From Ensifer adhaerens (GTDB taxonomy: Bacteria; Pseudomonadota; Alphaproteobacteria; Rhizobiales; Rhizobiaceae): a stretch of 64,000 nt of DNA. Location of the stretch: positions 620,001-684,000 of the forward strand of contig NZ_LGAP01000001.1 of the NCBI RefSeq assembly GCF_001270265.1, given 5' to 3'. The position numbers were made by a program, and so were the translations under genes. Below, piece by piece: positions 1 to 64,000 of the stretch. The notes under the pieces are model-generated. The model made no database searches. It saw only the letters and a list, made by a program, of their open reading frames with translations, and had not been told where the DNA came from. Numbering within the stretch: the stretch's first letter is position 1; each line of letters starts with the position of its first letter.

Positions 1-2643
1 CGGTTCGAGCGCATGCGCGGCAAAGACGTGCTGTGGCAGCCGGGCATGGACCATGCCGGCATCGCCACGCAGATGGTCGTCGAGCGCAAGCTGATGGAGC
101 AACAGCAGCATCGCCGCCAGATGGGCCGTGAGGCCTTCATCGAGAAGGTTTGGGAGTGGAAGGCTGAATCCGGCGGATTGATCTTCAATCAGCTGAAGCG
201 GCTCGGCGCATCCTGCGACTGGTCGCGCGAGCGCTTCACCATGGACGATGGTCTGTCGGAGGCCGTCCTTGAAGTGTTCGTCTCGCTCTACAAAGAGGGG
301 CTGATCTACAAGGACAAGCGTCTGGTCAACTGGGACCCGAAGTTGCTGACGGCGATTTCCGATCTGGAGGTCGAGCAGCACGAAATCAACGGAAACCTGT
401 GGTACCTGCGCTATCCGCTTGAGCCAGGCGTCACTTATCAGCATCCGGTCGCCTTCGACGAAGGCGGCAAGGCAACGGAATGGGAAGCGCGCAACTATCT
501 GGTCGTTGCTACCACGCGACCGGAGACGATGCTTGGCGACAGCGGCATTGCCGTCAATCCGGAAGACGAGCGTTACAAGCCGCTCATCGGCAAACACGTC
601 ATTCTGCCGATCGTCGGCCGACGCATCCCTGTCGTCGGTGACGACTATGCCGATCCAACGGCGGGAACGGGTGCCGTCAAGATCACGCCGGCGCACGACT
701 TCAACGATTTCGACGTCGGCAAACGTGCCGGTCTCGCAGCCATCAACATCCTGACCACAGAAGGTCGGATCAGCATCAAGGACAATGAGGAGTTCCTCGA
801 GGGCCTCAGCGAACCCGCGGCCCTGCATGGCGCGTGGGACGAGCTTGAGGGCAAGGACCGCTTCGAGGCGCGCAAGATTATCGTTCGGATCTTCGAGGAA
901 GCCGGCCTGCTCGACAAGATCGAACCGCACAAGCACATGGTTCCGCACGGCGACCGTGGCGGCGTGCCGATCGAGCCGCGCCTGACAGAGCAATGGTATG
1001 TCGATGCCAAGACACTGGCGAAGCCGGCGATCGCATCGGTTAGGGAAGGCCGCACCAACTTCGTCCCGAAGAATTGGGAAAAGACCTATTACGAATGGAT
1101 GGAGAACATCCAGCCCTGGTGCGTCTCGCGTCAACTCTGGTGGGGACACCAGATTCCGGCCTGGTATGGCCCGGACGGACAGGTCTTTGTCGAGAAGACC
1201 GAGGAGGAGGCGCTGCACGCCGCGATCCAGCACTATCTGGCGCACGAAGGCCCGATGAAGGCCTATGTCGAGGACTTGCTTGAAAACTTCAAGCCGGGTG
1301 AAATCCTGACCCGTGACGAGGACGTGCTCGACACCTGGTTCTCGTCGGCACTCTGGCCGTTCTCGACGCTCGGCTGGCCGAACGAGACACCGGAACTCGA
1401 AAAGTACTATCAGACCGATGTCCTGGTCACCGGTTTCGACATCATCTTCTTCTGGGTTGCCAGGATGATGATGATGGGCCTGCATTTCATGAAGGATGAC
1501 GACGGCACCCCGGTCGAACCGTTCCACACCGTTTATGTCCATGCGCTCGTTCGCGACAAGAACGGGCAGAAGATGTCGAAGTCGAAGGGCAACGTCATCG
1601 ATCCGCTGGAACTGATGGACGAATACGGCGCCGACGCGCTGCGTTTCACGCTGGCGATCATGGCCGCCCAGGGGCGCGACGTGAAGCTCGACACGGCGCG
1701 CATCGCCGGCTACCGCAATTTTGGAACGAAGCTTTGGAACGCGACGCGTTTCGCGCAGATGAACGGCGTCACCAACAGCGACGGCTTCATTCCGGAGGCG
1801 TCGTCGCTGACGATCAATCGCTGGATCCTGACCGAGCTCTCGCGGACCATCCGCGACGTTACCGAAGCGCTCGAAGGTTTTCGCTTCAACGAAGCTGCCG
1901 GCAGCCTCTACCGCTTCGTCTGGAACCAGTTCTGCGACTGGTATCTGGAACTGCTGAAGCCGGTGTTCAGCGGCGAGGACGAGGCGGCCAAGCGCGAGTC
2001 CCAGGCCTGCGTTGCCTATGTTCTCGACGAAATCTACAAGCTGCTGCATCCGTTTATGCCCTTCATGACCGAAGAGCTATGGGATCAGACGGCAGGTGAG
2101 GGACGTGAGCGCCCCGGCCTGCTCTGCCACGCGGAATGGCCGTCCGCTTCTTACGCCGATGACGCTGCCGCCGACGAGATCAACTGGCTGATCGATCTGG
2201 TTTCAGGCATCCGTTCGGTCCGTTCGGAGATGAACGTCCCGCCGGCAGCCACCGCACCGCTCATCGTCGTTGCCGCCAACGCGCTCACGCGCGAACGCCT
2301 CGAGCGGCATGCCTCGGCCATCGGCCGCCTGGCACGCGTCGAGCATATCGACCATGCGGCCGTGGCGCCGCGCGGCAGCGCCCAGATCGTTGTTGGCGAA
2401 GCGACAGCTTGCCTGCCGCTTGGCAACCTGATCGATCTCTCGGCCGAAAAGTCGCGTTTGGAAAAGGCGATCTCCAAGGTCGAAGTCGAGCGGGAGCGTA
2501 TCCTCGGCAAGCTGGCCAACGAGAAGTTCGTCGCCAATGCGAAGCCGGAACTGGTCGACGCCGAACGCGAACGTCTTGTCGAACTGGATCTGCAAAAGGA
2601 CTCACTCGGCGTCGCTTTGGCCCGGGTTGCAGAAGCCGGTTGA
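1..2643 (+). CDS. valS: Valine--tRNA ligase, 5'-truncated by the window edge
   Basis: Class I aminoacyl-tRNA synthetase that charges tRNA-Val with valine in the cytoplasm. The frame is open from the first base, and the opening residues ([20 protein letters not shown]) match the segment just after the HMGHA signature of ValRS, so only about 70-80 N-terminal residues, including that signature, lie outside the window. The second nucleotide-binding signature KMSKSKGN is at about bases 1570-1593. The editing domain, anticodon-binding domain and the C-terminal coiled coil typical of ValRS (last ~70 residues, rich in Glu, Lys and Leu) all follow in order. A hairpin terminator lies 28 bases beyond the stop codon. 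Identification is firm; only the start is missing. Confidence 0.97.
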
Positions 2644-2670
2644 TCGCACCGAAAGGCCTGATTTTATGTC

Positions 2671-2700
2671 ATCCGCGGCGGAAGCGCCGCGGATTTCGCA
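2671..2700 (+). terminator. Terminator after valS
   Basis: A perfect 10-bp GC-rich stem (ATCCGCGGCG / CGCCGCGGAT) closes a GAAG loop and is followed by a short T-containing tail. It sits 28 bases after the valS stop codon. Confidence 0.7.
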
Positions 2701-3096
2701 TTTTCTGACGAGGTTGCCGCGTTTGTCGCCAAACCGATTCGTCATGCCAAGGCGGTGGCTTTCTGTCGCATCGACTGGGGAGTTCGAGCCTCGCTTTCAA
2801 ACCCGAACCCGCCCTTTTTGGTGCAAAAACCGATGTTGTTGTTGTTGAGTAACACTTTCGGATTATATTGGAACATCATCCTAATATTGGCCTCATAATC
2901 GGCATTTCGCGCAAAATGCGTTCGATTTGCGTGGATTGTGTTCAAATGATGAGAATCTTACGTAAATTTTATGGCGCACATGAGCGCCGCACCCCTAGAA
3001 AGCGGCATTTGCGATTTCACGCGATCGTGAGATTACTTTTCGCACAGGCGACGTGAGGTGGATTGTCGCAGATTGAAATGCAGGGGGAGGAGCTTG
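2701..3096. other. Intergenic region upstream of the FadL-type gene
   Basis: About 400 bases without a credible gene. The second half is clearly more AT-rich than its surroundings, including a run of TTG triplets near 2834-2848, and probably holds the promoter of the following outer-membrane gene. Short open frames here show no ribosome site or coding character. No repeat or structured RNA was recognised. Confidence 0.4.
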
Positions 3097-4353
3097 ATGG
3101 CTCATAAGAATTTGAAGCGGGGCGTCCTGACATTGGCGGCCGGAATTCTGGTCGCATCGTCGGCGCACGCTGGCGGTCTCGAGCGCGGCGGTTACAATAT
3201 CGACCTGCTGTTTGATCCGTCCGACTATGCAGCGGAAGCGACGGCAACCTATGTCAACCCGCAGCGCGAACTGGACAATGTCAGGGATCCTATCGCGGCA
3301 GATGGCAACTTGAATAGTCGCCCGAATTCGGGGATTCTGGATACCGAGGGATACTGGGTGCCTCGCGTTGGGATCAAGGCCGGTCTTGGCGACAGTGTCG
3401 ATTGTATGGCGGACTATTCGCAGCCATGGGGCGCGCACACCAATCCAGGCGCCAACTGGGCAGGTGCGAATGATAACATCGAAACGAAGATCGACAGCGA
3501 CAACTACGCAGCGACCTGCTCCTACAAGTGGGATGTGGGGCAGGGCCAATTTCGCGTCATCGGAGGTGCTTTCTACCAAGAGGTGAGCGGCTTCAAGGAG
3601 CGCCTAGTTCAACAATTGCCGGGCGCGCTGGGTCTTTCCGGGGTCGGTCGACTTGATCTCGCTGGAAACGGATACGGCTGGCGCGCTGGCGTTGGCTATG
3701 AAATACCCGAGTATGCGGTTCGCGCGAGCTTGGTATACAATAGCTCCGTCGACCTCGGTGATGTAACGGGTACTCTTGACCTGCGCCAGCTCCCGCCAGT
3801 TGGCAGCCCGTTAGCGGGTCGAATTACCGACGTTTACGGCACGGCCGACATGCCCGACTCGCTGGAACTTAAGGTCCAGAGTGGCATTGCGCCGGGATGG
3901 GTCGCTTTCGGTTCGATCAAGTGGGTTGATTGGAGTCAGCTTCAGATTTTGCCATTTTGCCCGACGTCAACACGTGGGCTTGCTGCATGTACGCCGAACA
4001 GCCCTGTTGTCGCTACAACACTCGACCTCCTTTATCGTGATGGCTGGACCGTCTCCGGCGGTATCGGCCACAAGTTCAACGATCAGTGGAACGGTGCTGT
4101 CAGTCTGACCTGGGACCGTGGAACAAGCACGGGCTTGGGCACTTTGACCGACACGTGGACGCTCGGGGCCGGCGTGTCCTATGCTGCAAATGAGAACGTC
4201 GAATTTCGCCTCAGTGGTGCGCTTGGCATCTTGACCAGTGGCTCGTCCGGGGTCGTTAGAAAAGACGGAAGAGACTACGGAACACGCGCTCAGTACGATT
4301 TCGGCAATGATCTGGTCAGTGCCATCTCTACATCCATCAAAGTAAAATTCTGA
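3097..4353 (+). CDS. FadL-family outer-membrane transport protein
   Basis: Probable outer-membrane beta-barrel of the OMPP1/FadL/TodX family, which lets hydrophobic molecules such as long-chain fatty acids cross the outer membrane. The 418-residue product begins with a signal peptide (MAHKNLKRGV, hydrophobic core, cleavage after the AHA near residue 25). The mature part shows alternating Gly/aromatic beta-strand character and ends in KVKF, the terminal aromatic residue typical of barrels assembled by BamA. An upstream in-frame GTG (3058) exists, but ATG 3097 has a strong ribosome site (GGGGGAGGAG) at the right distance, so it is preferred. It stands alone between two terminators. The family is assigned from overall character; the substrate is unknown. 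Confidence 0.75.
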   Translation: MAHKNLKRGVLTLAAGILVASSAHAGGLERGGYNIDLLFDPSDYAAEATATYVNPQRELDNVRDPIAADGNLNSRPNSGILDTEGYWVPRVGIKAGLGDSVDCMADYSQPWGAHTNPGANWAGANDNIETKIDSDNYAATCSYKWDVGQGQFRVIGGAFYQEVSGFKERLVQQLPGALGLSGVGRLDLAGNGYGWRAGVGYEIPEYAVRASLVYNSSVDLGDVTGTLDLRQLPPVGSPLAGRITDVYGTADMPDSLELKVQSGIAPGWVAFGSIKWVDWSQLQILPFCPTSTRGLAACTPNSPVVATTLDLLYRDGWTVSGGIGHKFNDQWNGAVSLTWDRGTSTGLGTLTDTWTLGAGVSYAANENVEFRLSGALGILTSGSSGVVRKDGRDYGTRAQYDFGNDLVSAISTSIKVKF

Positions 4354-4377
4354 TCCTCCATCGATCAGGACACTCAA

Positions 4378-4404
4378 GGCCCGGTTCATCACCGGGCCTT
4401 TCTT
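4378..4404 (+). terminator. Rho-independent terminator after the FadL-type gene
   Basis: An 8-bp stem GGCCCGGT / ACCGGGCC with a 5-base loop is followed by TTTCTTTT, 24 bases after the stop codon. This is a textbook intrinsic terminator. Confidence 0.85.
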
Positions 4405-4405
4405 T

Positions 4406-4808
4406 TGAGTTGCGCGACATCTGTTGGTGATTGTTCCGCGCCACGCCAATGTGACGATTCAGCAACACATTTAATGCTAGAGTTTGCTAGGGTCGGGCTC
4501 AAGGTGAGTATGTCCATTTCCCGCCACAAACAGGGAGCAGCGATGTTAGGGACAAACGTGCAACTTGAAGATCGAGCCTGCAAAGTTTGTAACGAAGTGA
4601 AGTCATGTGTCGTCTTGAACACGCTGCCGTACTTCTGCGGAAATCGTTAGGTAAGGCTACGCATAATGGAGTTTCATCCTGGACTGGGTGCGTCGATGTT
4701 GTCGGCGGTTTCGGTGAACAATTGAATGGCAAAGGGCTATTCAGGCGTTTGTGTTTGCAGCGGTGATGAGTTCGGCGTGGCCGGCTGGAACGGAAGAATT
4801 AGACTGTG
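4406..4808. other. Intergenic region upstream of exoR
   Basis: About 400 bases between a strong terminator and exoR. An 81-codon frame (4405-4650, +) contains a Cys-x-x-Cys, but it starts inside the terminator tail, has no ribosome site and resembles no family I know, so it is not called. The region presumably carries the exoR promoter and leader; I cannot place the -35/-10 boxes with confidence. Confidence 0.35.
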
Positions 4809-5615
4809 ATGCTTGCGGGTGAACTGAAGTCTTTGAAGGTTGCGATGCTCGGCGTGTCGCTGATGGTCGGCGGTGCGACGGCCGGTCCGGCACGTGCCTT
4901 TGATCCAGGCGCCGGTGTCAGCAAGGAATCCGGTCCGTTTGCCTTGTTCAAGTTCGGCTTTTCCGCCTACAAGAGCGGCCGCAAGGACGAAGCGGTCGAA
5001 GCATACCGCTATGCCGCCGAGAAGGGGCATACCGGCTCCCGTTGGGCTCTTGCCAACATGTATGCCTACGGCGACGGTGTCGCCGAAAATGACCTCGAAG
5101 CCTTCAAGATCTACAGCGAGATTGCCCAGCAGGGTGTCGAACCCGGTTCCGAGGATACGGGCTACTTCGTCAACGCGCTGATCTCGCTTGCCGGTTATTA
5201 CCGTCGCGGCATTCCCGACAGCCCGATCAAGTCCGACATGTCTCAGGCCCGCCAGCTCTACTTCCAGGCAGCATCGACCTTCGGCGTATCTGAAGCGCAG
5301 TTCCAGTTGGCGCGCATGTTGCTTTCCGGCGAAGGCGGCAACGTCAATGTTCAGCAGGCCAAGAAATGGCTGAACCGCGCACGCAAGAATGGTCATGCCG
5401 GCGCCATGGGTGTCTTCGGCAACGTCATTTTCCAGGAGGGCCAGACCATCCGTGGCCTTGCCTATATGACCGCCGCCCTCGATCAATGTTTGCCGAAGGA
5501 TCGGCCATGGCTGCAGTCGATGCAGGAACAGGCATTTTCTCTGGCGACCGAAGACGATCGCCGCAAGGCGATCACGCTGTCGCAGAATATGCACACACAG
5601 GGCGACGAAGACTAA
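4809..5615 (+). CDS. exoR: ExoR, periplasmic negative regulator of exopolysaccharide synthesis
   Basis: Product of 268 residues, the length of Sinorhizobium meliloti ExoR, which it resembles from its first residues (MLAGE-KSLKVAMLGVSLMVG). In that species ExoR is a periplasmic Sel1/TPR-like protein that binds the sensor kinase ExoS and keeps the ExoS-ChvI system off; its proteolysis releases ExoS, raising succinoglycan and lowering flagellar genes. Visible here: a signal peptide ending in ARA (residue 30), several Sel1-like helical repeats (for example AYRYAAEKGHTGSRWALANM), and Ala80-Leu81, the reported cleavage point of the S. meliloti protein. ATG 4809 follows an in-frame GTG at 4806 and gives the family length. 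It converges on xthA. Confidence 0.95.
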   Translation: MLAGELKSLKVAMLGVSLMVGGATAGPARAFDPGAGVSKESGPFALFKFGFSAYKSGRKDEAVEAYRYAAEKGHTGSRWALANMYAYGDGVAENDLEAFKIYSEIAQQGVEPGSEDTGYFVNALISLAGYYRRGIPDSPIKSDMSQARQLYFQAASTFGVSEAQFQLARMLLSGEGGNVNVQQAKKWLNRARKNGHAGAMGVFGNVIFQEGQTIRGLAYMTAALDQCLPKDRPWLQSMQEQAFSLATEDDRRKAITLSQNMHTQGDED

Positions 5616-5643
5616 GCGTCGCCCCCAGCGGTCGCCCTTCGCT

Positions 5644-6438
5644 TCAAAGCGGACGTTCGAACGCGAAGTAGCCCGCGACCGGCACGTGGTCGGAAGGTTT
5701 CTCCCAAGCCCGCACATGTTTTTCGATCGACGTTGAAACCAGTCTGTCTGCCGCTTCCGGCGACAGCATCAGGTGATCGATCCGTATCCCGAAATTCTTC
5801 GGCCAGCAGCCTGCCTGATAGTCCCAGAATGAGTAGAGCGGCACGTCATCGGTCGTCGAGCGAACGGCATCGGTGAGGCCGAGGTTGCGCAGATGGCGGA
5901 AAGCCTTCCGCGTCTCGGGCAGGAACAGCGCATCGTTCTGCCAGACCTTGATGTCCCAGCAGTCGTGCTCTTCGGGGATGACATTGTAGTCGCCGGCAAG
6001 AATGAGCGGTTCTTCAAGTTCCAGCCGCCGTTGCGCATAGGCGGAAAGGCGCTCCATCCAGCGCAGTTTGTAGGGGTACTTCTCGCTGTCGACTGGGTTG
6101 CCGTTGGGCAGGTAAAGCGAGCAGACGCGGATCACGCCGCCGGAGACGGAAAACACGCCTTCGATAAAGCGGGCCTGCTCATCCACATCGTCGCCCGGCA
6201 GCCCACGATTGACTTCGTCCGGTTTCAACTTGGAAAGCAGCGCAACGCCGTTGAAGCCCTTCTGGCCGTGCGTTTCGACGTGATAGCCGAGCGCTTCGAT
6301 TTCCAGGCGCGGGAAGTTTTCGTCGACAGACTTGATCTCCTGCAGGCAGACGATGTCCGGGTTCGATTCTTTCAGCCACGCCAGCAGGCTGTCGATTCGC
6401 GCCTTGACGCCATTGATGTTCCAGGTGGCAATCTTCAT
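5644..6438 (-). CDS. xthA: Exodeoxyribonuclease III
   Basis: Mg-dependent AP endonuclease / 3'-5' exonuclease of the EEP superfamily acting in base-excision repair. The 264-residue product has the family landmarks in order: MKIATWNINGVKAR at the N-terminus, LQEIK with the metal-binding Glu, GFNGVALLSK, LAGDYNVIPEE, the FWDYQAGCWPKNFGIRIDH block and the final catalytic pair KPSDHVPV. The start codon is unambiguous since the family begins MKIATWN. It converges with exoR, leaving 28 bases between the stops. Rhizobial genomes often carry more than one xth paralogue, so numbering within the genome is unknown. Confidence 0.95.
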   Translation of the reverse strand: MKIATWNINGVKARIDSLLAWLKESNPDIVCLQEIKSVDENFPRLEIEALGYHVETHGQKGFNGVALLSKLKPDEVNRGLPGDDVDEQARFIEGVFSVSGGVIRVCSLYLPNGNPVDSEKYPYKLRWMERLSAYAQRRLELEEPLILAGDYNVIPEEHDCWDIKVWQNDALFLPETRKAFRHLRNLGLTDAVRSTTDDVPLYSFWDYQAGCWPKNFGIRIDHLMLSPEAADRLVSTSIEKHVRAWEKPSDHVPVAGYFAFERPL

Positions 6439-6643
6439 GGCTCGAAACGCCCTTCCATGTCAGTGAATCCTCTCGGACTGCTTCTTGTAACGGCTCCGGA
6501 TTCTTTTGACAAATCCGATACCTGCGGTCTTTCCGCCGGGAAAGGCGTCATACATCAATAACGCGCGGCGCTTTTCATCCACTTGCCGTATGCGGGCATG
6601 TCCATCAATTGATTCCCACCCACTGAAGGCTATAGTCCCGCAC

Positions 6644-8107
6644 ATGATCGACCTCATCCAGAACTATTGGCCGCATTTTCTCGTCTTCCTGTCTTTCGTT
6701 TTGGGCGTGCCCGCAGTCATCCATGCTGCCATGACCAAGGACGATGTTCGGGCAGCGGCCGGCTGGGTCGGGGTCGTGCTGCTGTCACCGATTGTTGGAG
6801 CGCTCGTCTATGGCGTTGCCGGCATCAACCGCATCCGTCGCTCCTCAATCGGCATGCAGCGTTCGCTGTTGCTCGGAAGCGGGCCGGATCAGTTCGGGCG
6901 TTTCGATGTGTCCGATGCCGAGATTGGCACACGCTTCGGCCAACGTTTCGCGGCTATGAAGATCCTCGGTGACCGCGTGTCACGACATGCAATGTCCACA
7001 GGCAACCGTATAACCATGCTCGAGGGCGGGGATGCGGCCTATGCCGCCATGCTGCACGAGATTGCCAATGCGCGCCGCAGCATCCTGCTTGAAAGTTATA
7101 TCTTCGATCGAGACGCACTCGGCTTGCGCTTCGCGGACGCATTGATTGCGGCGCGTGGGCGAGGGGTCGAGGTACGGGTGCTGATCGATGCCGTGGGCGC
7201 ACGTTACTCCGTGCCGAGCATCGTCGGCTATCTCAAGGCCGCCAGCGTGCCCACGGCTGTGTTCAACGGCAACATCATCATGGGCCTGAGATTGCCCTAT
7301 GCCAATCTGCGTACGCACAGGAAGATCCTGGTCGTCGATGGCACAACCGCCTTTGCCGGCGGCATGAACATCCGCGCCGGCTTCACCACCGAAATCGCCG
7401 GCCCCGAAGCAGCCTACGACACTCATTTTCGCATCACCGGCCCCGTCGTTGCCGATGTCTTCCAGGTTTCGGCCGAGGATTGGCAGTTTTCAACCGGCGA
7501 ACTTCTGGCAAGTGACACCTGGACGATCGAGCCGACTTCGCCGCCGGCAAAGGCGCCGGGCATTTTGATGCGTGCGGTGCCATCGGGGCCCGATAAAACG
7601 AATGAGACCAATCACAAGATTCTGATGGGTGCGTTCTCCGTGGCACGGAAGAACATCCGGCTGATGTCGCCCTACTTCCTTCCCGACCGGGAGTTGATCA
7701 GCGCGCTCGTGACGGCCGCCCGCCGCGGCGTCGAGGTGGATATCGTCGTGCCTGCGGTCAACAATCTGCTGCTGGTCGACCGTGCCATGACGGCGCAGTT
7801 TGATCAGGTGCTCAAGGGGCACTGTCGCGTGTGGCGTGCAAAGGGTGCCTTCAATCACTCGAAGCTGCTCGCCGTTGACGAGCGCTGGGCCTATGTCGGC
7901 TCGACGAACCTCGATCCGCGGTCGCTGCGTCTCAACTTCGAGTTCGATCTCGAAGTGCTCGATGACGTCTTTGCGCGCAACGTCAGCGGCCGCATCGCTG
8001 CGATCATGGAGACGGCTGATGAGGTGACCCTGAAGGATTTGAATGCCCAGCCTTTGGCTGCGCGCCTGGCGAACCGCCTGTTCTGGCTGGGATCACCATA
8101 TCTGTAG
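6644..8107 (+). CDS. cls: Cardiolipin synthase (phospholipase D family)
   Basis: Membrane enzyme that condenses two phosphatidylglycerol molecules into cardiolipin. The 487-residue product has two N-terminal membrane segments (about residues 5-25 and 38-58) followed by a basic stretch, then two PLD domains with HxKxxxxD motifs: HRKILVVD starting at residue 225 and HSKLLAVD at residue 405, each followed by a Gly-rich segment (AFAGG, AYVGSTN). This is the architecture of bacterial Cls. The open frame extends upstream to 6506, but ATG 6644 opens directly onto the first membrane segment and gives the usual family length. Whether it corresponds to ClsA or another paralogue cannot be decided from this window. 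Confidence 0.92.
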   Translation: MIDLIQNYWPHFLVFLSFVLGVPAVIHAAMTKDDVRAAAGWVGVVLLSPIVGALVYGVAGINRIRRSSIGMQRSLLLGSGPDQFGRFDVSDAEIGTRFGQRFAAMKILGDRVSRHAMSTGNRITMLEGGDAAYAAMLHEIANARRSILLESYIFDRDALGLRFADALIAARGRGVEVRVLIDAVGARYSVPSIVGYLKAASVPTAVFNGNIIMGLRLPYANLRTHRKILVVDGTTAFAGGMNIRAGFTTEIAGPEAAYDTHFRITGPVVADVFQVSAEDWQFSTGELLASDTWTIEPTSPPAKAPGILMRAVPSGPDKTNETNHKILMGAFSVARKNIRLMSPYFLPDRELISALVTAARRGVEVDIVVPAVNNLLLVDRAMTAQFDQVLKGHCRVWRAKGAFNHSKLLAVDERWAYVGSTNLDPRSLRLNFEFDLEVLDDVFARNVSGRIAAIMETADEVTLKDLNAQPLAARLANRLFWLGSPYL

Positions 8108-8140
8108 CAATGAGCGGCGCATGGAAATGCGCGCGCGCAG

Positions 8141-8473
8141 TCAGATGGAAAAACTCGTTCCGCATCCGCAGCTTGCGACAGCATTCGGATTCTTTATCTG
8201 AAATGACTGGCCGAGCAGGTTGTCGATGAAGTCGATCTCCGAGCCACCCATATAGACGAGCGACAGGCTGTCGATCAGGACTTTGGCGTTGTCCTTTTCG
8301 AGCACGAAGTCGTCGTCGTTCGCGTCGTCGACCAGATCGAACTTATAGGAGAAGCCCGAACAACCGCCGCCTTCTACGGAAACCCGCATGGCATTCTTAT
8401 GCCCGTCCGAGCGCAGAATGGTGGCGATCCGCTTTGCCGCCGCGTCGGAAAGTGTCACTGTTTCCTGTGTCAT
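8141..8473 (-). CDS. erpA: Iron-sulfur cluster insertion protein ErpA (A-type carrier)
   Basis: Small A-type Fe-S carrier (HesB/IscA/SufA fold) that hands clusters to apo-proteins. The 110-residue product contains the three conserved cysteines: GGCSGF at about residues 37-42 and the C-terminal CGCGTSF. Family landmarks LSDAAAKRI and SxxxIDFID are present. It lies convergent to the cardiolipin synthase gene and divergent from the dGTPase gene rather than in a suf operon, which fits a stand-alone ErpA better than SufA; the exact subfamily is inferred. Confidence 0.9.
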   Translation of the reverse strand: MTQETVTLSDAAAKRIATILRSDGHKNAMRVSVEGGGCSGFSYKFDLVDDANDDDFVLEKDNAKVLIDSLSLVYMGGSEIDFIDNLLGQSFQIKNPNAVASCGCGTSFSI

Positions 8474-8687
8474 ATTTGCCTCCTGCCGGGGTCAAGAACC
8501 GGAGAGATTCGTCTTCATTGCGCGATTTACAATCGGTCGGTGCTGGCATGTCTTTCAATGTCGAGCGCCAAACCATTGCTTTGGCTTAAGGAATCGGTCG
8601 ATGTTTGGTCGCCGCTTTCCCGTAGCTTTCACTATAGGTATGAAGGCTTGAATGTCCCGTCAATGGGACGACACAGGCAGGTGTGAA

Positions 8688-9905
8688 ATGACATTCGACA
8701 AAAATGCGCTCGGCTTCGGTTACGGCGAACATGCGCCATTCGCGTCGAATCCGTGGGCGACGCGCGGCAGGCTATATCCGGAAGCGACAAGCCCGACACG
8801 ATCCGACTTTCAGCGTGACCGCGACCGCATCGTCCACACGACCGCTTTCCGCCGGCTGAAACACAAGACGCAGGTCTTCATCGCTGCCGACGGCGACCAC
8901 TATCGCACCCGCCTGACCCACACGATCGAAGTGGCGCAGATTGCGCGGGCATTGGCGCGGGCGCTGAAGCTTGACGAGGATCTCGCTGAAGGCGTCGCGC
9001 TCGTCCATGATTTCGGTCACACGCCATTTGGCCATACGGGCGAGGACGCTCTGCATGACATGCTCAAGCCCTATGGCGGCTTCGATCACAACGCGCAGTC
9101 GCTGCGGATCGTCACCAAGCTCGAGCGACGCTACGCCGAATTCGACGGGCTGAACCTCACTTGGGAAAGCCTGGAGGGGTTGGTCAAGCACAACGGGCCG
9201 CTCCTGACAGTTGACGGGCAGGGCACGCACGGTCCGGTGCCGCAGCCGATCCTGGATTATTGCGCCATTCATGACCTCGAGCTTGCGAGTTTCGCGAGCC
9301 TGGAGGCGCAGGTGGCGGCGATCGCCGATGACATCGCCTATAATACCCATGATATCGATGACGGCCTGAGGTCCGGCTACCTGACGTTCGAGATGCTCGA
9401 AGACGTACCGTTCCTCGCCCGTCTGATGCGAGAGGTCAGCGATCGTTACCCCGGTCTGGAGGCGAGCCGCTTCACCCATGAAATCATGCGGCGTCAGATT
9501 ACGGCGATGGTCGAGGACGTGATTTCGGTCGCACAAACGCGCCTCAAGAAGGCTCGGCCCAAAAGTGCCATGGATGTCAGGCAGGCGGGGAAGGTCATGG
9601 CGACATTCTCGCAAGAGATGGGCGAGACCGACAAGCAGATCAAAAGACTGCTGATGACGCGGATCTATCGTCATCCCGAGGTGATGCGCGTGCGTGAAGG
9701 CGCTGCATCGATCGTCTGCGATCTCTATCGCGCCTTCATGGCCGACCCCTTGCTGATGCGCGAACACTACTGGATCGACCAGATCCCCGGTATGGCCGAG
9801 CCGGCGCGGGCGCGCCATGTCGGGGACTACCTGGCCGGGATGACGGATACCTTCGCCATCAGTGTCCACCGCCGTTTGTTTGACCATACGCCCGATTTGC
9901 GGTAG
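8688..9905 (+). CDS. dgt: Deoxyguanosinetriphosphate triphosphohydrolase-like protein
   Basis: HD-domain hydrolase of the dGTPase type 2 family, predicted to split dNTPs into deoxynucleoside and triphosphate. The 405-residue product has [20 protein letters not shown] near the N-terminus, the metal ligands in [10 protein letters not shown] and the HD pair at residues 107-108 in [12 protein letters not shown], and a later [13 protein letters not shown] block. ATG 8688 ([13 protein letters not shown]) is preferred over an upstream in-frame start at 8652 because it has an AGGCAGGTG-type ribosome site and gives the length usual in rhizobia. A terminator separates it from argS. The substrate range of this subfamily is not known from sequence. 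Confidence 0.9.
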
Positions 9906-9918
9906 GGACGCCCCGCCC

Positions 9919-9954
9919 GGAGGCTTTTGGTTCACGCGAACCGAGCCTCCTTTT
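9919..9954 (+). terminator. Terminator between dgt and argS
   Basis: Long near-perfect stem (GGAGGCT...GGTTC / GAACC...AGCCTCC) around an ACGC loop, followed by TTTT, starting 14 bases after the dgt stop codon. Confidence 0.85.
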
Positions 9955-10000
9955 GAGTTTTGCACCGACCATATTCTGTCGGGAAAAGCGGACGGATCAG

Positions 10001-11761
10001 ATGAATCTCTTCACGGACTTCGAATCAAGAATTAAGGACATTCTCGAAACGCTTGATGTTGTTCGAGAAAAGCGATCCGAGCTTGACTTCGGCCGTATCA
10101 ATGTCGAGCCGCCGCGCGACGCCAGCCATGGCGATGTCGCAACCAATGCCGCGATGGTGCTTGCCAAGCCGTTGGGGATGAATCCGCGCGCGCTTGCCGA
10201 TCTGATCGTCGAAAAGCTCAGACAAGACCCTGAGGTCACGGATGTTTCCGTTGCCGGTCCCGGCTTCATCAATGTGCGCCTTTCGGTTTCCTACTGGCAG
10301 AAGCTGTTGACCGCGATGCTTCGCTCCGGAGCGGACTATGGCCGCAGCACGACCGGTGCCGGCCGCAAGGTCAACGTCGAATATGTGTCGGCCAACCCGA
10401 CTGGGCCGATGCATGTCGGCCATTGCCGCGGTGCTGTCGTCGGCGACGCGCTTGCGAACCTGTTGGCCTTTGCCGGCTATGAGGTGACCAAGGAGTATTA
10501 CATCAACGACGCCGGTTCGCAGATCGATGTGCTCGCACGTTCGGCCTTTCTTCGTTATCGGCAGGCGCTTGGCGAAGAGATCGGCGAGATTCCGTCGGGC
10601 CTCTATCCTGGCGACTATCTCGTACCCGTCGGCGAGGCGCTGGCCGACGAATTTGGCACGAGCCTGCGGTTGATGCCGGAGGACAAGTGGATGCCGCTCG
10701 TCAAGGAACGCACCATCGACGCGATGATGGCCATGATCCGCGAGGATCTTGCGGCGCTCAACGTCACCCATGATGTCTTCTTCTCGGAGCGGACCCTGCA
10801 TGCCAATGGCGCTGCCAAGATCCGCACCGCGATCAACGACCTGACTTTCAAGGGCCACGTCTACAAGGGCACGTTGCCGCCGCCGAAGGGGCAACTGCCG
10901 GAGGACTGGGAAGATCGGGAGCAAACGCTGTTCCGCTCGACCGAGGTCGGCGACGACATCGATCGACCGCTGATCAAGTCGGATGGAAGTTATACCTACT
11001 TCGCCGCCGACGTTGCTTACTTCAAGGACAAGTTCGACCGCGGCTTCGACGAGATGATCTATGTGCTTGGCGCCGACCACGGCGGTTATGTCAAGCGGCT
11101 CGAGGCGCTGGCGCGCGCGGTGTCCGGCGGCGCGTCGAAGCTGACGGTGCTGCTTTGCCAGCTGGTCAAGCTCTACCGTGAGGGTGAGCCGGTCAAGATG
11201 TCCAAGCGTTCCGGCGATTTCGTGACTCTGCGCGATGTCGTCGACGAAGTCGGACGCGATCCGGTCCGGTTCATGATGATCTACCGGAAGAACTCCGAGC
11301 CGTTGGATTTCGATTTTGCCAAGGTGACAGAACAGTCCAAGGATAACCCGGTCTTCTACGTCCAGTACGCGCATGCGCGTTGCCGGTCTGTCTTCCGTCA
11401 GGCGGCGGACGCTTTCCCCGGCCTCGACCTGGCTTCAGTCGATCTTGCCGGCGCAATCAACGGCGCGATCGTCGATCCGGCGGAGCTGCAGCTGGTCGCC
11501 AAGCTCGCAGAATATCCGCGCGTCGTCGAGGCTGCGGCACTGGCGCAGGAGCCCCATCGCATCGCGTTTTACCTGTACGACCTTGCCGCTGCCTTCCATG
11601 GACATTGGAACAAAGGTAAAGAGAATCCGGAATTACGTTTTGTTAACGATAAAAATAGAGAATTAAGTACTGCCAGACTCGGGCTGGTGCATGCTGTCGC
11701 TTCCGTACTGAAGTCGGGCCTGTCCATTACAGGCACCTCCGCACCGGAAGAAATGCGATAA
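10001..11761 (+). CDS. argS: Arginine--tRNA ligase
   Basis: Class I synthetase that charges tRNA-Arg. The 586-residue product has the HIGH-type motif in PMHVGHCRG (residues 136-144), an ArgRS-type Arg_S N-terminal additional domain, a KMSKRSG signature starting at about residue 399, and the DALR anticodon-binding domain at the C-terminus. ATG 10001 ([15 protein letters not shown]) agrees with the family N-terminus; the frame is open from 9953 but without a better start. Near 11620-11670 the codons become AT-rich for a few residues (FVNDKNREL), a local oddity only. The next gene follows after 63 bases. Confidence 0.96.
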
Positions 11762-11824
11762 GTATTGTCACCATTTTCCCACAATGCACTGGCAAGTGAA
11801 TGCAGGCAATTGTGAGTGGAGAGC

Positions 11825-14782
11825 ATGGCAGACAAACAATTCGCACGAAGCGGGCCGGCTGAATTCGATGTATTGGCAGACGATGATCCGTTGGCCGAAC
11901 TCGCCCGGATCGTCGGCTACGATGCCCGGCCGGCTGTCCAGCAGTTGCAGGAATTGCAACGCCACCAGGAAACTGTCCGGCAAGATCCGGCATTCGATCT
12001 CGAGGACGAGCTTCTTCGAGAGTTCGATACCTATGACGCGCCGCGTGCAGCAAATGTTCAGCCGGACAGCGATCTGGTTGAGCATGCTGCCGTGCCTGCA
12101 GAAGAGGTGCAGCAAGTCGAGCCCGTGCTCGAATTTGCGCCAGCCGAATTCGCTGTCGCCGAATCGGCGCCGGTCGAGGACGCACCGGTAGTCGAGCCGG
12201 CATACCAGCCTTCCGCGTTCGCGGAGCCATGGGCAGACGCCGCTATTGCCGCGGAACAGGTCGAATACGACCCGACCGAAGTTGTCGCGTTGCCTGAAGT
12301 GGCTCCGGTTACTGACCCTGCCGGATATGAGGTGGCTTCCGATGCCGGCGAGCCGGCCTTCGATCTGGAGCGCGAACTCGAGCTGTCGCTTGGCGACGCC
12401 GAGCTTTCTCCGACGGCAGAGATTGCGATGGTCGAACCGAACGCTGCGGCGCACGAAGAGTGGCATGCGCCGGTCGAGGACGTTTCATTCGCCGTTTCCG
12501 ATTTCGCCGATGAGCTGATGGCTGAGCCGGCTTCGCTGTCTGTCGAGCCGGCCTTCGAAGTGGCTCCGGCTGCCGAGGGCAGCAACGCCTACGCGTCGGA
12601 CAACTCTTATTCGTATGAACCGGCCGTGATCGAAGAGGCTGCTCCAGTTGCGGCAGACCCGGCAACCGATGATGCCGTCGATCAGCTTCTTGCCGATATC
12701 GAGCGGTTTCCGGTGCCGGCTGCGACGGGATTGGTCGCCGCCGCAGTTCACGCTCATCCCGCCGTTCACGCGCGAGCTGAGCCGGTCGTGACCGGAGCCG
12801 CTCCGGTCAAGAAGAGCCCGTATCCCTTCACTCCGACGTTCAGCCGCGCCACACCGGTTGCTTCGCCTTCGGGTGTCGGCCAGCAGCGCGCCTTTGCCGG
12901 TCCGATCGTCTCGTCGATCCCTGCCGCTGCGGCACCTGCAGTCGCTGTACCAGTGGCCGCAGTGGTTGCTCCGCAGGCTGCCGTTGAGCCTGTCCGCCCG
13001 ACCGTTGAACCTGAGAACGAGCCGAGCTTCGACATCGAGAACTTCGAAATGGAGCTCTCGGATGTGGCGATGGAGCTGGAGCTTCCGGAGTTCGACGCTT
13101 CTGAGGATGTCGTGGCTGCCGTGCAGCAGCCGACGTTCGCTGTTGTTGAACAGGCGCCGATCCAACGCGAAGAACCCTTCGCAGCGCCGTCGGTCGCAGC
13201 AGGGCCCATGGAGATCGAAGAGCCGCCGGTTGAAAGCGCTCTGCCTTTCGATCCGTCGATGATCGCCGAAGCCGATACCGGCGTTGCACCGATCGCCGAT
13301 ATGGATGTGCCGCAACTGCCGGTCATCGAGACAGAAAAGCCGGTCGCTTATCCTGCCGACTACGATCTCGATATCGACGCGGAAATGGCCCAGCTCTTCG
13401 GCACGCCCGCACCCTCCGTGCGGGAGGCACAGGCTCGGCCCGTCGAGACTCGCGAACCTGCGCGCTCCGCGCCGGCCGCCAAGCCGACCGCATCGTTCGG
13501 CGCAGCCCCGATGGATGATTTCGACGAGTTCGAGAAGGCGATGGAAGAAGACTTCCGCCGCTCGATGGTTGAACGCCAGAACACGCCACGCGAATCCGAG
13601 CGCGTGCAGCCCATGTCCGGCCAGGCCGACGCGGGTGTTTATAACGAATACGGCTCCGGCCGCCGCTCGCAGCGCATGATGCTACTGGCTGCAAGCGTCG
13701 CGGGCGTCATCATTCTTGGCGGTGCAGGCGTCTATGCGTGGATGGGTGGCAGCGATGCCGTCTCGTCCGGAGAGGGCCCGAAGATCATTCTCGCCGACAA
13801 GTCCCCGGTAAAGGTCGTGCCTGAGGAAAAGGGCGGCAAGACCGTGCCGAACCAGGACAAGGCCGTCTATGACCGCGTCGCCGGCGCACAGGGCACCGGC
13901 CCTCGCCAGGAGGCTCTGGTCTCCTCGACAGAAGAACCGATGGACGTTGTCCAGCGGACGTTGACACCGGAAAACCTGCCTGATGACGGCAGCGATGAAG
14001 CGGATTCTCTCGGTGCTGCGTCGCCGAGTGCGGACGAAGAGTCTGCCCGTCTTTTGCCTGATGACGGCACTGCTGCGCCGGCTGATCAGGAAGAGGACAA
14101 GGCTCCCGCTGTCGCACCGCGAAAAGTACGCACCATGATCGTCAAGCCGGACGGCACGCTCGTCGCTCGCGAAGAGCCGGTTGCGGCACCTGCGACGGAA
14201 GTCGCTGGTAATGTTCAGCCGGTTCCTGCAACGGCTTCGGGTCAGGCGGCTGCGTCGGGCATCGAGGGTCAGGCTACAGCCACGGGCGCCGGTTCCGAAC
14301 TTCGCGCAGCCGACCAGGCACCGGCCGAAACCGATCAGGTCGCACTTGCCGCTCCAAGCAACGCCACCGCCGATGCTGCTGGCGATCAGGCCCCGCTGCC
14401 GCAGACCCGTCCGGCCGAACAGGCGGGCAACGTGGCCGGAGCCGCAACTGAACGCGGAAACGCACGCCCGACGGAAACACAGGCGGCCGCGAACACTGCA
14501 GCGGATACCCAACAGGTTTCGACGGCATCCGTGCCGGCTGGCACCTACTTCATCCAGGTGGCGTCGCTGCCCTCCGAGGCCGAAGCGCAGAAGTCCTACA
14601 ACAGCCTTTCGAACAAGTTCGCGAACGTTATCGGCGGGCGCGGCGTGGATATCCGCAAGGCGGAGATCGCCGGCAAGGGCACGTACTATCGTGTCCGCAT
14701 CCCGGCCGGATCGCGCGAAGATGCCAATGCACTTTGCTCGCGCTACAAGGGTGCCGGCGGCAGCTGCCTCGTGACCAAGTAG
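11825..14782 (+). CDS. Very large SPOR-domain inner-membrane protein
   Basis: A 985-residue protein with one predicted membrane helix (LLAASVAGVIILGGAGVYAW, about residues 620-640) and a C-terminal SPOR domain (about residues 908-985, starting YFIQVASLPSEAEAQKSY). SPOR domains bind peptidoglycan stripped of stem peptides at division sites, so a role in envelope or septum biology is inferred. The ~615-residue cytoplasmic N-part is acidic and low in complexity (Ala, Glu, Pro, Val, Asp), with short repeated FDLE/FDIE and ELELS-like patches. The periplasmic linker is Ala/Thr/Gln-rich. A basic DDFDEFEKAMEEDFRRSM segment precedes the helix. ATG 11825 follows a GAGTGGAGAG site. It sits between argS and nagZ, a neighbourhood common in rhizobia. 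It has no enzyme motif. Confidence 0.88.
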   Translation: MADKQFARSGPAEFDVLADDDPLAELARIVGYDARPAVQQLQELQRHQETVRQDPAFDLEDELLREFDTYDAPRAANVQPDSDLVEHAAVPAEEVQQVEPVLEFAPAEFAVAESAPVEDAPVVEPAYQPSAFAEPWADAAIAAEQVEYDPTEVVALPEVAPVTDPAGYEVASDAGEPAFDLERELELSLGDAELSPTAEIAMVEPNAAAHEEWHAPVEDVSFAVSDFADELMAEPASLSVEPAFEVAPAAEGSNAYASDNSYSYEPAVIEEAAPVAADPATDDAVDQLLADIERFPVPAATGLVAAAVHAHPAVHARAEPVVTGAAPVKKSPYPFTPTFSRATPVASPSGVGQQRAFAGPIVSSIPAAAAPAVAVPVAAVVAPQAAVEPVRPTVEPENEPSFDIENFEMELSDVAMELELPEFDASEDVVAAVQQPTFAVVEQAPIQREEPFAAPSVAAGPMEIEEPPVESALPFDPSMIAEADTGVAPIADMDVPQLPVIETEKPVAYPADYDLDIDAEMAQLFGTPAPSVREAQARPVETREPARSAPAAKPTASFGAAPMDDFDEFEKAMEEDFRRSMVERQNTPRESERVQPMSGQADAGVYNEYGSGRRSQRMMLLAASVAGVIILGGAGVYAWMGGSDAVSSGEGPKIILADKSPVKVVPEEKGGKTVPNQDKAVYDRVAGAQGTGPRQEALVSSTEEPMDVVQRTLTPENLPDDGSDEADSLGAASPSADEESARLLPDDGTAAPADQEEDKAPAVAPRKVRTMIVKPDGTLVAREEPVAAPATEVAGNVQPVPATASGQAAASGIEGQATATGAGSELRAADQAPAETDQVALAAPSNATADAAGDQAPLPQTRPAEQAGNVAGAATERGNARPTETQAAANTAADTQQVSTASVPAGTYFIQVASLPSEAEAQKSYNSLSNKFANVIGGRGVDIRKAEIAGKGTYYRVRIPAGSREDANALCSRYKGAGGSCLVTK

Positions 14783-14807
14783 TCACCACGACGAATATTA
14801 TCCTCGG

Positions 14808-14838
14808 AAGGGCGCGGCAGAGATGCCGCGCCCTTTCA
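14808..14838 (+). terminator. Terminator after the SPOR gene
   Basis: A 12-bp stem AAGGGCGCGGCA / TGCCGCGCCCTT with a short loop, followed by a weak TTCATGTTT tail, 25 bases after the stop codon. Confidence 0.7.
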
Positions 14839-14924
14839 TGTTTCAGTGTCAGTAGTCTGTGCATGACGCGCATGGACAACTATTCTCGCTTCGCTGCGGG
14901 CAAGCCGCGCACTATGCTTTTGGG

Positions 14925-15941
14925 ATGAGCGAATCAAAAGCATTTATCTCCGGCTGCAAGGGTCTTTCTCTTTCGAGCGAAGAGCGCAGCTTCTTTGATG
15001 GCGAGCGACCCTGGGGCTTCATCCTCTTTGGCCGCAACATTGGCGAGGAACAGCAGATTTGCGATCTGGTCGCGGCCCTGCGTGACAGCATCGGCAATCC
15101 TGCTGCACCCGTGCTGATCGACCAGGAGGGCGGGCGCGTTCAGCGCATCCGGCCGCCGCTTGTTCAGCAATATCCGAATGGCGCGGCGATCGGCGAGATC
15201 TACCGCCGCGATGCCGAGGGCGGTCTGCGTGCGGCCTGGTTGATGGGGCGGCTGCACGCCTTCGATCTGATGCGCTTCGGTATCACGGTCGATTGCCTGC
15301 CGGTGCTCGACGTTCCGGTGCCCGGCAGTCACGATGTCATAGGCAATCGCGCCTACGGGCACGACCCGCACAGCGTCACGGCGATCGGCCGCGCGATGGC
15401 GGAGGGCCTGAAGTCCGGTGGCATGCTGCCGGTGATGAAACATATGCCCGGTCATGGGCGCACCTTCGTCGATTCTCACCATAGCCTGCCTGTGGTCAGC
15501 GAAACGTTCGACGAGCTTGCCAAGAGCGACTTCCTGCCCTTCATCGCGATGAAGGACGAGGCCATGGCCATGTCGGCGCATATGGTCTTTACGGCGATCG
15601 ATCCGGACAATCCGGCAACGACTTCCGCCAAGGTGGTGCGCGAGATCATCCGCGGCCATATCGGCTTCGACGGATTGCTGATGTCCGACGACGTCTCGAT
15701 GAATGCGCTGGCCGGCGACATGACGACCCGCGCTCGCAACATCATCGACGCCGGACTTGATCTCGTCTTGCATTGTCATGGCATAATGGACGAGATGAAG
15801 GCTGTAGCGAATGTCGTGCCGGTATTGGCCGGAGAGACGTTGCGCAGGGCAAAGGCCGCCGAGGCCGCCTTCCGCAAGCCCGACAATGCGAACGAGCAGG
15901 AACTGCGGGCCGAGTTCAACGGCCTGTTCGCGACGGTTTGA
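14925..15941 (+). CDS. nagZ: Beta-N-acetylhexosaminidase (glycoside hydrolase family 3)
   Basis: Cytoplasmic GH3 enzyme that removes N-acetylglucosamine from 1,6-anhydro-muropeptides during cell-wall recycling. The 338-residue product has IDQEGGRVQRI near residues 65-75, the NagZ signature KHMPGHGRT with its catalytic His, and a late FDGLLMSDDVSMNAL block with the Asp nucleophile. ATG 14925 (MSESKAFISGCKG) is chosen because upstream in-frame codons run back into the preceding intergenic space and do not look coding. It heads a co-directional run with scpA and scpB. Confidence 0.93.
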   Translation: MSESKAFISGCKGLSLSSEERSFFDGERPWGFILFGRNIGEEQQICDLVAALRDSIGNPAAPVLIDQEGGRVQRIRPPLVQQYPNGAAIGEIYRRDAEGGLRAAWLMGRLHAFDLMRFGITVDCLPVLDVPVPGSHDVIGNRAYGHDPHSVTAIGRAMAEGLKSGGMLPVMKHMPGHGRTFVDSHHSLPVVSETFDELAKSDFLPFIAMKDEAMAMSAHMVFTAIDPDNPATTSAKVVREIIRGHIGFDGLLMSDDVSMNALAGDMTTRARNIIDAGLDLVLHCHGIMDEMKAVANVVPVLAGETLRRAKAAEAAFRKPDNANEQELRAEFNGLFATV

Positions 15942-15977
15942 GAGCGGGTACGGCCGGCGGGAAAGGATCGGGCTGTC

Positions 15978-16844
15978 GTGAGCAATGCGGGTGAAAAGCA
16001 GGGCAGGTCCGGTTCGAAAGCGCCGATGGATCCCTTGTGGCAGGACGAGACCGCGGAGCGGGGGCTGCACGAAGAGGCGCTTGTCATCGACATCGCCGGC
16101 TTCGAAGGCCCGCTCGATCTGCTCCTCCATCTTGCTCGCAGCCAGCGGGTCGATCTTGCCCGCATCTCTGTGCTGGCACTGGCGGAGCAATACATCGCCT
16201 TCGTCGAGCGCGCGCGCAGCATCCGCATCGAACTGGCTGCCGACTACCTCGTCATGGCGGCTTGGCTTGCCTATCTCAAATCGCGGCTGTTGATCCCGCA
16301 ACAGGCGAAAGATGACGGCCCCTCGGGTGAGGAGATGGCATCGGCGCTGGCGTTCCGGCTGAAGCGCCTCGAAGCCATGCGCGAGGCCGCGACCCGGCTG
16401 ATCAATCGAAACCGCCTCGGCCGCGATGTTTTTGTGCGGGGCGCGCCGGAGCACATCGTCACAGAGCGGAAGTCGGACTACGACGCTTCGCTTTATGATC
16501 TGCTGACCGCCTATGCGAGCTTGCGCCAACGCACGGCGATTACACAGGTAACGATCGAAAAGCGTCATGTCTGGTCGCTTGCCGATGCGCGATTGATCCT
16601 GGCCCGCATGATCGGTCACCTCGACGATTGGACCGCGCTCGACCACTTCCTTCTGCGTTACATGACGACGCCGAAGGAGCGGGCGACGGCCATCGCCAGT
16701 TCCTTTGCCGCCTCGCTGGAGATGGTGCGCGAGGGACGCCTGGAAATCCGCCAGGAAGAAGCGTTCGCGCCGATCTATCTGCGGCGCGGGCCAAACCCGA
16801 TCGATGCGGCGACGCTCGCCGATATGGAGGCAGCCCGTGGCTGA
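15978..16844 (+). CDS. scpA: Segregation and condensation protein A
   Basis: Kleisin subunit of the bacterial Smc-ScpA-ScpB condensin complex, which bridges the Smc heads and compacts and segregates the chromosome. The 288-residue product shows the ScpA N-terminal motif FEGPLDLLLHLARSQRVDL (about residues 41-59), followed by LALAEQYIAFVERARSIRIE and DYLVMAAWLAYLKSRLLIP, and a winged-helix-like C-terminal part. The start is taken as GTG 15978; ATG 16026 (MDPLWQDET) is a credible alternative. The stop codon overlaps the scpB start by 8 bases, so translational coupling is likely. Confidence 0.93.
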   Translation: MSNAGEKQGRSGSKAPMDPLWQDETAERGLHEEALVIDIAGFEGPLDLLLHLARSQRVDLARISVLALAEQYIAFVERARSIRIELAADYLVMAAWLAYLKSRLLIPQQAKDDGPSGEEMASALAFRLKRLEAMREAATRLINRNRLGRDVFVRGAPEHIVTERKSDYDASLYDLLTAYASLRQRTAITQVTIEKRHVWSLADARLILARMIGHLDDWTALDHFLLRYMTTPKERATAIASSFAASLEMVREGRLEIRQEEAFAPIYLRRGPNPIDAATLADMEAARG

Positions 16845-17565
16845 GCCGCAGAAGTACTTGCCGGGCGTGGCAGATGAAGACAACGAGAATGACGGCCCGT
16901 TGCTCGATCCGCGCGTGGAACAGGAAGCCGAGCGGATTGCTGAAGCGCTGGTGTTTGCCTCTGCTCAGCCGGTCTCCGAGGCCTATATCGCCAGCCGTCT
17001 GCAACGTGATGCCGATGTCCCGCGCATCATGGCGCGGTTGAAGGCGCTTTATGCCAGCCGTGGCGTCAATCTGGTGCAGGTGGCAGATCACTGGGCGTTC
17101 CGCACCGCCGCCGACCTTTCCTTCGTCGTTCAGGCGGACGAGCAGGAGGTGCGCAAGCTGTCGCGCGCCGCGCTCGAGGTTCTGGCGATCATCGCCTACC
17201 ACCAGCCGGTAACCCGCGCCGAAATCGAAGACATTCGCGGCGTGCAGACATCGAAGGGCACGCTCGATGTGCTGATGGAAGCAGGCTGGGTCCGTTTCCG
17301 CGGTCGCCGCCGCACGCCCGGGCGTCCGGTCACCTTCGGAACGACACGTGATTTTCTCGACCACTTCGGCCTGGAGGAACTGCGCGATCTGCCTGGTATC
17401 GAGGAGTTGAAGGGAGCGGGGCTCCTCTCCGGCCGCGTTCCGTCCAACCTGCATATTCCCGTGCCCATCGGCGAGGACGACCTGGCGGAAAATGAGGATC
17501 CGATCACCCAGCTCGATCTCGAGGAACTGGGGCTCTTGACTCCGAAGGGCGAAGAGGCCGATTAA
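16837..17565 (+). CDS. scpB: Segregation and condensation protein B
   Basis: ScpB forms a dimer that binds ScpA in the Smc complex. The 242-residue product contains two winged-helix segments, with family motifs EALVFASAQPVSEAYI, YHQPVTRAEIEDIRGV and WVRFRGRRRTPGRPVTFGTT. The frame is open from 16705, but that stretch lies within scpA. GTG 16837 is preferred: it has a GGAGG site six bases upstream and reads VAEPQKYLPG. It overlaps scpA by 8 bases and is the partner gene. Confidence 0.92.
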   Translation: MAEPQKYLPGVADEDNENDGPLLDPRVEQEAERIAEALVFASAQPVSEAYIASRLQRDADVPRIMARLKALYASRGVNLVQVADHWAFRTAADLSFVVQADEQEVRKLSRAALEVLAIIAYHQPVTRAEIEDIRGVQTSKGTLDVLMEAGWVRFRGRRRTPGRPVTFGTTRDFLDHFGLEELRDLPGIEELKGAGLLSGRVPSNLHIPVPIGEDDLAENEDPITQLDLEELGLLTPKGEEAD

Positions 17566-17652
17566 AAACCTGATTGGAGATATCGGCTTTCTCCATCGAG
17601 CCTGCACCCGGCATGGTCGCCACGGTGCCACCGGTGTCAAGGAATACGCAGC

Positions 17653-18765
17653 ATGGTTTCAGATACGCAGGACGGGCCCGTCATGGCAACGCGACGGACG
17701 GCGGGCGTATCTTTCGCTGCGAGCCTGACATTCGAGGATATTCACCACAACTACCATTCCAAGGAGACGATCAAGGGTGTCAGCCTGGCGGCCAAGGCTG
17801 GCGAAGTTCTTTGCCTGCTCGGTCCCTCCGGCTCAGGCAAGACGACACTGCTGCGGATCGCCGCCGGCATCGAGATCCAAAGCGCCGGTCGTCTCCTGCT
17901 CAACGGCCAAGAGATTTCCGGCCCGTCGATCTTCCTGCCGCCGGAAAAGCGCGGTGTCGGGCTGATGTTCCAGGACTTTGCGCTGTTTCCGCACATGACC
18001 ATCCGCGACAACGTTCGTTTCGGTTTGACCGCGCTTCCCAAGAAGGAAGCGTTGATCCAGGCTGATGCAGCGCTGGACCGGGTCGGTCTGTCCCATTATG
18101 CCGACCGTTATCCCCATGTGCTTTCAGGTGGGGAGCAGCAGCGCGTAGCGCTCGCCCGTGCGCTCGCCCCGAGGCCGGCCGTGCTGTTGATGGACGAACC
18201 TTTCTCGGGGCTCGACTCGCGGCTTAAGGATTCGATCCGCGCCGATACGCTCGCCATCCTGCGGGAGACGCGAGCCACCGCGATCGTCGTTACCCATGAT
18301 GCCGAAGAAGCTATGCGCATGGCTGACCGGATCGCTCTGCTCAAGGACGGACGCCTGGTCCAGGTCGGCACCGCGGACGAGCTTTATCGCAAGCCACGGG
18401 ACCTGTTCGCCGCCGGTTTCTTCTCGGAAATCAATGTGTTCGATGCCCAGGTGCTCAACGGTCGTGTCGACACGCCGCTCGGCGGCGTGGATGCACGCAA
18501 GTATCGCGATGGGCAGCGTCTTTCCGTGGCCGTCCGGCTTTCGGGCCTGCATGTCGGCAAGGACGAGGGCGATATACCGGCGCGTATCGTCTCGCGTCGT
18601 TTCATCGGCGTTGTCGAATTGCTCGAACTGGCTGTGCCAGGCTGCGACGGGACTGTGCGCGCCCGCATCCGGGCGGACCAATTGCCGCAAGGATTGCGCG
18701 ATGTAATGCTTTCAGTTAACGAGCGGGATATATTGCTGTTTGAAAAAGATGTTCCGACATCTTAG
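17653..18765 (+). CDS. ABC transporter ATP-binding protein (iron/polyamine-type, orphan)
   Basis: ATPase subunit of an ABC importer. The 370-residue product has Walker A GPSGSGKTT (from residue 57), a Q-loop in MFQDFALFPHMT, signature LSGGEQQR (from 157), Walker B VLLMDEPFSGLD (from about 178) and the H-loop VVTHDAEEA. A ~130-residue C-terminal extension resembles the TOBE-type domain of FbpC/PotA-like ATPases. No permease or binding-protein gene is adjacent, so the substrate and partners are unknown. It lies between scpB and tatA, two genes that are often immediate neighbours in rhizobia, which makes it look like a later insertion. The start could also be ATG 17683. Confidence 0.85.
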   Translation: MVSDTQDGPVMATRRTAGVSFAASLTFEDIHHNYHSKETIKGVSLAAKAGEVLCLLGPSGSGKTTLLRIAAGIEIQSAGRLLLNGQEISGPSIFLPPEKRGVGLMFQDFALFPHMTIRDNVRFGLTALPKKEALIQADAALDRVGLSHYADRYPHVLSGGEQQRVALARALAPRPAVLLMDEPFSGLDSRLKDSIRADTLAILRETRATAIVVTHDAEEAMRMADRIALLKDGRLVQVGTADELYRKPRDLFAAGFFSEINVFDAQVLNGRVDTPLGGVDARKYRDGQRLSVAVRLSGLHVGKDEGDIPARIVSRRFIGVVELLELAVPGCDGTVRARIRADQLPQGLRDVMLSVNERDILLFEKDVPTS

Positions 18766-18859
18766 GGTCTGTGGCGAAAAGAGGCGACGCTGGTGGCGCG
18801 CCTGAAAATTGACACGCGAATAGGGCCTAAATCGGGGAAGGCTCAGAGGGAGTAAGCGC

Positions 18860-19066
18860 ATGGGTTCCTTTAGTATCTGGCACTGGCTGATCGTCTTGGT
18901 CGTGGTGCTGTTGTTGTTCGGTCGGGGTAAAATTCCGGAACTGATGGGCGACGTTGCCAAGGGCATCAAGAGTTTCAAGAAGGGCATGACCGACGACGAT
19001 GCCGATTCCGCCGACAAGCCGCTCGACAGCAAGACTGTCGATCACAAGTCTGACGAAGTTCGCTAA
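18860..19066 (+). CDS. tatA: Sec-independent protein translocase subunit TatA
   Basis: Pore-forming subunit of the twin-arginine translocase, which exports folded proteins. The 68-residue product has a short periplasmic N-terminus (MGSFSIWHW), a membrane helix ([12 protein letters not shown]), the [12 protein letters not shown] hinge and amphipathic helix ([10 protein letters not shown]), and an acidic tail. A GAGGGAG ribosome site precedes the ATG. It is first of the tatABC cluster, and a GC-rich hairpin follows it. Confidence 0.96.
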
Positions 19067-19083
19067 CGATCGAGCACCGATAG

Positions 19084-19109
19084 GGCCGGGCTGGGATTAT
19101 CTCCCGGCC
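19084..19109 (+). other. GC-rich hairpin between tatA and tatB
   Basis: A 7-bp stem GGCCGGG / CCCGGCC with a 12-base loop, not followed by a T-run. It may stabilise the tatA message or act as a weak attenuator; TatA is needed in excess over TatB and TatC. The function is inferred. Confidence 0.4.
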
Positions 19110-19140
19110 GGCCGCACCACGGGTTTGCAGGACATATCGA

Positions 19141-19818
19141 ATGCTTGATATCGGCTGGACCGAGCTAGTCGTCATTGCCATCGTACTGATCGTTGTTGTC
19201 GGACCGAAGGATTTACCGCCGATGTTGCGGGCCTTTGGCCGGATGACGTCGAAGCTGCGCGGCATGGCATCGGATTTCCGCCAGCAGTTCGACGAAGCGC
19301 TGCGCGAGGCCGATCTCGAAGATGTCCGCAAGACGATCAGCGACGCACAAAGCCTCAACCCGGCAAATGCGCTGCGCGATGCAATGACCCCGCTGCGCCA
19401 GACCGGCAACGAGATCAAATCCGATCTGCAGAAGGCGGCATCGCCGGACAAGGCCCCCGCAGTTGCGGCGGCAGAACCACCGGCATCCTCCTTAGAACCG
19501 GTTACCGCCGTGCCTACGGTCGACGCAAAGCCGGCCGACAGCGTTGCGGCCGCGGCGATCGGTTCCGCGAGCCGGCAGATGCAGCGAGCCGAAGCGCCTG
19601 AGCCTGCCGCAAAGCCGAAGCGGGCGACGAAGGCCAAGACCGACGCCACCGCCACGGCCAAGAAAGCCACAGCGCCTAAGGCAGCGGCCGGGACCACCGT
19701 GGCTGAGCCTGCAGTGGCCAAGCCTGCCGTGAAGAAGCCGGCGAAGGCGGCGGCCGAGCAGCCGAAAGAAAAGACCCAAAAGACACGCGCGGCGACGCGC
19801 CAGAAAGGTGACGCATGA
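19141..19818 (+). CDS. tatB: Sec-independent protein translocase subunit TatB
   Basis: Twin-arginine translocase subunit that with TatC forms the substrate receptor. The 225-residue product starts MLDIGWTELVVIAIVLIVVVGPKDLP, the TatB membrane helix and hinge with the conserved Glu and Gly-Pro. An amphipathic helix (MLRAFGRMTSKLRGMASDFR) follows, then a long Ala/Pro/Lys-rich tail (residues ~110-225, repeated KPAVKKP/KKATAPK patches) of low complexity. The stop codon overlaps the tatC start (ATGA), so the two are translationally coupled. Confidence 0.95.
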   Translation: MLDIGWTELVVIAIVLIVVVGPKDLPPMLRAFGRMTSKLRGMASDFRQQFDEALREADLEDVRKTISDAQSLNPANALRDAMTPLRQTGNEIKSDLQKAASPDKAPAVAAAEPPASSLEPVTAVPTVDAKPADSVAAAAIGSASRQMQRAEAPEPAAKPKRATKAKTDATATAKKATAPKAAAGTTVAEPAVAKPAVKKPAKAAAEQPKEKTQKTRAATRQKGDA

Positions 19819-20657
19819 GCGGCGATATCGAGGACCGGCCGCAGCCGCTGATCGAACATCTGATCGAGCTCAGGAAACGGCTGATGTGGGCCGTTGGCGC
19901 GTTCTTCATCGCCTTTCTCGTGTGTTTCTACTTTGCCAAGGGTCTCTTCAACCTGCTGGTGCTGCCCTTCAAGTGGGCGGTTAGCTGGGCCGGGATGGAT
20001 CACCGCACTGTCGAGCTCATTTACACCGCGCCGCAGGAGTTCTTCTTCACCCAGATCAAGGTAGCGATGTTCGGTGCCCTGGTGATCGCCTTTCCGGTGA
20101 TCGCATCGCAGGTCTACAAGTTCGTCGCTCCCGGCCTTTACAAGAACGAGCGTGCTGCATTCCTGCCGTTCCTGATTGCATCGCCGCTTTTGTTCCTGCT
20201 CGGTGGCGCGTTGGTCTATTTCTTCTTCACGCCGATGGTCATGTGGTTCTTCCTGGCAATGGAGCAGGGCGGTGGCGAAGGTCAGGTGGCGATCCAGCTT
20301 CTGCCCAAGGTGTCGGAATACCTAAGCCTGATCATGTCGCTGGTCTTTGCCTTCGGCCTCGTATTCCAGCTGCCGGTGATCACCACGCTTCTGGCGCGCG
20401 TCGGCTTCGTGAGCTCGCAGGGGCTGAAAGAGAAGCGCAAATACGCGATCGTGATCGCCTTCGTCGTCGCGGCTGTTTTGACGCCGCCGGACCCGGTCTC
20501 CCAGATCGGCCTTGCACTGCCAGCCATCCTTCTCTACGAAATTTCGATCTATACGGCGCGACTCGTCGAAAGACAGCGGGCAGCGGATGCACTCAAGCGT
20601 GAGGCCGCCCAGTCGCAGGAAGAAACTTCCGAAGAGGTTGGCCCCGCAAAGGGCTGA
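19815..20657 (+). CDS. tatC: Sec-independent protein translocase subunit TatC
   Basis: Polytopic core of the Tat receptor complex; binds the twin-arginine signal peptide. The 280-residue product has the TatC N-terminal block QPLIEHLIELRKRLMW and six membrane helices. The conserved PQEFFFTQIKVAMFGALVIAFP region and FGLVFQLPVI follow in order. Its ATG overlaps the tatB stop. The C-terminal tail (QSQEETSEEVGPAKG) is a short acidic extension. serS follows 47 bases later in the same direction. Confidence 0.96.
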   Translation: MSGDIEDRPQPLIEHLIELRKRLMWAVGAFFIAFLVCFYFAKGLFNLLVLPFKWAVSWAGMDHRTVELIYTAPQEFFFTQIKVAMFGALVIAFPVIASQVYKFVAPGLYKNERAAFLPFLIASPLLFLLGGALVYFFFTPMVMWFFLAMEQGGGEGQVAIQLLPKVSEYLSLIMSLVFAFGLVFQLPVITTLLARVGFVSSQGLKEKRKYAIVIAFVVAAVLTPPDPVSQIGLALPAILLYEISIYTARLVERQRAADALKREAAQSQEETSEEVGPAKG

Positions 20658-20704
20658 GCATTCGACGGTTCCGCGCCGTGACCTGAAAAACGCGTGGAAC
20701 GACA

Positions 20705-21988
20705 ATGCTTGATATCAAATGGATCCGTGACAATGCCGATGTGCTGGACGCCGCCCTGGCGAAGCGGGGCGCGGAACCATCGTCCGCGTCGCTGATCGCC
20801 ATCGACGAACGTCGCCGTGCAATCCTTCAATCGCTGCAGGACATGCAGTCGCGCCGCAATACGGCGTCGAAGGATATCGGCGCGGCCATGGCCCAGAAGA
20901 ACAACGAGCTTGCCGAAAAGCTGAAGGCCGAAGTTGCCGAGCTGAAGAACTCCATGCCGGCGCTCGAGGAAGAGAGCCGCCAGGTCGAGGTCGAACTGAA
21001 CGACGCCCTGTCGCGCCTACCGAACATCCCGCTCGAAGATGTCCCGGTCGGTTCGGACGAGGCAGGCAACGTCGTCACGCGGGTGATCGGTGCCAAGCCA
21101 ACCTGGAACCACCAGCCGCGCGAGCATTTCGAAATCGGCGAGGCGCTGGGCCTGATGGATTTCGAAGGCGCCGCACGTATTGCCGGATCCCGCTTCACCA
21201 TCCTGAAGGGTCAACTGGCCCGGCTCGAACGGGCGCTCGGCCAGTTCATGCTCGACCTCCACACCCAGGAACACGGCTATACCGAAGTCCAGCCGCCACT
21301 GCTGGTGCGTGACGATGCGATGTATGGCACCGGGCAGCTGCCGAAATTTGCCGAAGACCTGTTTCGCACCACTGATGATCGCTGGCTGATTCCGACGGCC
21401 GAAGTTCCCCTGACCAATATCGTGCGCGAGCAGATCCTCGACGGCGAGAAGCTGCCGCTGCGCTTTACCGCGCTGACGCCGTCCTTCCGTTCGGAGGCTG
21501 GTTCTTCCGGGCGCGACACGCGCGGCATGCTGCGCCAGCACCAGTTCAACAAGGTCGAACTCGTTTCGATCACCGACGCCGAGACGTCCGTTGCCGAGCA
21601 CGAGCGCATGACTGCCTGCGCCGAAGAGGTGCTGAAGCGTCTGGGCCTGCACTACCGCGTGATGACGCTCTGCACCGGCGACATGGGCTTCGGTGCCCGC
21701 AAGACCTACGATCTCGAGGTCTGGCTGCCGGGACAGGATACGTATCGCGAGATTTCGTCCTGCTCGGTCTGCGGCGATTTCCAGGCGCGGCGCATGAATG
21801 CGCGTTACCGCAACAAGGAAGACAAGGGGACAAGGTTCGTTCATTCGCTGAACGGTTCCGGCGTTGCCGTCGGCCGCGCCCTGATTGCCGTTATCGAAAA
21901 CTATCTGAACGCCGACGGCTCGGTTTCGGTGCCGGACGTCCTGGTTCCCTACATGGGCGGCCAGAAGCGTATCGAAAAAGCTGCCTGA
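20705..21988 (+). CDS. serS: Serine--tRNA ligase
   Basis: Class II synthetase that charges tRNA-Ser (and tRNA-Sec where present). The 427-residue product begins with [18 protein letters not shown] and a long coiled-coil arm (about residues 30-100), followed by the class II catalytic core: motif 2 in [21 protein letters not shown] and motif 3 in [17 protein letters not shown] near the C-terminus. Length and domain order match bacterial SerRS. It lies 16 bases upstream of surE, so an operon tatABC-serS-surE-pcm is likely. Confidence 0.97.
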
Positions 21989-22004
21989 CGGGAAAGAAGT
22001 CGCG

Positions 22005-22775
22005 ATGCGGATCCTGCTGACAAACGACGATGGCATCCACGCCGAGGGCCTTGCAGTCCTTGAGCGGATCGCCAGGACGATTTCCGATGATGTCTGGGTG
22101 GTCGCGCCCGAGGCGGATCAGAGTGGTCTCGCCCATTCGCTGACGTTGTCGGAACCGCTGCGCCTGCGCCAGATCTCCGAGAAGCGTTTTGCGCTTAGGG
22201 GCACGCCGACGGATTGCGTCATCATGGCCGTCCGGAAGGTGATGGACCGCAAGCCGGATCTGGTCCTGTCGGGCGTCAATATCGGCGCGAACATGGCGGA
22301 CGACGTCACCTATTCCGGCACTGTCGCCGGTGCGATGGAGGGAACGCTGCAGGGCATTCGCTCCATGGCCCTGAGCCAGGCCTACAGCCATGTCGTCGGT
22401 GAGGCCGTTGCCTGGGACGTGGTAGAGCGGCATGCGCCTGCGTTGATCCGCAGCTTGCTGGCGGTTGACCTGCCTGATGGTACGTTGCTCAACCTCAACT
22501 TCCCGAAATGTTCGGCCGACGCCGTCGCCGGCACCGAAGTGACCTCGCAAGGCAAGCTCGATTTCGGTCTGACGATCGACGAGCGTTCCGACGGTCGCGG
22601 GTTTCCCTACTTCTGGCTGCGCTTTGGCGAGCGGTTCGGTGATTTCCGCGCCGGTACCGATATCCACGCGCTGCGCGAAAACCGGATCTCGGTGACCCCG
22701 CTCAAGCTCGACCTGACCGACTACACCGTGCAGGACCGTCTGGCACAGGCCTTGAGCGAAGGGACCGTCGTTTGA
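22005..22775 (+). CDS. surE: 5'-nucleotidase SurE
   Basis: Metal-dependent 5'/3'-nucleotidase that dephosphorylates nucleoside monophosphates, associated with stationary-phase survival. The 256-residue product opens [10 protein letters not shown] with the metal-binding Asp8-Asp9 pair, has the GTPTDCV motif and [19 protein letters not shown], a hallmark block of the family. Its stop codon overlaps the pcm start (ATGA-type overlap, TTGAGC), giving the widely conserved surE-pcm pair. Confidence 0.96.
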
Positions 22776-23425
22776 GCGGACGTGTTTCGGAACAGGAAGG
22801 CTTCGCGGCGATGGTCCTTAGGCTTCGCGCCGAGGGCATCAGCAACCAGAGCCTGCTGAACGCGGTCGAGCAGACGCAACGCGGCCATTTCGCGCCGCCG
22901 CAGTTCCAGGCGGAAGCCTACTCGCAAAGGACGATCCCGCTCGAGTGCGGTTCGTTCATGGAAGGCTATGACTTTGCCGTGCGGCTGCTGCACTGCCTCA
23001 ATCTCAAGTCCGGCCAGCGTATCCTCGAGGTGGGCACCGGCAGCGGCTTTACCGCCGCCGTCATGGGCCGCATCGCCGAGCGCGTGCTGACGATAGACCG
23101 CTACCAGACGCTCGTCGCTACCGCGCAGAAGAATCTGGAAAAATCAGGCGTTCGCAACGTCATTGTTCGGCACGCCGATGGCAGCGCCGGCGTGCCGGGC
23201 GAGGGCACGTTCGACCGCATTCTGATTACGGCTGCTTTCAACAGCCTGCCGCGCATGTTCTCCGACCACCTTGTCTCCGGCGGAACGCTGGTCGTTCCGA
23301 TCATGATGAGCGAAACGCATTGTCGGGTGGTCCGTGTCAGCCGCACCGGTAGCCGCTTCGACCGCGAGGATCTGTTCGACGCGCCTTACCTTCCGATCGT
23401 TCCGCAATTGGCGTCTTACCTCTAA
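22772..23425 (+). CDS. pcm: Protein-L-isoaspartate O-methyltransferase
   Basis: SAM-dependent enzyme that methylates abnormal L-isoaspartyl residues so that aged proteins can be repaired. The 217-residue product has the SAM-binding motif [16 protein letters not shown] (about residues 86-101), the substrate-side motif [11 protein letters not shown] and the late FDRILITAA strand. The start is the TTG overlapping the surE stop (22772). It is translationally coupled to surE. Confidence 0.94.
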
Positions 23426-23805
23426 GCTTGCCATTCCAGTCTCCCTGGGACGGCACGTTGCGAAAGCTGGCCCATCCAGCCGCGCCACGCATCCAGCCTT
23501 TCACCCTGAACGCGGGCGTGGCCGAGACGCGTGCTGCAATGCCCGCGTTTCGACCGCGCAACCAGCCTGAGTGGCATGCAGCCCCTTTAACAGCGCAGCC
23601 CGAGATCATCTTCGTGGCCGAGTGAAGCTGGTGGGCGATTGCGCGCCAGGGTCAGTCATTGGTTAACAAAATCCTAACGCCTCCAGTTTCGCGCAAGCTT
23701 CGCGCCATACGCCTTCGGCTGCACGAAAGGTCTGGCCTTGCGAGTCGCTGAATTTCTATGCGGTTCGGAAAGGCAATCTGTTCGTACGGGCGACGGAGAC
23801 GGCAC
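23426..23805. other. Intergenic region after pcm
   Basis: 380 bases with no recognisable gene. A 65-codon frame (23428-23625) starting right after the pcm stop has no ribosome site or family resemblance. The last third is less GC-rich (GGTTAACAAAATCC near 23650) and probably contains the promoter of the next small gene. Confidence 0.4.
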
Positions 23806-24450
23806 ATGCAGATCGCGAACAGGCTGACGACCGCGACATCAGGCGACGGACTAGGCAACCTTGCCGGTCGTGCGGCGGGGCAATCCGGCGCAAGCGGCAA
23901 GGATGAAAGTGCAGTGCAGGCGCTGCAGGCCACCTTTTTCGATCCGACGCCGCGGATTTCGCTTTCCGCCGATGCGCTGCTTTACCTCAGCCAGAACAGA
24001 AGATCTTCTGACGGACAGCCCGCTCTGACGCGCGACGAATGGAACAACCGCTTGTCGCCGCAGTTGGCGTTGCGGGAATACCAGGCTTTTGGAAAGTTCC
24101 TCGAGACCGGCGATCACGGCGCGTACTACAAGGGCTTCATCGAGTACTACGATGGCCTGCGATCGGAAGATCAGGATAGCCTGCGCTATTTCGGGACACG
24201 GGAAGCGGCTGTCGCCGGACTACGCTCGCTCGAATACGATCAGGCAAGCGGCCTGGAGGGCGAGGCGGCCTTCCAGACCCTGGTGAGCGTGCTCCTCGAG
24301 GAGGACAAGACCGCGCAATCGGAGGCGCCTGCAGCACCGGCGGGACGCCAGATCTTTGCCTGGGACCTGACGAGCATCAGCTATGAGGACGAACCGACCG
24401 AGCGGCGCGCCGTCTCGGAAATCGAACGCCTCTATTCCGAACTGATCTAG
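23806..24450 (+). CDS. Hypothetical protein between pcm and the NlpD-like gene
   Basis: A 214-residue protein that I do not recognise. No signal peptide or membrane helix is evident. The N-terminus is Gly/Ala-rich (about residues 10-35). The middle is mixed helical with many Tyr, Asp and Glu residues (EYQAFGKFLETGDHGAYYKG). The overall composition is acidic and soluble. ATG 23806 has a CGGAGAC site nearby; the frame is open from 23758. It lies between pcm and the NlpD-like lipoprotein, co-directional with both, so a link to envelope or stationary-phase functions is possible but unsupported. Confidence 0.7.
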   Translation: MQIANRLTTATSGDGLGNLAGRAAGQSGASGKDESAVQALQATFFDPTPRISLSADALLYLSQNRRSSDGQPALTRDEWNNRLSPQLALREYQAFGKFLETGDHGAYYKGFIEYYDGLRSEDQDSLRYFGTREAAVAGLRSLEYDQASGLEGEAAFQTLVSVLLEEDKTAQSEAPAAPAGRQIFAWDLTSISYEDEPTERRAVSEIERLYSELI

Positions 24451-24601
24451 GTCCAGTCCCGGCTGACTACCGCGCCACGCGTCGCTCTATGGTTAGCATT
24501 CTGTCAAACTAGGCCTTTGGTGGTGCCGACCTTAACCGTGCGGTAACTCTAATACGCTTTAATCATCCCACATCGAGTTGCGTTCGGAGTGGGTAAGCGT
24601 C

Positions 24602-26158
24602 ATGCGTCAGTTTGTATCTCCCAAGGTTGGAAAGTCCACGATCCGCCTGTGTGCAGCAGTTTTGTTGGCAGGTGTCGCCACAGGCTGCAGCTCCGACGCC
24701 AGCCGTTTCGACGGCTTGTTCTCGCGGTCGGACACGCTGACGACCAGCTCAATTCAAAGAAATACGACACCGGTGCCGCGCGGCGACGTCGCCAACGGCC
24801 AGATGGCTGTGGTTTCGCCGGCCGACACGCGCAACTCGGCGCTCGGTCAGCCCTATCCCACGGCAAACGGTGGCTACGACCCGGTCAATACGGCGTCTAC
24901 ACCGATGTCCAGCGCGCGCGCCGCCTCGACGCCGATGAACGTGCAGCGTTCAACGCTTGCAGATCCGACTGCCGTCTCCAGCCGCCCTGTTGATCCGCAG
25001 CCGTTCCCGGCGGCACGCCAGGTCGAGCAGGCCTCCGCTGCCACGCGCCAGGCCTTACCGGCGGCCGTCAACGAGACAGCGAGCAAGAGTGGCTGGACGA
25101 CGCAGAACGCGCCTTCGATCATGGTTCGCCAGGGCGACAGCGTTGCCGTTCTCTCCAAGCGCTTCGGTGTTCCTGAAAAGGAAATCCTGAAGGCCAACGG
25201 ATTGAAGACTGCCGGACAGGTCGAGCCCGGCCAGCGCCTCGTCATCCCGACCTTCGGTGTTGCGAGCAGCGCCGCGAAGGCTGCCGCCTCCAACACGATC
25301 ACCGACCTGGATGGCAGCAAGCGTCAGCCGTCGCCCTTGCCGACCGATCAGCGCGATGTCGCGATCCTGCCGGGCCAGTCGCAGTCTCGCGAAAAGAGCG
25401 AAGGCAAAACGGATGTCGCCGCTGGCAAACTGGCCTCGACGGGCGAGGGCAGCGGTGGCGGTTCGTACACCGTCAAGCCGGGCGATTCCCTCAACCGTAT
25501 CGCCAAGGCAACAGGTGTCTCGGTCGGCGCGCTCAAGCAGGCCAACGGCCTGACGGCAGAATCGATCCGCGTCGGCCAGACGCTGAAGCTGCCGGGCGCC
25601 GCAGGCGCCGCGACCGATCAGGTCAAGACCGCATCCGTTCCGAACAAGAAGGCCGAAGGTCAGGTGGCCTCGCTCGACAAGAACAAGCCCGCCGAGTACC
25701 AGCCTCCAGTCGCAAAGCAGAGCGTTACCGAGGTCGCCAGCAAGACGGCTGACGTTGACGAGGAATCGCCGAAGTCGACGGGCATCAGCAAGTATCGCTG
25801 GCCGGTTCGCGGTGCAGTCGTCGCCGGCTATGGCGCCAATGTCGATGGCAACCGCAACGACGGCATCAACATCTCCGTGCCCGAGGGTACGCCGATCAAG
25901 GCCGCCGAAAACGGTGTAGTCATCTATTCCGGCAGCAGCCTGAAGGAACTGGGCAACGCCGTCCTCATTCGTCACGACGACGGCACCGTCACGGTCTACG
26001 GCAATGCTTCCGAACTGAAGGTCCAGCGCGGCCAGAAGGTGCAGCGCGGCCAGACGCTCGCTGCATCCGGCATGACCGGCCGCGCAAGCCAGCCGCAGGT
26101 CCACTTCGAAGTGCGCAAGAACGCCAGCGCCGTGAACCCGGCAACCTTCCTGGAATAG
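24602..26158 (+). CDS. nlpD: NlpD-like lipoprotein with two LysM domains and a degenerate LytM (M23) domain
   Basis: Probable outer-membrane lipoprotein that regulates cell-wall amidases. The 518-residue product has a lipoprotein signal (LLAGVATGC, Cys near residue 25) and a long Ser/Thr/Pro-rich linker. LysM 1 is at about residues 170-215 (VRQGDSVAVLSKRFGV) and LysM 2 at about 290-335 (YTVKPGDSLNRIAKATGV). The C-terminal M23-fold domain spans about residues 400-518. In that domain the usual HxGxD is NDGIN and the HxH pair is reduced to one His (QVHFEVR), so it cannot bind zinc normally. This parallels E. coli NlpD, which activates amidases. The order surE-pcm-(unknown)-nlpD resembles E. coli surE-pcm-nlpD, supporting the name. 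ATG 24602 opens the signal peptide. Confidence 0.85.
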   Translation: MRQFVSPKVGKSTIRLCAAVLLAGVATGCSSDASRFDGLFSRSDTLTTSSIQRNTTPVPRGDVANGQMAVVSPADTRNSALGQPYPTANGGYDPVNTASTPMSSARAASTPMNVQRSTLADPTAVSSRPVDPQPFPAARQVEQASAATRQALPAAVNETASKSGWTTQNAPSIMVRQGDSVAVLSKRFGVPEKEILKANGLKTAGQVEPGQRLVIPTFGVASSAAKAAASNTITDLDGSKRQPSPLPTDQRDVAILPGQSQSREKSEGKTDVAAGKLASTGEGSGGGSYTVKPGDSLNRIAKATGVSVGALKQANGLTAESIRVGQTLKLPGAAGAATDQVKTASVPNKKAEGQVASLDKNKPAEYQPPVAKQSVTEVASKTADVDEESPKSTGISKYRWPVRGAVVAGYGANVDGNRNDGINISVPEGTPIKAAENGVVIYSGSSLKELGNAVLIRHDDGTVTVYGNASELKVQRGQKVQRGQTLAASGMTGRASQPQVHFEVRKNASAVNPATFLE

Positions 26159-26165
26159 GTTGGTA

Positions 26166-27041
26166 TTAGTCGTCCAGCCGGTGGCGCAGGCGGCCGGCCA
26201 GATCCTGAATGAACTGCCAGGCGACGCGGCCGGACCTTGCTCCCCGCGTCGTCGACCATTCCAGCCCATCGGCGTGCAAGGCCTCCTTGTCGACAGCCAA
26301 GCCGTAATGAGCCGCATAGCCGTCGATCATCGCCAGATAGTCTTCCTGGCTGCATTTGTGGAAGCCGAGCCACAATCCGAAGCGATCCGAAAGCGACACT
26401 TTCTCCTCGACCGCCTCCGATGGATTGATGGCCGTCGACTGCTCGTTTTCCATCATGTGCCGCGGCAGGAGATGGCGTCGGTTCGATGTGGCATAGAGCA
26501 GCACGTTGGCCGGCCGCCCCTCGACGCCGCCGTCGAGCACGGCCTTGAGCGACTTATAGGACGTGTCATCGTGGTCAAAGGACAGGTCGTCACAAAAGAC
26601 GATCACCGGCACGGGGGCCGATTTGAGTATTTCCATCAGCGCAGGCAGCGTCGCGATATCTTCGCGGTGAACCTCGACCAGCTTCATCGCGACACCCGTA
26701 TCCCGTGCGATCTGCGCGTGAACGGATTTGACCAGCGAGGATTTTCCCATGCCGCGCGCGCCCCACAGAAGCACGTTGTTCGCCGGATAACCTTCGGCAA
26801 AGCGCAGCGTGTTGTCGACCAGGATGTCGCGCACGTGGTCGACGCCGGTGATCAGCGACAGTTCGATGCGGTTCGGCCTTTTGACCGGCTGCAGATGATG
26901 GCTTGCCGGCGCCCAGACGAAGCACTCTGCAGCGTCCCAATCGTTGGCGGCAGCAGCGGGGCCGGCGATGCGTTCGATCGCCGCGGAAAGCTTCTGCATT
27001 TCCTTGATGAGAACGTCGATCTTTTTTTCACCCATGTCCAT
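26166..27041 (-). CDS. DUF815-family AAA ATPase
   Basis: Soluble P-loop ATPase of the DUF815 family, widespread in proteobacteria and without a defined role. The 291-residue product has Walker A GARGMGKSS (about residues 114-122), Walker B-like VPVIVFCDDLSF, a sensor-like LLYATSNRRHL and an arginine-rich C-terminal block (STTRGARSGRVAWQF) that fits a AAA sensor 2. The start is ATG 27041; ATG 27035 is equally possible. It converges with the NlpD-like gene (7 bases between stops) and is divergent from yajC. Confidence 0.85.
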   Translation of the reverse strand: MDMGEKKIDVLIKEMQKLSAAIERIAGPAAAANDWDAAECFVWAPASHHLQPVKRPNRIELSLITGVDHVRDILVDNTLRFAEGYPANNVLLWGARGMGKSSLVKSVHAQIARDTGVAMKLVEVHREDIATLPALMEILKSAPVPVIVFCDDLSFDHDDTSYKSLKAVLDGGVEGRPANVLLYATSNRRHLLPRHMMENEQSTAINPSEAVEEKVSLSDRFGLWLGFHKCSQEDYLAMIDGYAAHYGLAVDKEALHADGLEWSTTRGARSGRVAWQFIQDLAGRLRHRLDD

Positions 27042-27272
27042 CTCCGCTTGCTGAATCAGTCACTTGGCTCCGGTTTAACCGGGTAGCACGCAGGTTTGCG
27101 CTGGAAAAGGCCGAACCGGGCGGGACAGGGGGTTCTCCTCTTGCGCAATTTATGTCAGAGGCACTGGAACGGATACGGGTGCCGTCGCTTTGCATTGCGG
27201 CTGCGCGCCCTTATATTCCGGCCGATTTGGCGCGGAGGAACCGCCGCATATTTTGAACTCAAGGAGTGATCG

Positions 27273-27608
27273 ATGTTCATTACCGAAGCTTTTGCGCAGA
27301 CAGCCGGCGCCTCGTCGACCGGTGGCGCGGACATCCTTATGTCCATTCTGCCCTTCCTGCTGATCTTTGTTGTCATGTATTTCCTCATCATTCGCCCGCA
27401 GCGTGCGCAGATGAAGCGCCGCGAAGAGCTCTTGAAGAACATCCGTCGTGGTGACCAGGTCGTGACCGGCGGCGGCATCGTCGGCAAGGTGACGAAGGTC
27501 GTCGACGACAGCGAGCTGGAAGTCGAGATTGCGGAAGGCATCAAGATCCGCGTCATTCGCAGTGGCGTATCGGAAGTTCGCGTCAAGGGCGAACCCGTAA
27601 AGGAATAA
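27273..27608 (+). CDS. yajC: Sec translocon accessory protein YajC
   Basis: Small single-span membrane protein of the SecDF-YajC complex. The 111-residue product has a short N-terminus, one helix (ILPFLLIFVVMYFLIIRP, about residues 25-42) directly followed by the family motif RPQRAQMKRREELL, and a small basic/hydrophobic cytoplasmic domain (GDQVVTGGGIVGKV). An AAGGAG ribosome site precedes ATG 27273. secDF follows after 49 bases, the usual gene order. Confidence 0.95.
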   Translation: MFITEAFAQTAGASSTGGADILMSILPFLLIFVVMYFLIIRPQRAQMKRREELLKNIRRGDQVVTGGGIVGKVTKVVDDSELEVEIAEGIKIRVIRSGVSEVRVKGEPVKE

Positions 27609-27657
27609 TCCAAGTCCAGCCACAACCGGGGCATCCGGGTCACGGAGCGTTTGAGGC

Positions 27658-30222
27658 ATGTCCAATCTGAAGCCGTTGAAAAGCGCTCTTGTTTGGCTGG
27701 CAGTGCTTTTGGGTGTCGCGTTTGCGATGCCGAACTTCCTGACGAAGGAACGGGCGGATGCGCTGCCTTCGTGGTTGCCGCACCGTCAGGTGGCGTTAGG
27801 GCTCGACCTCCAGGGTGGCTCGCACTTCATGTTGCAGGCCTCGCGTGAGGATATCCTCGCCGAGCGGCTTGAGGCAGTGACAAATGATGTCGGCAAAGCG
27901 CTGCGCGATGCCGACATTGCCTATATCGGCCTGTCGGGCGAGGGGCAGCTGATCTCGCTGCGGGTTCGTGACCGGGCCAAGTTGCCGACCGCGCGCGCAG
28001 CGCTCGCGCCGCTGACGACGCCGGTTGAAACCGGTGGACTGGTCAACGACGAAGTGACCGAACTGGCCTTCGACAGCGCTGAGGAGGACGAACTTGTTCG
28101 TCTGCGCCTGAGCGACGACGGTATCGACTACCGGATGTCGCAGGCTCTGGGACAGGCGATGGACGTCGTTCGGGGCCGGATCGCCGAAGTTGGCGTGGCA
28201 GAGCCACTGATCCAGCGCCGTGGCGGTGATCGACTTATCGTTCAGGTGCCGGGTCTGGCGGATCCGCAGCGCCTGAAGGACCTGCTCAGCCAGCGTGCCC
28301 GCGTTTCCTTCCAGATGCTGAACACTGCCGTACCGGTGGAGCAGGCCATCAATGCGCAGCCGCCCGCCGGCAGCGAAGTGCTTTACTCCTTCGACGATCC
28401 GCCGGTCCCCTATCTCGTCGAGAAGACGCCGTTGCTGTCGGGGGAGGATTTCACTGGCGCGCAGCCGGAGATCGACGCGGCAAGCGCCGAGGCATCGGTC
28501 GCCATCAAGCTGACACCAGCGGCAACCGGCCGCGTCGCCGCGCTTCAGGCCAAGGGCGCCGACCAGAAAGTCGCGATCATTCTCGACGACCAGGTCGTTG
28601 CTACTCCGACGCTTGGCGCGGCTGTGAAGGGCGATACGGCTATCATCGCCGCCGATCTGCCCGAGGAGGGTGCCGGCGATCTCGCCGCTCTCGTCAGGAC
28701 GGGACCGCTGCCGGCAACGTTGACAGTCGTTGAAGAGCGGACCGTGGGACCGGGCGTTGGCGATGATGCGATCGGTGACGGTCTCAAGGCCGGCTTCATC
28801 GCTGCCATTGCTGTCGCTGCATCAATGATCTTCTTCTACGGTGTCTTCGGTATCTTCGCCGTTGCCGCCCTGGCCGTGAATCTCATTTTGATCATTGCCG
28901 TGCTTTCGCTCACCGGCGCAACGCTGACATTGCCGGGCATTGCCGCAATCATTCTGACCATTGGCGTCGCCGTCGACTCCAATGTGTTGATCTACGAGCG
29001 CATCCGCGAGGAAGCGCGAGGCGGTCAACCACTGGTCCAGTCGGTCAACAAAGGCTTCGCACGCGCCTTCAGCAGCCTTTTTGATGCCAATCTGACGATG
29101 CTGATTGCCGGTGCGATCCTCTTCTACCTTGGCTCGGGTCCCGTGCGCGGCTTCGCGGTCACGCTTGCGATTGGCAGTGTCACGACCTTGTTCACCGCCT
29201 ATACGGTCACCCGCAGGATCGCCAAGGCCTGGCTGCGTGGCTGGAAGGCTCAGCATCTGCCGAAGGGCATCCGCACGGGCCGCTTCAGCGATCTCGACAT
29301 CCGCTTCATGGCGATCCGAAATCCGGTCTTCATCGTCATGGCGGCGCTGTCGGTCGCCTCCGTCGTGCTCCTGGCCAGTCTCGGTCTCAATTTGGGGGTC
29401 GACTTCAAGGGCGGCTCGATCATCGAACTCGAAGGCAAGGCCGGCAACGTCGATATCGCCGATCTGCGCGTGCGGCTCGATGAGTTGAACCTCGGCGAGG
29501 TTCAGGTACAGCATCTGGGTTCCGGCAACGATGTCCTCGTGCGCGTCCCGTCGCAGGAGGCAGGCGACAATGCCGAGCAGACCGCGATCGGCGTCATCCG
29601 CGCGGAACTCAGTGATGAATATGCGTTCAAGCGCGTCGAGGTCGTCGGTCCGGTGGTCTCGGGCGAATTGACGCGTGCGGGCACCATTGGCCTTGCCGTC
29701 TCCTTTGCTGCGATCCTGCTTTATGTGTGGCTGCGGTTCGAATGGCGCTTTGCACTCGGCGCCATTATCGCGACGCTGCACGATGTGCTGCTGACAATCG
29801 GCTTCCTTGTTGTAACCGGCATCGAGTTCAATCTCGGCAGCATCGCCGCCGTCCTGACCATTGTCGGTTATTCTCTCAACGATACCGTCGTGATCTATGA
29901 CCGCATCCGCGAGAACCTCAGCCGCTACAAGAAGATGCCGCTGTCGGTATTGATCGACGCCTCCATCAACCAGACGCTGTCGCGCACGATCCTGACGGCG
30001 CTGACGACGGTGCTGGCGCTGGCGGCGCTCTACCTTTTCGGTGGCGGTCTTATCCGTTCTTTCAGCGTTACCCTCTTGTTTGGCGTCATCGTCGGTACGA
30101 TCTCTTCGATCTATATCGCTGGTCCGATCCTCATTCTATTCCGCAAACGGACGGACCATTTCCAGGGCGGGGAGAATGCCTCCGGCCCAGGCGCCGGAGC
30201 GGCGCAAACGGCAAAGGGTTAA
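27658..30222 (+). CDS. secDF: Protein translocase SecDF (SecD-SecF fusion)
   Basis: Inner-membrane RND-family protein that uses the proton motive force to pull secreted proteins out of the Sec channel. The 854-residue product is a fusion. The SecD half has GLDLQGGSHFMLQ, a large periplasmic domain, and helices with GVAVDSNVLIYERIREE. The SecF half (from about residue 545) has LGLNLGVDFKGGSIIEL and GYSLNDTVVIYDRIREN. Such fusions occur in Bacilli and in many alphaproteobacteria. It lies downstream of yajC; the following gene starts 8 bases after the stop codon. Confidence 0.96.
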   Translation: MSNLKPLKSALVWLAVLLGVAFAMPNFLTKERADALPSWLPHRQVALGLDLQGGSHFMLQASREDILAERLEAVTNDVGKALRDADIAYIGLSGEGQLISLRVRDRAKLPTARAALAPLTTPVETGGLVNDEVTELAFDSAEEDELVRLRLSDDGIDYRMSQALGQAMDVVRGRIAEVGVAEPLIQRRGGDRLIVQVPGLADPQRLKDLLSQRARVSFQMLNTAVPVEQAINAQPPAGSEVLYSFDDPPVPYLVEKTPLLSGEDFTGAQPEIDAASAEASVAIKLTPAATGRVAALQAKGADQKVAIILDDQVVATPTLGAAVKGDTAIIAADLPEEGAGDLAALVRTGPLPATLTVVEERTVGPGVGDDAIGDGLKAGFIAAIAVAASMIFFYGVFGIFAVAALAVNLILIIAVLSLTGATLTLPGIAAIILTIGVAVDSNVLIYERIREEARGGQPLVQSVNKGFARAFSSLFDANLTMLIAGAILFYLGSGPVRGFAVTLAIGSVTTLFTAYTVTRRIAKAWLRGWKAQHLPKGIRTGRFSDLDIRFMAIRNPVFIVMAALSVASVVLLASLGLNLGVDFKGGSIIELEGKAGNVDIADLRVRLDELNLGEVQVQHLGSGNDVLVRVPSQEAGDNAEQTAIGVIRAELSDEYAFKRVEVVGPVVSGELTRAGTIGLAVSFAAILLYVWLRFEWRFALGAIIATLHDVLLTIGFLVVTGIEFNLGSIAAVLTIVGYSLNDTVVIYDRIRENLSRYKKMPLSVLIDASINQTLSRTILTALTTVLALAALYLFGGGLIRSFSVTLLFGVIVGTISSIYIAGPILILFRKRTDHFQGGENASGPGAGAAQTAKG

Positions 30223-30229
30223 GTCTGAA

Positions 30230-30616
30230 ATGGCCAGGGGTATCGAGATCCGCGAAGCGCATTTTCCGGGGCGTGCCCCGATCGACGCCTATGGCAATGG
30301 CGGCTTTCGGTTTGCCGACATGTCGCATCGCGGCTCCGTGCTGATGCTGCCCTCGGGCGTCTATGCATGGGACGTGGTCGAAGGGGATACGCTTGCGGTC
30401 GAAAAGTTCCAGCGGGTGCTGGACGAGGCGCGTGACATCGAGGTGCTGCTGGTCGGTACTGGCCGTGATAGCCGCCCCCTGCCGGCTGAGCTGAAGTCGG
30501 CCCTGCGTGCATTGAATATCTCGTCGGATCCGATGAGCACGGGGGCAGCCGTCAGAACCTACAACGTGATGCTGGCCGAATCGCGGGCCGTCGCGGTCGC
30601 GCTGATTGCCGTCTGA
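30230..30616 (+). CDS. Mth938-like (DUF498) domain protein
   Basis: A 128-residue soluble protein with the Mth938/DUF498 fold, related to the human complex I assembly factor NDUFAF3. Visible features are IDAYGNGGFRFADMSHRGSV and VLLVGTGRDSRPLPAELK, the latter the family's most conserved block. ATG 30230 follows secDF by 8 bases; the frame continues upstream inside secDF but is not coding there. In alphaproteobacteria the gene commonly follows secDF, which hints at membrane-complex assembly. The next gene encodes an NDUFAF6-like protein, so both may serve complex I assembly (inference from the mitochondrial homologues). Confidence 0.88.
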   Translation: MARGIEIREAHFPGRAPIDAYGNGGFRFADMSHRGSVLMLPSGVYAWDVVEGDTLAVEKFQRVLDEARDIEVLLVGTGRDSRPLPAELKSALRALNISSDPMSTGAAVRTYNVMLAESRAVAVALIAV

Positions 30617-30638
30617 TCGCGACCAGGGAAAGACTTGC

Positions 30639-31481
30639 GTGCAAGACCTCAACATCCAGATCCTGACAGACCTCAGGGACACTGACCGCGACCGTTATCT
30701 CGCCTGCCTGCTGGCGCCTGTAGCCAGCCAGCCGTCGCTCGCGCCACTCTATGCGTTCAACGCCGAACTCGCTCGCATTCGCGAACTCGTGCACGAGCCG
30801 ATTCCGGGCGAAATCCGCATGCAATGGTGGCGCGAATTGCTGGAAAATGAAGAGGCGACCGGCGAGGGGCATCCGCTCGCGCGCACACTGCTCGAATGTA
30901 TTCGTAAGCATCGGCTGCCCATCGCCGTGTTTCAGAACATGATCGATGCGCGGATCTTCGATCTCTACGATGATCCGATGGAAGATAGGGCGGCGTTCGA
31001 AGGTTACGCCGGAGAGACGGCATCGGCGCTGATCCAGCTGTCATCGCTCGTCCTCGATCCGCAGAACGCCGCAAAATCTGCCGAGGCTGCCGGTCACGCC
31101 GGCGTCGCCCAGACGGTGGCGGGCCTTCTCCTGCTCCTGCCGCAGCATTGCCGCCGCGGCCAGGTCTATCTTCCGGCCGATCTGCTGCGGGCAACCGGCC
31201 TCGACCGGGAAACGCTGCTCGCTGGAGAGGACCTGGAAGCGATCGGGCGGGCGATCCGGGCCTTTACCGGCTTCGGCCGCGACCATCTGGCCAAGGCACG
31301 CGCCCGGCTCGGCACGATCTCGTCCGACAATTTCGCAGCCTTCGTTCCGCTGGCACTCGTCGAGCCCATCTTCAATCGTGCGGATGCCGTCGGTGCGGAG
31401 CTGTTGCGCAATCCGATCAGGCCGGCGCAATGGCGGCGACAGTGGTGGATGTGGTGGGCGAGCAGGCGCAAGCGGTTCTAG
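30639..31481 (+). CDS. Squalene/phytoene synthase-family protein, NDUFAF6-like
   Basis: Member of the squalene/phytoene synthase superfamily that appears to be the non-biosynthetic branch related to NDUFAF6, a complex I assembly factor. The 280-residue product shows RDRYLACLLAP near the N-terminus, GEIRMQWWRELLE and IDARIFDLYDDP (a degraded version of the prenyl-diphosphate motif), and GLLLLLPQHCRRGQVYLP. The classical DxxxD pairs are not intact. The start is taken as GTG 30639 (VQDLNIQIL), preceded by AGGGA; the frame is open from 30606. No carotenoid or hopanoid gene is nearby, which supports the non-enzymatic reading. Confidence 0.75.
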   Translation: MQDLNIQILTDLRDTDRDRYLACLLAPVASQPSLAPLYAFNAELARIRELVHEPIPGEIRMQWWRELLENEEATGEGHPLARTLLECIRKHRLPIAVFQNMIDARIFDLYDDPMEDRAAFEGYAGETASALIQLSSLVLDPQNAAKSAEAAGHAGVAQTVAGLLLLLPQHCRRGQVYLPADLLRATGLDRETLLAGEDLEAIGRAIRAFTGFGRDHLAKARARLGTISSDNFAAFVPLALVEPIFNRADAVGAELLRNPIRPAQWRRQWWMWWASRRKRF

Positions 31482-31673
31482 TGCTTGGCGGTCGAACCTG
31501 CTTAGCATTTCGGACAACGGTCCCTATGAAAAGCTGAGGCGCTTCACTTGAACCCCTGCGCGGCGTCTTTTGGGGCCGCGGGTCTCGGCGGCCGGCTGGT
31601 CAAATTGGCGCAAGGCTCGCATCGTATACACACAGTCTATCGACTCAATGCCCACTGAGGGGGTGCCTGTCTG

Positions 31674-32141
31674 ATGCTCTGGCTGCTTTTCATCATCGTC
31701 GTCATTCTCGCCGGCGCCTTCTATATGTGGATGAACGCACGGGCCGAGCGGGATTGGGATGATCCGGATGCCGGTTCGGCGATGGTCGAGTTTGGGCGTG
31801 CCTTTCCGGACGAAGCGATCCGTGCACTTCATTCGACCGCAGATCGGAAAGCGATTTTCCTGCGGCTGCATGACGGCAAGGCCGGTTTCATTCAATCGCA
31901 CGGCACGCACTATGTCTGCCACGTCATTCAGCCGGGCAAGGTCCGGGTCAACAGTTCCGACAGCGGCCGTGGCCTGATCGTCCATTTCCCAGATTTTGCC
32001 TATCTCGACAACACCTTCGAGTTTCAGAACGCCAGCGAGGCGGCCGAGGTGTCTCTGTGGCTGCTGGGCAGTTTCAGCCCGAAGTCCGAATTCACTGCAG
32101 AGGAGACGGGCGCGCCGTCTTCAGCGCAGGCGAGCGAATAG
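31674..32141 (+). CDS. Hypothetical membrane-anchored protein
   Basis: A 155-residue protein with one N-terminal membrane helix (LWLLFIIVVILAGAFYMWM, residues 2-20) and a soluble domain of about 120 residues that begins RAERDWDDPD. The domain is rich in short beta-type segments (KAIFLRLHDGKAGFIQSHG, HYVCHVIQPGKVRV). The Ser/Glu/Ala-rich tail is probably disordered. I do not recognise the family. It is isolated, 190 bases after the NDUFAF6-like gene, and convergent with trmFO. Confidence 0.75.
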   Translation: MLWLLFIIVVILAGAFYMWMNARAERDWDDPDAGSAMVEFGRAFPDEAIRALHSTADRKAIFLRLHDGKAGFIQSHGTHYVCHVIQPGKVRVNSSDSGRGLIVHFPDFAYLDNTFEFQNASEAAEVSLWLLGSFSPKSEFTAEETGAPSSAQASE

Positions 32142-32150
32142 GTCGCCCTT

Positions 32151-32252
32151 AGAGCATTTCCAGGAAAAGTGCGAAGCGGTTTTCCGTCAGGAAATGCGTG
32201 AAAACAAGAAGATTGAGCGTTTCCGCGACTCCGTCTAAACCGGAAACGCTCT
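32151..32252. repeat. Rhizobial palindromic intergenic element (AGAGC...GCTCT)
   Basis: About 100 bases bounded by AGAGC and GCTCT. Inside are a hairpin GGAAAA...TTTTCC (about 32163-32185) and a strong 11-bp stem GAGCGTTTCCG / CGGAAACGCTC (32215-32225 with 32241-32251). The wording (GAGCATTTCC, AAGCGGTTTTCC, GGAAACGCTCT) is that of the short mosaic palindromes dispersed in Rhizobiaceae chromosomes; this attribution is from memory. It lies between two convergent genes, where it could also end transcription. Confidence 0.7.
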
Positions 32253-32357
32253 AGTCGAGCCGATCGCGGCCGACCGTCATCTGATCAGCATAGGCTGCAA
32301 AGGCAGGGTCGCCGGCAAACCGGTGTGATTCCGGCTGGCCTGGCGCGTGTTTGGTTC

Positions 32358-33776
32358 TCAGGCCGTGCCGTTCAGCCAGGCGGCGCAATCGCCGAGCGCG
32401 CGGGCGGCCGTGGCCTGCTTCTTCGCTGCGGCCTTTTCCTTGCCGCGGAAGCGCTTTGCCCCTTCGGGCTTGGTGACGGCGCCCGGTTCCAGCGGCGGGA
32501 ACAGGCCGAAGTTGACGTTCATCGGCTGGAACGAACGCTTGCCCGGCTCGTCGTCGGAAACGATGTGGCCGCCGGTGATGTGATTGAGCAGCGCGCCGAA
32601 GGCTGTCGTTGCCGGCGGCGCGACCAAAGGTTGACCTTTGCGCTCCGCTGCGGCGAACCTGCCGGCCAGCAAACCGATGCTTGCGCTCTCCACATAGCCC
32701 TCGCAACCGGTGATCTGGCCGGCAAAACGCAGGCCCGGCCTCGACTTGAGCGTCAGCGTTCCGTCGAGCAGGGTGGGAGAGTTGATATAGGTGTTGCGGT
32801 GCAGGCCGCCGAGGCGCGCGAATTCCGCATTCTCGAGGCCCGGTATCATCCGGAAGACTTCCGCCTGCGCGCCGTATTTCAGTTTCGTCTGGAAGCCGAC
32901 CATGTTGTAGAGCGTGCCGAGCGCGTTGTCCTGGCGAAGCTGGACGACGGCATAGGCTTTCACGGTCGGATTGTGGGCGTTAGTCAGGCCCATCGGCTTC
33001 ATGGGGCCGTAGCGAAGCGTCTCGCGTCCGCGCTCGGCCATCACCTCGATCGGCAGGCAGCCATCGAAATAGGGCGTGCCTTCCCACTCCTTGAAGCCGG
33101 TCTTGTCGCCGGCCACAAGCGCGTCGATGAAGGCGTTGTACTGCTCCTCGTTCATCGGGCAGTTGATATAGTCCTTGCCGGTGCCGCCGGGGCCGACCTT
33201 GTCGTAGCGCGACTGGTACCAGCAGATGTCCATGTCGATCGTCTCGGTGTAGACGATCGGCGCGATGGCGTCGAAGAAGGCAAGCGCGTCGGCGCCCGTT
33301 TCCTGGCGGATCGATTCGGCGAGGTCCGGCGCGGTCAGCGGGCCGGTTGCAATCACTGCAAGGTCCCATTCTTTCGGCGGCAGGCCGCGGATTTCTTCGC
33401 GAACCACGGATATTAGGGGATGGCCGGCGATCGCCGCGGTGACGGCGTCGGAGAAGCCGTCGCGGTCGACGGCAAGCGCGCCGCCGGCCGGAACCTGATT
33501 GGCATCGGCCGCCTTCATGATCAGCGAGCCCGCAAGACGCATTTCGGCGTGCTGCACGCCGACGGCGTTGCTTGTCGCGTCATCGGAGCGGAAGGAATTG
33601 GAACAGACGAGTTCGGCAAGGCCGTCCGTCTTGTGTGCATCGGTGCCGCGGACGCCGCGCATCTCGTGCAGCACGACCGGAACGCCGGCCTCGGCGATCT
33701 GCCAGGCAGCTTCCGAACCGGCAAGGCCGCCGCCGATGACATGAATGGGAGAGTGGGAAGAGGTGTCTTTGCTCAT
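32358..33776 (-). CDS. trmFO: Folate/FAD-dependent tRNA (uracil-5-)-methyltransferase TrmFO
   Basis: Flavoenzyme that makes m5U54 in the T-loop of tRNAs using methylenetetrahydrofolate and FADH2, in place of SAM-dependent TrmA. The 472-residue product opens with a dinucleotide fold [20 protein letters not shown], followed by [22 protein letters not shown] (with the conserved Cys) and a late [19 protein letters not shown] block. ATG 33776 ([10 protein letters not shown]) is preferred over 33812 because the family starts close to the FAD motif. The C-terminus ends in a Lys/Ala-rich stretch ([18 protein letters not shown]). Confidence 0.95.
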
Positions 33777-33835
33777 GGGCGGTTTCCTACCATGCTCGCC
33801 CCTTCGTTCCAACCGTCGTTGCTATCGGAACAAAC

Positions 33836-33861
33836 GAAAACGGCGCCCGAAGGCGCCGTCT
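33836..33861 (-). terminator. Terminator after the first DUF1127 gene
   Basis: Read on the minus strand: stem ACGGCGCC / GGCGCCGT with a TTCG loop followed by TTTTCG. It lies 25 bases beyond the DUF1127 stop codon. Confidence 0.8.
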
Positions 33862-33885
33862 TGGAAGTCTGGCCGTTCGTTCCGA

Positions 33886-34029
33886 TTAACGGAAGGAACG
33901 CGATGCAATGTTGCGGATATCGTAGCGGGTGATGCCGATATCATTCAGAGCGTGGTTCGACAGGTTGCCGAGCTCGCTGACGGTGCGGCGGTAGTTGATC
34001 CAGCTTTTTGCGATACGAATCGGGTTCAT
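33886..34029 (-). CDS. DUF1127 small protein (first copy)
   Basis: A 47-residue DUF1127/YjiS-like protein: MNPIRIAKSWINYRRTVSEL followed by GNLSNHALNDIGITRYDIRN. DUF1127 proteins are short, Arg-rich and often strongly stress-induced; in alphaproteobacteria some are linked to small RNAs with CCUCCUCCC loops and to RNA turnover or phosphate and carbon metabolism. A longer open frame reaches 34260, but GAGGAAAA places the ribosome site directly before ATG 34029, and the family length is 45-70 residues. A terminator follows. It is one of two co-oriented copies, with the sRNA pair upstream. Confidence 0.9.
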   Translation of the reverse strand: MNPIRIAKSWINYRRTVSELGNLSNHALNDIGITRYDIRNIASRSFR

Positions 34030-34395
34030 GACTTTTTCCTCAAGAGCGGTCTGTCGCGACAGCCATCTGTCTGCGTCGTTGAGGTTCTTATACGCTTGTC
34101 TAATTAGAAGGTGGAGTGCAAAGAAAATGCATCTGCTATGCATTTGTGCAGTGCATCGCCAAATTGCTGGGCAGCATTTGCGCCCGCTCGAAAATGCGCC
34201 ATCACTTAAAGATTGATTAAAGTGCGGATGTGTCGCGTTAAGGATTTGTAATCGCGTCATTTTCCGCGTGGAAAACCGAAAGCGTTACCGGTGATTCCCG
34301 CTTAAATCCGAGCAAGATTGTTTGGCCGTGCACGGTTCCGGATCGGCGGCGCGCTTTCGCAGTTGCGAAAGCTTGTTGGCACGGTGTTTCGACAA

Positions 34396-34430
34396 CGAAA
34401 AACGCCCCCCGGAATGAACCGGAGGGCGTT
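34396..34430 (-). terminator. Terminator after the second DUF1127 gene
   Basis: Minus-strand stem AACGCCCTCCGG / CCGGGGGGCGTT (one mismatch) with a 6-base loop and a TTTTCG tail, 40 bases after the stop codon. Confidence 0.8.
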
Positions 34431-34470
34431 GGTAATGTCCGGCGCGCTGCGCGAAGCAGCGCTCCTGGAA

Positions 34471-34614
34471 TTACTTGATGGCCTGACGCGCAACGTAGGA
34501 GATGTCGCCGCGGCCGATGCCGAGGTCGCTCAGCTCACGGTCGCTCATGCGGCCGAGTTCGTTGCAGGTCTGACGATACTTGCGCCAATTGTTGAAAGAG
34601 CGTGCGAGGTTCAT
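34471..34614 (-). CDS. DUF1127 small protein (second copy)
   Basis: A 47-residue protein found by reading the sequence directly: MNLARSFNNWRKYRQTCNEL then GRMSDRELSDLGIGRGDISY and VARQAIK. It is the canonical DUF1127 form, with a basic helix followed by the L-S/N-D-x-x-L-x-D-I/L-G-I-x-R-x-D-I block shared with the neighbouring copy. A ribosome site (AGAAAGGAT) precedes ATG 34614, and a terminator follows. It lies immediately downstream, on the same strand, of two sRNA genes with anti-Shine-Dalgarno loops, the same partnership seen for DUF1127 genes and CcsR/cuckoo RNAs in other alphaproteobacteria. Confidence 0.93.
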   Translation of the reverse strand: MNLARSFNNWRKYRQTCNELGRMSDRELSDLGIGRGDISYVARQAIK

Positions 34615-34839
34615 GATCCTATCCTTTCTAGGGTCGTTTGCCAGCGCTTATCTCTCTGCTGGCCGTCATCTGATGTCCCGAAATATAATCGATTTGGGCG
34701 GAATTTACAGAGATAATGCTGCATCGCACCCATGCAACTCTTGCAAGCCTCATTGTGGCGGCACTCCGGCGGCAGGTGCTGTTTGCGCCGTCGGATGGTG
34801 AAAGCGCTGTCGGAGACTGCGGAGCGGAATGGTTGGCTT

Positions 34840-34985
34840 GAATCAAACAACGCCCGCTGGGGGAGGAGATCCAGCGAGCGTCGTTTTGTTCTGATCGGCA
34901 ACTGGGAGGAGGAGTGCTGCCGATCCAAATCGAGGGGCGCTGGGAGGAGGAGTGCGCCGCCCCGATCGATGAGTTGAAGGTAGTC
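34840..34985 (-). ncRNA. Alpha-r14/cuckoo-like trans-acting sRNA, copy A
   Basis: On the minus strand three hairpins follow each other, each presenting a pyrimidine loop complementary to ribosome binding sites: hairpin 1 at 34934-34963 (loop with CTCCTCCCA), hairpin 2 at 34894-34924 (CTCCTCCCA) and hairpin 3 at 34846-34885 (CTCCTCCC within a fully paired 15-bp stem). The last stem, followed by TTTGATT, can act as the terminator. Three exposed anti-SD motifs are the mark of the alpha-r14 family (NfeR1/Smr14 of S. meliloti) and related cuckoo RNAs. The 5' end is a guess. The family is assigned from memory of its description. Confidence 0.8.
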
Positions 34986-35124
34986 CAAGCTGCCGGGTTT
35001 GGGTAGATCGAATGCTTCATGGCACCTATGCGCGTGCCGCATGGCTCCGCACAATGGCGGCCAAAATCTGCACAAACATTGTGCAAGCGCTTCGATCAAG
35101 CAGAATAAATGAAATGGGGAGGCT

Positions 35125-35265
35125 GAAAAGAATAACGCCCGCTGGGGGAGGAGGTCCAGCGAGCGCCATTGAAGGTGATTGGCAACTGGGAGGAGGAGTG
35201 TTGCCAATCGTATCGGAGGGGCGCTGGGAGGAGGAGTGCGCCGCTCCGAATTCCATCGAGCTTTC
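35125..35265 (-). ncRNA. Alpha-r14/cuckoo-like trans-acting sRNA, copy B
   Basis: The same design as the copy about 290 bases downstream of it: minus-strand hairpins at 35215-35247, 35177-35209 and 35136-35165, each with a CCTCCTCCC-type loop. The last stem (CGCTCGCTGG / CCAGCGGGCG) is followed by TTATTCTTTT, a good intrinsic terminator, so this copy most likely ends near 35122. Stems of hairpins 1 and 2 differ from copy A by compensating changes (GGCA...TGCC kept as GGCAAC...GTTGCC), while the loops are unchanged, which supports a selected RNA structure. Flanking bases (35266-35549) contain no gene and probably the promoter. Confidence 0.82.
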
Positions 35266-35549
35266 GCCCGGGTCTTTCCCGCACTTCGGGGCGGCTGACC
35301 ATCGCCGCTGACGTCCGCTTGGCTGTTTGCCTTCGTTCGCCTTTGATGACTTGAATATAGGGTCTTTAAATCGATTTGTGCAGTGCAATATCCGCATGGA
35401 AGATATGCGCATTGCGCAAGCCGGCAGATCCTGGCGAACTCACCCGTGATGCGAGCGATCGAATGGTTGTGTTCGCCCGCCATTGCATGATTAGGTGGAT
35501 ATCTCGGGTTTTGCCTTCAAGGGGCAGCCCGTCGCAGGAGTGGAGCAAC

Positions 35550-36659
35550 ATGTATCGCGGGCGTCTCGAAAGGGATTTCAAGCATTGGGTTGGCATGGGG
35601 CTTTTGCCGGAGGCGTCCGCGCGACAGATGCTTGCGGAGTATGATGGTCGCGAGTCCACCTTTCGGGCCGGCCGTGTTCTGCTGGTGCTTGCTGCCCTGC
35701 TGCTGTCGGCCTCAATCCTGCTGCTCGTGGCGGCCAACTGGGAAGCACTGCCACGTCTTGCACGCCTGATCGGCATTGTCGGCTTGATCTGGGGCTTTCA
35801 TCTTGCCGGTGCGTTACTTCTGCGGCGGGGCAATGGTGGCTTGGCCGCGGCGGCGCTGGTGCTGGCGACGATGTCGTTCGGTGCAGGCATCGCGCTTGTC
35901 GGGCAGATGTACCATCTCTCAGGGGAGGCCGCCGATGCGATCCTGCTCTGGATTGCCGGAGCCTGCGTGACGGCGCTTGCATTCCGATCAGCCGCCGCCA
36001 CGACGGTTTGTGGCGGGTTGGCCTGGGCCTATTTCCTGACGTTGCTTTCCGAGGGCGACCTTGGCGATATCGTCCAGTGGCAGACCTGGCTTGTCCCGGC
36101 GCTCGCCGTCGTCGTCGTCGTCTTGGTGCGCGTGACCGATGCAGGGCGCGCACGCCACCTGGCCTATCTCCTGGTTATGGCGTGGCTGGTGTGGCTCTAT
36201 ATCGAGAACCCGTCCTTGGCTTTTGCCGGCGCGCTGGCAGGCGGCGGCATTATCGCATTCCTCGCGGCAGCCGTGCCGGGTTCGCCGCTTCGCCCCATGG
36301 CGCTTGAGGCGGGCTCCGCGCCTGCATTTTATTCCTTCGCTTTGGCGCTCATCGGTTTCGCGGTGTTGCAGTTCGAAGCAGACGGTTTGACCGGTCAAGT
36401 GGCGGCCGGTGCGGCTGTGCTCATCGTCGCCCTACTCGGGATCGCGCTTGCCGGCGCGCAGAACGGCGCAGTGCGCTACCTCGGTTATGCGGCCTTTGCC
36501 GGCGAACTTCTTTATCTCGCGTTCGAGACGCTTGGCTCCATGCTCGGAACGTCGGGCTTCTTCCTGATTTCCGGGTTGCTCGTTGCGGCGATCGCCTGGT
36601 TGGTCATCCGGATAGAAGGGCGCTTGATGCGGACGCGACGCAAGGAGGTTTCGCCATGA
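35550..36659 (+). CDS. DUF2157-domain polytopic membrane protein
   Basis: A 369-residue inner-membrane protein. A short cytoplasmic N-terminal domain (MYRGRLERDFKHWVGMGLLP, about 45 residues) matches the start of DUF2157, which is then followed by around 10-12 predicted helices (for example LLVLAALLLSASILLLVAANW and LVPALAVVVVVLVRV). No enzyme motif is visible. The frame is open back to 35376, but ATG 35550 has an AGGAGTGGAG site. Its end overlaps the start of the next gene by 4 bases (ATGA). DUF2157 and GDYXXLXY proteins are regularly encoded as a pair; the function is unknown. Confidence 0.85.
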   Translation: MYRGRLERDFKHWVGMGLLPEASARQMLAEYDGRESTFRAGRVLLVLAALLLSASILLLVAANWEALPRLARLIGIVGLIWGFHLAGALLLRRGNGGLAAAALVLATMSFGAGIALVGQMYHLSGEAADAILLWIAGACVTALAFRSAAATTVCGGLAWAYFLTLLSEGDLGDIVQWQTWLVPALAVVVVVLVRVTDAGRARHLAYLLVMAWLVWLYIENPSLAFAGALAGGGIIAFLAAAVPGSPLRPMALEAGSAPAFYSFALALIGFAVLQFEADGLTGQVAAGAAVLIVALLGIALAGAQNGAVRYLGYAAFAGELLYLAFETLGSMLGTSGFFLISGLLVAAIAWLVIRIEGRLMRTRRKEVSP

Positions 36660-37249
36660 CCGGTATCGCACCAAAGAGAGGCTGGTTGCCGCCGCTCGTC
36701 GCTGCGCTGATTGCGGCCGTCCTCCAGACTGCAGCACTTGGTTATATGGTCGAAAGCCGGGCATCGATCCTGCGCAATGGCAAGGAAGTCCTGCTGAAGA
36801 CCGTGCCGGTCGACCCGAGAGATCTGCTGCGCGGCGACTATGTCATCCTGAGCTATGACATTTCCTGGCTGCCGCCGGCGCTTTTCAAGGGCGGATTGCC
36901 GACGGCGCCGGCAGAGACGGCGGTCTTCGTGCGTCTCGCCAAACAGCCCGACGGTTTCTGGGCGGCGGCGGAAGCATCCTTCAAGCCGCTTGCGCCGGTC
37001 GACGACAGCGTCGTTCTTCAATCGCAACCGTTCACCTACTACCCTTCGTCGAGCGAAAACCCGTCGTCGATCAATGTCGACTACGGCATCGAGCGATTCT
37101 ATGTTCCGGAGGGCGAAGGCCGGGTGCTGGAGCAAGCGCGCAATGCCGAGGCGCTTTCGGTCAGCGTTCGCATCAATGATGCCGGGCGGGCGCAGATCAG
37201 GCAGATCGCCGTCGAGGGCACGCCGGTCTACGAGGAGCCGCTTTATTGA
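36656..37249 (+). CDS. GDYXXLXY-motif membrane protein
   Basis: A 197-residue protein of the GDYXXLXY family. It has one N-terminal membrane helix (LVAALIAAVLQTAALGYMV, about residues 14-32) and then a periplasmic domain with the name-giving motif in DLLRGDYVILSYDIS (around residues 57-71), followed by a FYVPEGEGRVLEQAR block. It is translationally coupled to the DUF2157 gene through an ATGA overlap, as is usual for this pair. The function is unknown; an envelope role is assumed from location only. Confidence 0.88.
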   Translation: MTGIAPKRGWLPPLVAALIAAVLQTAALGYMVESRASILRNGKEVLLKTVPVDPRDLLRGDYVILSYDISWLPPALFKGGLPTAPAETAVFVRLAKQPDGFWAAAEASFKPLAPVDDSVVLQSQPFTYYPSSSENPSSINVDYGIERFYVPEGEGRVLEQARNAEALSVSVRINDAGRAQIRQIAVEGTPVYEEPLY

Positions 37250-37435
37250 CCGCATGCTGCGGGATCAAATCGATCTGTCGTGGGTAACCGCATTTTCCCT
37301 TTGATCCCGCGAAAACGAGTGATATAGAGACGCCGCGCTCGGGAAAGCCCTGAACCTCAGCATGCCCATTCTATCTGCGGTATTTCCGTTGGTTGGTCTT
37401 GCGGGAATACGATCAGGCGGTGCGATTGTCTGAAC

Positions 37436-37520
<85 letters not shown>

Positions 37521-37699
37521 AGATAAGCATCGCGCCAAAAGTCCGGATTCTGCTATGATGAAGGGGGCTGGAGTGCCATTTTGCTTGCAAAACGGTTACG
37601 GAACTGCGTAAAGCCACTCCCGGCAAATGGATCGGCTCACGTGCTCGCCAGACCTTTTCAAGGGGAAGAGCACAGTCAACGTGAAATGAAGGTTTGAAC

Positions 37700-39178
37700 A
37701 TGCAGGTTATCGAAACGCTCGCTCAAGGGCTGAAGCGCGAACTCAAGGTCGTTATCCCGGCCAAGGACATGGAAGCTCGTATGAACGAGCGTCTGGCCGA
37801 AGTGAAAGACCGTGTGAAAATCAACGGCTTCCGGCCGGGCAAGGTGCCGTTCGCGCATCTGAAGAAGGTCTACGGCAAGTCGATCATGGCAGATCTCGTC
37901 AACGAGATCGTCCGTGAAAAGCCGACCGAGATCCTGTCGGGCCGCGGCGAGAAGTCGGCGACCCAGCCGGAAATCGCGATGACCGAGGACGAGTCCGAAG
38001 CCGACAAGATCCTCAACGCTCAGGCTGACCTCGAATTCACCGTCGCTTACGAAATCATCCCGGCGATCGAACTCAAGGACGTCAGCGGCATCAAGGTGAC
38101 GCGCGAAGTCGTCGAGATCGCTGAAGACGAAGTCAACGAGCAGATCCTGCGTATCGCTGAAAGCGCACGCACCTACGAATCGAAGAAGGGCAAGGCCGCC
38201 AACGGCGACCGCGTCACTATCGACTACCTCGGCAAGGTTGACGGCGAAGCCTTCGACGGCGGCAAGGACGAAGACGCAGAACTCGTTCTCGGCTCCAACC
38301 GCTTCATCCCGGGCTTCGAAGAGCAACTCGTCGGCGTCAAGGCTGGCGACGAGAAGACCATCACCGTGACGTTCCCGGCCGATTACCCGGCAGCGAACCT
38401 CGCTGGCAAGGAAGCCACCTTCGACATCACCGTCAAGGACGTTGCTTCGGCCCAGGACATCGAAATCAACGACGAACTGGCCACCAAGCTCGGTCTCGAA
38501 TCGGCTGACAAGCTGAAGGAAATCGTTCGCGGCCAAATCGAGAGCCAGTATGGTTCGCTGACCCGCCAGAAGGTGAAGCGTCAGATCCTCGACCAGCTCG
38601 ACGAACTCTACCAGTTCGACACGCCGGAGCGCCTCGTCGAAGCCGAATTCGAAAACATCTGGCGCCAGATCAACACCGACCTGCAGCAGGCTGGCAAGAC
38701 CTTCGCAGACGAAGAAACCACCGAAGAAGAAGCCCGCGCCGAATACCGCAAGCTCGCTGAGCGCCGCGTTCGTCTCGGCCTCGTTCTCTCGGAAATCGGC
38801 GAAAAGGCCGGCGTTCAAGTCAGCGACGACGAACTGCAGCGTTCGCTCTTCGAACAGCTCCGCCAGTTCCCGGGCCAGGAAAAGCAGATCCTCGACTACT
38901 TCAAGAACACCCCCGGTGCCGCCGCTTCGCTGCGTGCTCCGCTGTTCGAAGAAAAGGTCGTCGATCACCTGCTCTCCGAAATCTCGGTAACCGACAAGAC
39001 GGTTTCCAAGGAAGAGCTGACGGCTGACGACGAAGAAACCGAAGGCAAGGCTGCCAAGAAGGCTCCGGCCAAGAAGAAGGCCGCTGCCAAGGCTGACGCC
39101 GCTGAAGGCGAAGAAGCTGCTGCTCCGAAGAAGAAGGCTCCGGCCAAGAAGAAGGCTGCTGACGACAGCGCCGAGTAA
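37700..39178 (+). CDS. tig: Trigger factor (ribosome-associated chaperone / peptidyl-prolyl isomerase)
   Basis: Binds near the ribosomal exit tunnel and folds nascent chains. The 492-residue product starts [20 protein letters not shown] and has the ribosome-binding loop [14 protein letters not shown] (about residues 43-56), a central FKBP-type PPIase domain ([20 protein letters not shown]...[11 protein letters not shown]) and a helical C-terminal cradle. The last ~45 residues form an unusual Lys/Ala-rich tail with two KKAPAKKKA units, beyond the E. coli length of 432; such tails occur in rhizobial Tig. Codon use is strongly biased, as expected for high expression. ATG 37700 is chosen over TTG 37694. 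A terminator follows. Confidence 0.96.
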
Positions 39179-39204
39179 TCACTTCTTCGATTGCTTAGAG
39201 ATTG

Positions 39205-39233
39205 AGGCCCTGCCGTTTACGGCAGGGCCTTTT
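39205..39233 (+). terminator. Rho-independent terminator after tig
   Basis: An 11-bp stem AGGCCCTGCCG / CGGCAGGGCCT with a short TTTA loop, followed by TTTT, 27 bases after the stop codon. Confidence 0.9.
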
Positions 39234-39283
39234 CCGTTGTGCAGATGTTTGGGTGCAGCGGGTGCGAAGAGGTGGAGCTTGGC

Positions 39284-40093
39284 CTATCGCAGATCCAGCA
39301 GCAACGCACGATGATCCGAGACTTCCGGCTGTTCGACGACGTCAAAGCGAACGACGTCGACATCCGGCGTGGCGAGCATGTAGTCGGCGAAACGCCCTGA
39401 TTTGCCGTAGTGCGACGTGCGGGTATCGGTGTGGCCGCGGCCGGTGACGAGATCGGACAGGCCGAGATTGCCGAGTGCTGCAAAGGTTGCGCTCTCCGGC
39501 AGGACATTGAAATCGCCGCAGACGATCAGCCGTTCGTTTCCGGGCCAAACGCGGCCGACAAGTTGCATGAAAGCATCCGCCTGCGCCTGCCGTTCCGGCG
39601 TGTCGCCCTTGCCATTGGTATCCCGTAAGCCGTGCATCTGCGCGATGGTTATTGAAAAGCCGTCCTCATAGCTGAAGAGGCGGATGCAATGAGCATTTCG
39701 AGCGCGCGGGTGCTCGCCCCAACCGTCAGGCGAAAACCGTCCATGGACGAAATCCAGCGCCTGGCCGATGACGGGAAGGGATTTGCGCACGAATGTCGCC
39801 AATCCGAATTCGGAGTGGACCATGCGATCACCATCGGAAAGCTCGCCTCTCGCCGTCGGGCAGAAATAGCCGTCGTGTTCCGGCAGGGCTGCGCGGATTT
39901 CGTCGAAAAGATTGGCACGCTGCGGCAGCTCGACATCGCGATCGCGGTAGACCAGCCAGTCGGACGTCGTCTCCGGAGAACGCACGACCTCCTGCAGACA
40001 CAGGACGTCTGCGTCGACTTCAATGAGATACCGCATCAGCGGTGCGTGCAGCTTGCCGCCCCAGGCATTCAGGGAGAGGATGCGTAATGCCAT
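39284..40093 (-). CDS. Endonuclease/exonuclease/phosphatase-family hydrolase
   Basis: A 269-residue EEP-superfamily protein: MALRILSLNAWGGKLHAP at the start, VLCLQEVV with the metal-binding Glu, VCGDFNVLPES, and the C-terminal SDHRALLLDLR with the catalytic Asp-His. It has no signal peptide. The superfamily includes DNases, sphingomyelinases and inositol phosphatases; the substrate cannot be told from sequence. ATG 40093 directly precedes the first conserved strand; the open frame upstream to 40177 lacks coding character. It converges with tig. Confidence 0.85.
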   Translation of the reverse strand: MALRILSLNAWGGKLHAPLMRYLIEVDADVLCLQEVVRSPETTSDWLVYRDRDVELPQRANLFDEIRAALPEHDGYFCPTARGELSDGDRMVHSEFGLATFVRKSLPVIGQALDFVHGRFSPDGWGEHPRARNAHCIRLFSYEDGFSITIAQMHGLRDTNGKGDTPERQAQADAFMQLVGRVWPGNERLIVCGDFNVLPESATFAALGNLGLSDLVTGRGHTDTRTSHYGKSGRFADYMLATPDVDVVRFDVVEQPEVSDHRALLLDLR

Positions 40094-40270
40094 GTTCAAA
40101 CGCTCGCCAAAGCATGCCGCCCGAAAATGCGCTGCGCATTCGGCCGACATGCGTGAACAACAGGACCCCGAGCCCATCGTTTCAAGGGATGGGTTCAGGA
40201 TGTCAGGGCGTTGAGGCTATCTGATTCGAGGCGGTTTGTTCGAGGCCCGCTTGACCGCCCCGCGGCGTCT

Positions 40271-41677
40271 CTACGCTGTCGGCTTGATCTCGCCCATGCG
40301 GTTCCAGGCGTCGAGACCGGCGATCTTGTAGGCTTCGGCAAGCGTCGGATAATTGAAGGTGTTTTCGACGAAGTACTCGACGGTGCCTTTGAGATTGAGC
40401 ACGGCCTGGCCGATGTGAACCAGCTCCGTTGCGCCTTCGCCGATGATGTGCACGCCAAGCAGGCGGCGCGTCTTCAACGAGAAGATCATCTTCAACAGCC
40501 CGGAATCGAGGCCCATGATGTGGCCGCGCGAGGTCTCGCGGAAGCGTGCCATGCCGCATTCATAGGGAATGCCGCGATCCTTGACCTCTTCTTCCGAAAG
40601 CCCGCAGGTAGAGATTTCCGGCACCGCGTAGATGCCGTAGGGGAAATACTTCTGTGGTTCCATGGCGATCGCACCAACGGCAACACGAGCCGCGATGCGA
40701 CCCTGTTCCATCGACGTCGAGGCAAGGCTCGGAAAACCAACCACGTCACCAGCGGCATAGATGTTTGGCACGGAAGTCTGGAAGGTTTCGGGATTTACCT
40801 TGAGGCGGCCGCGGCTGTCGGCTTCGAGCCCGGCAGCGGGCAGGTTGAGCGTATCGGTTGCGCCCATGCGGCCCGCGGCAAAGAGCACCATGTCGGTTGT
40901 GATCTTGCGACCGTTGTCGAGTGTCAGCAGCACCTTACCATCATCGAGCCGCTCGACCTTTTCAGCCTTCTGCCCGAGATGAAGCTTCATGTTGCGGTCG
41001 CGCAATTGGTAGGTGAAGTCCTCGATGATCTCCTTGTCGATGAAGTCGAGCATCGTCGTCTTCGGATCGATCACCGTCACATGCGTGTCGAGCGCGCTGA
41101 AGATCGTCGCATATTCGATGCCGACGACGCCGGCGCCGATCACCACGAGCGAGCGCGGCAGCTCCGCGATATCGAGCAATTCGTCGCTGTCGAGTACGGT
41201 CTTGCCGTCGAACGGCATGTAGTCCGGGCGGAAGGGCTTGGTGCCGACGGCAAGCATGATGCTGGTGCCTGAAACCAGCAAGGTCTCGCCGTCGTCTTTG
41301 ACGACTTCGAGCGTGATCGGATCGACGAAGCTCGCCTTACCGCGCATTTGCTGCACGCGGTTGCGGGCGAACTGGTGTTCGAGAACTTCAACCTCGTGAT
41401 TGAGGGTGATGATCAGTCGCTGCCGCAGATCGTCGGCGCTGATCTCCTGCTTGACGCGATAGGCCCGGCCGTAAAAGCCGCGCTCGCGCCAGCCGGAAAG
41501 ATTGAGTGCCGTTTCCCTCAGCGTTTTTGAAGGAATGGTGCCGGTGTGCACGGAAACGCCGCCGACGCGTTTGCCCTGTTCGATGACGAGAACCCTCTTG
41601 CCGAGCTTGGCGGCCTGGATGGCGCCCCGGCGGCCGGCGGGTCCGCTTCCGACGACGATGAGATCGAACTGGTTCAT
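40271..41677 (-). CDS. sthA: Soluble pyridine nucleotide transhydrogenase (Si-specific)
   Basis: FAD enzyme that transfers reducing equivalents between NADPH and NAD+. The 468-residue product has the FAD fold VVGSGPAGRRGAIQAAKLG, then GGVSVHTGTIPSKTLRE. In disulfide reductases this second segment carries CxxxxC; here no cysteine is present, the trait that separates SthA from lipoamide dehydrogenase. The NAD-binding fold VVIGAGVVGIEYA, the ATG-like IYAAGDVVGFPSLAS and the dimer domain NTFNYPTLAEAYKIAGLDAWNR follow. ATG 41677 (MNQFDLIVVG) matches close homologues; 41683 is two codons upstream. It is divergent from the CorA-type gene. Confidence 0.95.
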   Translation of the reverse strand: MNQFDLIVVGSGPAGRRGAIQAAKLGKRVLVIEQGKRVGGVSVHTGTIPSKTLRETALNLSGWRERGFYGRAYRVKQEISADDLRQRLIITLNHEVEVLEHQFARNRVQQMRGKASFVDPITLEVVKDDGETLLVSGTSIMLAVGTKPFRPDYMPFDGKTVLDSDELLDIAELPRSLVVIGAGVVGIEYATIFSALDTHVTVIDPKTTMLDFIDKEIIEDFTYQLRDRNMKLHLGQKAEKVERLDDGKVLLTLDNGRKITTDMVLFAAGRMGATDTLNLPAAGLEADSRGRLKVNPETFQTSVPNIYAAGDVVGFPSLASTSMEQGRIAARVAVGAIAMEPQKYFPYGIYAVPEISTCGLSEEEVKDRGIPYECGMARFRETSRGHIMGLDSGLLKMIFSLKTRRLLGVHIIGEGATELVHIGQAVLNLKGTVEYFVENTFNYPTLAEAYKIAGLDAWNRMGEIKPTA

Positions 41678-41878
41678 GGGCATTTCCGTAAAAAAGAAGA
41701 ATCGTTGTGCGCTGCGAAAAGTCTCGCTCGCATGCGTCTATATCGTCAATCGCACAGTTTGATGAAGTGGTTTTCGTGTTTGAAACCTGTTGGATGCGAA
41801 TATGAGGAAATACGCGTATGCTCGATAGCCCAATGGCATGCCGGTCCATCGAATTCATGCGGGCATGGGAGGTGTTCT

Positions 41879-42922
41879 ATGGCGCTGGACCTGACGAATG
41901 AAGCATCCTCGGGCAAGTCGCACGCGACGGAAGCGCCGCATGCGGAAGACCGCCAGGGCGTGATCGCCGCTGCGGTCTACGAAAACGGCGTGCGTATCCA
42001 GGACATTCACGTGGAAGATGCGGGCAAATGGCGAAGCCGCCCGAACGCCGTCATCTGGATCGGTCTCCATGAACCGGATGCTGCGCTCCTTCGGCAAGTG
42101 CAGCGCGAGTTCGATCTGCATGATCTGGCGATCGAGGACGCCTGCAAGGCGCATCAACGCCCAAAACTGGAGATTTACGGCGATTCGATCTTCGTCGTCG
42201 CCCGCACCGCCCACATGGTTGGTGAAGAAATCGCCTTCGGTGAGACGCATCTCTTCGTCGGCCGCGGCTATGTCGTCTCCGTCCGCCATGGCGCCTCGAC
42301 GTCCTACATGGCCGTGCGGCAGCGATGCGAGGCGTCGCCGGCGGCCCTTGCCCATGGCGAGAACTACATTCTCTATTCGATCCTCGATTTCATCGTCGAC
42401 AACTACATGCCGGTGATCGAGGCGATTCACGAGGAGGTCGAACGGCTTGAGGATCGCCTGCTTCGCCAGCGCCTGGAGAAGGCCGATATCGAACGGCTCT
42501 ATCTGCTCCGGCGCAACCTGCTCCGGCTTCGCAATGCGGCGGTGCCGCTGGTCGACGTGTGCAGGCGGCACGAACATATCGATTTGCCCGGCATGGAAGC
42601 GGCATTGCAGCCGCTGTTTCGTGATGTGACCGACCATGTCCGCCGCGTGCAGGAAGATATCGATGCACTGAGGGAGGTTTTGGCTTTCACCTTCGAGGCG
42701 AGCTTGATGATCGGCCAGTCGGAGCAGACCGAGATTTCGCGCAAACTTGCCTCCTGGGCGGCCATTCTTGCCGTGCCGACGGCAATTGCGGGTATCTACG
42801 GGATGAACTTCGACGAGATGCCGGAGCTCAAGTTCCGCTACGGCTATTTTGTCGTGCTCGCCTTCATCATCGGACTCTGCCTGACACTGTACCGCTTCTT
42901 CCGCCGCGCCAGATGGCTTTGA
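41879..42922 (+). CDS. corA: CorA-family magnesium/divalent metal transporter
   Basis: A 347-residue CorA-type channel protein. The long cytoplasmic alpha/beta domain is followed by two C-terminal membrane helices (about residues 287-307 and 320-340) joined by the signature YGMNF. The stalk helix is evident (HEEVERLEDRLLRQRLEKADIERLY). The frame reaches back to 41546 over sthA, but ATG 41879 has a GGGAGGTG site and starts the plausible product MALDLTNEASSG. The metal specificity (Mg2+, Co2+ or Ni2+) is not decidable from sequence. Confidence 0.92.
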   Translation: MALDLTNEASSGKSHATEAPHAEDRQGVIAAAVYENGVRIQDIHVEDAGKWRSRPNAVIWIGLHEPDAALLRQVQREFDLHDLAIEDACKAHQRPKLEIYGDSIFVVARTAHMVGEEIAFGETHLFVGRGYVVSVRHGASTSYMAVRQRCEASPAALAHGENYILYSILDFIVDNYMPVIEAIHEEVERLEDRLLRQRLEKADIERLYLLRRNLLRLRNAAVPLVDVCRRHEHIDLPGMEAALQPLFRDVTDHVRRVQEDIDALREVLAFTFEASLMIGQSEQTEISRKLASWAAILAVPTAIAGIYGMNFDEMPELKFRYGYFVVLAFIIGLCLTLYRFFRRARWL

Positions 42923-42937
42923 GCGCCGGTGCCGCCG

Positions 42938-43729
42938 CTAGAACAGGCGCAGCCCTTTCAGGCTCACATGGCCGTCCTTGCCGATGATGATGTGATCGTG
43001 CACGGCGATGCCGAGCGGCTTTGCCGTTTCGACGATCAGCTTGGTCATATCGATATCCGCCCGCGATGGCGTTGGGTCGCCGGAGGGATGGTTATGCGCA
43101 AGGATGATCGCGGTCGCCGACAGTTCGAGCGCGCGCTTGACGACCTCGCGCGGATAGACCGGCGTATGATCGATCGTGCCTGTCTGCTGAACCTCGTCCG
43201 CAATCAGTGCATTCCGCTTGTCGAGGAACAGGATGCGGAATTGCTCCTTGGTCTCGTAAGCCATCGCCGCGTGACAATATTCGATCACCGCCGACCAGGA
43301 CGAGAGGATGTGCTTCTTGCGCAGGTCGCTCTTCAGCGTCCGGTGGCCGATGGTGGCGACGAGCTTCAGATCGAGCGCGACCGATTCGCCGACACCCTTG
43401 ACCTCCTGCAGCAGTGCGAGCGGTGCCCCGAACACGCCGGCAAGCGTCCCGAAGCGCGTTAGCAGTGCCTTTGCGATCGGCTTGGTATCTCTGCGCGGGA
43501 TGAGCCGAAACAGCAGCATTTCGAGGATTTCGTAGTCGGCAAGCGCGGCATCGCCATGCTCGCGGTATCGGGTGCGAAGCCGATCGCGGTGACCGAGGTA
43601 ATGCGCCTCGGTGGCAGCGGCAGCCGTGTCTGGACCATGCGTGTCCTGCGGCAGCAGATCTGCGAAAAACGACCGCTCGTCCGCCGGCTGCGTCGCATCG
43701 CCCGCGGATGAACGGGAGTTTTTCTTCAT
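42938..43729 (-). CDS. radC: RadC-family JAB-domain protein
   Basis: A 263-residue protein of the RadC/DUF2466 family: N-terminal helix-hairpin-helix region (LKVEG-like [15 protein letters not shown]) and the JAMM metal-binding motif [14 protein letters not shown] near residue 215. RadC was once described as a DNA repair protein, but its biochemical role is unsettled. Its ATG overlaps the map stop codon (ATGA), so the two genes are translationally coupled. It converges with the CorA-type gene. Confidence 0.92.
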
Positions 43730-44565
43730 GCGGCGCCCATGGCGGTCATGTCAGGCTTGAAGAGACCGGCCGGCGAGAGCGTGAAGATCTCGCAGCCGTC
43801 GGCGGTGACGCCGACCGTATGTTCGTACTGCGCCGACAAAGAGCGGTCGCGGGTGACCGCCGTCCAGCCATCCGCCAGCACCTTCACGTGCGGGCGGCCG
43901 AGATTGATCATCGGCTCGATCGTGAAGATCATCCCTTCGCGCAACTCCGGCCCCTCGTTGGCGCGGCCGTAATGCAGGATGTTGGGAGCGTCGTGGAAAA
44001 GCCGGCCGACGCCGTGTCCGCAGAAGTCGCGCACGACCGAGCACCGTTCGGCTTCGGCATAGGCCTGGATCGCCTCGCCGATTGCGCCTGTGCGGGCGCC
44101 GGGGCGGACGGCGGCAATGCCGCGCATCAGGCATTCATGCGTCACATCGAGAAGCCGCTCGGCGGCGCGCTTGATCTCGCCGACCGGATACATGCGGCTG
44201 GAATCGCCGTGCCAGCCATCGATGACGTAGGTGACATCGATGTTGACGATATCGCCGTCGCGAAGCGGCTTGTCGTTCGGAATGCCATGACAGACCACAT
44301 GGTTGATCGAGGTGCAGGATGACTTGGTATAGCCGCGGTAATTCAGCGTCGCCGGCAAGGCGCCGTTGTCCATGCCGAATTCGAAGACGAAACGATCGAT
44401 CTCCTCGGTCGTCACCCCCGGTCGGACCCGCGACACCAACTCGTCGAGGCAGCGCGCCGTCACCTGACAGGCCTTGCGCATGCCTTCGAACCCTTCCGGT
44501 CCGTAGAGGCGGATGACGCCGGTGTTCTTGTAGGGCGCAGACCCTGCCTCGATGTAAGTCACCAT
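43726..44565 (-). CDS. map: Methionine aminopeptidase, type I
   Basis: Removes the initiator methionine from nascent proteins; essential in most bacteria. The 279-residue product has the five metal ligands in their family contexts: [18 protein letters not shown] (two Asp), GHGVGRLFH (His), FTIEPMIN (Glu) and YEHTVGVT (Glu), plus the substrate His in VVCHGIPND. An upstream open frame to 44706 is ignored; ATG 44565 ([16 protein letters not shown]) fits. It is upstream of and coupled to radC. As in many alphaproteobacteria the N-terminus is ~15 residues longer than in E. coli. Confidence 0.94.
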
Positions 44566-44793
44566 TCCAGAACTTTCAGTTGTTTCCTGTCGAATTTCAT
44601 AATGCAGCAGGGGCGGCCTCGTCCACTGCCGCGCGCCACGAGGCACTGATATAGGTCGCAGCGCACAGCATTTCGCCGCCTCGCTGTCCGCTGAACAGAT
44701 CGGCAAGCCTAACGCGGATCAATGCCTGCGCCTATCCGTAGAATGTTGCAGGTCGCGGCGGATCGGCGGTGCAGCGTGGGCAAACGCGATGGC

Positions 44794-45525
44794 TCAGGCC
44801 AAGGTCCGAAGAGGGCTGCCAGCAGCCTCAGCGACGGAGATCAATCCGATGGGTGCGATCTCGGTCGGTGATACCAGGCATTTCACCGCATAGGCTTCGA
44901 CACCGCGGGCCATGGCGCGATCGAAGGCAGCGGCATAAATAGGGTCGTAGTCGCGGCAGATCTTCAATTGATCACAATCGCTGCGCTGCACGAGGTAGAC
45001 CATGATCGCTCGATGACCGGCTTCGACCATGTCGCCCAGTTCTTCGAGGTGTTTGGCGCCGCGTGCGGTCGGGCTGTCGGGAAACTCGGCAACGGCGCGG
45101 GCTCGGCTGAAATGCACGTTCTTCACTTCGACGTAGGCAAGCCCGCGGGCCGGGTCGCTGAGCAGGATATCAATGCGCGAATTGCGCCCGTATTTCTGTT
45201 CGCGCGAAAGCGTCTCATAGCTATGGAGATCGGAAACCAGCCCAAGACGAATGGCTTCTTCCGCCAGGCGGTTGGGCAGGCCGGTGTTGATACCGACGAG
45301 TGTGTTGTCCGCCTCAACGATCTCAAGCATCTGTCGGTACTTGCGTGTCGGGCTGTCATGTTCCGACATCCAGATACGCGAGCCAGGAGTCGTCAGTCCT
45401 CGCATCGACCCGGTGTTGGGGCAGGAGCCGGTCAACGCCCTGCCGTCCGTAAGGGTGGCATCGAAGAGAAAGCGCTTGTAGCGCTGGACGAGCGTGGCGG
45501 GCACGAGGGGCCGGTCGAAGATCAC
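44794..45525 (-). CDS. sfsA: Sugar fermentation stimulation protein homologue SfsA
   Basis: A 243-residue SfsA-family protein; E. coli SfsA was reported to bind DNA and raise maltose gene expression, and structurally the family contains a PD-(D/E)xK nuclease-like fold. Landmarks: [65 protein letters not shown] with the nuclease-like acidic and Lys residues, and [16 protein letters not shown]. The start is taken as GTG 45525 ([10 protein letters not shown]), 20 bases after the phaC stop; no ATG lies before the conserved region. It is likely co-transcribed with phaC. Confidence 0.88.
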
Positions 45526-45544
45526 GGTAAATTCTATGCTTTCG

Positions 45545-47395
45545 TCAGGCGCGGGCGCGCACATAGGAGCCGGGCGCCTCTTCCAGCGTGTTGAGCGTGC
45601 CGCCGGGCTTGCGCGCGGGCACGCGCTTCTTGTCCAGTTTTTCGATCCACTGATGCCAGTGCGGCCACCAGGATCCGGGCGTTTCCTTCGCTGTCCTGAC
45701 CCAGTCGTCGAAGTCGCCCTTGGGCGCACCGCCGGTCCAGAACTGGTATTTGCCCTTGTCCGGCGGATTGACGACACCGGCGATGTGGCCGGAGCCGGAA
45801 AGTACGTAAGTGACCTTGCCGCCGAATGACGAGCTGCCGAGGAAAACGGAGCGCGGTGGGGCGATATGGTCCTCCTTCGTCGCCAGATTGTAGATCGGGA
45901 TCTTGACGTCGCCGAGCGATACCTGCTTGCCGGCCAGCATCATCTCGCCCTTCGATAGGCGGTTTTCCAGGTAGCAGTTGCGCAGGTAGAAGGAGTGGTT
46001 GGCCGCCGGCATCCGGGTCGAATCGGAATTCCAATAGAGCAGGTCGAAGGGCAGGGGCTCCTGACCCTTGAGGTAGTTGTTTACGAAGTAGGGCCAGATC
46101 AGCTCGGAGGCGCGCAGCATATTGAACGCCGTCGCCATCTTCGAGCCGTCGAGATAGCCGGCAACCCGCATGTTGGCTTCCATCTGGCTGATCTGGTCTT
46201 CATCGACGAAGACCTTGAGATCCCCCGCGTGGGTGAAATCGACCTGTGTCGTGAAAAGCGTTGCCGAGTGGATGCGCTCGTCGCCCTCTGCGGCATGAAG
46301 CGCAAGCGTTGCGGCCAAAAGCGTTCCGCCGACGCAATAGCCGATGGCATTGACGTCCCGTTCACCCGTCGCCTGCTCGACGGTGTCGAGCGCAAAGCCG
46401 ATGCCCTCGCGTGCGTACGCTTCCCAATCCTTGGTCGCATGCCGCTCGTCCGGGTTGACCCAGGAGATGACGAAGACCGTGTGACCCTGGTCGACCGCCC
46501 ACTTGATGAAGGATTTTTGTGGGTTGAGGTCGAGCACATAGAACTTGTTGATCCACGGCGGGCAGATCAACAGCGGACGCTTGAGCACGGTTTCCGTCGA
46601 GGCTTCGTACTGAATCACCTGGCAGACGTCGCTCTGCGCAATCACCTTGCCGGGGGTGATCGCGATGTTCTCGCCGATCGCGAATTTGCTGGTATCGGTC
46701 TGCCTCAACCGCAAATCGCCGCGACCTGCAGCGACGTCCTCGGCAAACATCTGCATGCCCTTGACGAGGTTGGCGCCGTTGGTCGCCACCGTTTCCCGGT
46801 AGAGCTGCGGATTGGTGGTAACGAAATTGGTCGGCGAGAGCGCGCTCGAAATCTGCCGGACATAGAAGGCAGCCTTGTGCTTGGTGTGATCGTCGAGGCC
46901 CTCGGCGTCGCGCACCATCTTGTCGGCCCAATCCGACGTGATGAAATAGGCCTGCCGGACAAAATCGAAGAAGGGGTTTTTTACCCAATCCTCGTCCGTG
47001 AAGCGTTTGTCCATCCGCTGTAGGCTGGCAGGATCCGCGGCGGCAACATCACCGGACATGCGATGCAGGGTTCGAGACCACATCTCGAAGAAGCTGCCCA
47101 TGAGATGGGTCTGTGCTTCAAGCGTCCGGCGCGGATCGGAAAGCCAATACTCAGAAACCCTGGAGAGGGTCTTGACCATATCGGTGACGGGTTCTGAGAA
47201 CACGTCGGATTTTTCGCCGGTCTCGCGCGGCGCAAGCCAGGCGGAGGCTGCCTTGCCGAGCTGTTCCATCGCGCGGGCAAGGTTGACCGCAAGGCTTTCA
47301 GGATCCTTGACAATGTAGGGTTCAACGGACTTCGGGTCGAAGCCAGCAAAGCCGTCCTTGCCGGCGTGGCCTTCGGCATTCCTGTCTGCTGTCAC
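45545..47395 (-). CDS. phaC: Class I poly(3-hydroxyalkanoate) synthase
   Basis: Polymerises 3-hydroxybutyryl-CoA into PHB storage granules. The 616-residue product has the lipase-like box GYCVGG with the catalytic Cys, the catalytic Asp in [14 protein letters not shown], the His in [13 protein letters not shown], and family blocks [18 protein letters not shown] and [13 protein letters not shown]. The N-terminal third is typical of class I enzymes. GTG 47395 is chosen for its GGAGGAAA site and because upstream residues look non-coding. phaA/phaB and phasin genes are not nearby; sfsA follows by 20 bases. A short AT-rich gap separates it from the divergent lipoprotein gene. Confidence 0.95.
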
Positions 47396-47504
47396 CCGGT
47401 TTCCTCCACAGCATCTTGTTTGTTTTGTATTTTTACATTCTGCCCGAAAATGATTACAAGGGCTAGCGCATCGTCGCGCCACGAAAACAGAGGTCTTTGC
47501 CAGT

Positions 47505-47813
47505 ATGCTCGCCGTCGGAAAACAGCGCTCCATCACCTGGGTTGCCGGGGTCATTCTCCTTGGCACGCTTGCGGGCTGCAACAGCCAGAAGACCCCGTTT
47601 GAAAACTATCCTTCCGTCTATGGTCAGAAGCCGGCGGCGACGCAGCAGATGACCAACGAGGAAGCCGCCGACATGCAAGCACGGCTGACCGCTCTCGGTG
47701 CTGCGCGCAAATCCGGTTCCATTTCCGAAGCTGAGTATCAGCGTCGTATGAAGGAAATGCGTACGCTCGCCGAAGACCACGGGTCCGACACGCTGAAACA
47801 GATCGAGAATTAG
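47505..47813 (+). CDS. Small lipoprotein
   Basis: A 102-residue predicted lipoprotein: basic N-terminus, hydrophobic core (ITWVAGVILLGTLAGC) with lipobox LAGC, Cys at about residue 25. The mature part is short, polar and helical. It ends in a segment (GSISEAEYQRRMKEMRTLAE) that resembles the SHOCT-type short C-terminal helix pair. The function is unknown. It is divergent from phaC and co-directional with the aminotransferase gene, 125 bases upstream of it. Confidence 0.82.
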   Translation: MLAVGKQRSITWVAGVILLGTLAGCNSQKTPFENYPSVYGQKPAATQQMTNEEAADMQARLTALGAARKSGSISEAEYQRRMKEMRTLAEDHGSDTLKQIEN

Positions 47814-47937
47814 CACTTGCGTTTCAGGTGATTTGGACGCAAAGCGTTCAATGGCCGCAGTGACGGCCGTTCACCAAAGCGCATGTTTTCGCGACGGCCA
47901 ACCGCTGGCGGAGACGTGCGCCAAACGAGGTTTGGAG

Positions 47938-49155
47938 ATGGAAGAGTTTCACAAAGTCCGGCGTTTGCCGCCTTATGTTTTCGAACAGGTCAACCGTTTG
48001 AAAGCAAGCGCGCGAGCGGCCGGTGCTGACATCATCGACCTCGGCATGGGCAATCCGGATCTTCCCACTCCACAGTCGATTGTCGACAAGCTCTGCGAGG
48101 CCGTTCAGGACCCGCGCACGCATCGTTATTCGTCGTCGAAGGGCATTCCCGGGCTGCGTCGTGCCCAGGCCGCCTATTACGCCCGCCGCTTCGGCGTCAA
48201 GCTGAACCCGGACACGCAGGTCGTCGCCACCCTTGGCTCCAAGGAAGGCTTCGCCAACATGGCCCAGGCGATCACCGCGCCGGGCGACGTGATCCTGTGC
48301 CCCAATCCGACCTATCCGATCCATGCCTTCGGCTTCCTGATGGCCGGTGGTGTCATCCGCTCGATTTCGGTCGAGCCCGACGACACGTTCTTCGGACCGC
48401 TGGAGCGCGCCGTTCGCCATTCGATTCCGAAGCCGCTGGCGCTGATCCTCAACTACCCGTCGAACCCGACGGCTCAGGTCGCCACGCTCGATTTCTACAA
48501 GGAAGTCGTGGCGTTTGCGAAGAAGCACGACATCATCGTGCTGTCGGATCTGGCCTATTCGGAGATCTACTTCAACGACGCACCGCCGCCATCCGTGCTT
48601 GAAGTGCCGGGTGCGATCGACTGCACGGTCGAGTTCACCTCGATGTCGAAGACCTTCTCCATGCCCGGCTGGCGCATGGGTTTTGCCGTCGGCAACGAGC
48701 GGCTGATCGCGGCGCTGACGCGCGTGAAGTCCTACCTCGACTATGGCGCGTTCACGCCGATCCAGGTGGCGGCCACCCAGGCGCTCAACGGTGACGGCAG
48801 CGACATCGCCGAAGTCCGCAACATCTACAAGCGTCGCCGCGACGTGATGGTCGAAAGCTTCGGCAAGGCCGGCTTCGACGTGCCGCCGCCGGCAGCGACG
48901 ATGTTTGCCTGGGCCAAGATCCCGGAGAAGTTCCGTCACCTCGGATCCCTCGAATTCTCCAAGCTGCTCGTCGAAAAGGCCGATGTGGCCGTAGCACCTG
49001 GTATCGGCTTCGGTGAGCAGGGTGACGACTACGTGCGTCTCGCCCTCGTCGAGAACGAGCACCGGATTCGCCAGGCGGCCCGCAATATCAAGAAGTTCCT
49101 GTCCACGGCTGACGAGACGATGCACAACGTCATCTCGCTCAACGCGCATCGGTAA
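47938..49155 (+). CDS. PLP-dependent class I/II aminotransferase (AlaC / LL-DAP aminotransferase-like)
   Basis: Fold type I PLP enzyme of 405 residues. Conserved features: IDLGMGNPDLPTPQSIVDKL near the N-terminus, GSKEGFANMAQAI, the NYPSNPTAQVA loop, SDLAYSEIYF with the cofactor-binding Asp and Tyr, and the Schiff-base Lys in SMSKTFSMPGWRMG. The sequence is of the type annotated as alanine or LL-diaminopimelate aminotransferase. It directly precedes hom, so a role in aspartate-family or alanine metabolism is suggested but not proven. The open frame begins at 47833; ATG 47938 (MEEFHKVRRLPPYVF) is the family start. Confidence 0.9.
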   Translation: MEEFHKVRRLPPYVFEQVNRLKASARAAGADIIDLGMGNPDLPTPQSIVDKLCEAVQDPRTHRYSSSKGIPGLRRAQAAYYARRFGVKLNPDTQVVATLGSKEGFANMAQAITAPGDVILCPNPTYPIHAFGFLMAGGVIRSISVEPDDTFFGPLERAVRHSIPKPLALILNYPSNPTAQVATLDFYKEVVAFAKKHDIIVLSDLAYSEIYFNDAPPPSVLEVPGAIDCTVEFTSMSKTFSMPGWRMGFAVGNERLIAALTRVKSYLDYGAFTPIQVAATQALNGDGSDIAEVRNIYKRRRDVMVESFGKAGFDVPPPAATMFAWAKIPEKFRHLGSLEFSKLLVEKADVAVAPGIGFGEQGDDYVRLALVENEHRIRQAARNIKKFLSTADETMHNVISLNAHR

Positions 49156-49194
49156 AAGACGGGGGCGTGCCAGGCGCGCGCCCCTACCGCAACG

Positions 49195-49215
49195 GCCCCG
49201 CCGTTCTGGCGGGGC
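49195..49215 (+). other. Hairpin between the aminotransferase gene and hom
   Basis: An 8-bp stem GCCCCGCC / GGCGGGGC with a GTTCT loop. There is no T-run, so it may be a processing or weak attenuation structure rather than a terminator. It lies 19 bases before hom. Confidence 0.4.
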
Positions 49216-49233
49216 GCCCTCACATGTTAGGAA

Positions 49234-50562
49234 ATGGCTATGGCAGATGCCCTCAAAATCGGCATTGCGGGCTTGGGTACCGTCGGTGCCTCGCTCGTGC
49301 GAATCCTCCAGGATCGTCACGAGATGCTGGCAACGACATGTGGCAGGGCGATCGAAATTACAGCCGTAACGGCGCGCGATCGCTCTAGGGATCGCGGCGT
49401 TGACCTGTCGATGACGACCTGGTTCGACGATGCCGTTTCGCTTGCTGCCAAGGCCGATATCGATGTCTTCATCGAACTGATGGGCGGTTCCGGCGACCCG
49501 GCTTATGCAGCGGTCAAGACGGCGCTTAGCCGTGGGATCCATGTCGTCACCGCCAACAAGGCGTTGCTGGCGGCGCACGGCATCGAGCTTGCAACCATTG
49601 CCGAGAAGAACGGCGCGCTGCTCAACTATGAAGCGGCCGTTGCCGGTGGCATTCCCGTCATCAAGGCGCTGCGCGAATCCATGACCGGCAATACGATCTC
49701 GCGCGTCTACGGGATCATGAACGGCACCTGTAACTACATCCTGACAAAGATGGAAAAGGAAGAGCTTTCCTTCGAGGCCTGCCTGAAGGAAGCGCAGAGG
49801 CTCGGTTATGCCGAGGCAGACCCGGCCTTCGACATCGAAGGCAACGATACCGCACACAAGCTGTCGATCCTGACGAGCCTGGCCTTCGGCACGGCGATCG
49901 CTGCTGACGACATCTATCTCGAAGGCATCACCAACATCTCCATCGATGATATTCATGCTGCGGCCGATCTCGGGTACCGGATCAAGCTTCTCGGCGTTGC
50001 CCAGCGCACCGAAAGCGGCATCGAGCAACGGGTGCACCCGACAATGGTTCCCTATGATTCGGTGATCGCCCAGGTCGACGGCGTCACCAATGCGGTCGCG
50101 ATCGAATCCGATATTCTCGGCGAGCTGCTGATGGTCGGGCCCGGTGCCGGCGGCAACGCCACGGCGTCCGCCGTTCTTGGCGACGTTGCCGATATCGCCA
50201 AGAGCCGCCCTGGCGCGCAGCATGTACCGGCCTTCGGCCGCCCGACCAATGCGTTGCTGCCCTACAAGCGCGCGCAGATCCAGAGCCACGAAGGCGGTTA
50301 CTTCATCCGCCTGAAGGTCGTCGATCGCACCGGTGTCTTTGCAAGCATTGCTTCGCGCATGGCCGAGAACGGTATCTCGCTGGAATCGATCATGCAGCAT
50401 TCCAAGCACCCGAAGGAATCATTCGAGCCGCAGACCATCATCCTGGTGACGCACGCGACCGCCGAGCATTCGGTGCGCGATGCGATCGTCGCGATCAAGG
50501 GCGAGGGCTATCTGGTCGGCGAGCCGCAGGTGATCCGCATCGAGCGACCGAAGGCAGCCTAG
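49234..50562 (+). CDS. hom: Homoserine dehydrogenase
   Basis: NAD(P)H-dependent reduction of aspartate semialdehyde to homoserine, the branch to threonine and methionine. The 442-residue product has the nucleotide fold IGIAGLGTVGASLVRIL, the catalytic region GTCNYILTKM and AEADPAFDIEGNDTAHKL (with the Lys and Glu/Asp ligands), and a C-terminal ACT domain (KVVDRTGVFASIASRMAENG, about residues 355-440) for allosteric control by threonine. ATG 49234 or 49240 could be the start. A terminator follows 22 bases downstream. Confidence 0.96.
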   Translation: MAMADALKIGIAGLGTVGASLVRILQDRHEMLATTCGRAIEITAVTARDRSRDRGVDLSMTTWFDDAVSLAAKADIDVFIELMGGSGDPAYAAVKTALSRGIHVVTANKALLAAHGIELATIAEKNGALLNYEAAVAGGIPVIKALRESMTGNTISRVYGIMNGTCNYILTKMEKEELSFEACLKEAQRLGYAEADPAFDIEGNDTAHKLSILTSLAFGTAIAADDIYLEGITNISIDDIHAAADLGYRIKLLGVAQRTESGIEQRVHPTMVPYDSVIAQVDGVTNAVAIESDILGELLMVGPGAGGNATASAVLGDVADIAKSRPGAQHVPAFGRPTNALLPYKRAQIQSHEGGYFIRLKVVDRTGVFASIASRMAENGISLESIMQHSKHPKESFEPQTIILVTHATAEHSVRDAIVAIKGEGYLVGEPQVIRIERPKAA

Positions 50563-50584
50563 TTCCAGGCGCAAATCTGTTGAG

Positions 50585-50624
50585 AAAGGGCCCCATCGAC
50601 CATTGGCGTCGGTGGGGCCCTTTT
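50585..50624 (+). terminator. Rho-independent terminator after hom
   Basis: A 12-bp-class stem AAAGGGCCCCA...TGGGGCCCTTTT with an internal GTCG/CGAC extension; a T-run closes it, 22 bases after the stop codon. Confidence 0.9.
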
Positions 50625-50654
50625 CATGCCGGGTTTTGCGTGCGCGCATTGTTC

Positions 50655-50760
50655 GCTACAGCGCCGCGCGTCAGACATGACGCGCAAAGGACGCTGTAGC
50701 ACTTGAAACTTGCTGCATGATTTTATCCTTAAATCGGATCCGATTTAAGGGATCATGCAG
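50655..50760. repeat. Rhizobial double-palindrome intergenic repeat
   Basis: Two adjoining hairpins. The first (50655-50700) pairs GCTACAGCG with CGCTGTAGC outside and GCGCGTCA with TGACGCGC inside. The second (50712-50760) pairs CTGCATGAT with ATCATGCAG outside and CCTTAAATCGG with CCGATTTAAGG inside. This two-part palindrome is, from memory, a familiar interspersed element of Sinorhizobium/Rhizobium chromosomes. It lies between the hom terminator and recJ, so it is part of the recJ upstream region. Confidence 0.75.
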
Positions 50761-50792
50761 TAAGAACGAAGAGATTGAGGCAGGTGGACAGC

Positions 50793-52595
50793 ATGGAAGA
50801 ACCGGTAGATCCGATACAGCGAGCTTTCCTTGGCGTGGAACGGTCGATCAGCGGTCAACGCTGGGTGTCGCGTCTCGATCAGGCCGGCCAGAACCGGGCA
50901 CTGGCGATCAGTCAGGTCCATGGCTATTCCGATCTGATCGGCCGCGTGCTTGCCGGGCGTGGAGTAACGCTCGACGATGCGGCGGTCTTCCTCGACCCGA
51001 CGCTTCGTTCGCTGATGCCGGATCCCGATACCATGACCGACTGCCGTAAGGCGGCTGAGCGCCTCGCGGTTGCGATTTCCAGGCGCGAGAAGGTCGTGAT
51101 CTTCGGCGACTACGACGTAGACGGAGCCGCATCGTCGGCGCTGATGGCGCGCTTCCTCAAACATTTCGGGCTCGAGGCCGAGATCTATATCCCCGATCGT
51201 ATCTTCGAGGGTTATGGCCCCAACCCACAGGCGATCGAACAGTTGATCGACAACGGCGCCAGGCTCATCGTCACCGTCGATTGCGGCTCGACCAGCCACG
51301 AGGCGCTTACGGTGGCAGCGCAGCGCAACGTCGATGTGGTCGTCATCGACCATCACCAGGTCGGCTCGTCGCTGCCGCCATGCCATGCGCTCGTCAACCC
51401 CAACCGCGAGGACGATCTCTCCGGTCAAGGACACCTTTGCGCGGCCGGCGTCGTTTATCTCGTTCTCGTCAATACGATGCGTGTGCTGCGTGCCGCCGGT
51501 GACGCCCGCGTCGGGTCTTTCGATCTGCTGGCGCAACTCGACCTTGTGGCGCTCGCAACCGTTTGTGACGTGGTGCCGCTCAAGGGGCTCAATCGCGCCT
51601 ACGTCGTCAAGGGGCTGATTGCAGCCCGGCACATGGGCAATGTCGGGCTGGCGGCTCTGTTGCGCAAGGCGGCGATCGGCGGTCCGGTGACGCCGTATCA
51701 TCTCGGGTTTCTGGTCGGGCCGCGCATCAATGCCGGCGGCCGCATTGGCGACGCGGCGCTTGGCAGCCGCCTGTTGACGATGGGCGATAGTGCCGCCGCT
51801 GAAACGATCGCGGCACGGCTCGACGAACTCAACCGCGAACGGCAGGCAATGGAGGCCGCGATGCTGGCTGAAGCCGAAGCCGAGGTTCTGGCCGAGTACG
51901 GCACGGGTGAGGGGGCCTCCGTGATCGTGACGGCACGGGAGAACTGGCACCCGGGAATAGTCGGGCTGATTGCAGCGAGAATAAAGGAGAAGTTCCGCCG
52001 TCCGACCTTCGCCATTGCCTTCGATCCGAATGGTCGAGGCACGGGATCCGGCCGGTCGATCGCTGGTTTCGACATGGGAAAGATGGTTCGTGCGGCCGTC
52101 GACGGCGGATTGTTGGTGAAGGGCGGCGGCCACGCCATGGCGGCAGGCCTGACGGTCGAGCGGGCGAAGCTCGGCCGGCTGCGGCAATTCTTCGAGGAGA
52201 AGGCAGAAGCGGCCGTGCGCGACCTCGTTGCCGTCCAGACGCTAAAGGTCGATGGTGCGCTCGGTGCGTCTGGCGCAACACTAGAGCTGATCGATTTGCT
52301 GGAGCAGGCCGGGCCCTACGGCTCCGCCCACCCGCAGCCAGTTTTTGCCTTCCCGCAGCATCGGTTGCGCGATTGCCGTCAGGTTGGAGCAAACCATATC
52401 AAGATCACGATCGAGGGGCAGGACGGCAGCCGCCTCGACGGTATCGCGTTTCGAGCCGTGGAGACGCCGCTCGGGGACCTTCTGTTCGCAAGCCGTGGCG
52501 CGTCGATTCATGTGGCGGGATCGGTCTCCGCAGATCTCTGGCAAGGCCAGCGCCGCGTGCAACTCCGCGTTGCCGACGCGGCGAAGGCTGTTTGA
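50793..52595 (+). CDS. recJ: Single-stranded-DNA-specific exonuclease RecJ
   Basis: 5'-3' exonuclease on single-stranded DNA, acting in RecF-pathway recombination, mismatch and base-excision repair. The 600-residue product shows the DHH-family motifs: VIFGDYDVDGAASSALM, VTVDCGSTSHEA, VVVIDHHQVG (the DHH), CDVVPLKGLNRAYVVKGL, and the C-terminal DHHA1 segment GGGHAMAAGLTVE. ATG 50793 is chosen with AGGCAGGTGG upstream; the frame is open from 50775. A palindromic repeat occupies the upstream region. Confidence 0.96.
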   Translation: MEEPVDPIQRAFLGVERSISGQRWVSRLDQAGQNRALAISQVHGYSDLIGRVLAGRGVTLDDAAVFLDPTLRSLMPDPDTMTDCRKAAERLAVAISRREKVVIFGDYDVDGAASSALMARFLKHFGLEAEIYIPDRIFEGYGPNPQAIEQLIDNGARLIVTVDCGSTSHEALTVAAQRNVDVVVIDHHQVGSSLPPCHALVNPNREDDLSGQGHLCAAGVVYLVLVNTMRVLRAAGDARVGSFDLLAQLDLVALATVCDVVPLKGLNRAYVVKGLIAARHMGNVGLAALLRKAAIGGPVTPYHLGFLVGPRINAGGRIGDAALGSRLLTMGDSAAAETIAARLDELNRERQAMEAAMLAEAEAEVLAEYGTGEGASVIVTARENWHPGIVGLIAARIKEKFRRPTFAIAFDPNGRGTGSGRSIAGFDMGKMVRAAVDGGLLVKGGGHAMAAGLTVERAKLGRLRQFFEEKAEAAVRDLVAVQTLKVDGALGASGATLELIDLLEQAGPYGSAHPQPVFAFPQHRLRDCRQVGANHIKITIEGQDGSRLDGIAFRAVETPLGDLLFASRGASIHVAGSVSADLWQGQRRVQLRVADAAKAV

Positions 52596-52674
52596 CAGGG
52601 ATACATGGCGAAGCGCAGTGCGCACCAAAGCGTAGCCAAATCAAAGGTTTGGTATAATAGGCTAAACTCTTTAA

Positions 52675-52750
52675 TGGTGCGCCCAACGGGACTCGAACCC
52701 GTGTTGCCGCCGTGAGAGGGCGGCGTCCTAGACCGCTAGACGATGGGCGC
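52675..52750 (-). tRNA. tRNA-Glu(CUC)
   Basis: A 76-base gene including CCA. On the minus strand: acceptor GCGCCCA / TGGGCGC, anticodon arm CCGCC-CTCTCAC-GGCGG with anticodon CTC, T-arm ACGGGTTCGAGTCCCGT. Upstream bases resemble those of the three UUC genes nearby (GCCCACACAGC), so it is part of the same family of units, although its -10 box (TGCAAG) is weaker. Confidence 0.95.
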
Positions 52751-52940
52751 ACTCGCTGTGTGGGCGCCTTGCAGCCAGTGGGTTTGAAGGCGGCAAGTGC
52801 ACATCTGCGGATTCTTGTGCTTTTCTGTTAAAAAGCAACAGCAAAAATGCGCTGCCGACCGCTCGATCCTCGGCGTACCAGAAACGCCTCTCGCCGCGTA
52901 AGCGACATGGGAGCTTGCGATACTGACGGGATTGTCACAG

Positions 52941-53015
52941 TGGCACGCCCTAGGGGAGTCGAACCCCTCTTCCCAGAATGAAAATCTGGTGTCCTAACCG
53001 ATAGACGAAGGGCGC
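52941..53015 (-). tRNA. tRNA-Glu(UUC), copy 1
   Basis: A 75-base gene with CCA. Minus strand: GCGCCCTTCGTCTATCGGTT start, anticodon arm CCAGA-TTTTCAT-TCTGG with anticodon TTC, T-arm GGGGTTCGACTCCCC, end GGGCGTGCCA. It is identical to two further copies. A promoter lies at 53033-53061. Confidence 0.95.
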
Positions 53016-53032
53016 ACTTGCTGTGTGGGCGT

Positions 53033-53061
53033 CTTATAGTCAGCGCTTTTGCCGGCTGCAA
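53033..53061 (-). promoter_or_regulatory. Sigma-70 type promoter of tRNA-Glu(UUC) copy 1
   Basis: Read on the minus strand: TTGCAG, 17 bases, TATAAG. The -10 box is 17 bases before the mature tRNA 5' end. The same arrangement precedes the other two copies. Confidence 0.75.
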
Positions 53062-53213
53062 GCGCTAATGTCAGGATTTTCGAAGTTTTTCTGTGAAAAA
53101 TGCTGGAAAAATCACGGGTTAAAAACACCGCGCCCGTGGCAGACACAGAGGGGAGCATGGACCACGCAATCGGCGTTAAATCAGTGGCGAATGTGCTGGG
53201 GAGAGGATCACAG

Positions 53214-53288
53214 TGGCACGCCCTAGGGGAGTCGAACCCCTCTTCCCAGAATGAAAATCTGGTGTCCTAACCGATAGACGAAGGGCGC
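53214..53288 (-). tRNA. tRNA-Glu(UUC), copy 2
   Basis: A 75-base gene with CCA and anticodon TTC, identical over its whole length to the other two UUC copies. A promoter lies at 53306-53334. Confidence 0.95.
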
Positions 53289-53305
53289 ACTTGCTGTGTG
53301 GGCGC

Positions 53306-53334
53306 CTTATAGTCAGCGCCTTTGCAGACTGCAA
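53306..53334 (-). promoter_or_regulatory. Sigma-70 type promoter of tRNA-Glu(UUC) copy 2
   Basis: Minus strand TTGCAG, 17 bases, TATAAG, at the same distance from the tRNA as in copy 1; the spacer sequence differs, the boxes do not. Confidence 0.75.
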
Positions 53335-53498
53335 GCGCTAATCTGAGAATTCGAGCGCTTTTCCTGTGAAAAGAACCGGAAAAATCTGCGGCCACTCGGT
53401 CGTCCCGGAGAGCGGCACATGGTCGAGCGCGCGTCGGATTCTCGACGCAAAACTGCCGATCACGAACAGGGAAATCACGTGTGAGGGGAGGGTCACAG

Positions 53499-53573
53499 TG
53501 GCACGCCCTAGGGGAGTCGAACCCCTCTTCCCAGAATGAAAATCTGGTGTCCTAACCGATAGACGAAGGGCGC
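53499..53573 (-). tRNA. tRNA-Glu(UUC), copy 3
   Basis: A 75-base gene with CCA and anticodon TTC, identical to copies 1 and 2. A promoter lies at 53591-53619. Confidence 0.95.
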
Positions 53574-53590
53574 ACTTGCTGTGTGGGCGT

Positions 53591-53619
53591 CTTATAGTCA
53601 GGCGATTTGATTACCGCAA
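53591..53619 (-). promoter_or_regulatory. Sigma-70 type promoter of tRNA-Glu(UUC) copy 3
   Basis: Minus strand TTGCGG, 17 bases, TATAAG. The -35 box has one change from the other two copies, while spacing is retained. Confidence 0.7.
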
Positions 53620-53709
53620 GCGTCAATTTTCATTTTTCTGTAAAAAATGCACAGGCAGGGGGAAGGGGGCGGATTCTGTGGATTAACCCGTGGAAACAAG
53701 GGCTTGCGT

Positions 53710-55083
53710 TCAGCCCTTGCTGCGGCGGCAACGCCAGTTCCAGTCGCGCTGGGCGCCGATGTCGATATGAACCGATTCCGTGTGGCAGTAGGTGCCGACG
53801 CCGCCGCGCCCGGGAATGCTGCGCAGGAAATCCGCCAATTCCCACTTGCTGACGCCCTGGACCTGGATGTCGGCCGCTTCGCAGCGCGTATGGAGGGATT
53901 GCTTCGCGCGGTTGACCTTGATCGGGCGCAGGCCTGAAGTCACCATGACTTGGCGGCCGTAATGCGTCTCCACCTGCTTCAGCATCTGCATCAGTTCCGG
54001 CTTGAAGCAGCCGGCCTCGACCTTTTCGGTCTGCAGGATGAGGCCGCTTGGCGCCAGCCGGGCAAGGCCGGAAAGTGAGGCGAGCTGAACGGGCGCGTCC
54101 TCTTCATCTGCTGCATGGTCTTCATGTGCGACGCTGAACAGCGGGCTCATCTTGACGCCGGGCAGGCCATTGTAGGCGAGCGAAGCCATTTGCGGCTGGC
54201 TGGCATTGCTGGTGGTGATGGTCTTTTTTTCAGCGGGCTGCGCTGTGCGCGCCGTTACCTGCTTCTCCTTGCGCTTGCCGGCAAAAAGGCTTGCAAGGGT
54301 CCAGGTCTTGGGCTCTTCCTTGGAATCGTTCTCGCTGGTCTTGCCGTCCGGCGCGACCGTCATCGTCTGGGCAACTTCTGTCGTTGGCTGCGCCTGCTCG
54401 GCGGCCTGCACGGGTTGCAGCACACGCGACGTCTTTCCGCCGAGGGCAGCCTGCGCACTCAAGGGCAGCGGCACAGAGGCGGGAAGGGTGGTTCCGTCCG
54501 GAGAGGCATAGGCCATCACAGCCGTATCCGACGGCGCGCCGGAGGTGTCGTTCGAGGCACCCTGCCGCGGCTGGATGATCGGTTGGGGTTGAGGCTGAGT
54601 TTGCCCCTGGCCTTGGGCACCGCTGAAAAGACTGTTCGTCGTTGCGTTCATGCTCGGCTGGGCAGCGCCCGTGGCGGGGATGGAGCCCGTCGTCTGCGGC
54701 TGTGCGCCCGTCGCTGCCGCCTGGCCGCCCGCCGGAGCCTGGCCATAGATGCTGGAGGAGGCTGCACGCAGGCCGGTGCTCTGCATCGTCAGCGATCCAC
54801 CCTGTTGCGCTGGGTCTTGCCCCGGCACGAGGGCGCCATTGCCCTGGGCTGCCTGCGGGTTGCTGCCGACCGCCGACACCTGGGCGTCGCGAACAGTCGC
54901 GCCGGCCTGGGTCGAATCGGCGACCTGTAGCGATTCCTGCGTTTCCTCGACTTTCAGCGCGGTCGCCGCCTCGTTGTCGGCGACCGCAGACATGCAGCCG
55001 CTCAAGGCGAGCAGTGAAACGGATATCGCGGCTGCGCGGCTGATGGTTCCCAGCAGCGCGCCCTTTGTTTCCCGATGTTGCAA
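53710..55083 (-). CDS. Probable lipoprotein with C-terminal M15/DUF882-like peptidase domain
   Basis: A protein of about 457 residues. A lipoprotein signal (ISVSLLALSGC, Cys near residue 30) leads to a long Ala/Gln/Ser/Thr-rich region of low complexity (about residues 40-310). The C-terminal ~110 residues resemble M15A peptidases of the YcbK/DUF882 type: VMVTSGLRPIKVNRAKQ, then SLHTRCEAADIQV (His and Asp ligands) and ESVHIDIG (second His). A role in peptidoglycan processing is inferred. There is no ATG before the lipobox in this frame; TTG 55083, with GGATAGGA upstream, is the preferred start, though GTG/TTG codons further upstream remain possible. Confidence 0.78.
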   Translation of the reverse strand: MQHRETKGALLGTISRAAAISVSLLALSGCMSAVADNEAATALKVEETQESLQVADSTQAGATVRDAQVSAVGSNPQAAQGNGALVPGQDPAQQGGSLTMQSTGLRAASSSIYGQAPAGGQAAATGAQPQTTGSIPATGAAQPSMNATTNSLFSGAQGQGQTQPQPQPIIQPRQGASNDTSGAPSDTAVMAYASPDGTTLPASVPLPLSAQAALGGKTSRVLQPVQAAEQAQPTTEVAQTMTVAPDGKTSENDSKEEPKTWTLASLFAGKRKEKQVTARTAQPAEKKTITTSNASQPQMASLAYNGLPGVKMSPLFSVAHEDHAADEEDAPVQLASLSGLARLAPSGLILQTEKVEAGCFKPELMQMLKQVETHYGRQVMVTSGLRPIKVNRAKQSLHTRCEAADIQVQGVSKWELADFLRSIPGRGGVGTYCHTESVHIDIGAQRDWNWRCRRSKG

Positions 55084-55478
55084 CGTCCTATCCCCGCTCT
55101 CCGTGCATGATTGGCGAGATCGTCGCCTTTCCATGCATTAAGTCTCAGTTCCGAAACATCGCTCAGAACAAACAAACACGAAATTCGCGCGACGGGCCAA
55201 ACGGATCGCCGCGGGAAGGATTAGGCCAAATACAGTTAGGGGGCGTCGCCACGAGCGGATAGGACCCCGTATCAACGTTTCGCGCGGAAGTTACTGAACG
55301 ATACGTGATTTGTAAACTGGCGCTAACCTTGAGCCCACATACAACCAGCATGCGAAGGCCCGGTGTCGGTGCCGGGCCCCGGATCATTCATTATTTCAAC
55401 GGATCCGCGACTCGACTTTGCCAAGCCGGGATAACCGGCTGTAGACGTCGATCATCGGCCGTCAGAATTGCGCGAGGC
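55084..55478. other. Intergenic region between the M15-like gene and gloA
   Basis: About 395 bases without a recognisable gene. It contains a GC-rich hairpin GGCCCGG / CCGGGCC at 55357-55378 and AT-richer DNA near 55150-55330 that may carry the promoter of the M15-like gene. Short frames overlapping here show no coding signs. Confidence 0.4.
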
Positions 55479-55919
55479 TTACCAGGCGCCGGTGTTGCCC
55501 ATGGAGGCCCAGGGCTCTTGCGCAGGTCGATTTTCGCCCTTCTGCAGGATCTCGATCGAAATGCCGTCGGGCGAGCGCACGAAGGCCATGTGCCCATCGC
55601 GCGGCGGACGGTTGATGGTCACGCCATTGTCCATCAGATGCTGGCAGAAGCCATAAATGTCGTCCACCTCATAGGCCAGGTGACCAAAGTTCCGGCCGCC
55701 TGTATAATCTTCGCTGTCCCAATTGTAGGTGAGTTCGAGGCACGGCGAGAGTTCGCCCTTTGCCCGGTCAAGATCGCCGGGGGCGGCCAGGAAGACAAGT
55801 GTGAAACGGCCCTTTTCGTTCTCGTAGCGACGGATCTCGCTAAGGCCGAAAATCGTGCAGTAGAACTTCAAGGCCACGTCCAGATTTTTGACGCGAACCA
55901 TCGTGTGCAGATAACGCAT
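55479..55919 (-). CDS. gloA: Lactoylglutathione lyase (glyoxalase I)
   Basis: Metal-dependent enzyme that converts the methylglyoxal-glutathione adduct to S-lactoylglutathione. The 146-residue product has the glyoxalase I pattern: RYLHTMVRVKNLDVALKFYC (first His), TLVFLAAPGD and CLELTYNWDSEDY (first Glu), GRNFGHLAYEVDDIY (second His) and SPDGISIEILQKG (final Glu). The length is typical of the bacterial enzyme with a short C-terminal extension. ATG 55919 is the family start; the frame extends upstream without coding character. It is divergent from the cold-shock gene. Confidence 0.95.
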   Translation of the reverse strand: MRYLHTMVRVKNLDVALKFYCTIFGLSEIRRYENEKGRFTLVFLAAPGDLDRAKGELSPCLELTYNWDSEDYTGGRNFGHLAYEVDDIYGFCQHLMDNGVTINRPPRDGHMAFVRSPDGISIEILQKGENRPAQEPWASMGNTGAW

Positions 55920-56116
55920 TGCAATGTCCCTGTTTCGAAGAAGATGGCGTATACTTATCTGCCAGCAAGCCAGAGGCAAGGCTGCGTCCCTACATTCGAC
56001 CCGGGCCAAAATACGCCGAGGGTCTTGCGCATCAGCGGCGGGACGATGTTATTCTAGTCAATAAGAATCAGTTAACCGTAGTCGGTAGTCGCGCGTAAAC
56101 GAGGGGCTGGGAGAGA

Positions 56117-56695
56117 ATGGCGGATAGGACATCTTCAAAAGACGTCATGCATGATGACGACTTTGGCAGCGACGCCCTCGACCTCGTCGAAATCACCGGC
56201 GTGATCAAGTGGTTCGATGTCGCCAAGGGATTTGGCTTCATCGTGCCCGATAACGGCATGCAGGACGTACTGGTGCACGTGACCTGCCTACGGCGCGACG
56301 GTTATCAGACGGTGCTCGAAGGGGCCCGGGTCGTCGCTCTCATCCAGAAACGCGATCGTGGCTACCAGGCCTTCCGCATTCTCTCGATGGATCAGTCGAC
56401 AGCTATCCATCCCTCGCAACTGCCGCCGATCAGAACCCATGTGCAGGTCACGCCGACGAGCGGTCTCGAGCGTGTTCTCGTCAAGTGGTTCAACCGGACC
56501 AAGGGCTTCGGTTTCCTGACGCGCGGCGAGGGCACGGAAGATATTTTCGTGCACATGGAAACGCTGCGCCGTTTCGGACTGACCGAACTTCGCCCCGGCC
56601 AGGTAGTTCTCGTGCGCTTCGGCGATGGTGAAAAGGGCCTGATGGCGGCCGAGATCCATCCCGACGGCCCAACGCCGACGAGCCGTTCGCACTGA
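56117..56695 (+). CDS. Protein with two cold-shock domains
   Basis: A 192-residue nucleic-acid-binding protein. Domain 1 (about residues 26-90) has GVIKWFDVAKGFGFIVPDNG and VLVHVTCL; domain 2 (about 118-182) has VLVKWFNRTKGFGFLTRGEG and IFVHMETLRRFG. Each carries the RNP1 (KGFGF) and RNP2 (VHV/VHM) motifs of CspA proteins. Ordinary Csp proteins are ~70 residues with one domain; the double form is common in alphaproteobacteria and may act as an RNA chaperone in cold or stationary phase. A GGGAGAGA ribosome site precedes ATG 56117. Its stop overlaps the next start (TGATG). Confidence 0.93.
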   Translation: MADRTSSKDVMHDDDFGSDALDLVEITGVIKWFDVAKGFGFIVPDNGMQDVLVHVTCLRRDGYQTVLEGARVVALIQKRDRGYQAFRILSMDQSTAIHPSQLPPIRTHVQVTPTSGLERVLVKWFNRTKGFGFLTRGEGTEDIFVHMETLRRFGLTELRPGQVVLVRFGDGEKGLMAAEIHPDGPTPTSRSH

Positions 56696-57177
56696 TGTCG
56701 ATGGCTCGATCCCTTTCTGCAAGAAGCGCCGCCATGGCGCTTTTTTTGTCGCTGCTGTTGTTTGCAGTCGTCGCCTTTGCGGACGTAGAGTTCACGACTG
56801 ACCGGATGCGGCTGGTGACAGCCGACAATAAGATCCTCGAGCTGACGGTCGAGCTCGCCATCGATGCCGATCAGCGCGAGCAGGGGCTGATGTTTCGCCG
56901 CTCAATGGCGCCTGACCACGGGATGCTGTTCGATTTCGGCGAAACGCGCCGGGTCATGATGTGGATGAAGAACACCCATCTGGCGCTCGATATGCTGTTC
57001 GTCGACAAACGCGGCATCGTTCGCACCATCCATCAGGATGCAGTTCCGTTCTCGGAGGCGATCATCGATTCGGGCGAACCGGTGGCCTTTGTGCTGGAGC
57101 TCAATGCCGGCACCGTCAAGCGCCTGGGCATCAAGCCCGGCGACCGGCTGGAAGGCGCTCGTATCGGCGGCAATTGA
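56695..57177 (+). CDS. DUF192 exported protein
   Basis: A 160-residue DUF192 protein with an N-terminal signal peptide or anchor (AAMALFLSLLLFAVVAFA, about residues 12-29). The domain has the family blocks RMRLVTADNKILELTVELAI, EREQGLMFRR-type DQREQGLMFRRSM, and MMWMKNTHLALDMLFVD. The biochemical role of DUF192 is not established. Translation is coupled to the cold-shock gene by a TGATG overlap, so the two are made together. Confidence 0.9.
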   Translation: MSMARSLSARSAAMALFLSLLLFAVVAFADVEFTTDRMRLVTADNKILELTVELAIDADQREQGLMFRRSMAPDHGMLFDFGETRRVMMWMKNTHLALDMLFVDKRGIVRTIHQDAVPFSEAIIDSGEPVAFVLELNAGTVKRLGIKPGDRLEGARIGGN

Positions 57178-57335
57178 TCCAGCAGCGCACAGCTTTAGAA
57201 TTGGCCAATTGGAAATATCTAACCATATGATTTAAAAGAGAAGTTTATTGTTCTCGCCCCGAAGCGAGCCTTTTCGGCAGACGCGCCCTACATAAGTTGG
57301 TAATCTTGCTGTCGGACCAACAGGAGGCATCTGTG

Positions 57336-57983
57336 ATGATCAGGCATGTGCTTGTTGCAATTTTTGCTACAGCGGCCTTGGCGCCTGTGGCATGGGCCGC
57401 CGATCTGACCGAAAATCTCGAGCCTGCGCCCCTGGTGGAAGCCGCACCCACCTTTGTCTGGACGGGCGGCTATGTCGGTCTGCAAGGCGGTGGTGGCTGG
57501 CTCAACGGTGATTTCAGTACGCCGGGTGCAAATGCTTCTGAGGACTTCAATGGTGGCCTTCTCGGTGCCTTTGCCGGCTTCAACTATCAGCAGGGCGATT
57601 GGGTCTACGGCATCGAAGGCGATGTGACTTATAACTGGAACGACAAGACCTTCGATATCTTCGGCGCTTCTCCGGAAGTCGGAACCGATGTGTCCGGTTC
57701 CGTCCGCGGTCGTCTCGGCCATGTCGTCAATGACAAGGCACTTATCTATGCGACCGGCGGTTGGGCAATTACACGCGGATTCGTCGACGTGCCGGGGGCT
57801 TCCAAGGAAAAGGAAACCTTCAATGGCTGGACGATCGGTGCCGGCGTCGACTACGCCTTCACCGACAGCCTGTTTGGCCGAGCCGAATACCGCTACAACG
57901 ACTATGGCGACAAGGACATTGGCGGCATCAACGTCGATGTCGACCAGCATCAATTCACCGTCGGTATCGGCGTGAAGTTCTGA
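57336..57983 (+). CDS. Outer-membrane beta-barrel protein (Omp25/RopB-like)
   Basis: A 215-residue outer-membrane protein of the small 8-stranded OmpA-like barrel type. It has a signal peptide ending AWA (about residue 21), the mature start ADLTENLEPAPLVEAAPTF, the strand motif WTGGYVGLQGGGGW (typical of Brucella Omp25/Omp31 and Rhizobium RopB), alternating strands with YGIEGDVTYNW and GWTIGAGVDYAF, and the terminal VGIGVKF. AGGAGG (57322-57327) precedes ATG 57336. A terminator follows. Whether it belongs to the Omp25 or the Omp31 branch is open. Confidence 0.9.
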   Translation: MIRHVLVAIFATAALAPVAWAADLTENLEPAPLVEAAPTFVWTGGYVGLQGGGGWLNGDFSTPGANASEDFNGGLLGAFAGFNYQQGDWVYGIEGDVTYNWNDKTFDIFGASPEVGTDVSGSVRGRLGHVVNDKALIYATGGWAITRGFVDVPGASKEKETFNGWTIGAGVDYAFTDSLFGRAEYRYNDYGDKDIGGINVDVDQHQFTVGIGVKF

Positions 57984-57999
57984 AGACCATCTGTTTCAG

Positions 58000-58029
58000 G
58001 AGGGCTCCGATGGCATCGGAGCCCTCTTT
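58000..58029 (+). terminator. Rho-independent terminator after the barrel gene
   Basis: An 11-bp perfect stem GAGGGCTCCGA / TCGGAGCCCTC with a TGGCA loop and TTT tail, 16 bases after the stop codon. Confidence 0.9.
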
Positions 58030-58089
58030 CGCTGTCATTGTCCGCGTTATTCACGCTTGGATCGAGGCCGGGCTCCGGCCAGTCTTCGG

Positions 58090-58716
58090 CTAAGGCCCGG
58101 CGCGGCTGAGGATCGCATTGCGATCGGCTTCGCCTGCAAGATCGATGGTGATACGCATCTGATCCTTCACTGACCGTCGCAGCGTATTCTTGCCCAACGG
58201 GGTCGTGGTGATGCGGCCTTCTTCTTCAAGCATGGCGATACGCCTGCGTGACAGGCCGAGTTCCATGGATAGCAGCCTTTCCGCTCTCAGCGATGTTTTC
58301 ATCGCCAGGCCGAGAACGATCTCCACGCGTAGGGATGACTCGGCGGCAGGGTTCAGTATCGTTTTCTCTACATGAACCTCGGCAAATTCTTCGATTCGCC
58401 CTGCATTCTGGCGCAGTCCGTCGAGATCGAAAGAAACCTTTTCGATCCAGGCTCCGTCGTTGTTCTGCAATGCGTGCAGCGTGGCCGGATCGATATCGCG
58501 GATGTGGCGGCGCTCGAAGATGGGGCGATTCCAGGTGCTGTCGCAGTCGCTGCAGCGATAGATCAACCAGGCATCCAGCCGCCGACCATTGGCATTGAGC
58601 CGCGTTTTGCCGCTCGGCTCAAACGGACGCACTGTTCGGCAGCGGTTGCAGGCGAGCCACGGGCGCGGCGCGATCCTGGGTTTGATGGTCCACTGGACCA
58701 GGAATGTGTGAGACAT
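58090..58716 (-). CDS. DUF1062-family protein
   Basis: A 208-residue protein of the DUF1062 family, function unknown. The N-terminal part has two CxxC pairs (CNRC at about residue 23 and CSDC at about residue 56), suggestive of a zinc ribbon. The C-terminal half has SLRAERLLSMELGLSRRRIA and KNTLRRSVKDQMRI, basic helices that could contact nucleic acid. Start choice is between ATG 58716 (MSHTFLVQW, preferred since the family starts with this strand) and ATG 58749. It converges with the barrel gene. Confidence 0.8.
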   Translation of the reverse strand: MSHTFLVQWTIKPRIAPRPWLACNRCRTVRPFEPSGKTRLNANGRRLDAWLIYRCSDCDSTWNRPIFERRHIRDIDPATLHALQNNDGAWIEKVSFDLDGLRQNAGRIEEFAEVHVEKTILNPAAESSLRVEIVLGLAMKTSLRAERLLSMELGLSRRRIAMLEEEGRITTTPLGKNTLRRSVKDQMRITIDLAGEADRNAILSRAGP

Positions 58717-59117
58717 GTCGTCTGGTTCTTCCGATGGGAAGTCCATCAAGACGACGGTTTGAGCACCCGTTCAGGGGACGCGGTCTGGCAGCGTTTTTGG
58801 TGATGGTTCGACCCGCATAAAGAATCATGCGGCGACAGGTCGGCAATGCCATTCCGGTCTCGAACCGTCACCTCGACGAACGCATTGAGTTGCGATCCGA
58901 CAGCGGCGATCGCTATCGGGCGTACGTGGTGAAACAAGCGAGACCGGGGATTACAAAGGCAAAGCAGAACTCCAGGAAAAGACAGCGCAATTTGCTGCGC
59001 AACCCTCCTAGCCGAATTTTATTGCCACGGGAAGTAGCAGTTTCGTAAGTCGTCGCGCAGTCGGAACGCGCGCGGCGCGACGCGCTCCACCAAGGCAGTG
59101 CGGACTTGGGAAAATGA
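58717..59117. other. Intergenic region between the DUF1062 gene and ddlA
   Basis: About 400 bases. A 73-codon frame (58827-59048, +) is Arg-rich, without a ribosome site and unlike any family I know. A small GCGCAA...TTGCTGCGC hairpin is at about 58988-59002. Nothing else is recognised. Confidence 0.35.
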
Positions 59118-60194
59118 TCAGCGAGCCAGCGCGGCTCTTGCCAATCCATGCTCGATCAACAGGCCGACAAGCTCAGTGTAGCGCACGCCGCTCGCGGCCA
59201 TGGCCTTCGGGTACATGCTGATATCGGTAAAGCCGGGCATGGTGTTGACCTCGTTGATCACAACGCTCAAGTCCGGCCGGACGAAAAAGTCGACGCGTGC
59301 CAAGCCTTCGCAGCCGAGCGCGATGAACGCTTGTCCGGCCATGTCCTGCAAGCGTTGCGTTACCTCGTCTGGCAGAACTGCCGGAATGCTGATGGCGGCG
59401 CCATCTTCATCAAGGTACTTAGCCTCATAGGTATAAAAACCGTGGCTGGCACTGGTCGCGATCTCGCCCGGGACGGAAACCATCAGGCTTCCGTCTGATC
59501 TTTCGAGCACGGCGCACTCAATTTCCCGTGCCTGGACGAATTCCTCGATGAGAACCTTCGTGTCGAACTTGAAGCCTTCGTCGAGCGCTGCGTTGAACTC
59601 TTCGGCAGTTCGCGCCTTGCTGACGCCGACCGACGAACCCTGTCGTGCAGGTTTGACGAAGACCGGCTGCCCCAATGCGGCCCTTACACTCTCGAAGTCC
59701 GGACGCTGATCGGGCCTTGCGGTGACGGAGCGGGCAACCGGCAAACCTGCCTCGCGCAACAGGCGTTTGGCCATTTCCTTGTCGATGGCCGTGGCGGAGC
59801 CGAGGATGCCGCAGCCGACCAGCGGGATATTGCAGACCTGAGCGAGCCCCTGGATCGATCCGTCCTCGCCATGCAACCCATGCAGAACGGGAAACAGAAT
59901 GTCGATCGCCGGTGGGTGCATCATCGCGCCGGCAGCTTCGTCGAAGGCGATCAGGCGACCGCGGCCGCCGGGCACCAGGCAGACTTTCGTGCCGGCATAG
60001 GTGATGTCAGCAGGCAGGCTGCCAGCCGTCATCTCGATCAACAACCATTGTCCGGTACGATCGATGAGGATCGGCACGATCTCGTATTTGGCCGAATCGA
60101 TCGCTTTCAGGACATTGCGTGCGGAAAGAATGGAAACGTCATGCTCGGCGGATTGCCCGCCAAAGAGCACGCCCACGCGCAATCTCGAGGTCAT
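59118..60194 (-). CDS. ddlA: D-alanine--D-alanine ligase
   Basis: ATP-grasp enzyme that makes the D-Ala-D-Ala dipeptide for peptidoglycan precursors. The 358-residue product has VGVLFGGQSAEHDVSILSA, HGLHGEDGSIQGL, VKPARQGSSVGVSK, FYTYEAKYLDEDG and the metal-binding Asn/Asp in VVINEVNTMPGFTDISMYP. The Tyr in YEAKY is that of D-Ala-D-Ala ligases; a His here would mark a VanA-type ligase. It is not part of a mur cluster, so it is likely the stand-alone DdlA type that rhizobia carry in addition to DdlB (inference). Confidence 0.93.
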   Translation of the reverse strand: MTSRLRVGVLFGGQSAEHDVSILSARNVLKAIDSAKYEIVPILIDRTGQWLLIEMTAGSLPADITYAGTKVCLVPGGRGRLIAFDEAAGAMMHPPAIDILFPVLHGLHGEDGSIQGLAQVCNIPLVGCGILGSATAIDKEMAKRLLREAGLPVARSVTARPDQRPDFESVRAALGQPVFVKPARQGSSVGVSKARTAEEFNAALDEGFKFDTKVLIEEFVQAREIECAVLERSDGSLMVSVPGEIATSASHGFYTYEAKYLDEDGAAISIPAVLPDEVTQRLQDMAGQAFIALGCEGLARVDFFVRPDLSVVINEVNTMPGFTDISMYPKAMAASGVRYTELVGLLIEHGLARAALAR

Positions 60195-60312
60195 GAAAGT
60201 TCCTTTCCGGGAGAGCGGTTCAATGGATACGCCCCCCGATGTATGCGACCAATTGCAACAGAATTGAGGTGTTCGACGTCAGCGTCGTTTCCCGGCGTTA
60301 GGCGCTCTCCGG

Positions 60313-60915
60313 CTACGCGAACATGGGTGCCGAACCGCTTACAAGACTGAATTCACCGTCGCAAAGGCGATAGAACGCGTCCTGAGGAACGGGCAGCTCC
60401 AACATTTCCCGCTTCGAAAGGCCGGAATACACGCCGCGTACCAATCTACCAAACAGCCCGTGAGAAATCGCAATGCTTGGTGAAAGCGTATCTGCGAGCC
60501 AGTCCTTTGCACGGCCACAGGCAGCATCAAAACTCTCTCCGTCCGGAGACTTAAAATACCAATCAAAAGCGTCCGAGCCATCCAGCATTGTCGGAAACTC
60601 ATTGTCGATCTCGAACTTCGTCATACCATCCCAAGAACCGACAGAAACCTCCATCAATCGGGCGTCGTCACGAGCGACCAAGGGCAACACTCGCATCAGG
60701 CGATCAGCTGTCTGTCGAGTTCGGCCCAAGGGGCTGACGTCCATTTGGAATGATTGCTGGCTGCCTGAAATCTCTTTCTGAAGGAGTTCAGCGGCGCAAT
60801 CCGCCTGTTCAATACCGCGCGCCGTAAGCGGGGAATCCAATTGACCTTGGAATCGACCCAAGGTGTTCCACATCGTCTCGCCATGGCGAAGCAGATAAAT
60901 CAATTGTGTCGCCAT
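60313..60915 (-). CDS. Histidine phosphatase family protein
   Basis: A 200-residue member of the phosphoglycerate mutase-like superfamily: LLRHGETMWN with catalytic Arg10-His11, SPLGRTRQTADRL, the acid region MEVSVGSWDG and the second His in AISHGLFGRLVRG. Such proteins dephosphorylate sugar phosphates, phosphoserine or other small molecules; the substrate is not known. The base composition appears lower in GC than the neighbours (by eye), and it lies next to a decayed integration site, so recent transfer is possible. Confidence 0.85.
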   Translation of the reverse strand: MATQLIYLLRHGETMWNTLGRFQGQLDSPLTARGIEQADCAAELLQKEISGSQQSFQMDVSPLGRTRQTADRLMRVLPLVARDDARLMEVSVGSWDGMTKFEIDNEFPTMLDGSDAFDWYFKSPDGESFDAACGRAKDWLADTLSPSIAISHGLFGRLVRGVYSGLSKREMLELPVPQDAFYRLCDGEFSLVSGSAPMFA

Positions 60916-61025
60916 ATAAGCAGATACCCGCCGCAGTTCACTTCAGAGGTTCGATATCCAGTAGAGCCCGGGATCTATCGAGGATAGGTTCGTCAGCCCC
61001 GTAGAACCCGAACAAGGAGAAGTGA

Positions 61026-61071
61026 TGGCGAGCCCTGCAGGATTCGAACCTGCGACAACCCGCTTAGAAGG
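61026..61071 (-). pseudogene. Partial tRNA-Arg 3' half: attachment-site duplicate
   Basis: 46 bases that match the 3' part of the intact tRNA-Arg(UCU) at 62247-62323, from the CCA end through the T-arm to the anticodon loop, with two mismatches. The 5' half is absent. Both copies have the same orientation, the typical result of site-specific integration into a tRNA gene by a tyrosine recombinase. The remnant of such a recombinase lies 41 bases away. Confidence 0.85.
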
Positions 61072-61112
61072 TATGGATGCGTTTTCCGATTTCATGATTA
61101 TTTTGTAAGCCG

Positions 61113-61211
61113 TTAAGCGACATCCGTACCGGTGGTACGGGACTTTTTCCGGGACTTTGCGACCTTTTCCAATGCGTCCGCCACTTCCTCATCGAGTACA
61201 TGGGCATAGCT
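61113..61211 (-). pseudogene. C-terminal remnant of a phage-type tyrosine integrase
   Basis: The minus-strand frame SYAHVLDEEVADALEKVAKS continues with RKKSRTTGTDVA and a TAA stop. This reads as the last ~32 residues of a tyrosine recombinase, with the catalytic Tyr in SYAH and the following helix. Upstream the frame no longer resembles an integrase, so the rest of the gene is missing. It lies next to the partial tRNA-Arg copy, as integrase genes do in integrated elements. It is too short for standard gene finders. Confidence 0.7.
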
Positions 61212-61488
61212 TGCGAGTGCGATGCGAGGTGGACCGCAATCCGAGTGCCTCTCTACGGCTGTTGAGAATAGTCAGGAAGCTCCGGCTTCTAGGTCCGATT
61301 GCGGTTCTAAATGTAAAGCCGACAGAAGGAACGACCCATATTGCGAGTGCGAGGATGCGCGCGAGGCCGACCCAGACGAACAGTAGCCAATGTAGTGCAG
61401 TCAGATCGGTTTGCCGCCATATCCGTTCGTAATACATGAGGCAGCCATGCATCACAGGTACAAGACAAAAGAACATCAAATTTGCCAC
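61189..61488 (-). CDS. Possible small membrane protein (doubtful)
   Basis: A 99-codon frame with GTG start: two hydrophobic stretches (MFFCLVPVMHGCLMYY and LLFVWVGLARILALAIWVV) and a basic tail. No ribosome site is evident, and its 3' end overlaps the integrase remnant in another frame. It might be a real gene of the integrated element or a fortuitous frame. I do not recognise it. Confidence 0.3.
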   Translation of the reverse strand: MANLMFFCLVPVMHGCLMYYERIWRQTDLTALHWLLFVWVGLARILALAIWVVPSVGFTFRTAIGPRSRSFLTILNSRREALGLRSTSHRTRKLCPCTR

Positions 61489-61624
61489 ATTGAAACCGAC
61501 TGATTGGTGGAACGGTTGCAGCGATCAAGCGTTATTCTTGCCAGGCAGCGTAAGCCCGCAGGCAGAGGCTGCCGGGTATCTCGTTAGGCGGGGCTGAATC
61601 CCGACCGGAGATAGGAGCAACGCC

Positions 61625-61921
61625 ATGAGAATTTCCACGAAGATGTCATGGGTCGCATTTGTCGTCACCGTTGCCGGGACCACGGCACCGGCTTTTGCCG
61701 ATAACTACTATTACGAGCCGGCACCCGGCGGCGTCTATGTCGATCCCATGCCGACGGGCAGTGTGTACCTGGAGCCGGTGCCGATGTACGGTGCTTACGG
61801 TTTCTATCGTCCGCCGGCGCGGACTTTGGGTGACGAACGCGAACGCTACACCAACGAGTACATGGGTGGCGGTGAAGGTGATTACTACCAGGGGATCACG
61901 CACCCGGCACCAGTTCCCTGA
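61625..61921 (+). CDS. Small Tyr/Pro-rich exported protein
   Basis: A 98-residue protein with a clear signal peptide (MRISTKMSWVAFVVTVAGTT, cleavage after AFA near residue 25). The mature part, about 73 residues, is rich in Tyr, Pro and Gly (NYYYEPAPGGVYVDPMP, VYLEPVPMYGAYGFYRPP). A GGAGATAGGAG ribosome site precedes ATG 61625. Similar short periplasmic proteins of unknown function are frequent in rhizobia. It lies between the two tRNA-Arg copies, so it may be cargo of the remnant element. Confidence 0.75.
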   Translation: MRISTKMSWVAFVVTVAGTTAPAFADNYYYEPAPGGVYVDPMPTGSVYLEPVPMYGAYGFYRPPARTLGDERERYTNEYMGGGEGDYYQGITHPAPVP

Positions 61922-62246
61922 GCGCCCGATCGTTCAGTATGAGGGTACGAGCAGTTGCGGCTCAGCGCCAGCCGAGAGCCGGTGCGAGGTGATGTAGGGT
62001 CGCCTCGTTCACATGTGCATTGTGGTCGACGCCCAGCTGGTTTGGGACCGCCTCTATGCCGACAGCATGCGCCGAGGTGACTAAGCGCTCTTGACCTGAT
62101 TGCGTTTCGGCAACTGGCATCCGCAAAACATAATGGGAACACTCTACGGGATTTTTCCGGGATTCGGGGTGCCAAAACGTTCCGGTTTTGGGTACTTCGC
62201 TCGCCGCGCCGATTCTGGAAAATAGGTGTGATTTCCAGAAGGTAGA
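61922..62246. other. Non-coding remainder of the tRNA-Arg element
   Basis: 325 bases between the small exported protein and tRNA-Arg. No gene is recognised; the minus-strand frame crossing it runs into the tRNA. A motif CGGGATTTTTCCGGGATT (62150-62167) echoes CGGGACTTTTTCCGGGACT (61138-61156) at the integrase remnant, suggesting that both ends derive from related sequence. Confidence 0.4.
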
Positions 62247-62323
62247 TGGCGACCCCTGCAGGATTCGAACCTGCGACAACCTGCTTAGAAGGCAGGTGCT
62301 CTATCCAACTGAGCTAAGGGGCC
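62247..62323 (-). tRNA. tRNA-Arg(UCU)
   Basis: A 77-base gene with CCA. Minus strand: acceptor GGCCCCT / AGGGGTC, D-arm GCTCAGTTGGATAGAGC, anticodon arm CCTGC-CTTCTAA-GCAGG with anticodon TCT, T-arm GCAGGTTCGAATCCTGC. It is the intact member of the tRNA-Arg pair that flanks the element remnant. Confidence 0.96.
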
Positions 62324-62360
62324 GTTCCGGGCAGGGCCCGTCGAAAACGGCTCGAGGACC

Positions 62361-62666
62361 TCAATGGGTCCAGGGCTGCATCCGGCTAAAACGGAAGTTG
62401 TCCGGGTAGGACACAGCCTTGCGCGTCGCCTCTTTCGGAGCGATCACACGGTATTCGATGCCGTTGCGCTCGGCATAGGCGATCGCCTGTTCGGCGCTTT
62501 CGAAAGTCAATCGCAGCTGCTGCAGCGTATCGCCGGAGCTGGTGTAGCCCATGATCGGATCGATGGTGCGCGGCTTTTCCTGATCGAACTCCAGCAGCCA
62601 CAGATTCGTCTTGGCTTTGCCAGACTGCATGGCGGTCTTTGCTGGACGATAGATCTTTGCGGACAT
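62361..62666 (-). CDS. NADH-ubiquinone oxidoreductase accessory subunit, NDUFS4-like (ETC complex I family)
   Basis: A 101-residue homologue of the mitochondrial 18-kDa subunit (NDUFS4/AQDQ). Landmarks: MSAKIYRPAKTAMQSGKAKT at the start, WLLEFDQEKPRTIDPIMGYTSS, and the C-terminal NGIEYRVI...YPDNFRFSRMQPWTH. Alphaproteobacteria carry this accessory subunit away from the nuo operon, as here. It sits just after tRNA-Arg, on the same strand. It probably stabilises the peripheral arm of complex I, inferred from the mitochondrial and Paracoccus enzymes. Confidence 0.93.
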   Translation of the reverse strand: MSAKIYRPAKTAMQSGKAKTNLWLLEFDQEKPRTIDPIMGYTSSGDTLQQLRLTFESAEQAIAYAERNGIEYRVIAPKEATRKAVSYPDNFRFSRMQPWTH

Positions 62667-62957
62667 GGTCTCGAACGGCTCCGTGATTTTCCTGGTGGAG
62701 CACTTTTCGGCCCCAGCATGCGTCTTCCCATAGCGCAGAATGATTTAAAACGGAATGACTTTCAGATGGATAAATCTGGCTTTCGTCCGCATTTTGTCGG
62801 CAATGGTCGAGCGATCGCTTTGCCATGAGGGGCCGACGGCACCGGCGTGTCGCATGACCTTCGTCTCGACGGGCATAATAGGCTCGCACTGCTCCCACAG
62901 ATTCGTGGTCAGCAACATTGTGCGCAGCTAATAATCTAATACTTTTGGGGATTTCGT

Positions 62958-63034
<77 letters not shown>

Positions 63035-63253
63035 TGCCAACGGCGCCGGAGATACACGCTTCACCCACGCCCTGCAACATGAAATTTCGCCTCGACCGAA
63101 ACGAGGGGCCAAAAGTCATGCGATGGCAGGGTGCAGGGATGATCGACATGCCGGAATTTCGGGCTTTGCAGCCGGTTTCTCATTTCCATTTAGTAATCGC
63201 TAAACTCCATGCGATAGAGGCGCGGCGACAAACAACCACGCCGAGCCGGACCG

Positions 63254-64000
63254 ATGACTGCCCAACTTGACCTCGCAACTGTACTGCTGCTTCACAAGTC
63301 GTCGTTTCTGGTCGGCGCCCTGTGCTTTCTTTACCTCCGGTGGCAATCGCCCCGGAACGAGGGGCTTGGCATCCTGGCGATTGGTTTTCTCTTTCTTGCT
63401 CTGGCTTCAACGCTGGCAGGTTATGGCGAACAGAAGCTGCTGCCGGCTTTTTTATGGACGCTCTCGAGCTTCACGCTCGGCCTTAGCGGCTACGCCCTGT
63501 TCTGGATCGGTTTGCGCCGGCTCAGCGGTCAAAGGCTCCGTCGGGCCGATTGGCTGGCGCTCGCCATTCCCTTGATCGGTGCGATCGCCGGCCTGATCAC
63601 GCATTTCCACGTCGTCAACTACGTGCGCGCAAGCGTATTCAATACCGGCGCCTTCCTGTACCTCGCCGCTTCCGCCTTGGCAGTCGTCTCGGATCGGAAA
63701 GACGAGCCGCTGCCGGTGCGGGCAATCTTCGCGGCTTCGCTGGCAGTTGGCGCCGGTCTGTGCCTTGCAGTGGTGGTTGGACTGCTCAAGCCGGACGCAC
63801 TGCCGATCACGACGACCTACGCCTTCTTCCTCCTGATCATCAGTCACTTCGCGATTGCGCTGTTCGCGCTCGTGTTGGTCAAGGAGCGAGCAGAGGCCGC
63901 ATTGCGTCGGACCGCCGACACCGACATGCTGACGGGGATCGGTAATCGCCGCTGGTTCCTGTCGCAACTACCGCGTTTCGATTGGAAGGGCGACGCCCTT
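63254..64000 (+). CDS. Membrane-bound diguanylate cyclase, 3'-truncated by the window edge
   Basis: The frame opens at ATG 63254 and runs without a stop to the last base (249 codons). The N-terminal part has six or seven predicted helices (for example LGILAIGFLFLALASTLAGY and YLAASALAVVSD), then a basic linker LVKERAEAALRRTADTDMLT and the beginning of a GGDEF domain, DTDMLTGIGNRRWFLSQLPR, the conserved D-LTG-NRR start. The GGDEF signature itself would lie beyond the window, so cyclase activity cannot be confirmed. Confidence 0.85.
   Translation, partial: MTAQLDLATVLLLHKSSFLVGALCFLYLRWQSPRNEGLGILAIGFLFLALASTLAGYGEQKLLPAFLWTLSSFTLGLSGYALFWIGLRRLSGQRLRRADWLALAIPLIGAIAGLITHFHVVNYVRASVFNTGAFLYLAASALAVVSDRKDEPLPVRAIFAASLAVGAGLCLAVVVGLLKPDALPITTTYAFFLLIISHFAIALFALVLVKERAEAALRRTADTDMLTGIGNRRWFLSQLPRFDWKGDAL

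Follow-up and report, generated by a model that had tools for sequence, protein, structure and literature searches.

Tandem ar14 anti-Shine-Dalgarno sRNAs upstream of two DUF1127 genes in Ensifer adhaerens, one of them preceded by a conserved leader with a predicted pseudoknot

The locus described here lies in a stretch of 64,000 nucleotides of Ensifer adhaerens (contig NZ_LGAP01000001.1, positions 620,001 to 684,000), called the window below. It consists of two small RNA (sRNA) units with anti-Shine-Dalgarno (aSD) loops, followed on the same strand by two small DUF1127 genes (Table 1). The initial annotation had placed an sRNA pair just upstream of two DUF1127 genes, and Pfam confirms both genes (E 1.7e-16 and 1.8e-14). 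In the window the units have no DUF1127 ORF upstream of them. One flank holds DUF2157, GDYXXLXY and trigger factor genes, and the other a gene with a GidA domain, which we take to be TrmFO-like. Three terminator-like sites were found in the scan, against 2.1 expected.

Table 1. Features of the locus, in window coordinates.
Feature	Position	Strand	Basis or remark
Predicted unit-1 promoter, CTGCAC-N17-CTATAT	35355..35383	-	alignment of 16 Ensifer loci; motif positions; sigma-70 scan
Unit-1 leader (5' end near 35348 is a prediction)	35255..35348	-	promoter-to-hairpin-1 distance; in Ensifer, Sinorhizobium and other genera
Pseudoknot domain	35269..35310	-	model R1, 51.3 bits; covariation
P1 stem of pseudoknot domain	35308-35304/35295-35291	-	
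P2 stem of pseudoknot domain	35290-35287/35281-35278	-	
Pseudoknot pairing	35300-35297 (GGUC) with 35274-35271 (GACC)	-	
P4 hairpin, GAAA tetraloop (CGGGC-GAAA-GCUCG)	35257..35270	-	
GAATTC junction before unit 1	35248..35253	-	possible RNase E-type site
ar14 unit 1	35254-35130	-	RF02344, 117.3 bits, E 4.4e-21 (Rfam cmscan); three aSD hairpins
NtrC-type box before unit 2, TGC-N11-GCA	35069..35085	-	-116 to -100 of predicted start
LsrB/VtlR-type box before unit 2, GCAT-N3-TG-N3-T	35019..35031	-	same distance in 16/16 Ensifer loci
ar14 unit 2	34970-34845	-	RF02344, 104.2 bits, E 3.6e-18 (Rfam cmscan); probable NfeR1 orthologue
LsrB/VtlR-type box before DUF1127 gene 1	34723..34735	-	in 16/16 Ensifer loci
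DUF1127 gene 1 (47 aa)	34471..34614	-	Pfam PF06568, E 1.7e-16
Terminator-like hairpin 3' of DUF1127 gene 1	34401..34430	-	site scan
LsrB/VtlR-type box before DUF1127 gene 2, opposite orientation	34140..34152	+	
DUF1127 gene 2 (47 aa)	33886..34029	-	Pfam PF06568, E 1.8e-14

The two minus-strand units had been located correctly and read as alpha-r14/NfeR1 RNAs. The covariance model of that family (ar14, RF02344) supports this reading: both matches are full-length, and their scores are well over the gathering score of 58.8 bits and not at background. Each unit has three hairpins, each with an unpaired aSD motif; in both units loops 1 and 2 carry CUCCUCCUCCC and loop 3 carries CUCCUCCC. The third hairpin of unit 1 is a terminator-like stem, followed by UUAUUCUUUU. 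Unit 1 and its leader together fold better than 200 of 200 dinucleotide shuffles (z -3.76). The compensated stem changes that had been noted between the copies are present but modest, 2 of 30 comparable pairs being changed on both sides (one in hairpin 2 and one in hairpin 3, U-A to C-G); a further 2 of the 30 base pairs at shared alignment columns are changed on one side, and the outer stem of hairpin 1 is offset by one base between the units. Tandem Repeats Finder found no repeat in the pair, probably because the copies have diverged. The cuckoo/CcsR model that had also been suggested (RF02791) remains below its gathering score of 65.3 bits in the window. In five relatives its scores are 20-38 bits, with E values as low as 2.5e-6; these RNAs thus appear related to CcsR1 but under the cut-off. 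The ar14 family and its aSD mechanism are already known, and homology supports the proposed repression of translation.

The window genome contains six ar14 copies above the cut-off and two weak ones; when about 3 kb was read around each, only the pair in the window was accompanied by a DUF1127 ORF. Two of the other copies (loci L004 and L005, near 1480-1605) have four aSD motifs, not three. The pair is present in 16 of 16 sampled Ensifer genomes, the window's included, with 282-288 nt between the starts and two DUF1127 ORFs downstream in every case. The two-copy arrangement upstream of DUF1127, which had been singled out as an oddity, is the normal state of the genus in this sample. At least 29 of 33 Sinorhizobium genomes also have the pair (sample g70, in which genomes match the S. 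meliloti pSymB segment at up to 95%). Two further Sinorhizobium genomes (L183 and L185), in which unit 1 was not seen, have a single unit by the exact aSD motif. In a wider sample of the family, ar14 is above the cut-off in 277 of 297 genomes. One of the genomes has four consecutive ar14 matches beside a trigger factor gene (G035:C23:266663-267184).

The two units are not equivalent, in that the predicted elements upstream of them differ and unit 1 has a leader. This difference, and the structured leader itself, were missed in the initial annotation. Both units resemble NfeR1 (Smr14C2, SmelC397) of Sinorhizobium meliloti in having three hairpins with CCUCCUCCC loops, and unit 2 resembles it further in its upstream boxes. 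For NfeR1, an NtrC motif TGC-N11-GCA is reported at -116 to -101 and an LsrB motif TGCA-N6-GCAT at -72 to -60 (PMC10746234). Upstream of unit 2 lie TGCACAATGTTTGTGCA and TGCGGCACGCGCAT, the latter with one mismatch to the LsrB motif, in its TGCA half. Their starts are 44 bp apart, which is the published NfeR1 spacing, and the boxes match the published positions, with LsrB near -72 and NtrC near -116 to -101, if transcription begins at the predicted start, 34969. On the basis of these two boxes, spaced as in S. meliloti, unit 2 is probably the NfeR1 orthologue, although its fit to -35/-10 elements is weak. NfeR1 is described as an Hfq-independent RNA of 115-123 nt. Those parts of the NfeR1 descriptions that were consulted mention no tandem partner with a structured leader, such as the window pair has.

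The LsrB-type box (consensus GCAT-N3-TG-N3-T; PMC8844928) lies ahead of unit 2 in all 16 Ensifer loci, in 22 of the 23 Sinorhizobium loci where unit 2 was in view (24 were read), and in 9 of 11 other loci. NtrC-type matches are found there in 16 of 16, 21 of 23 and 4 of 11, in a search range so wide that some may be chance. The LsrB-type box by itself is common, with 12 in the window against 7.9 expected and as many in 11 of 100 shuffles, and the weight therefore rests on its conserved position and on the fact that three of the 12 fall within 34140-35031. DUF1127 gene 1 is preceded by such a box in all loci compared (16/16 Ensifer, 23/23 Sinorhizobium and 11/11 other), and DUF1127 gene 2 by a reverse box, seen in all 16 Ensifer loci (locus positions 2576-2607). 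In Brucella the reported targets of VtlR (LsrB) include DUF1127 genes (PMC12595884), which fits a shared regulon.

Unit 1 is preceded by a different predicted element. A sigma-70 scan of 33800-35700 gave a single site, at the predicted unit-1 promoter (0.9 expected in shuffles), and some 60 bp that end with CTATAT, about 95 nt upstream of hairpin 1, hardly vary across the 16 Ensifer loci. This block (window 35345-35420) is more conserved than the leader behind it, and may also serve the divergent DUF2157 gene. The leader contains two hairpins whose arrangement is constant while their stems vary, and the same two hairpins are recovered in a free fold of the window. The GGUC in the loop of the first is complementary to a GACC beyond the second, and the two are predicted to form a pseudoknot.

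This pairing was analysed by covariation. A covariance model, R1, was made from 37 chosen motifs; only the two hairpins were entered as base pairs, and the pseudoknot positions were treated as unpaired sequence. The corresponding alignment (A2, 37 distinct motifs) gives biased counts, because its motifs were selected for complete pairing; the set of R1 matches has 49 rows (47 distinct) in 91 sources, and includes two off-leader matches (L120:2468 and window:31257) and the imperfect leaders L017 and L107. The four pairs of the pseudoknot are 99.5% standard over 184 cells, compared with 0.7-55.4% when the partner is slid. Its percentage paired, doubly changed cells and covariation score were each reached in 0 of 500 shuffles; its doubly changed pairs and pair types were reached by 114 of 500 each, and on these two measures shuffling was not beaten. 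The two leader hairpins are 80.7% paired, against 34-51% when slid, and their pair types did not beat shuffling (243/500). On a tree of 54 loci made from DNA outside the leader (the degraded leaders L089, L096, L115 and L120 were excluded), which carries a long-branch warning, the type of the pseudoknot changed at least seven times, and at each of two of its positions there were four changes of both partners. At each of these positions the two partners changed together in all three independent pairs with good support (sign test p 0.25); the test falls short of p 0.05 because there are few independent pairs, and we regard the joint changes on the tree as suggestive only. Nine leaders outside the model set (L138, L147, L151, L155, L157, L179, L181, L182 and L187), read by eye, keep complete pairing; they are not fully independent, because eight were found with R1 (L187 matched weakly, E 0.13), and L179 and L181 are close relatives.

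The strict leader motif is present in 38 of 56 tandem loci and the leader is lacking in seven (L028, L035, L071, L082, L085, L093 and L112). In the other eleven (L011, L012, L017, L077, L089, L095, L096, L103, L107, L115 and L120) it is altered or degraded, as in L017, L089, L096, L107, L115 and L120, or has a G-U pair or mismatch that the strict search refuses. A further set of 14 loci has the leader in four (L179, L181, L182 and L187), no leader in L180, unit 1 without a leader in L191 and L192, and other layouts or copies in the rest. The leader is thus absent or degraded in several species, and would be needed at most in part of the group. Two of the species without it belong to Sinorhizobium (L112 and L180): their leader is lacking from the stretch between the predicted start and GAATTC (~1450-1520 and ~965-1035 respectively), and the promoter-like block and unit 1 are retained, which makes them natural leader-less comparisons. 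L078 and L138 carry three consecutive aSD units at this locus, the first of which is preceded by the leader.

When R1 was run over 394 genomes of the family, there were 36 matches at E 0.001 or better. All 16 with E <= 1.6e-5 directly precede ar14; among the 30 examined of the 36, 24 precede ar14 and six, with E 2.3e-5 to 3.6e-4, do not. The strict DNA pattern gave 21 matches in named genomes, of which 11, all in Rhizobiaceae (Ensifer, Sinorhizobium and Rhizobium rhizolycopersici), precede ar14, nine do not, and one is cut off at the locus end (L170). No known riboswitch or leader family in Rfam matched the leader: a search of window 35240-35440 gave three matches at E 1.4-8.3, all far under their cut-offs, and a search over the leader in five relatives gave nothing at E 1 or better. 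Nor did inspection by eye show anything of a decayed DUF1127 gene as its source. A tetracycline-responsive uORF leader of a DUF1127 gene has been reported (PMC12218461), and was judged to be different: its start site is 279 nt upstream of the gene, a distance that does not suit DUF1127 gene 1. The three- and four-hairpin aSD RNAs RFM SmelA075 and SmelA099 of Rhizobiales share the loop motif and the multi-copy pattern, and processed forms of them are reported (PMC3927594); the consulted part of that account describes no leader pseudoknot. We found no description of the leader in searches of the open-licence literature, and because only such papers were covered, it may have been described elsewhere. 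It is possible, at rather less than even odds, that the leader is a new class of structured RNA, in which a pseudoknot controls how much aSD sRNA is released from the precursor, either through recognition of a ligand or protein or as a barrier to an exonuclease.

In the CIN1 locus of Rhodobacter the DUF1127 gene precedes the CcsR RNAs, whereas in the window the sRNAs precede DUF1127 and there are separate promoter-like elements. The two loci are alike in that aSD-loop sRNAs adjoin a small DUF1127 gene, as is reported for CcsR1-4 and ccaF1 of Rhodobacter sphaeroides, and the association of DUF1127 with CcsR-like RNA has already been described under the name of the CIN1 locus (PMC10253847). A DUF1127 ORF directly before the sRNA is also found in 11 loci of other genera (L030, L031, L033-L037, L073, L082, L085 and L093), and in seven of these the gap between the end of the ORF and the listed sRNA match is 2-14 nt. 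The element TTGC(A/G)CTGCAC of the unit-1 promoter occurs near the DUF1127 genes in six of the 11 (L033, L037, L073, L082, L085 and L093) and was not found in the other five. Three of these loci, L082, L085 and L093, have the order DUF1127-ar14-DUF1127-ar14-DUF1127 (~1280-2370), as if a two-gene module had been duplicated. In L071, L112 and L180 there is little between promoter and sRNA. These layouts suggest that the slot from the promoter to the first sRNA can be filled by a DUF1127 gene or by a structured leader, or be nearly empty, and that the leader in the window lies where related genera carry a DUF1127 gene.

RNase E prefers sites that fit the consensus RNWUU. All 49 loci with the leader have the sequence GAATT immediately ahead of hairpin 1, as do 4 of 6 with short leaders, while it is found at 0 of 49 unit-2 starts and in none of 19 other ar14 copies; the motif could not be read in one more copy, L123. 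The looser RNWTT is present in 6 of these 19. The loci with DUF1127 first have GAATT in 3 of 11 and RNWTT in 9 of 11. In Rhodobacter, RNase E is reported to cut the DUF1127-CcsR precursor and so release the CcsR RNAs (PMC10253847). From this, and from the contrast in GAATT between the units, we infer that unit 1 may be cut out of a longer RNA and that unit 2 may be a primary transcript, although GAATT could have a role other than cleavage.

On the basis of these observations, our hypothesis is that both units are trans-acting aSD sRNAs of the ar14/NfeR1 family, whose CCUCCUCCC loops would pair with the Shine-Dalgarno regions of many mRNAs and block their translation. Unit 2 would be transcribed directly from its first hairpin, with LsrB as activator and NtrC as repressor. 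Unit 1 would have its own promoter about 95 nt upstream, giving a precursor with a pseudoknotted leader, from which the sRNA would be freed by a cut close to the conserved GAAUUC. The leader probably determines how stable this precursor is or how it is processed. The DUF1127 genes would belong to the same regulon as the sRNAs and not to the same transcript, because they have LsrB-type boxes of their own. To this reading as a whole (two ar14 sRNAs, separate promoters, a processed unit 1 and a shared LsrB regulon) we give a probability of roughly 0.75.

Unit 1 could instead be a decaying duplicate, and the leader structure a relic without function. The leader is missing in two Sinorhizobium species, and unit 1 was not seen in two others. 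In S. meliloti only one of the six ar14 copies was reliably detected by northern blot (PMC7143759), and unit 1 may therefore be silent in common conditions. Decay is nevertheless unlikely: the compensated changes recur over several genera, the promoter block hardly varies within Ensifer, and in the window unit 1 has the higher ar14 score (117.3 bits, as opposed to 104.2 for unit 2). Slightly less likely again is a CIN1 operon like that of Rhodobacter, in which both units would be UTR fragments of a single DUF1127 transcript, released solely by processing. The Rhodobacter CcsR RNAs are reported to be co-transcribed with the DUF1127 gene ccaF1 from an RpoHI/RpoHII promoter, and the 11 loci with a DUF1127 ORF immediately before the sRNA (for example L073, L085 and L093) point the same way. 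In the window, however, the units have no such ORF ahead of them, separate conserved boxes stand before unit 2 and before each DUF1127 gene, and the GAATT junction is missing at unit 2. Co-transcription of the sRNAs with DUF1127 appears disfavoured, given the promoter-like element before unit 1 and the LsrB-type boxes before unit 2 and before each DUF1127 gene. Finally, it is very improbable that the leader is a translated upstream ORF and not a functional RNA structure: an ATG-started frame (35302-35096) does run from the leader through unit 1 in the window, and another S. meliloti DUF1127 gene is reported to be under uORF control (PMC12218461), but this ATG is not kept across the 16 Ensifer loci, close relatives differ by one or two bases in the distance from promoter to unit, so that the frame is broken, and the changes in the leader sit at paired positions and are compensated.

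It is worth adding that the preferred reading, with two sRNAs under separate promoters, has a parallel in AbcR1/AbcR2 (ar15), described as tandem aSD sRNAs with different promoters, one of them activated by LsrB. Unlike the window pair, these are of a different family and bind Hfq. In S. meliloti, NfeR1 is reported to tune nitrogen metabolism and nodulation (PMC10746234). If the leader does control release in the way suggested above, one copy of the same ribosome-site blocker would be transcribed directly and the other matured conditionally. The existence of a second copy that shares the loops but has a different promoter and a structured leader would help to explain why duplicates persist, and the leader of unit 1 would offer a direct test of leader-controlled sRNA release. 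The shared LsrB-type regulon is a simple candidate explanation for the association of DUF1127 with these sRNAs.
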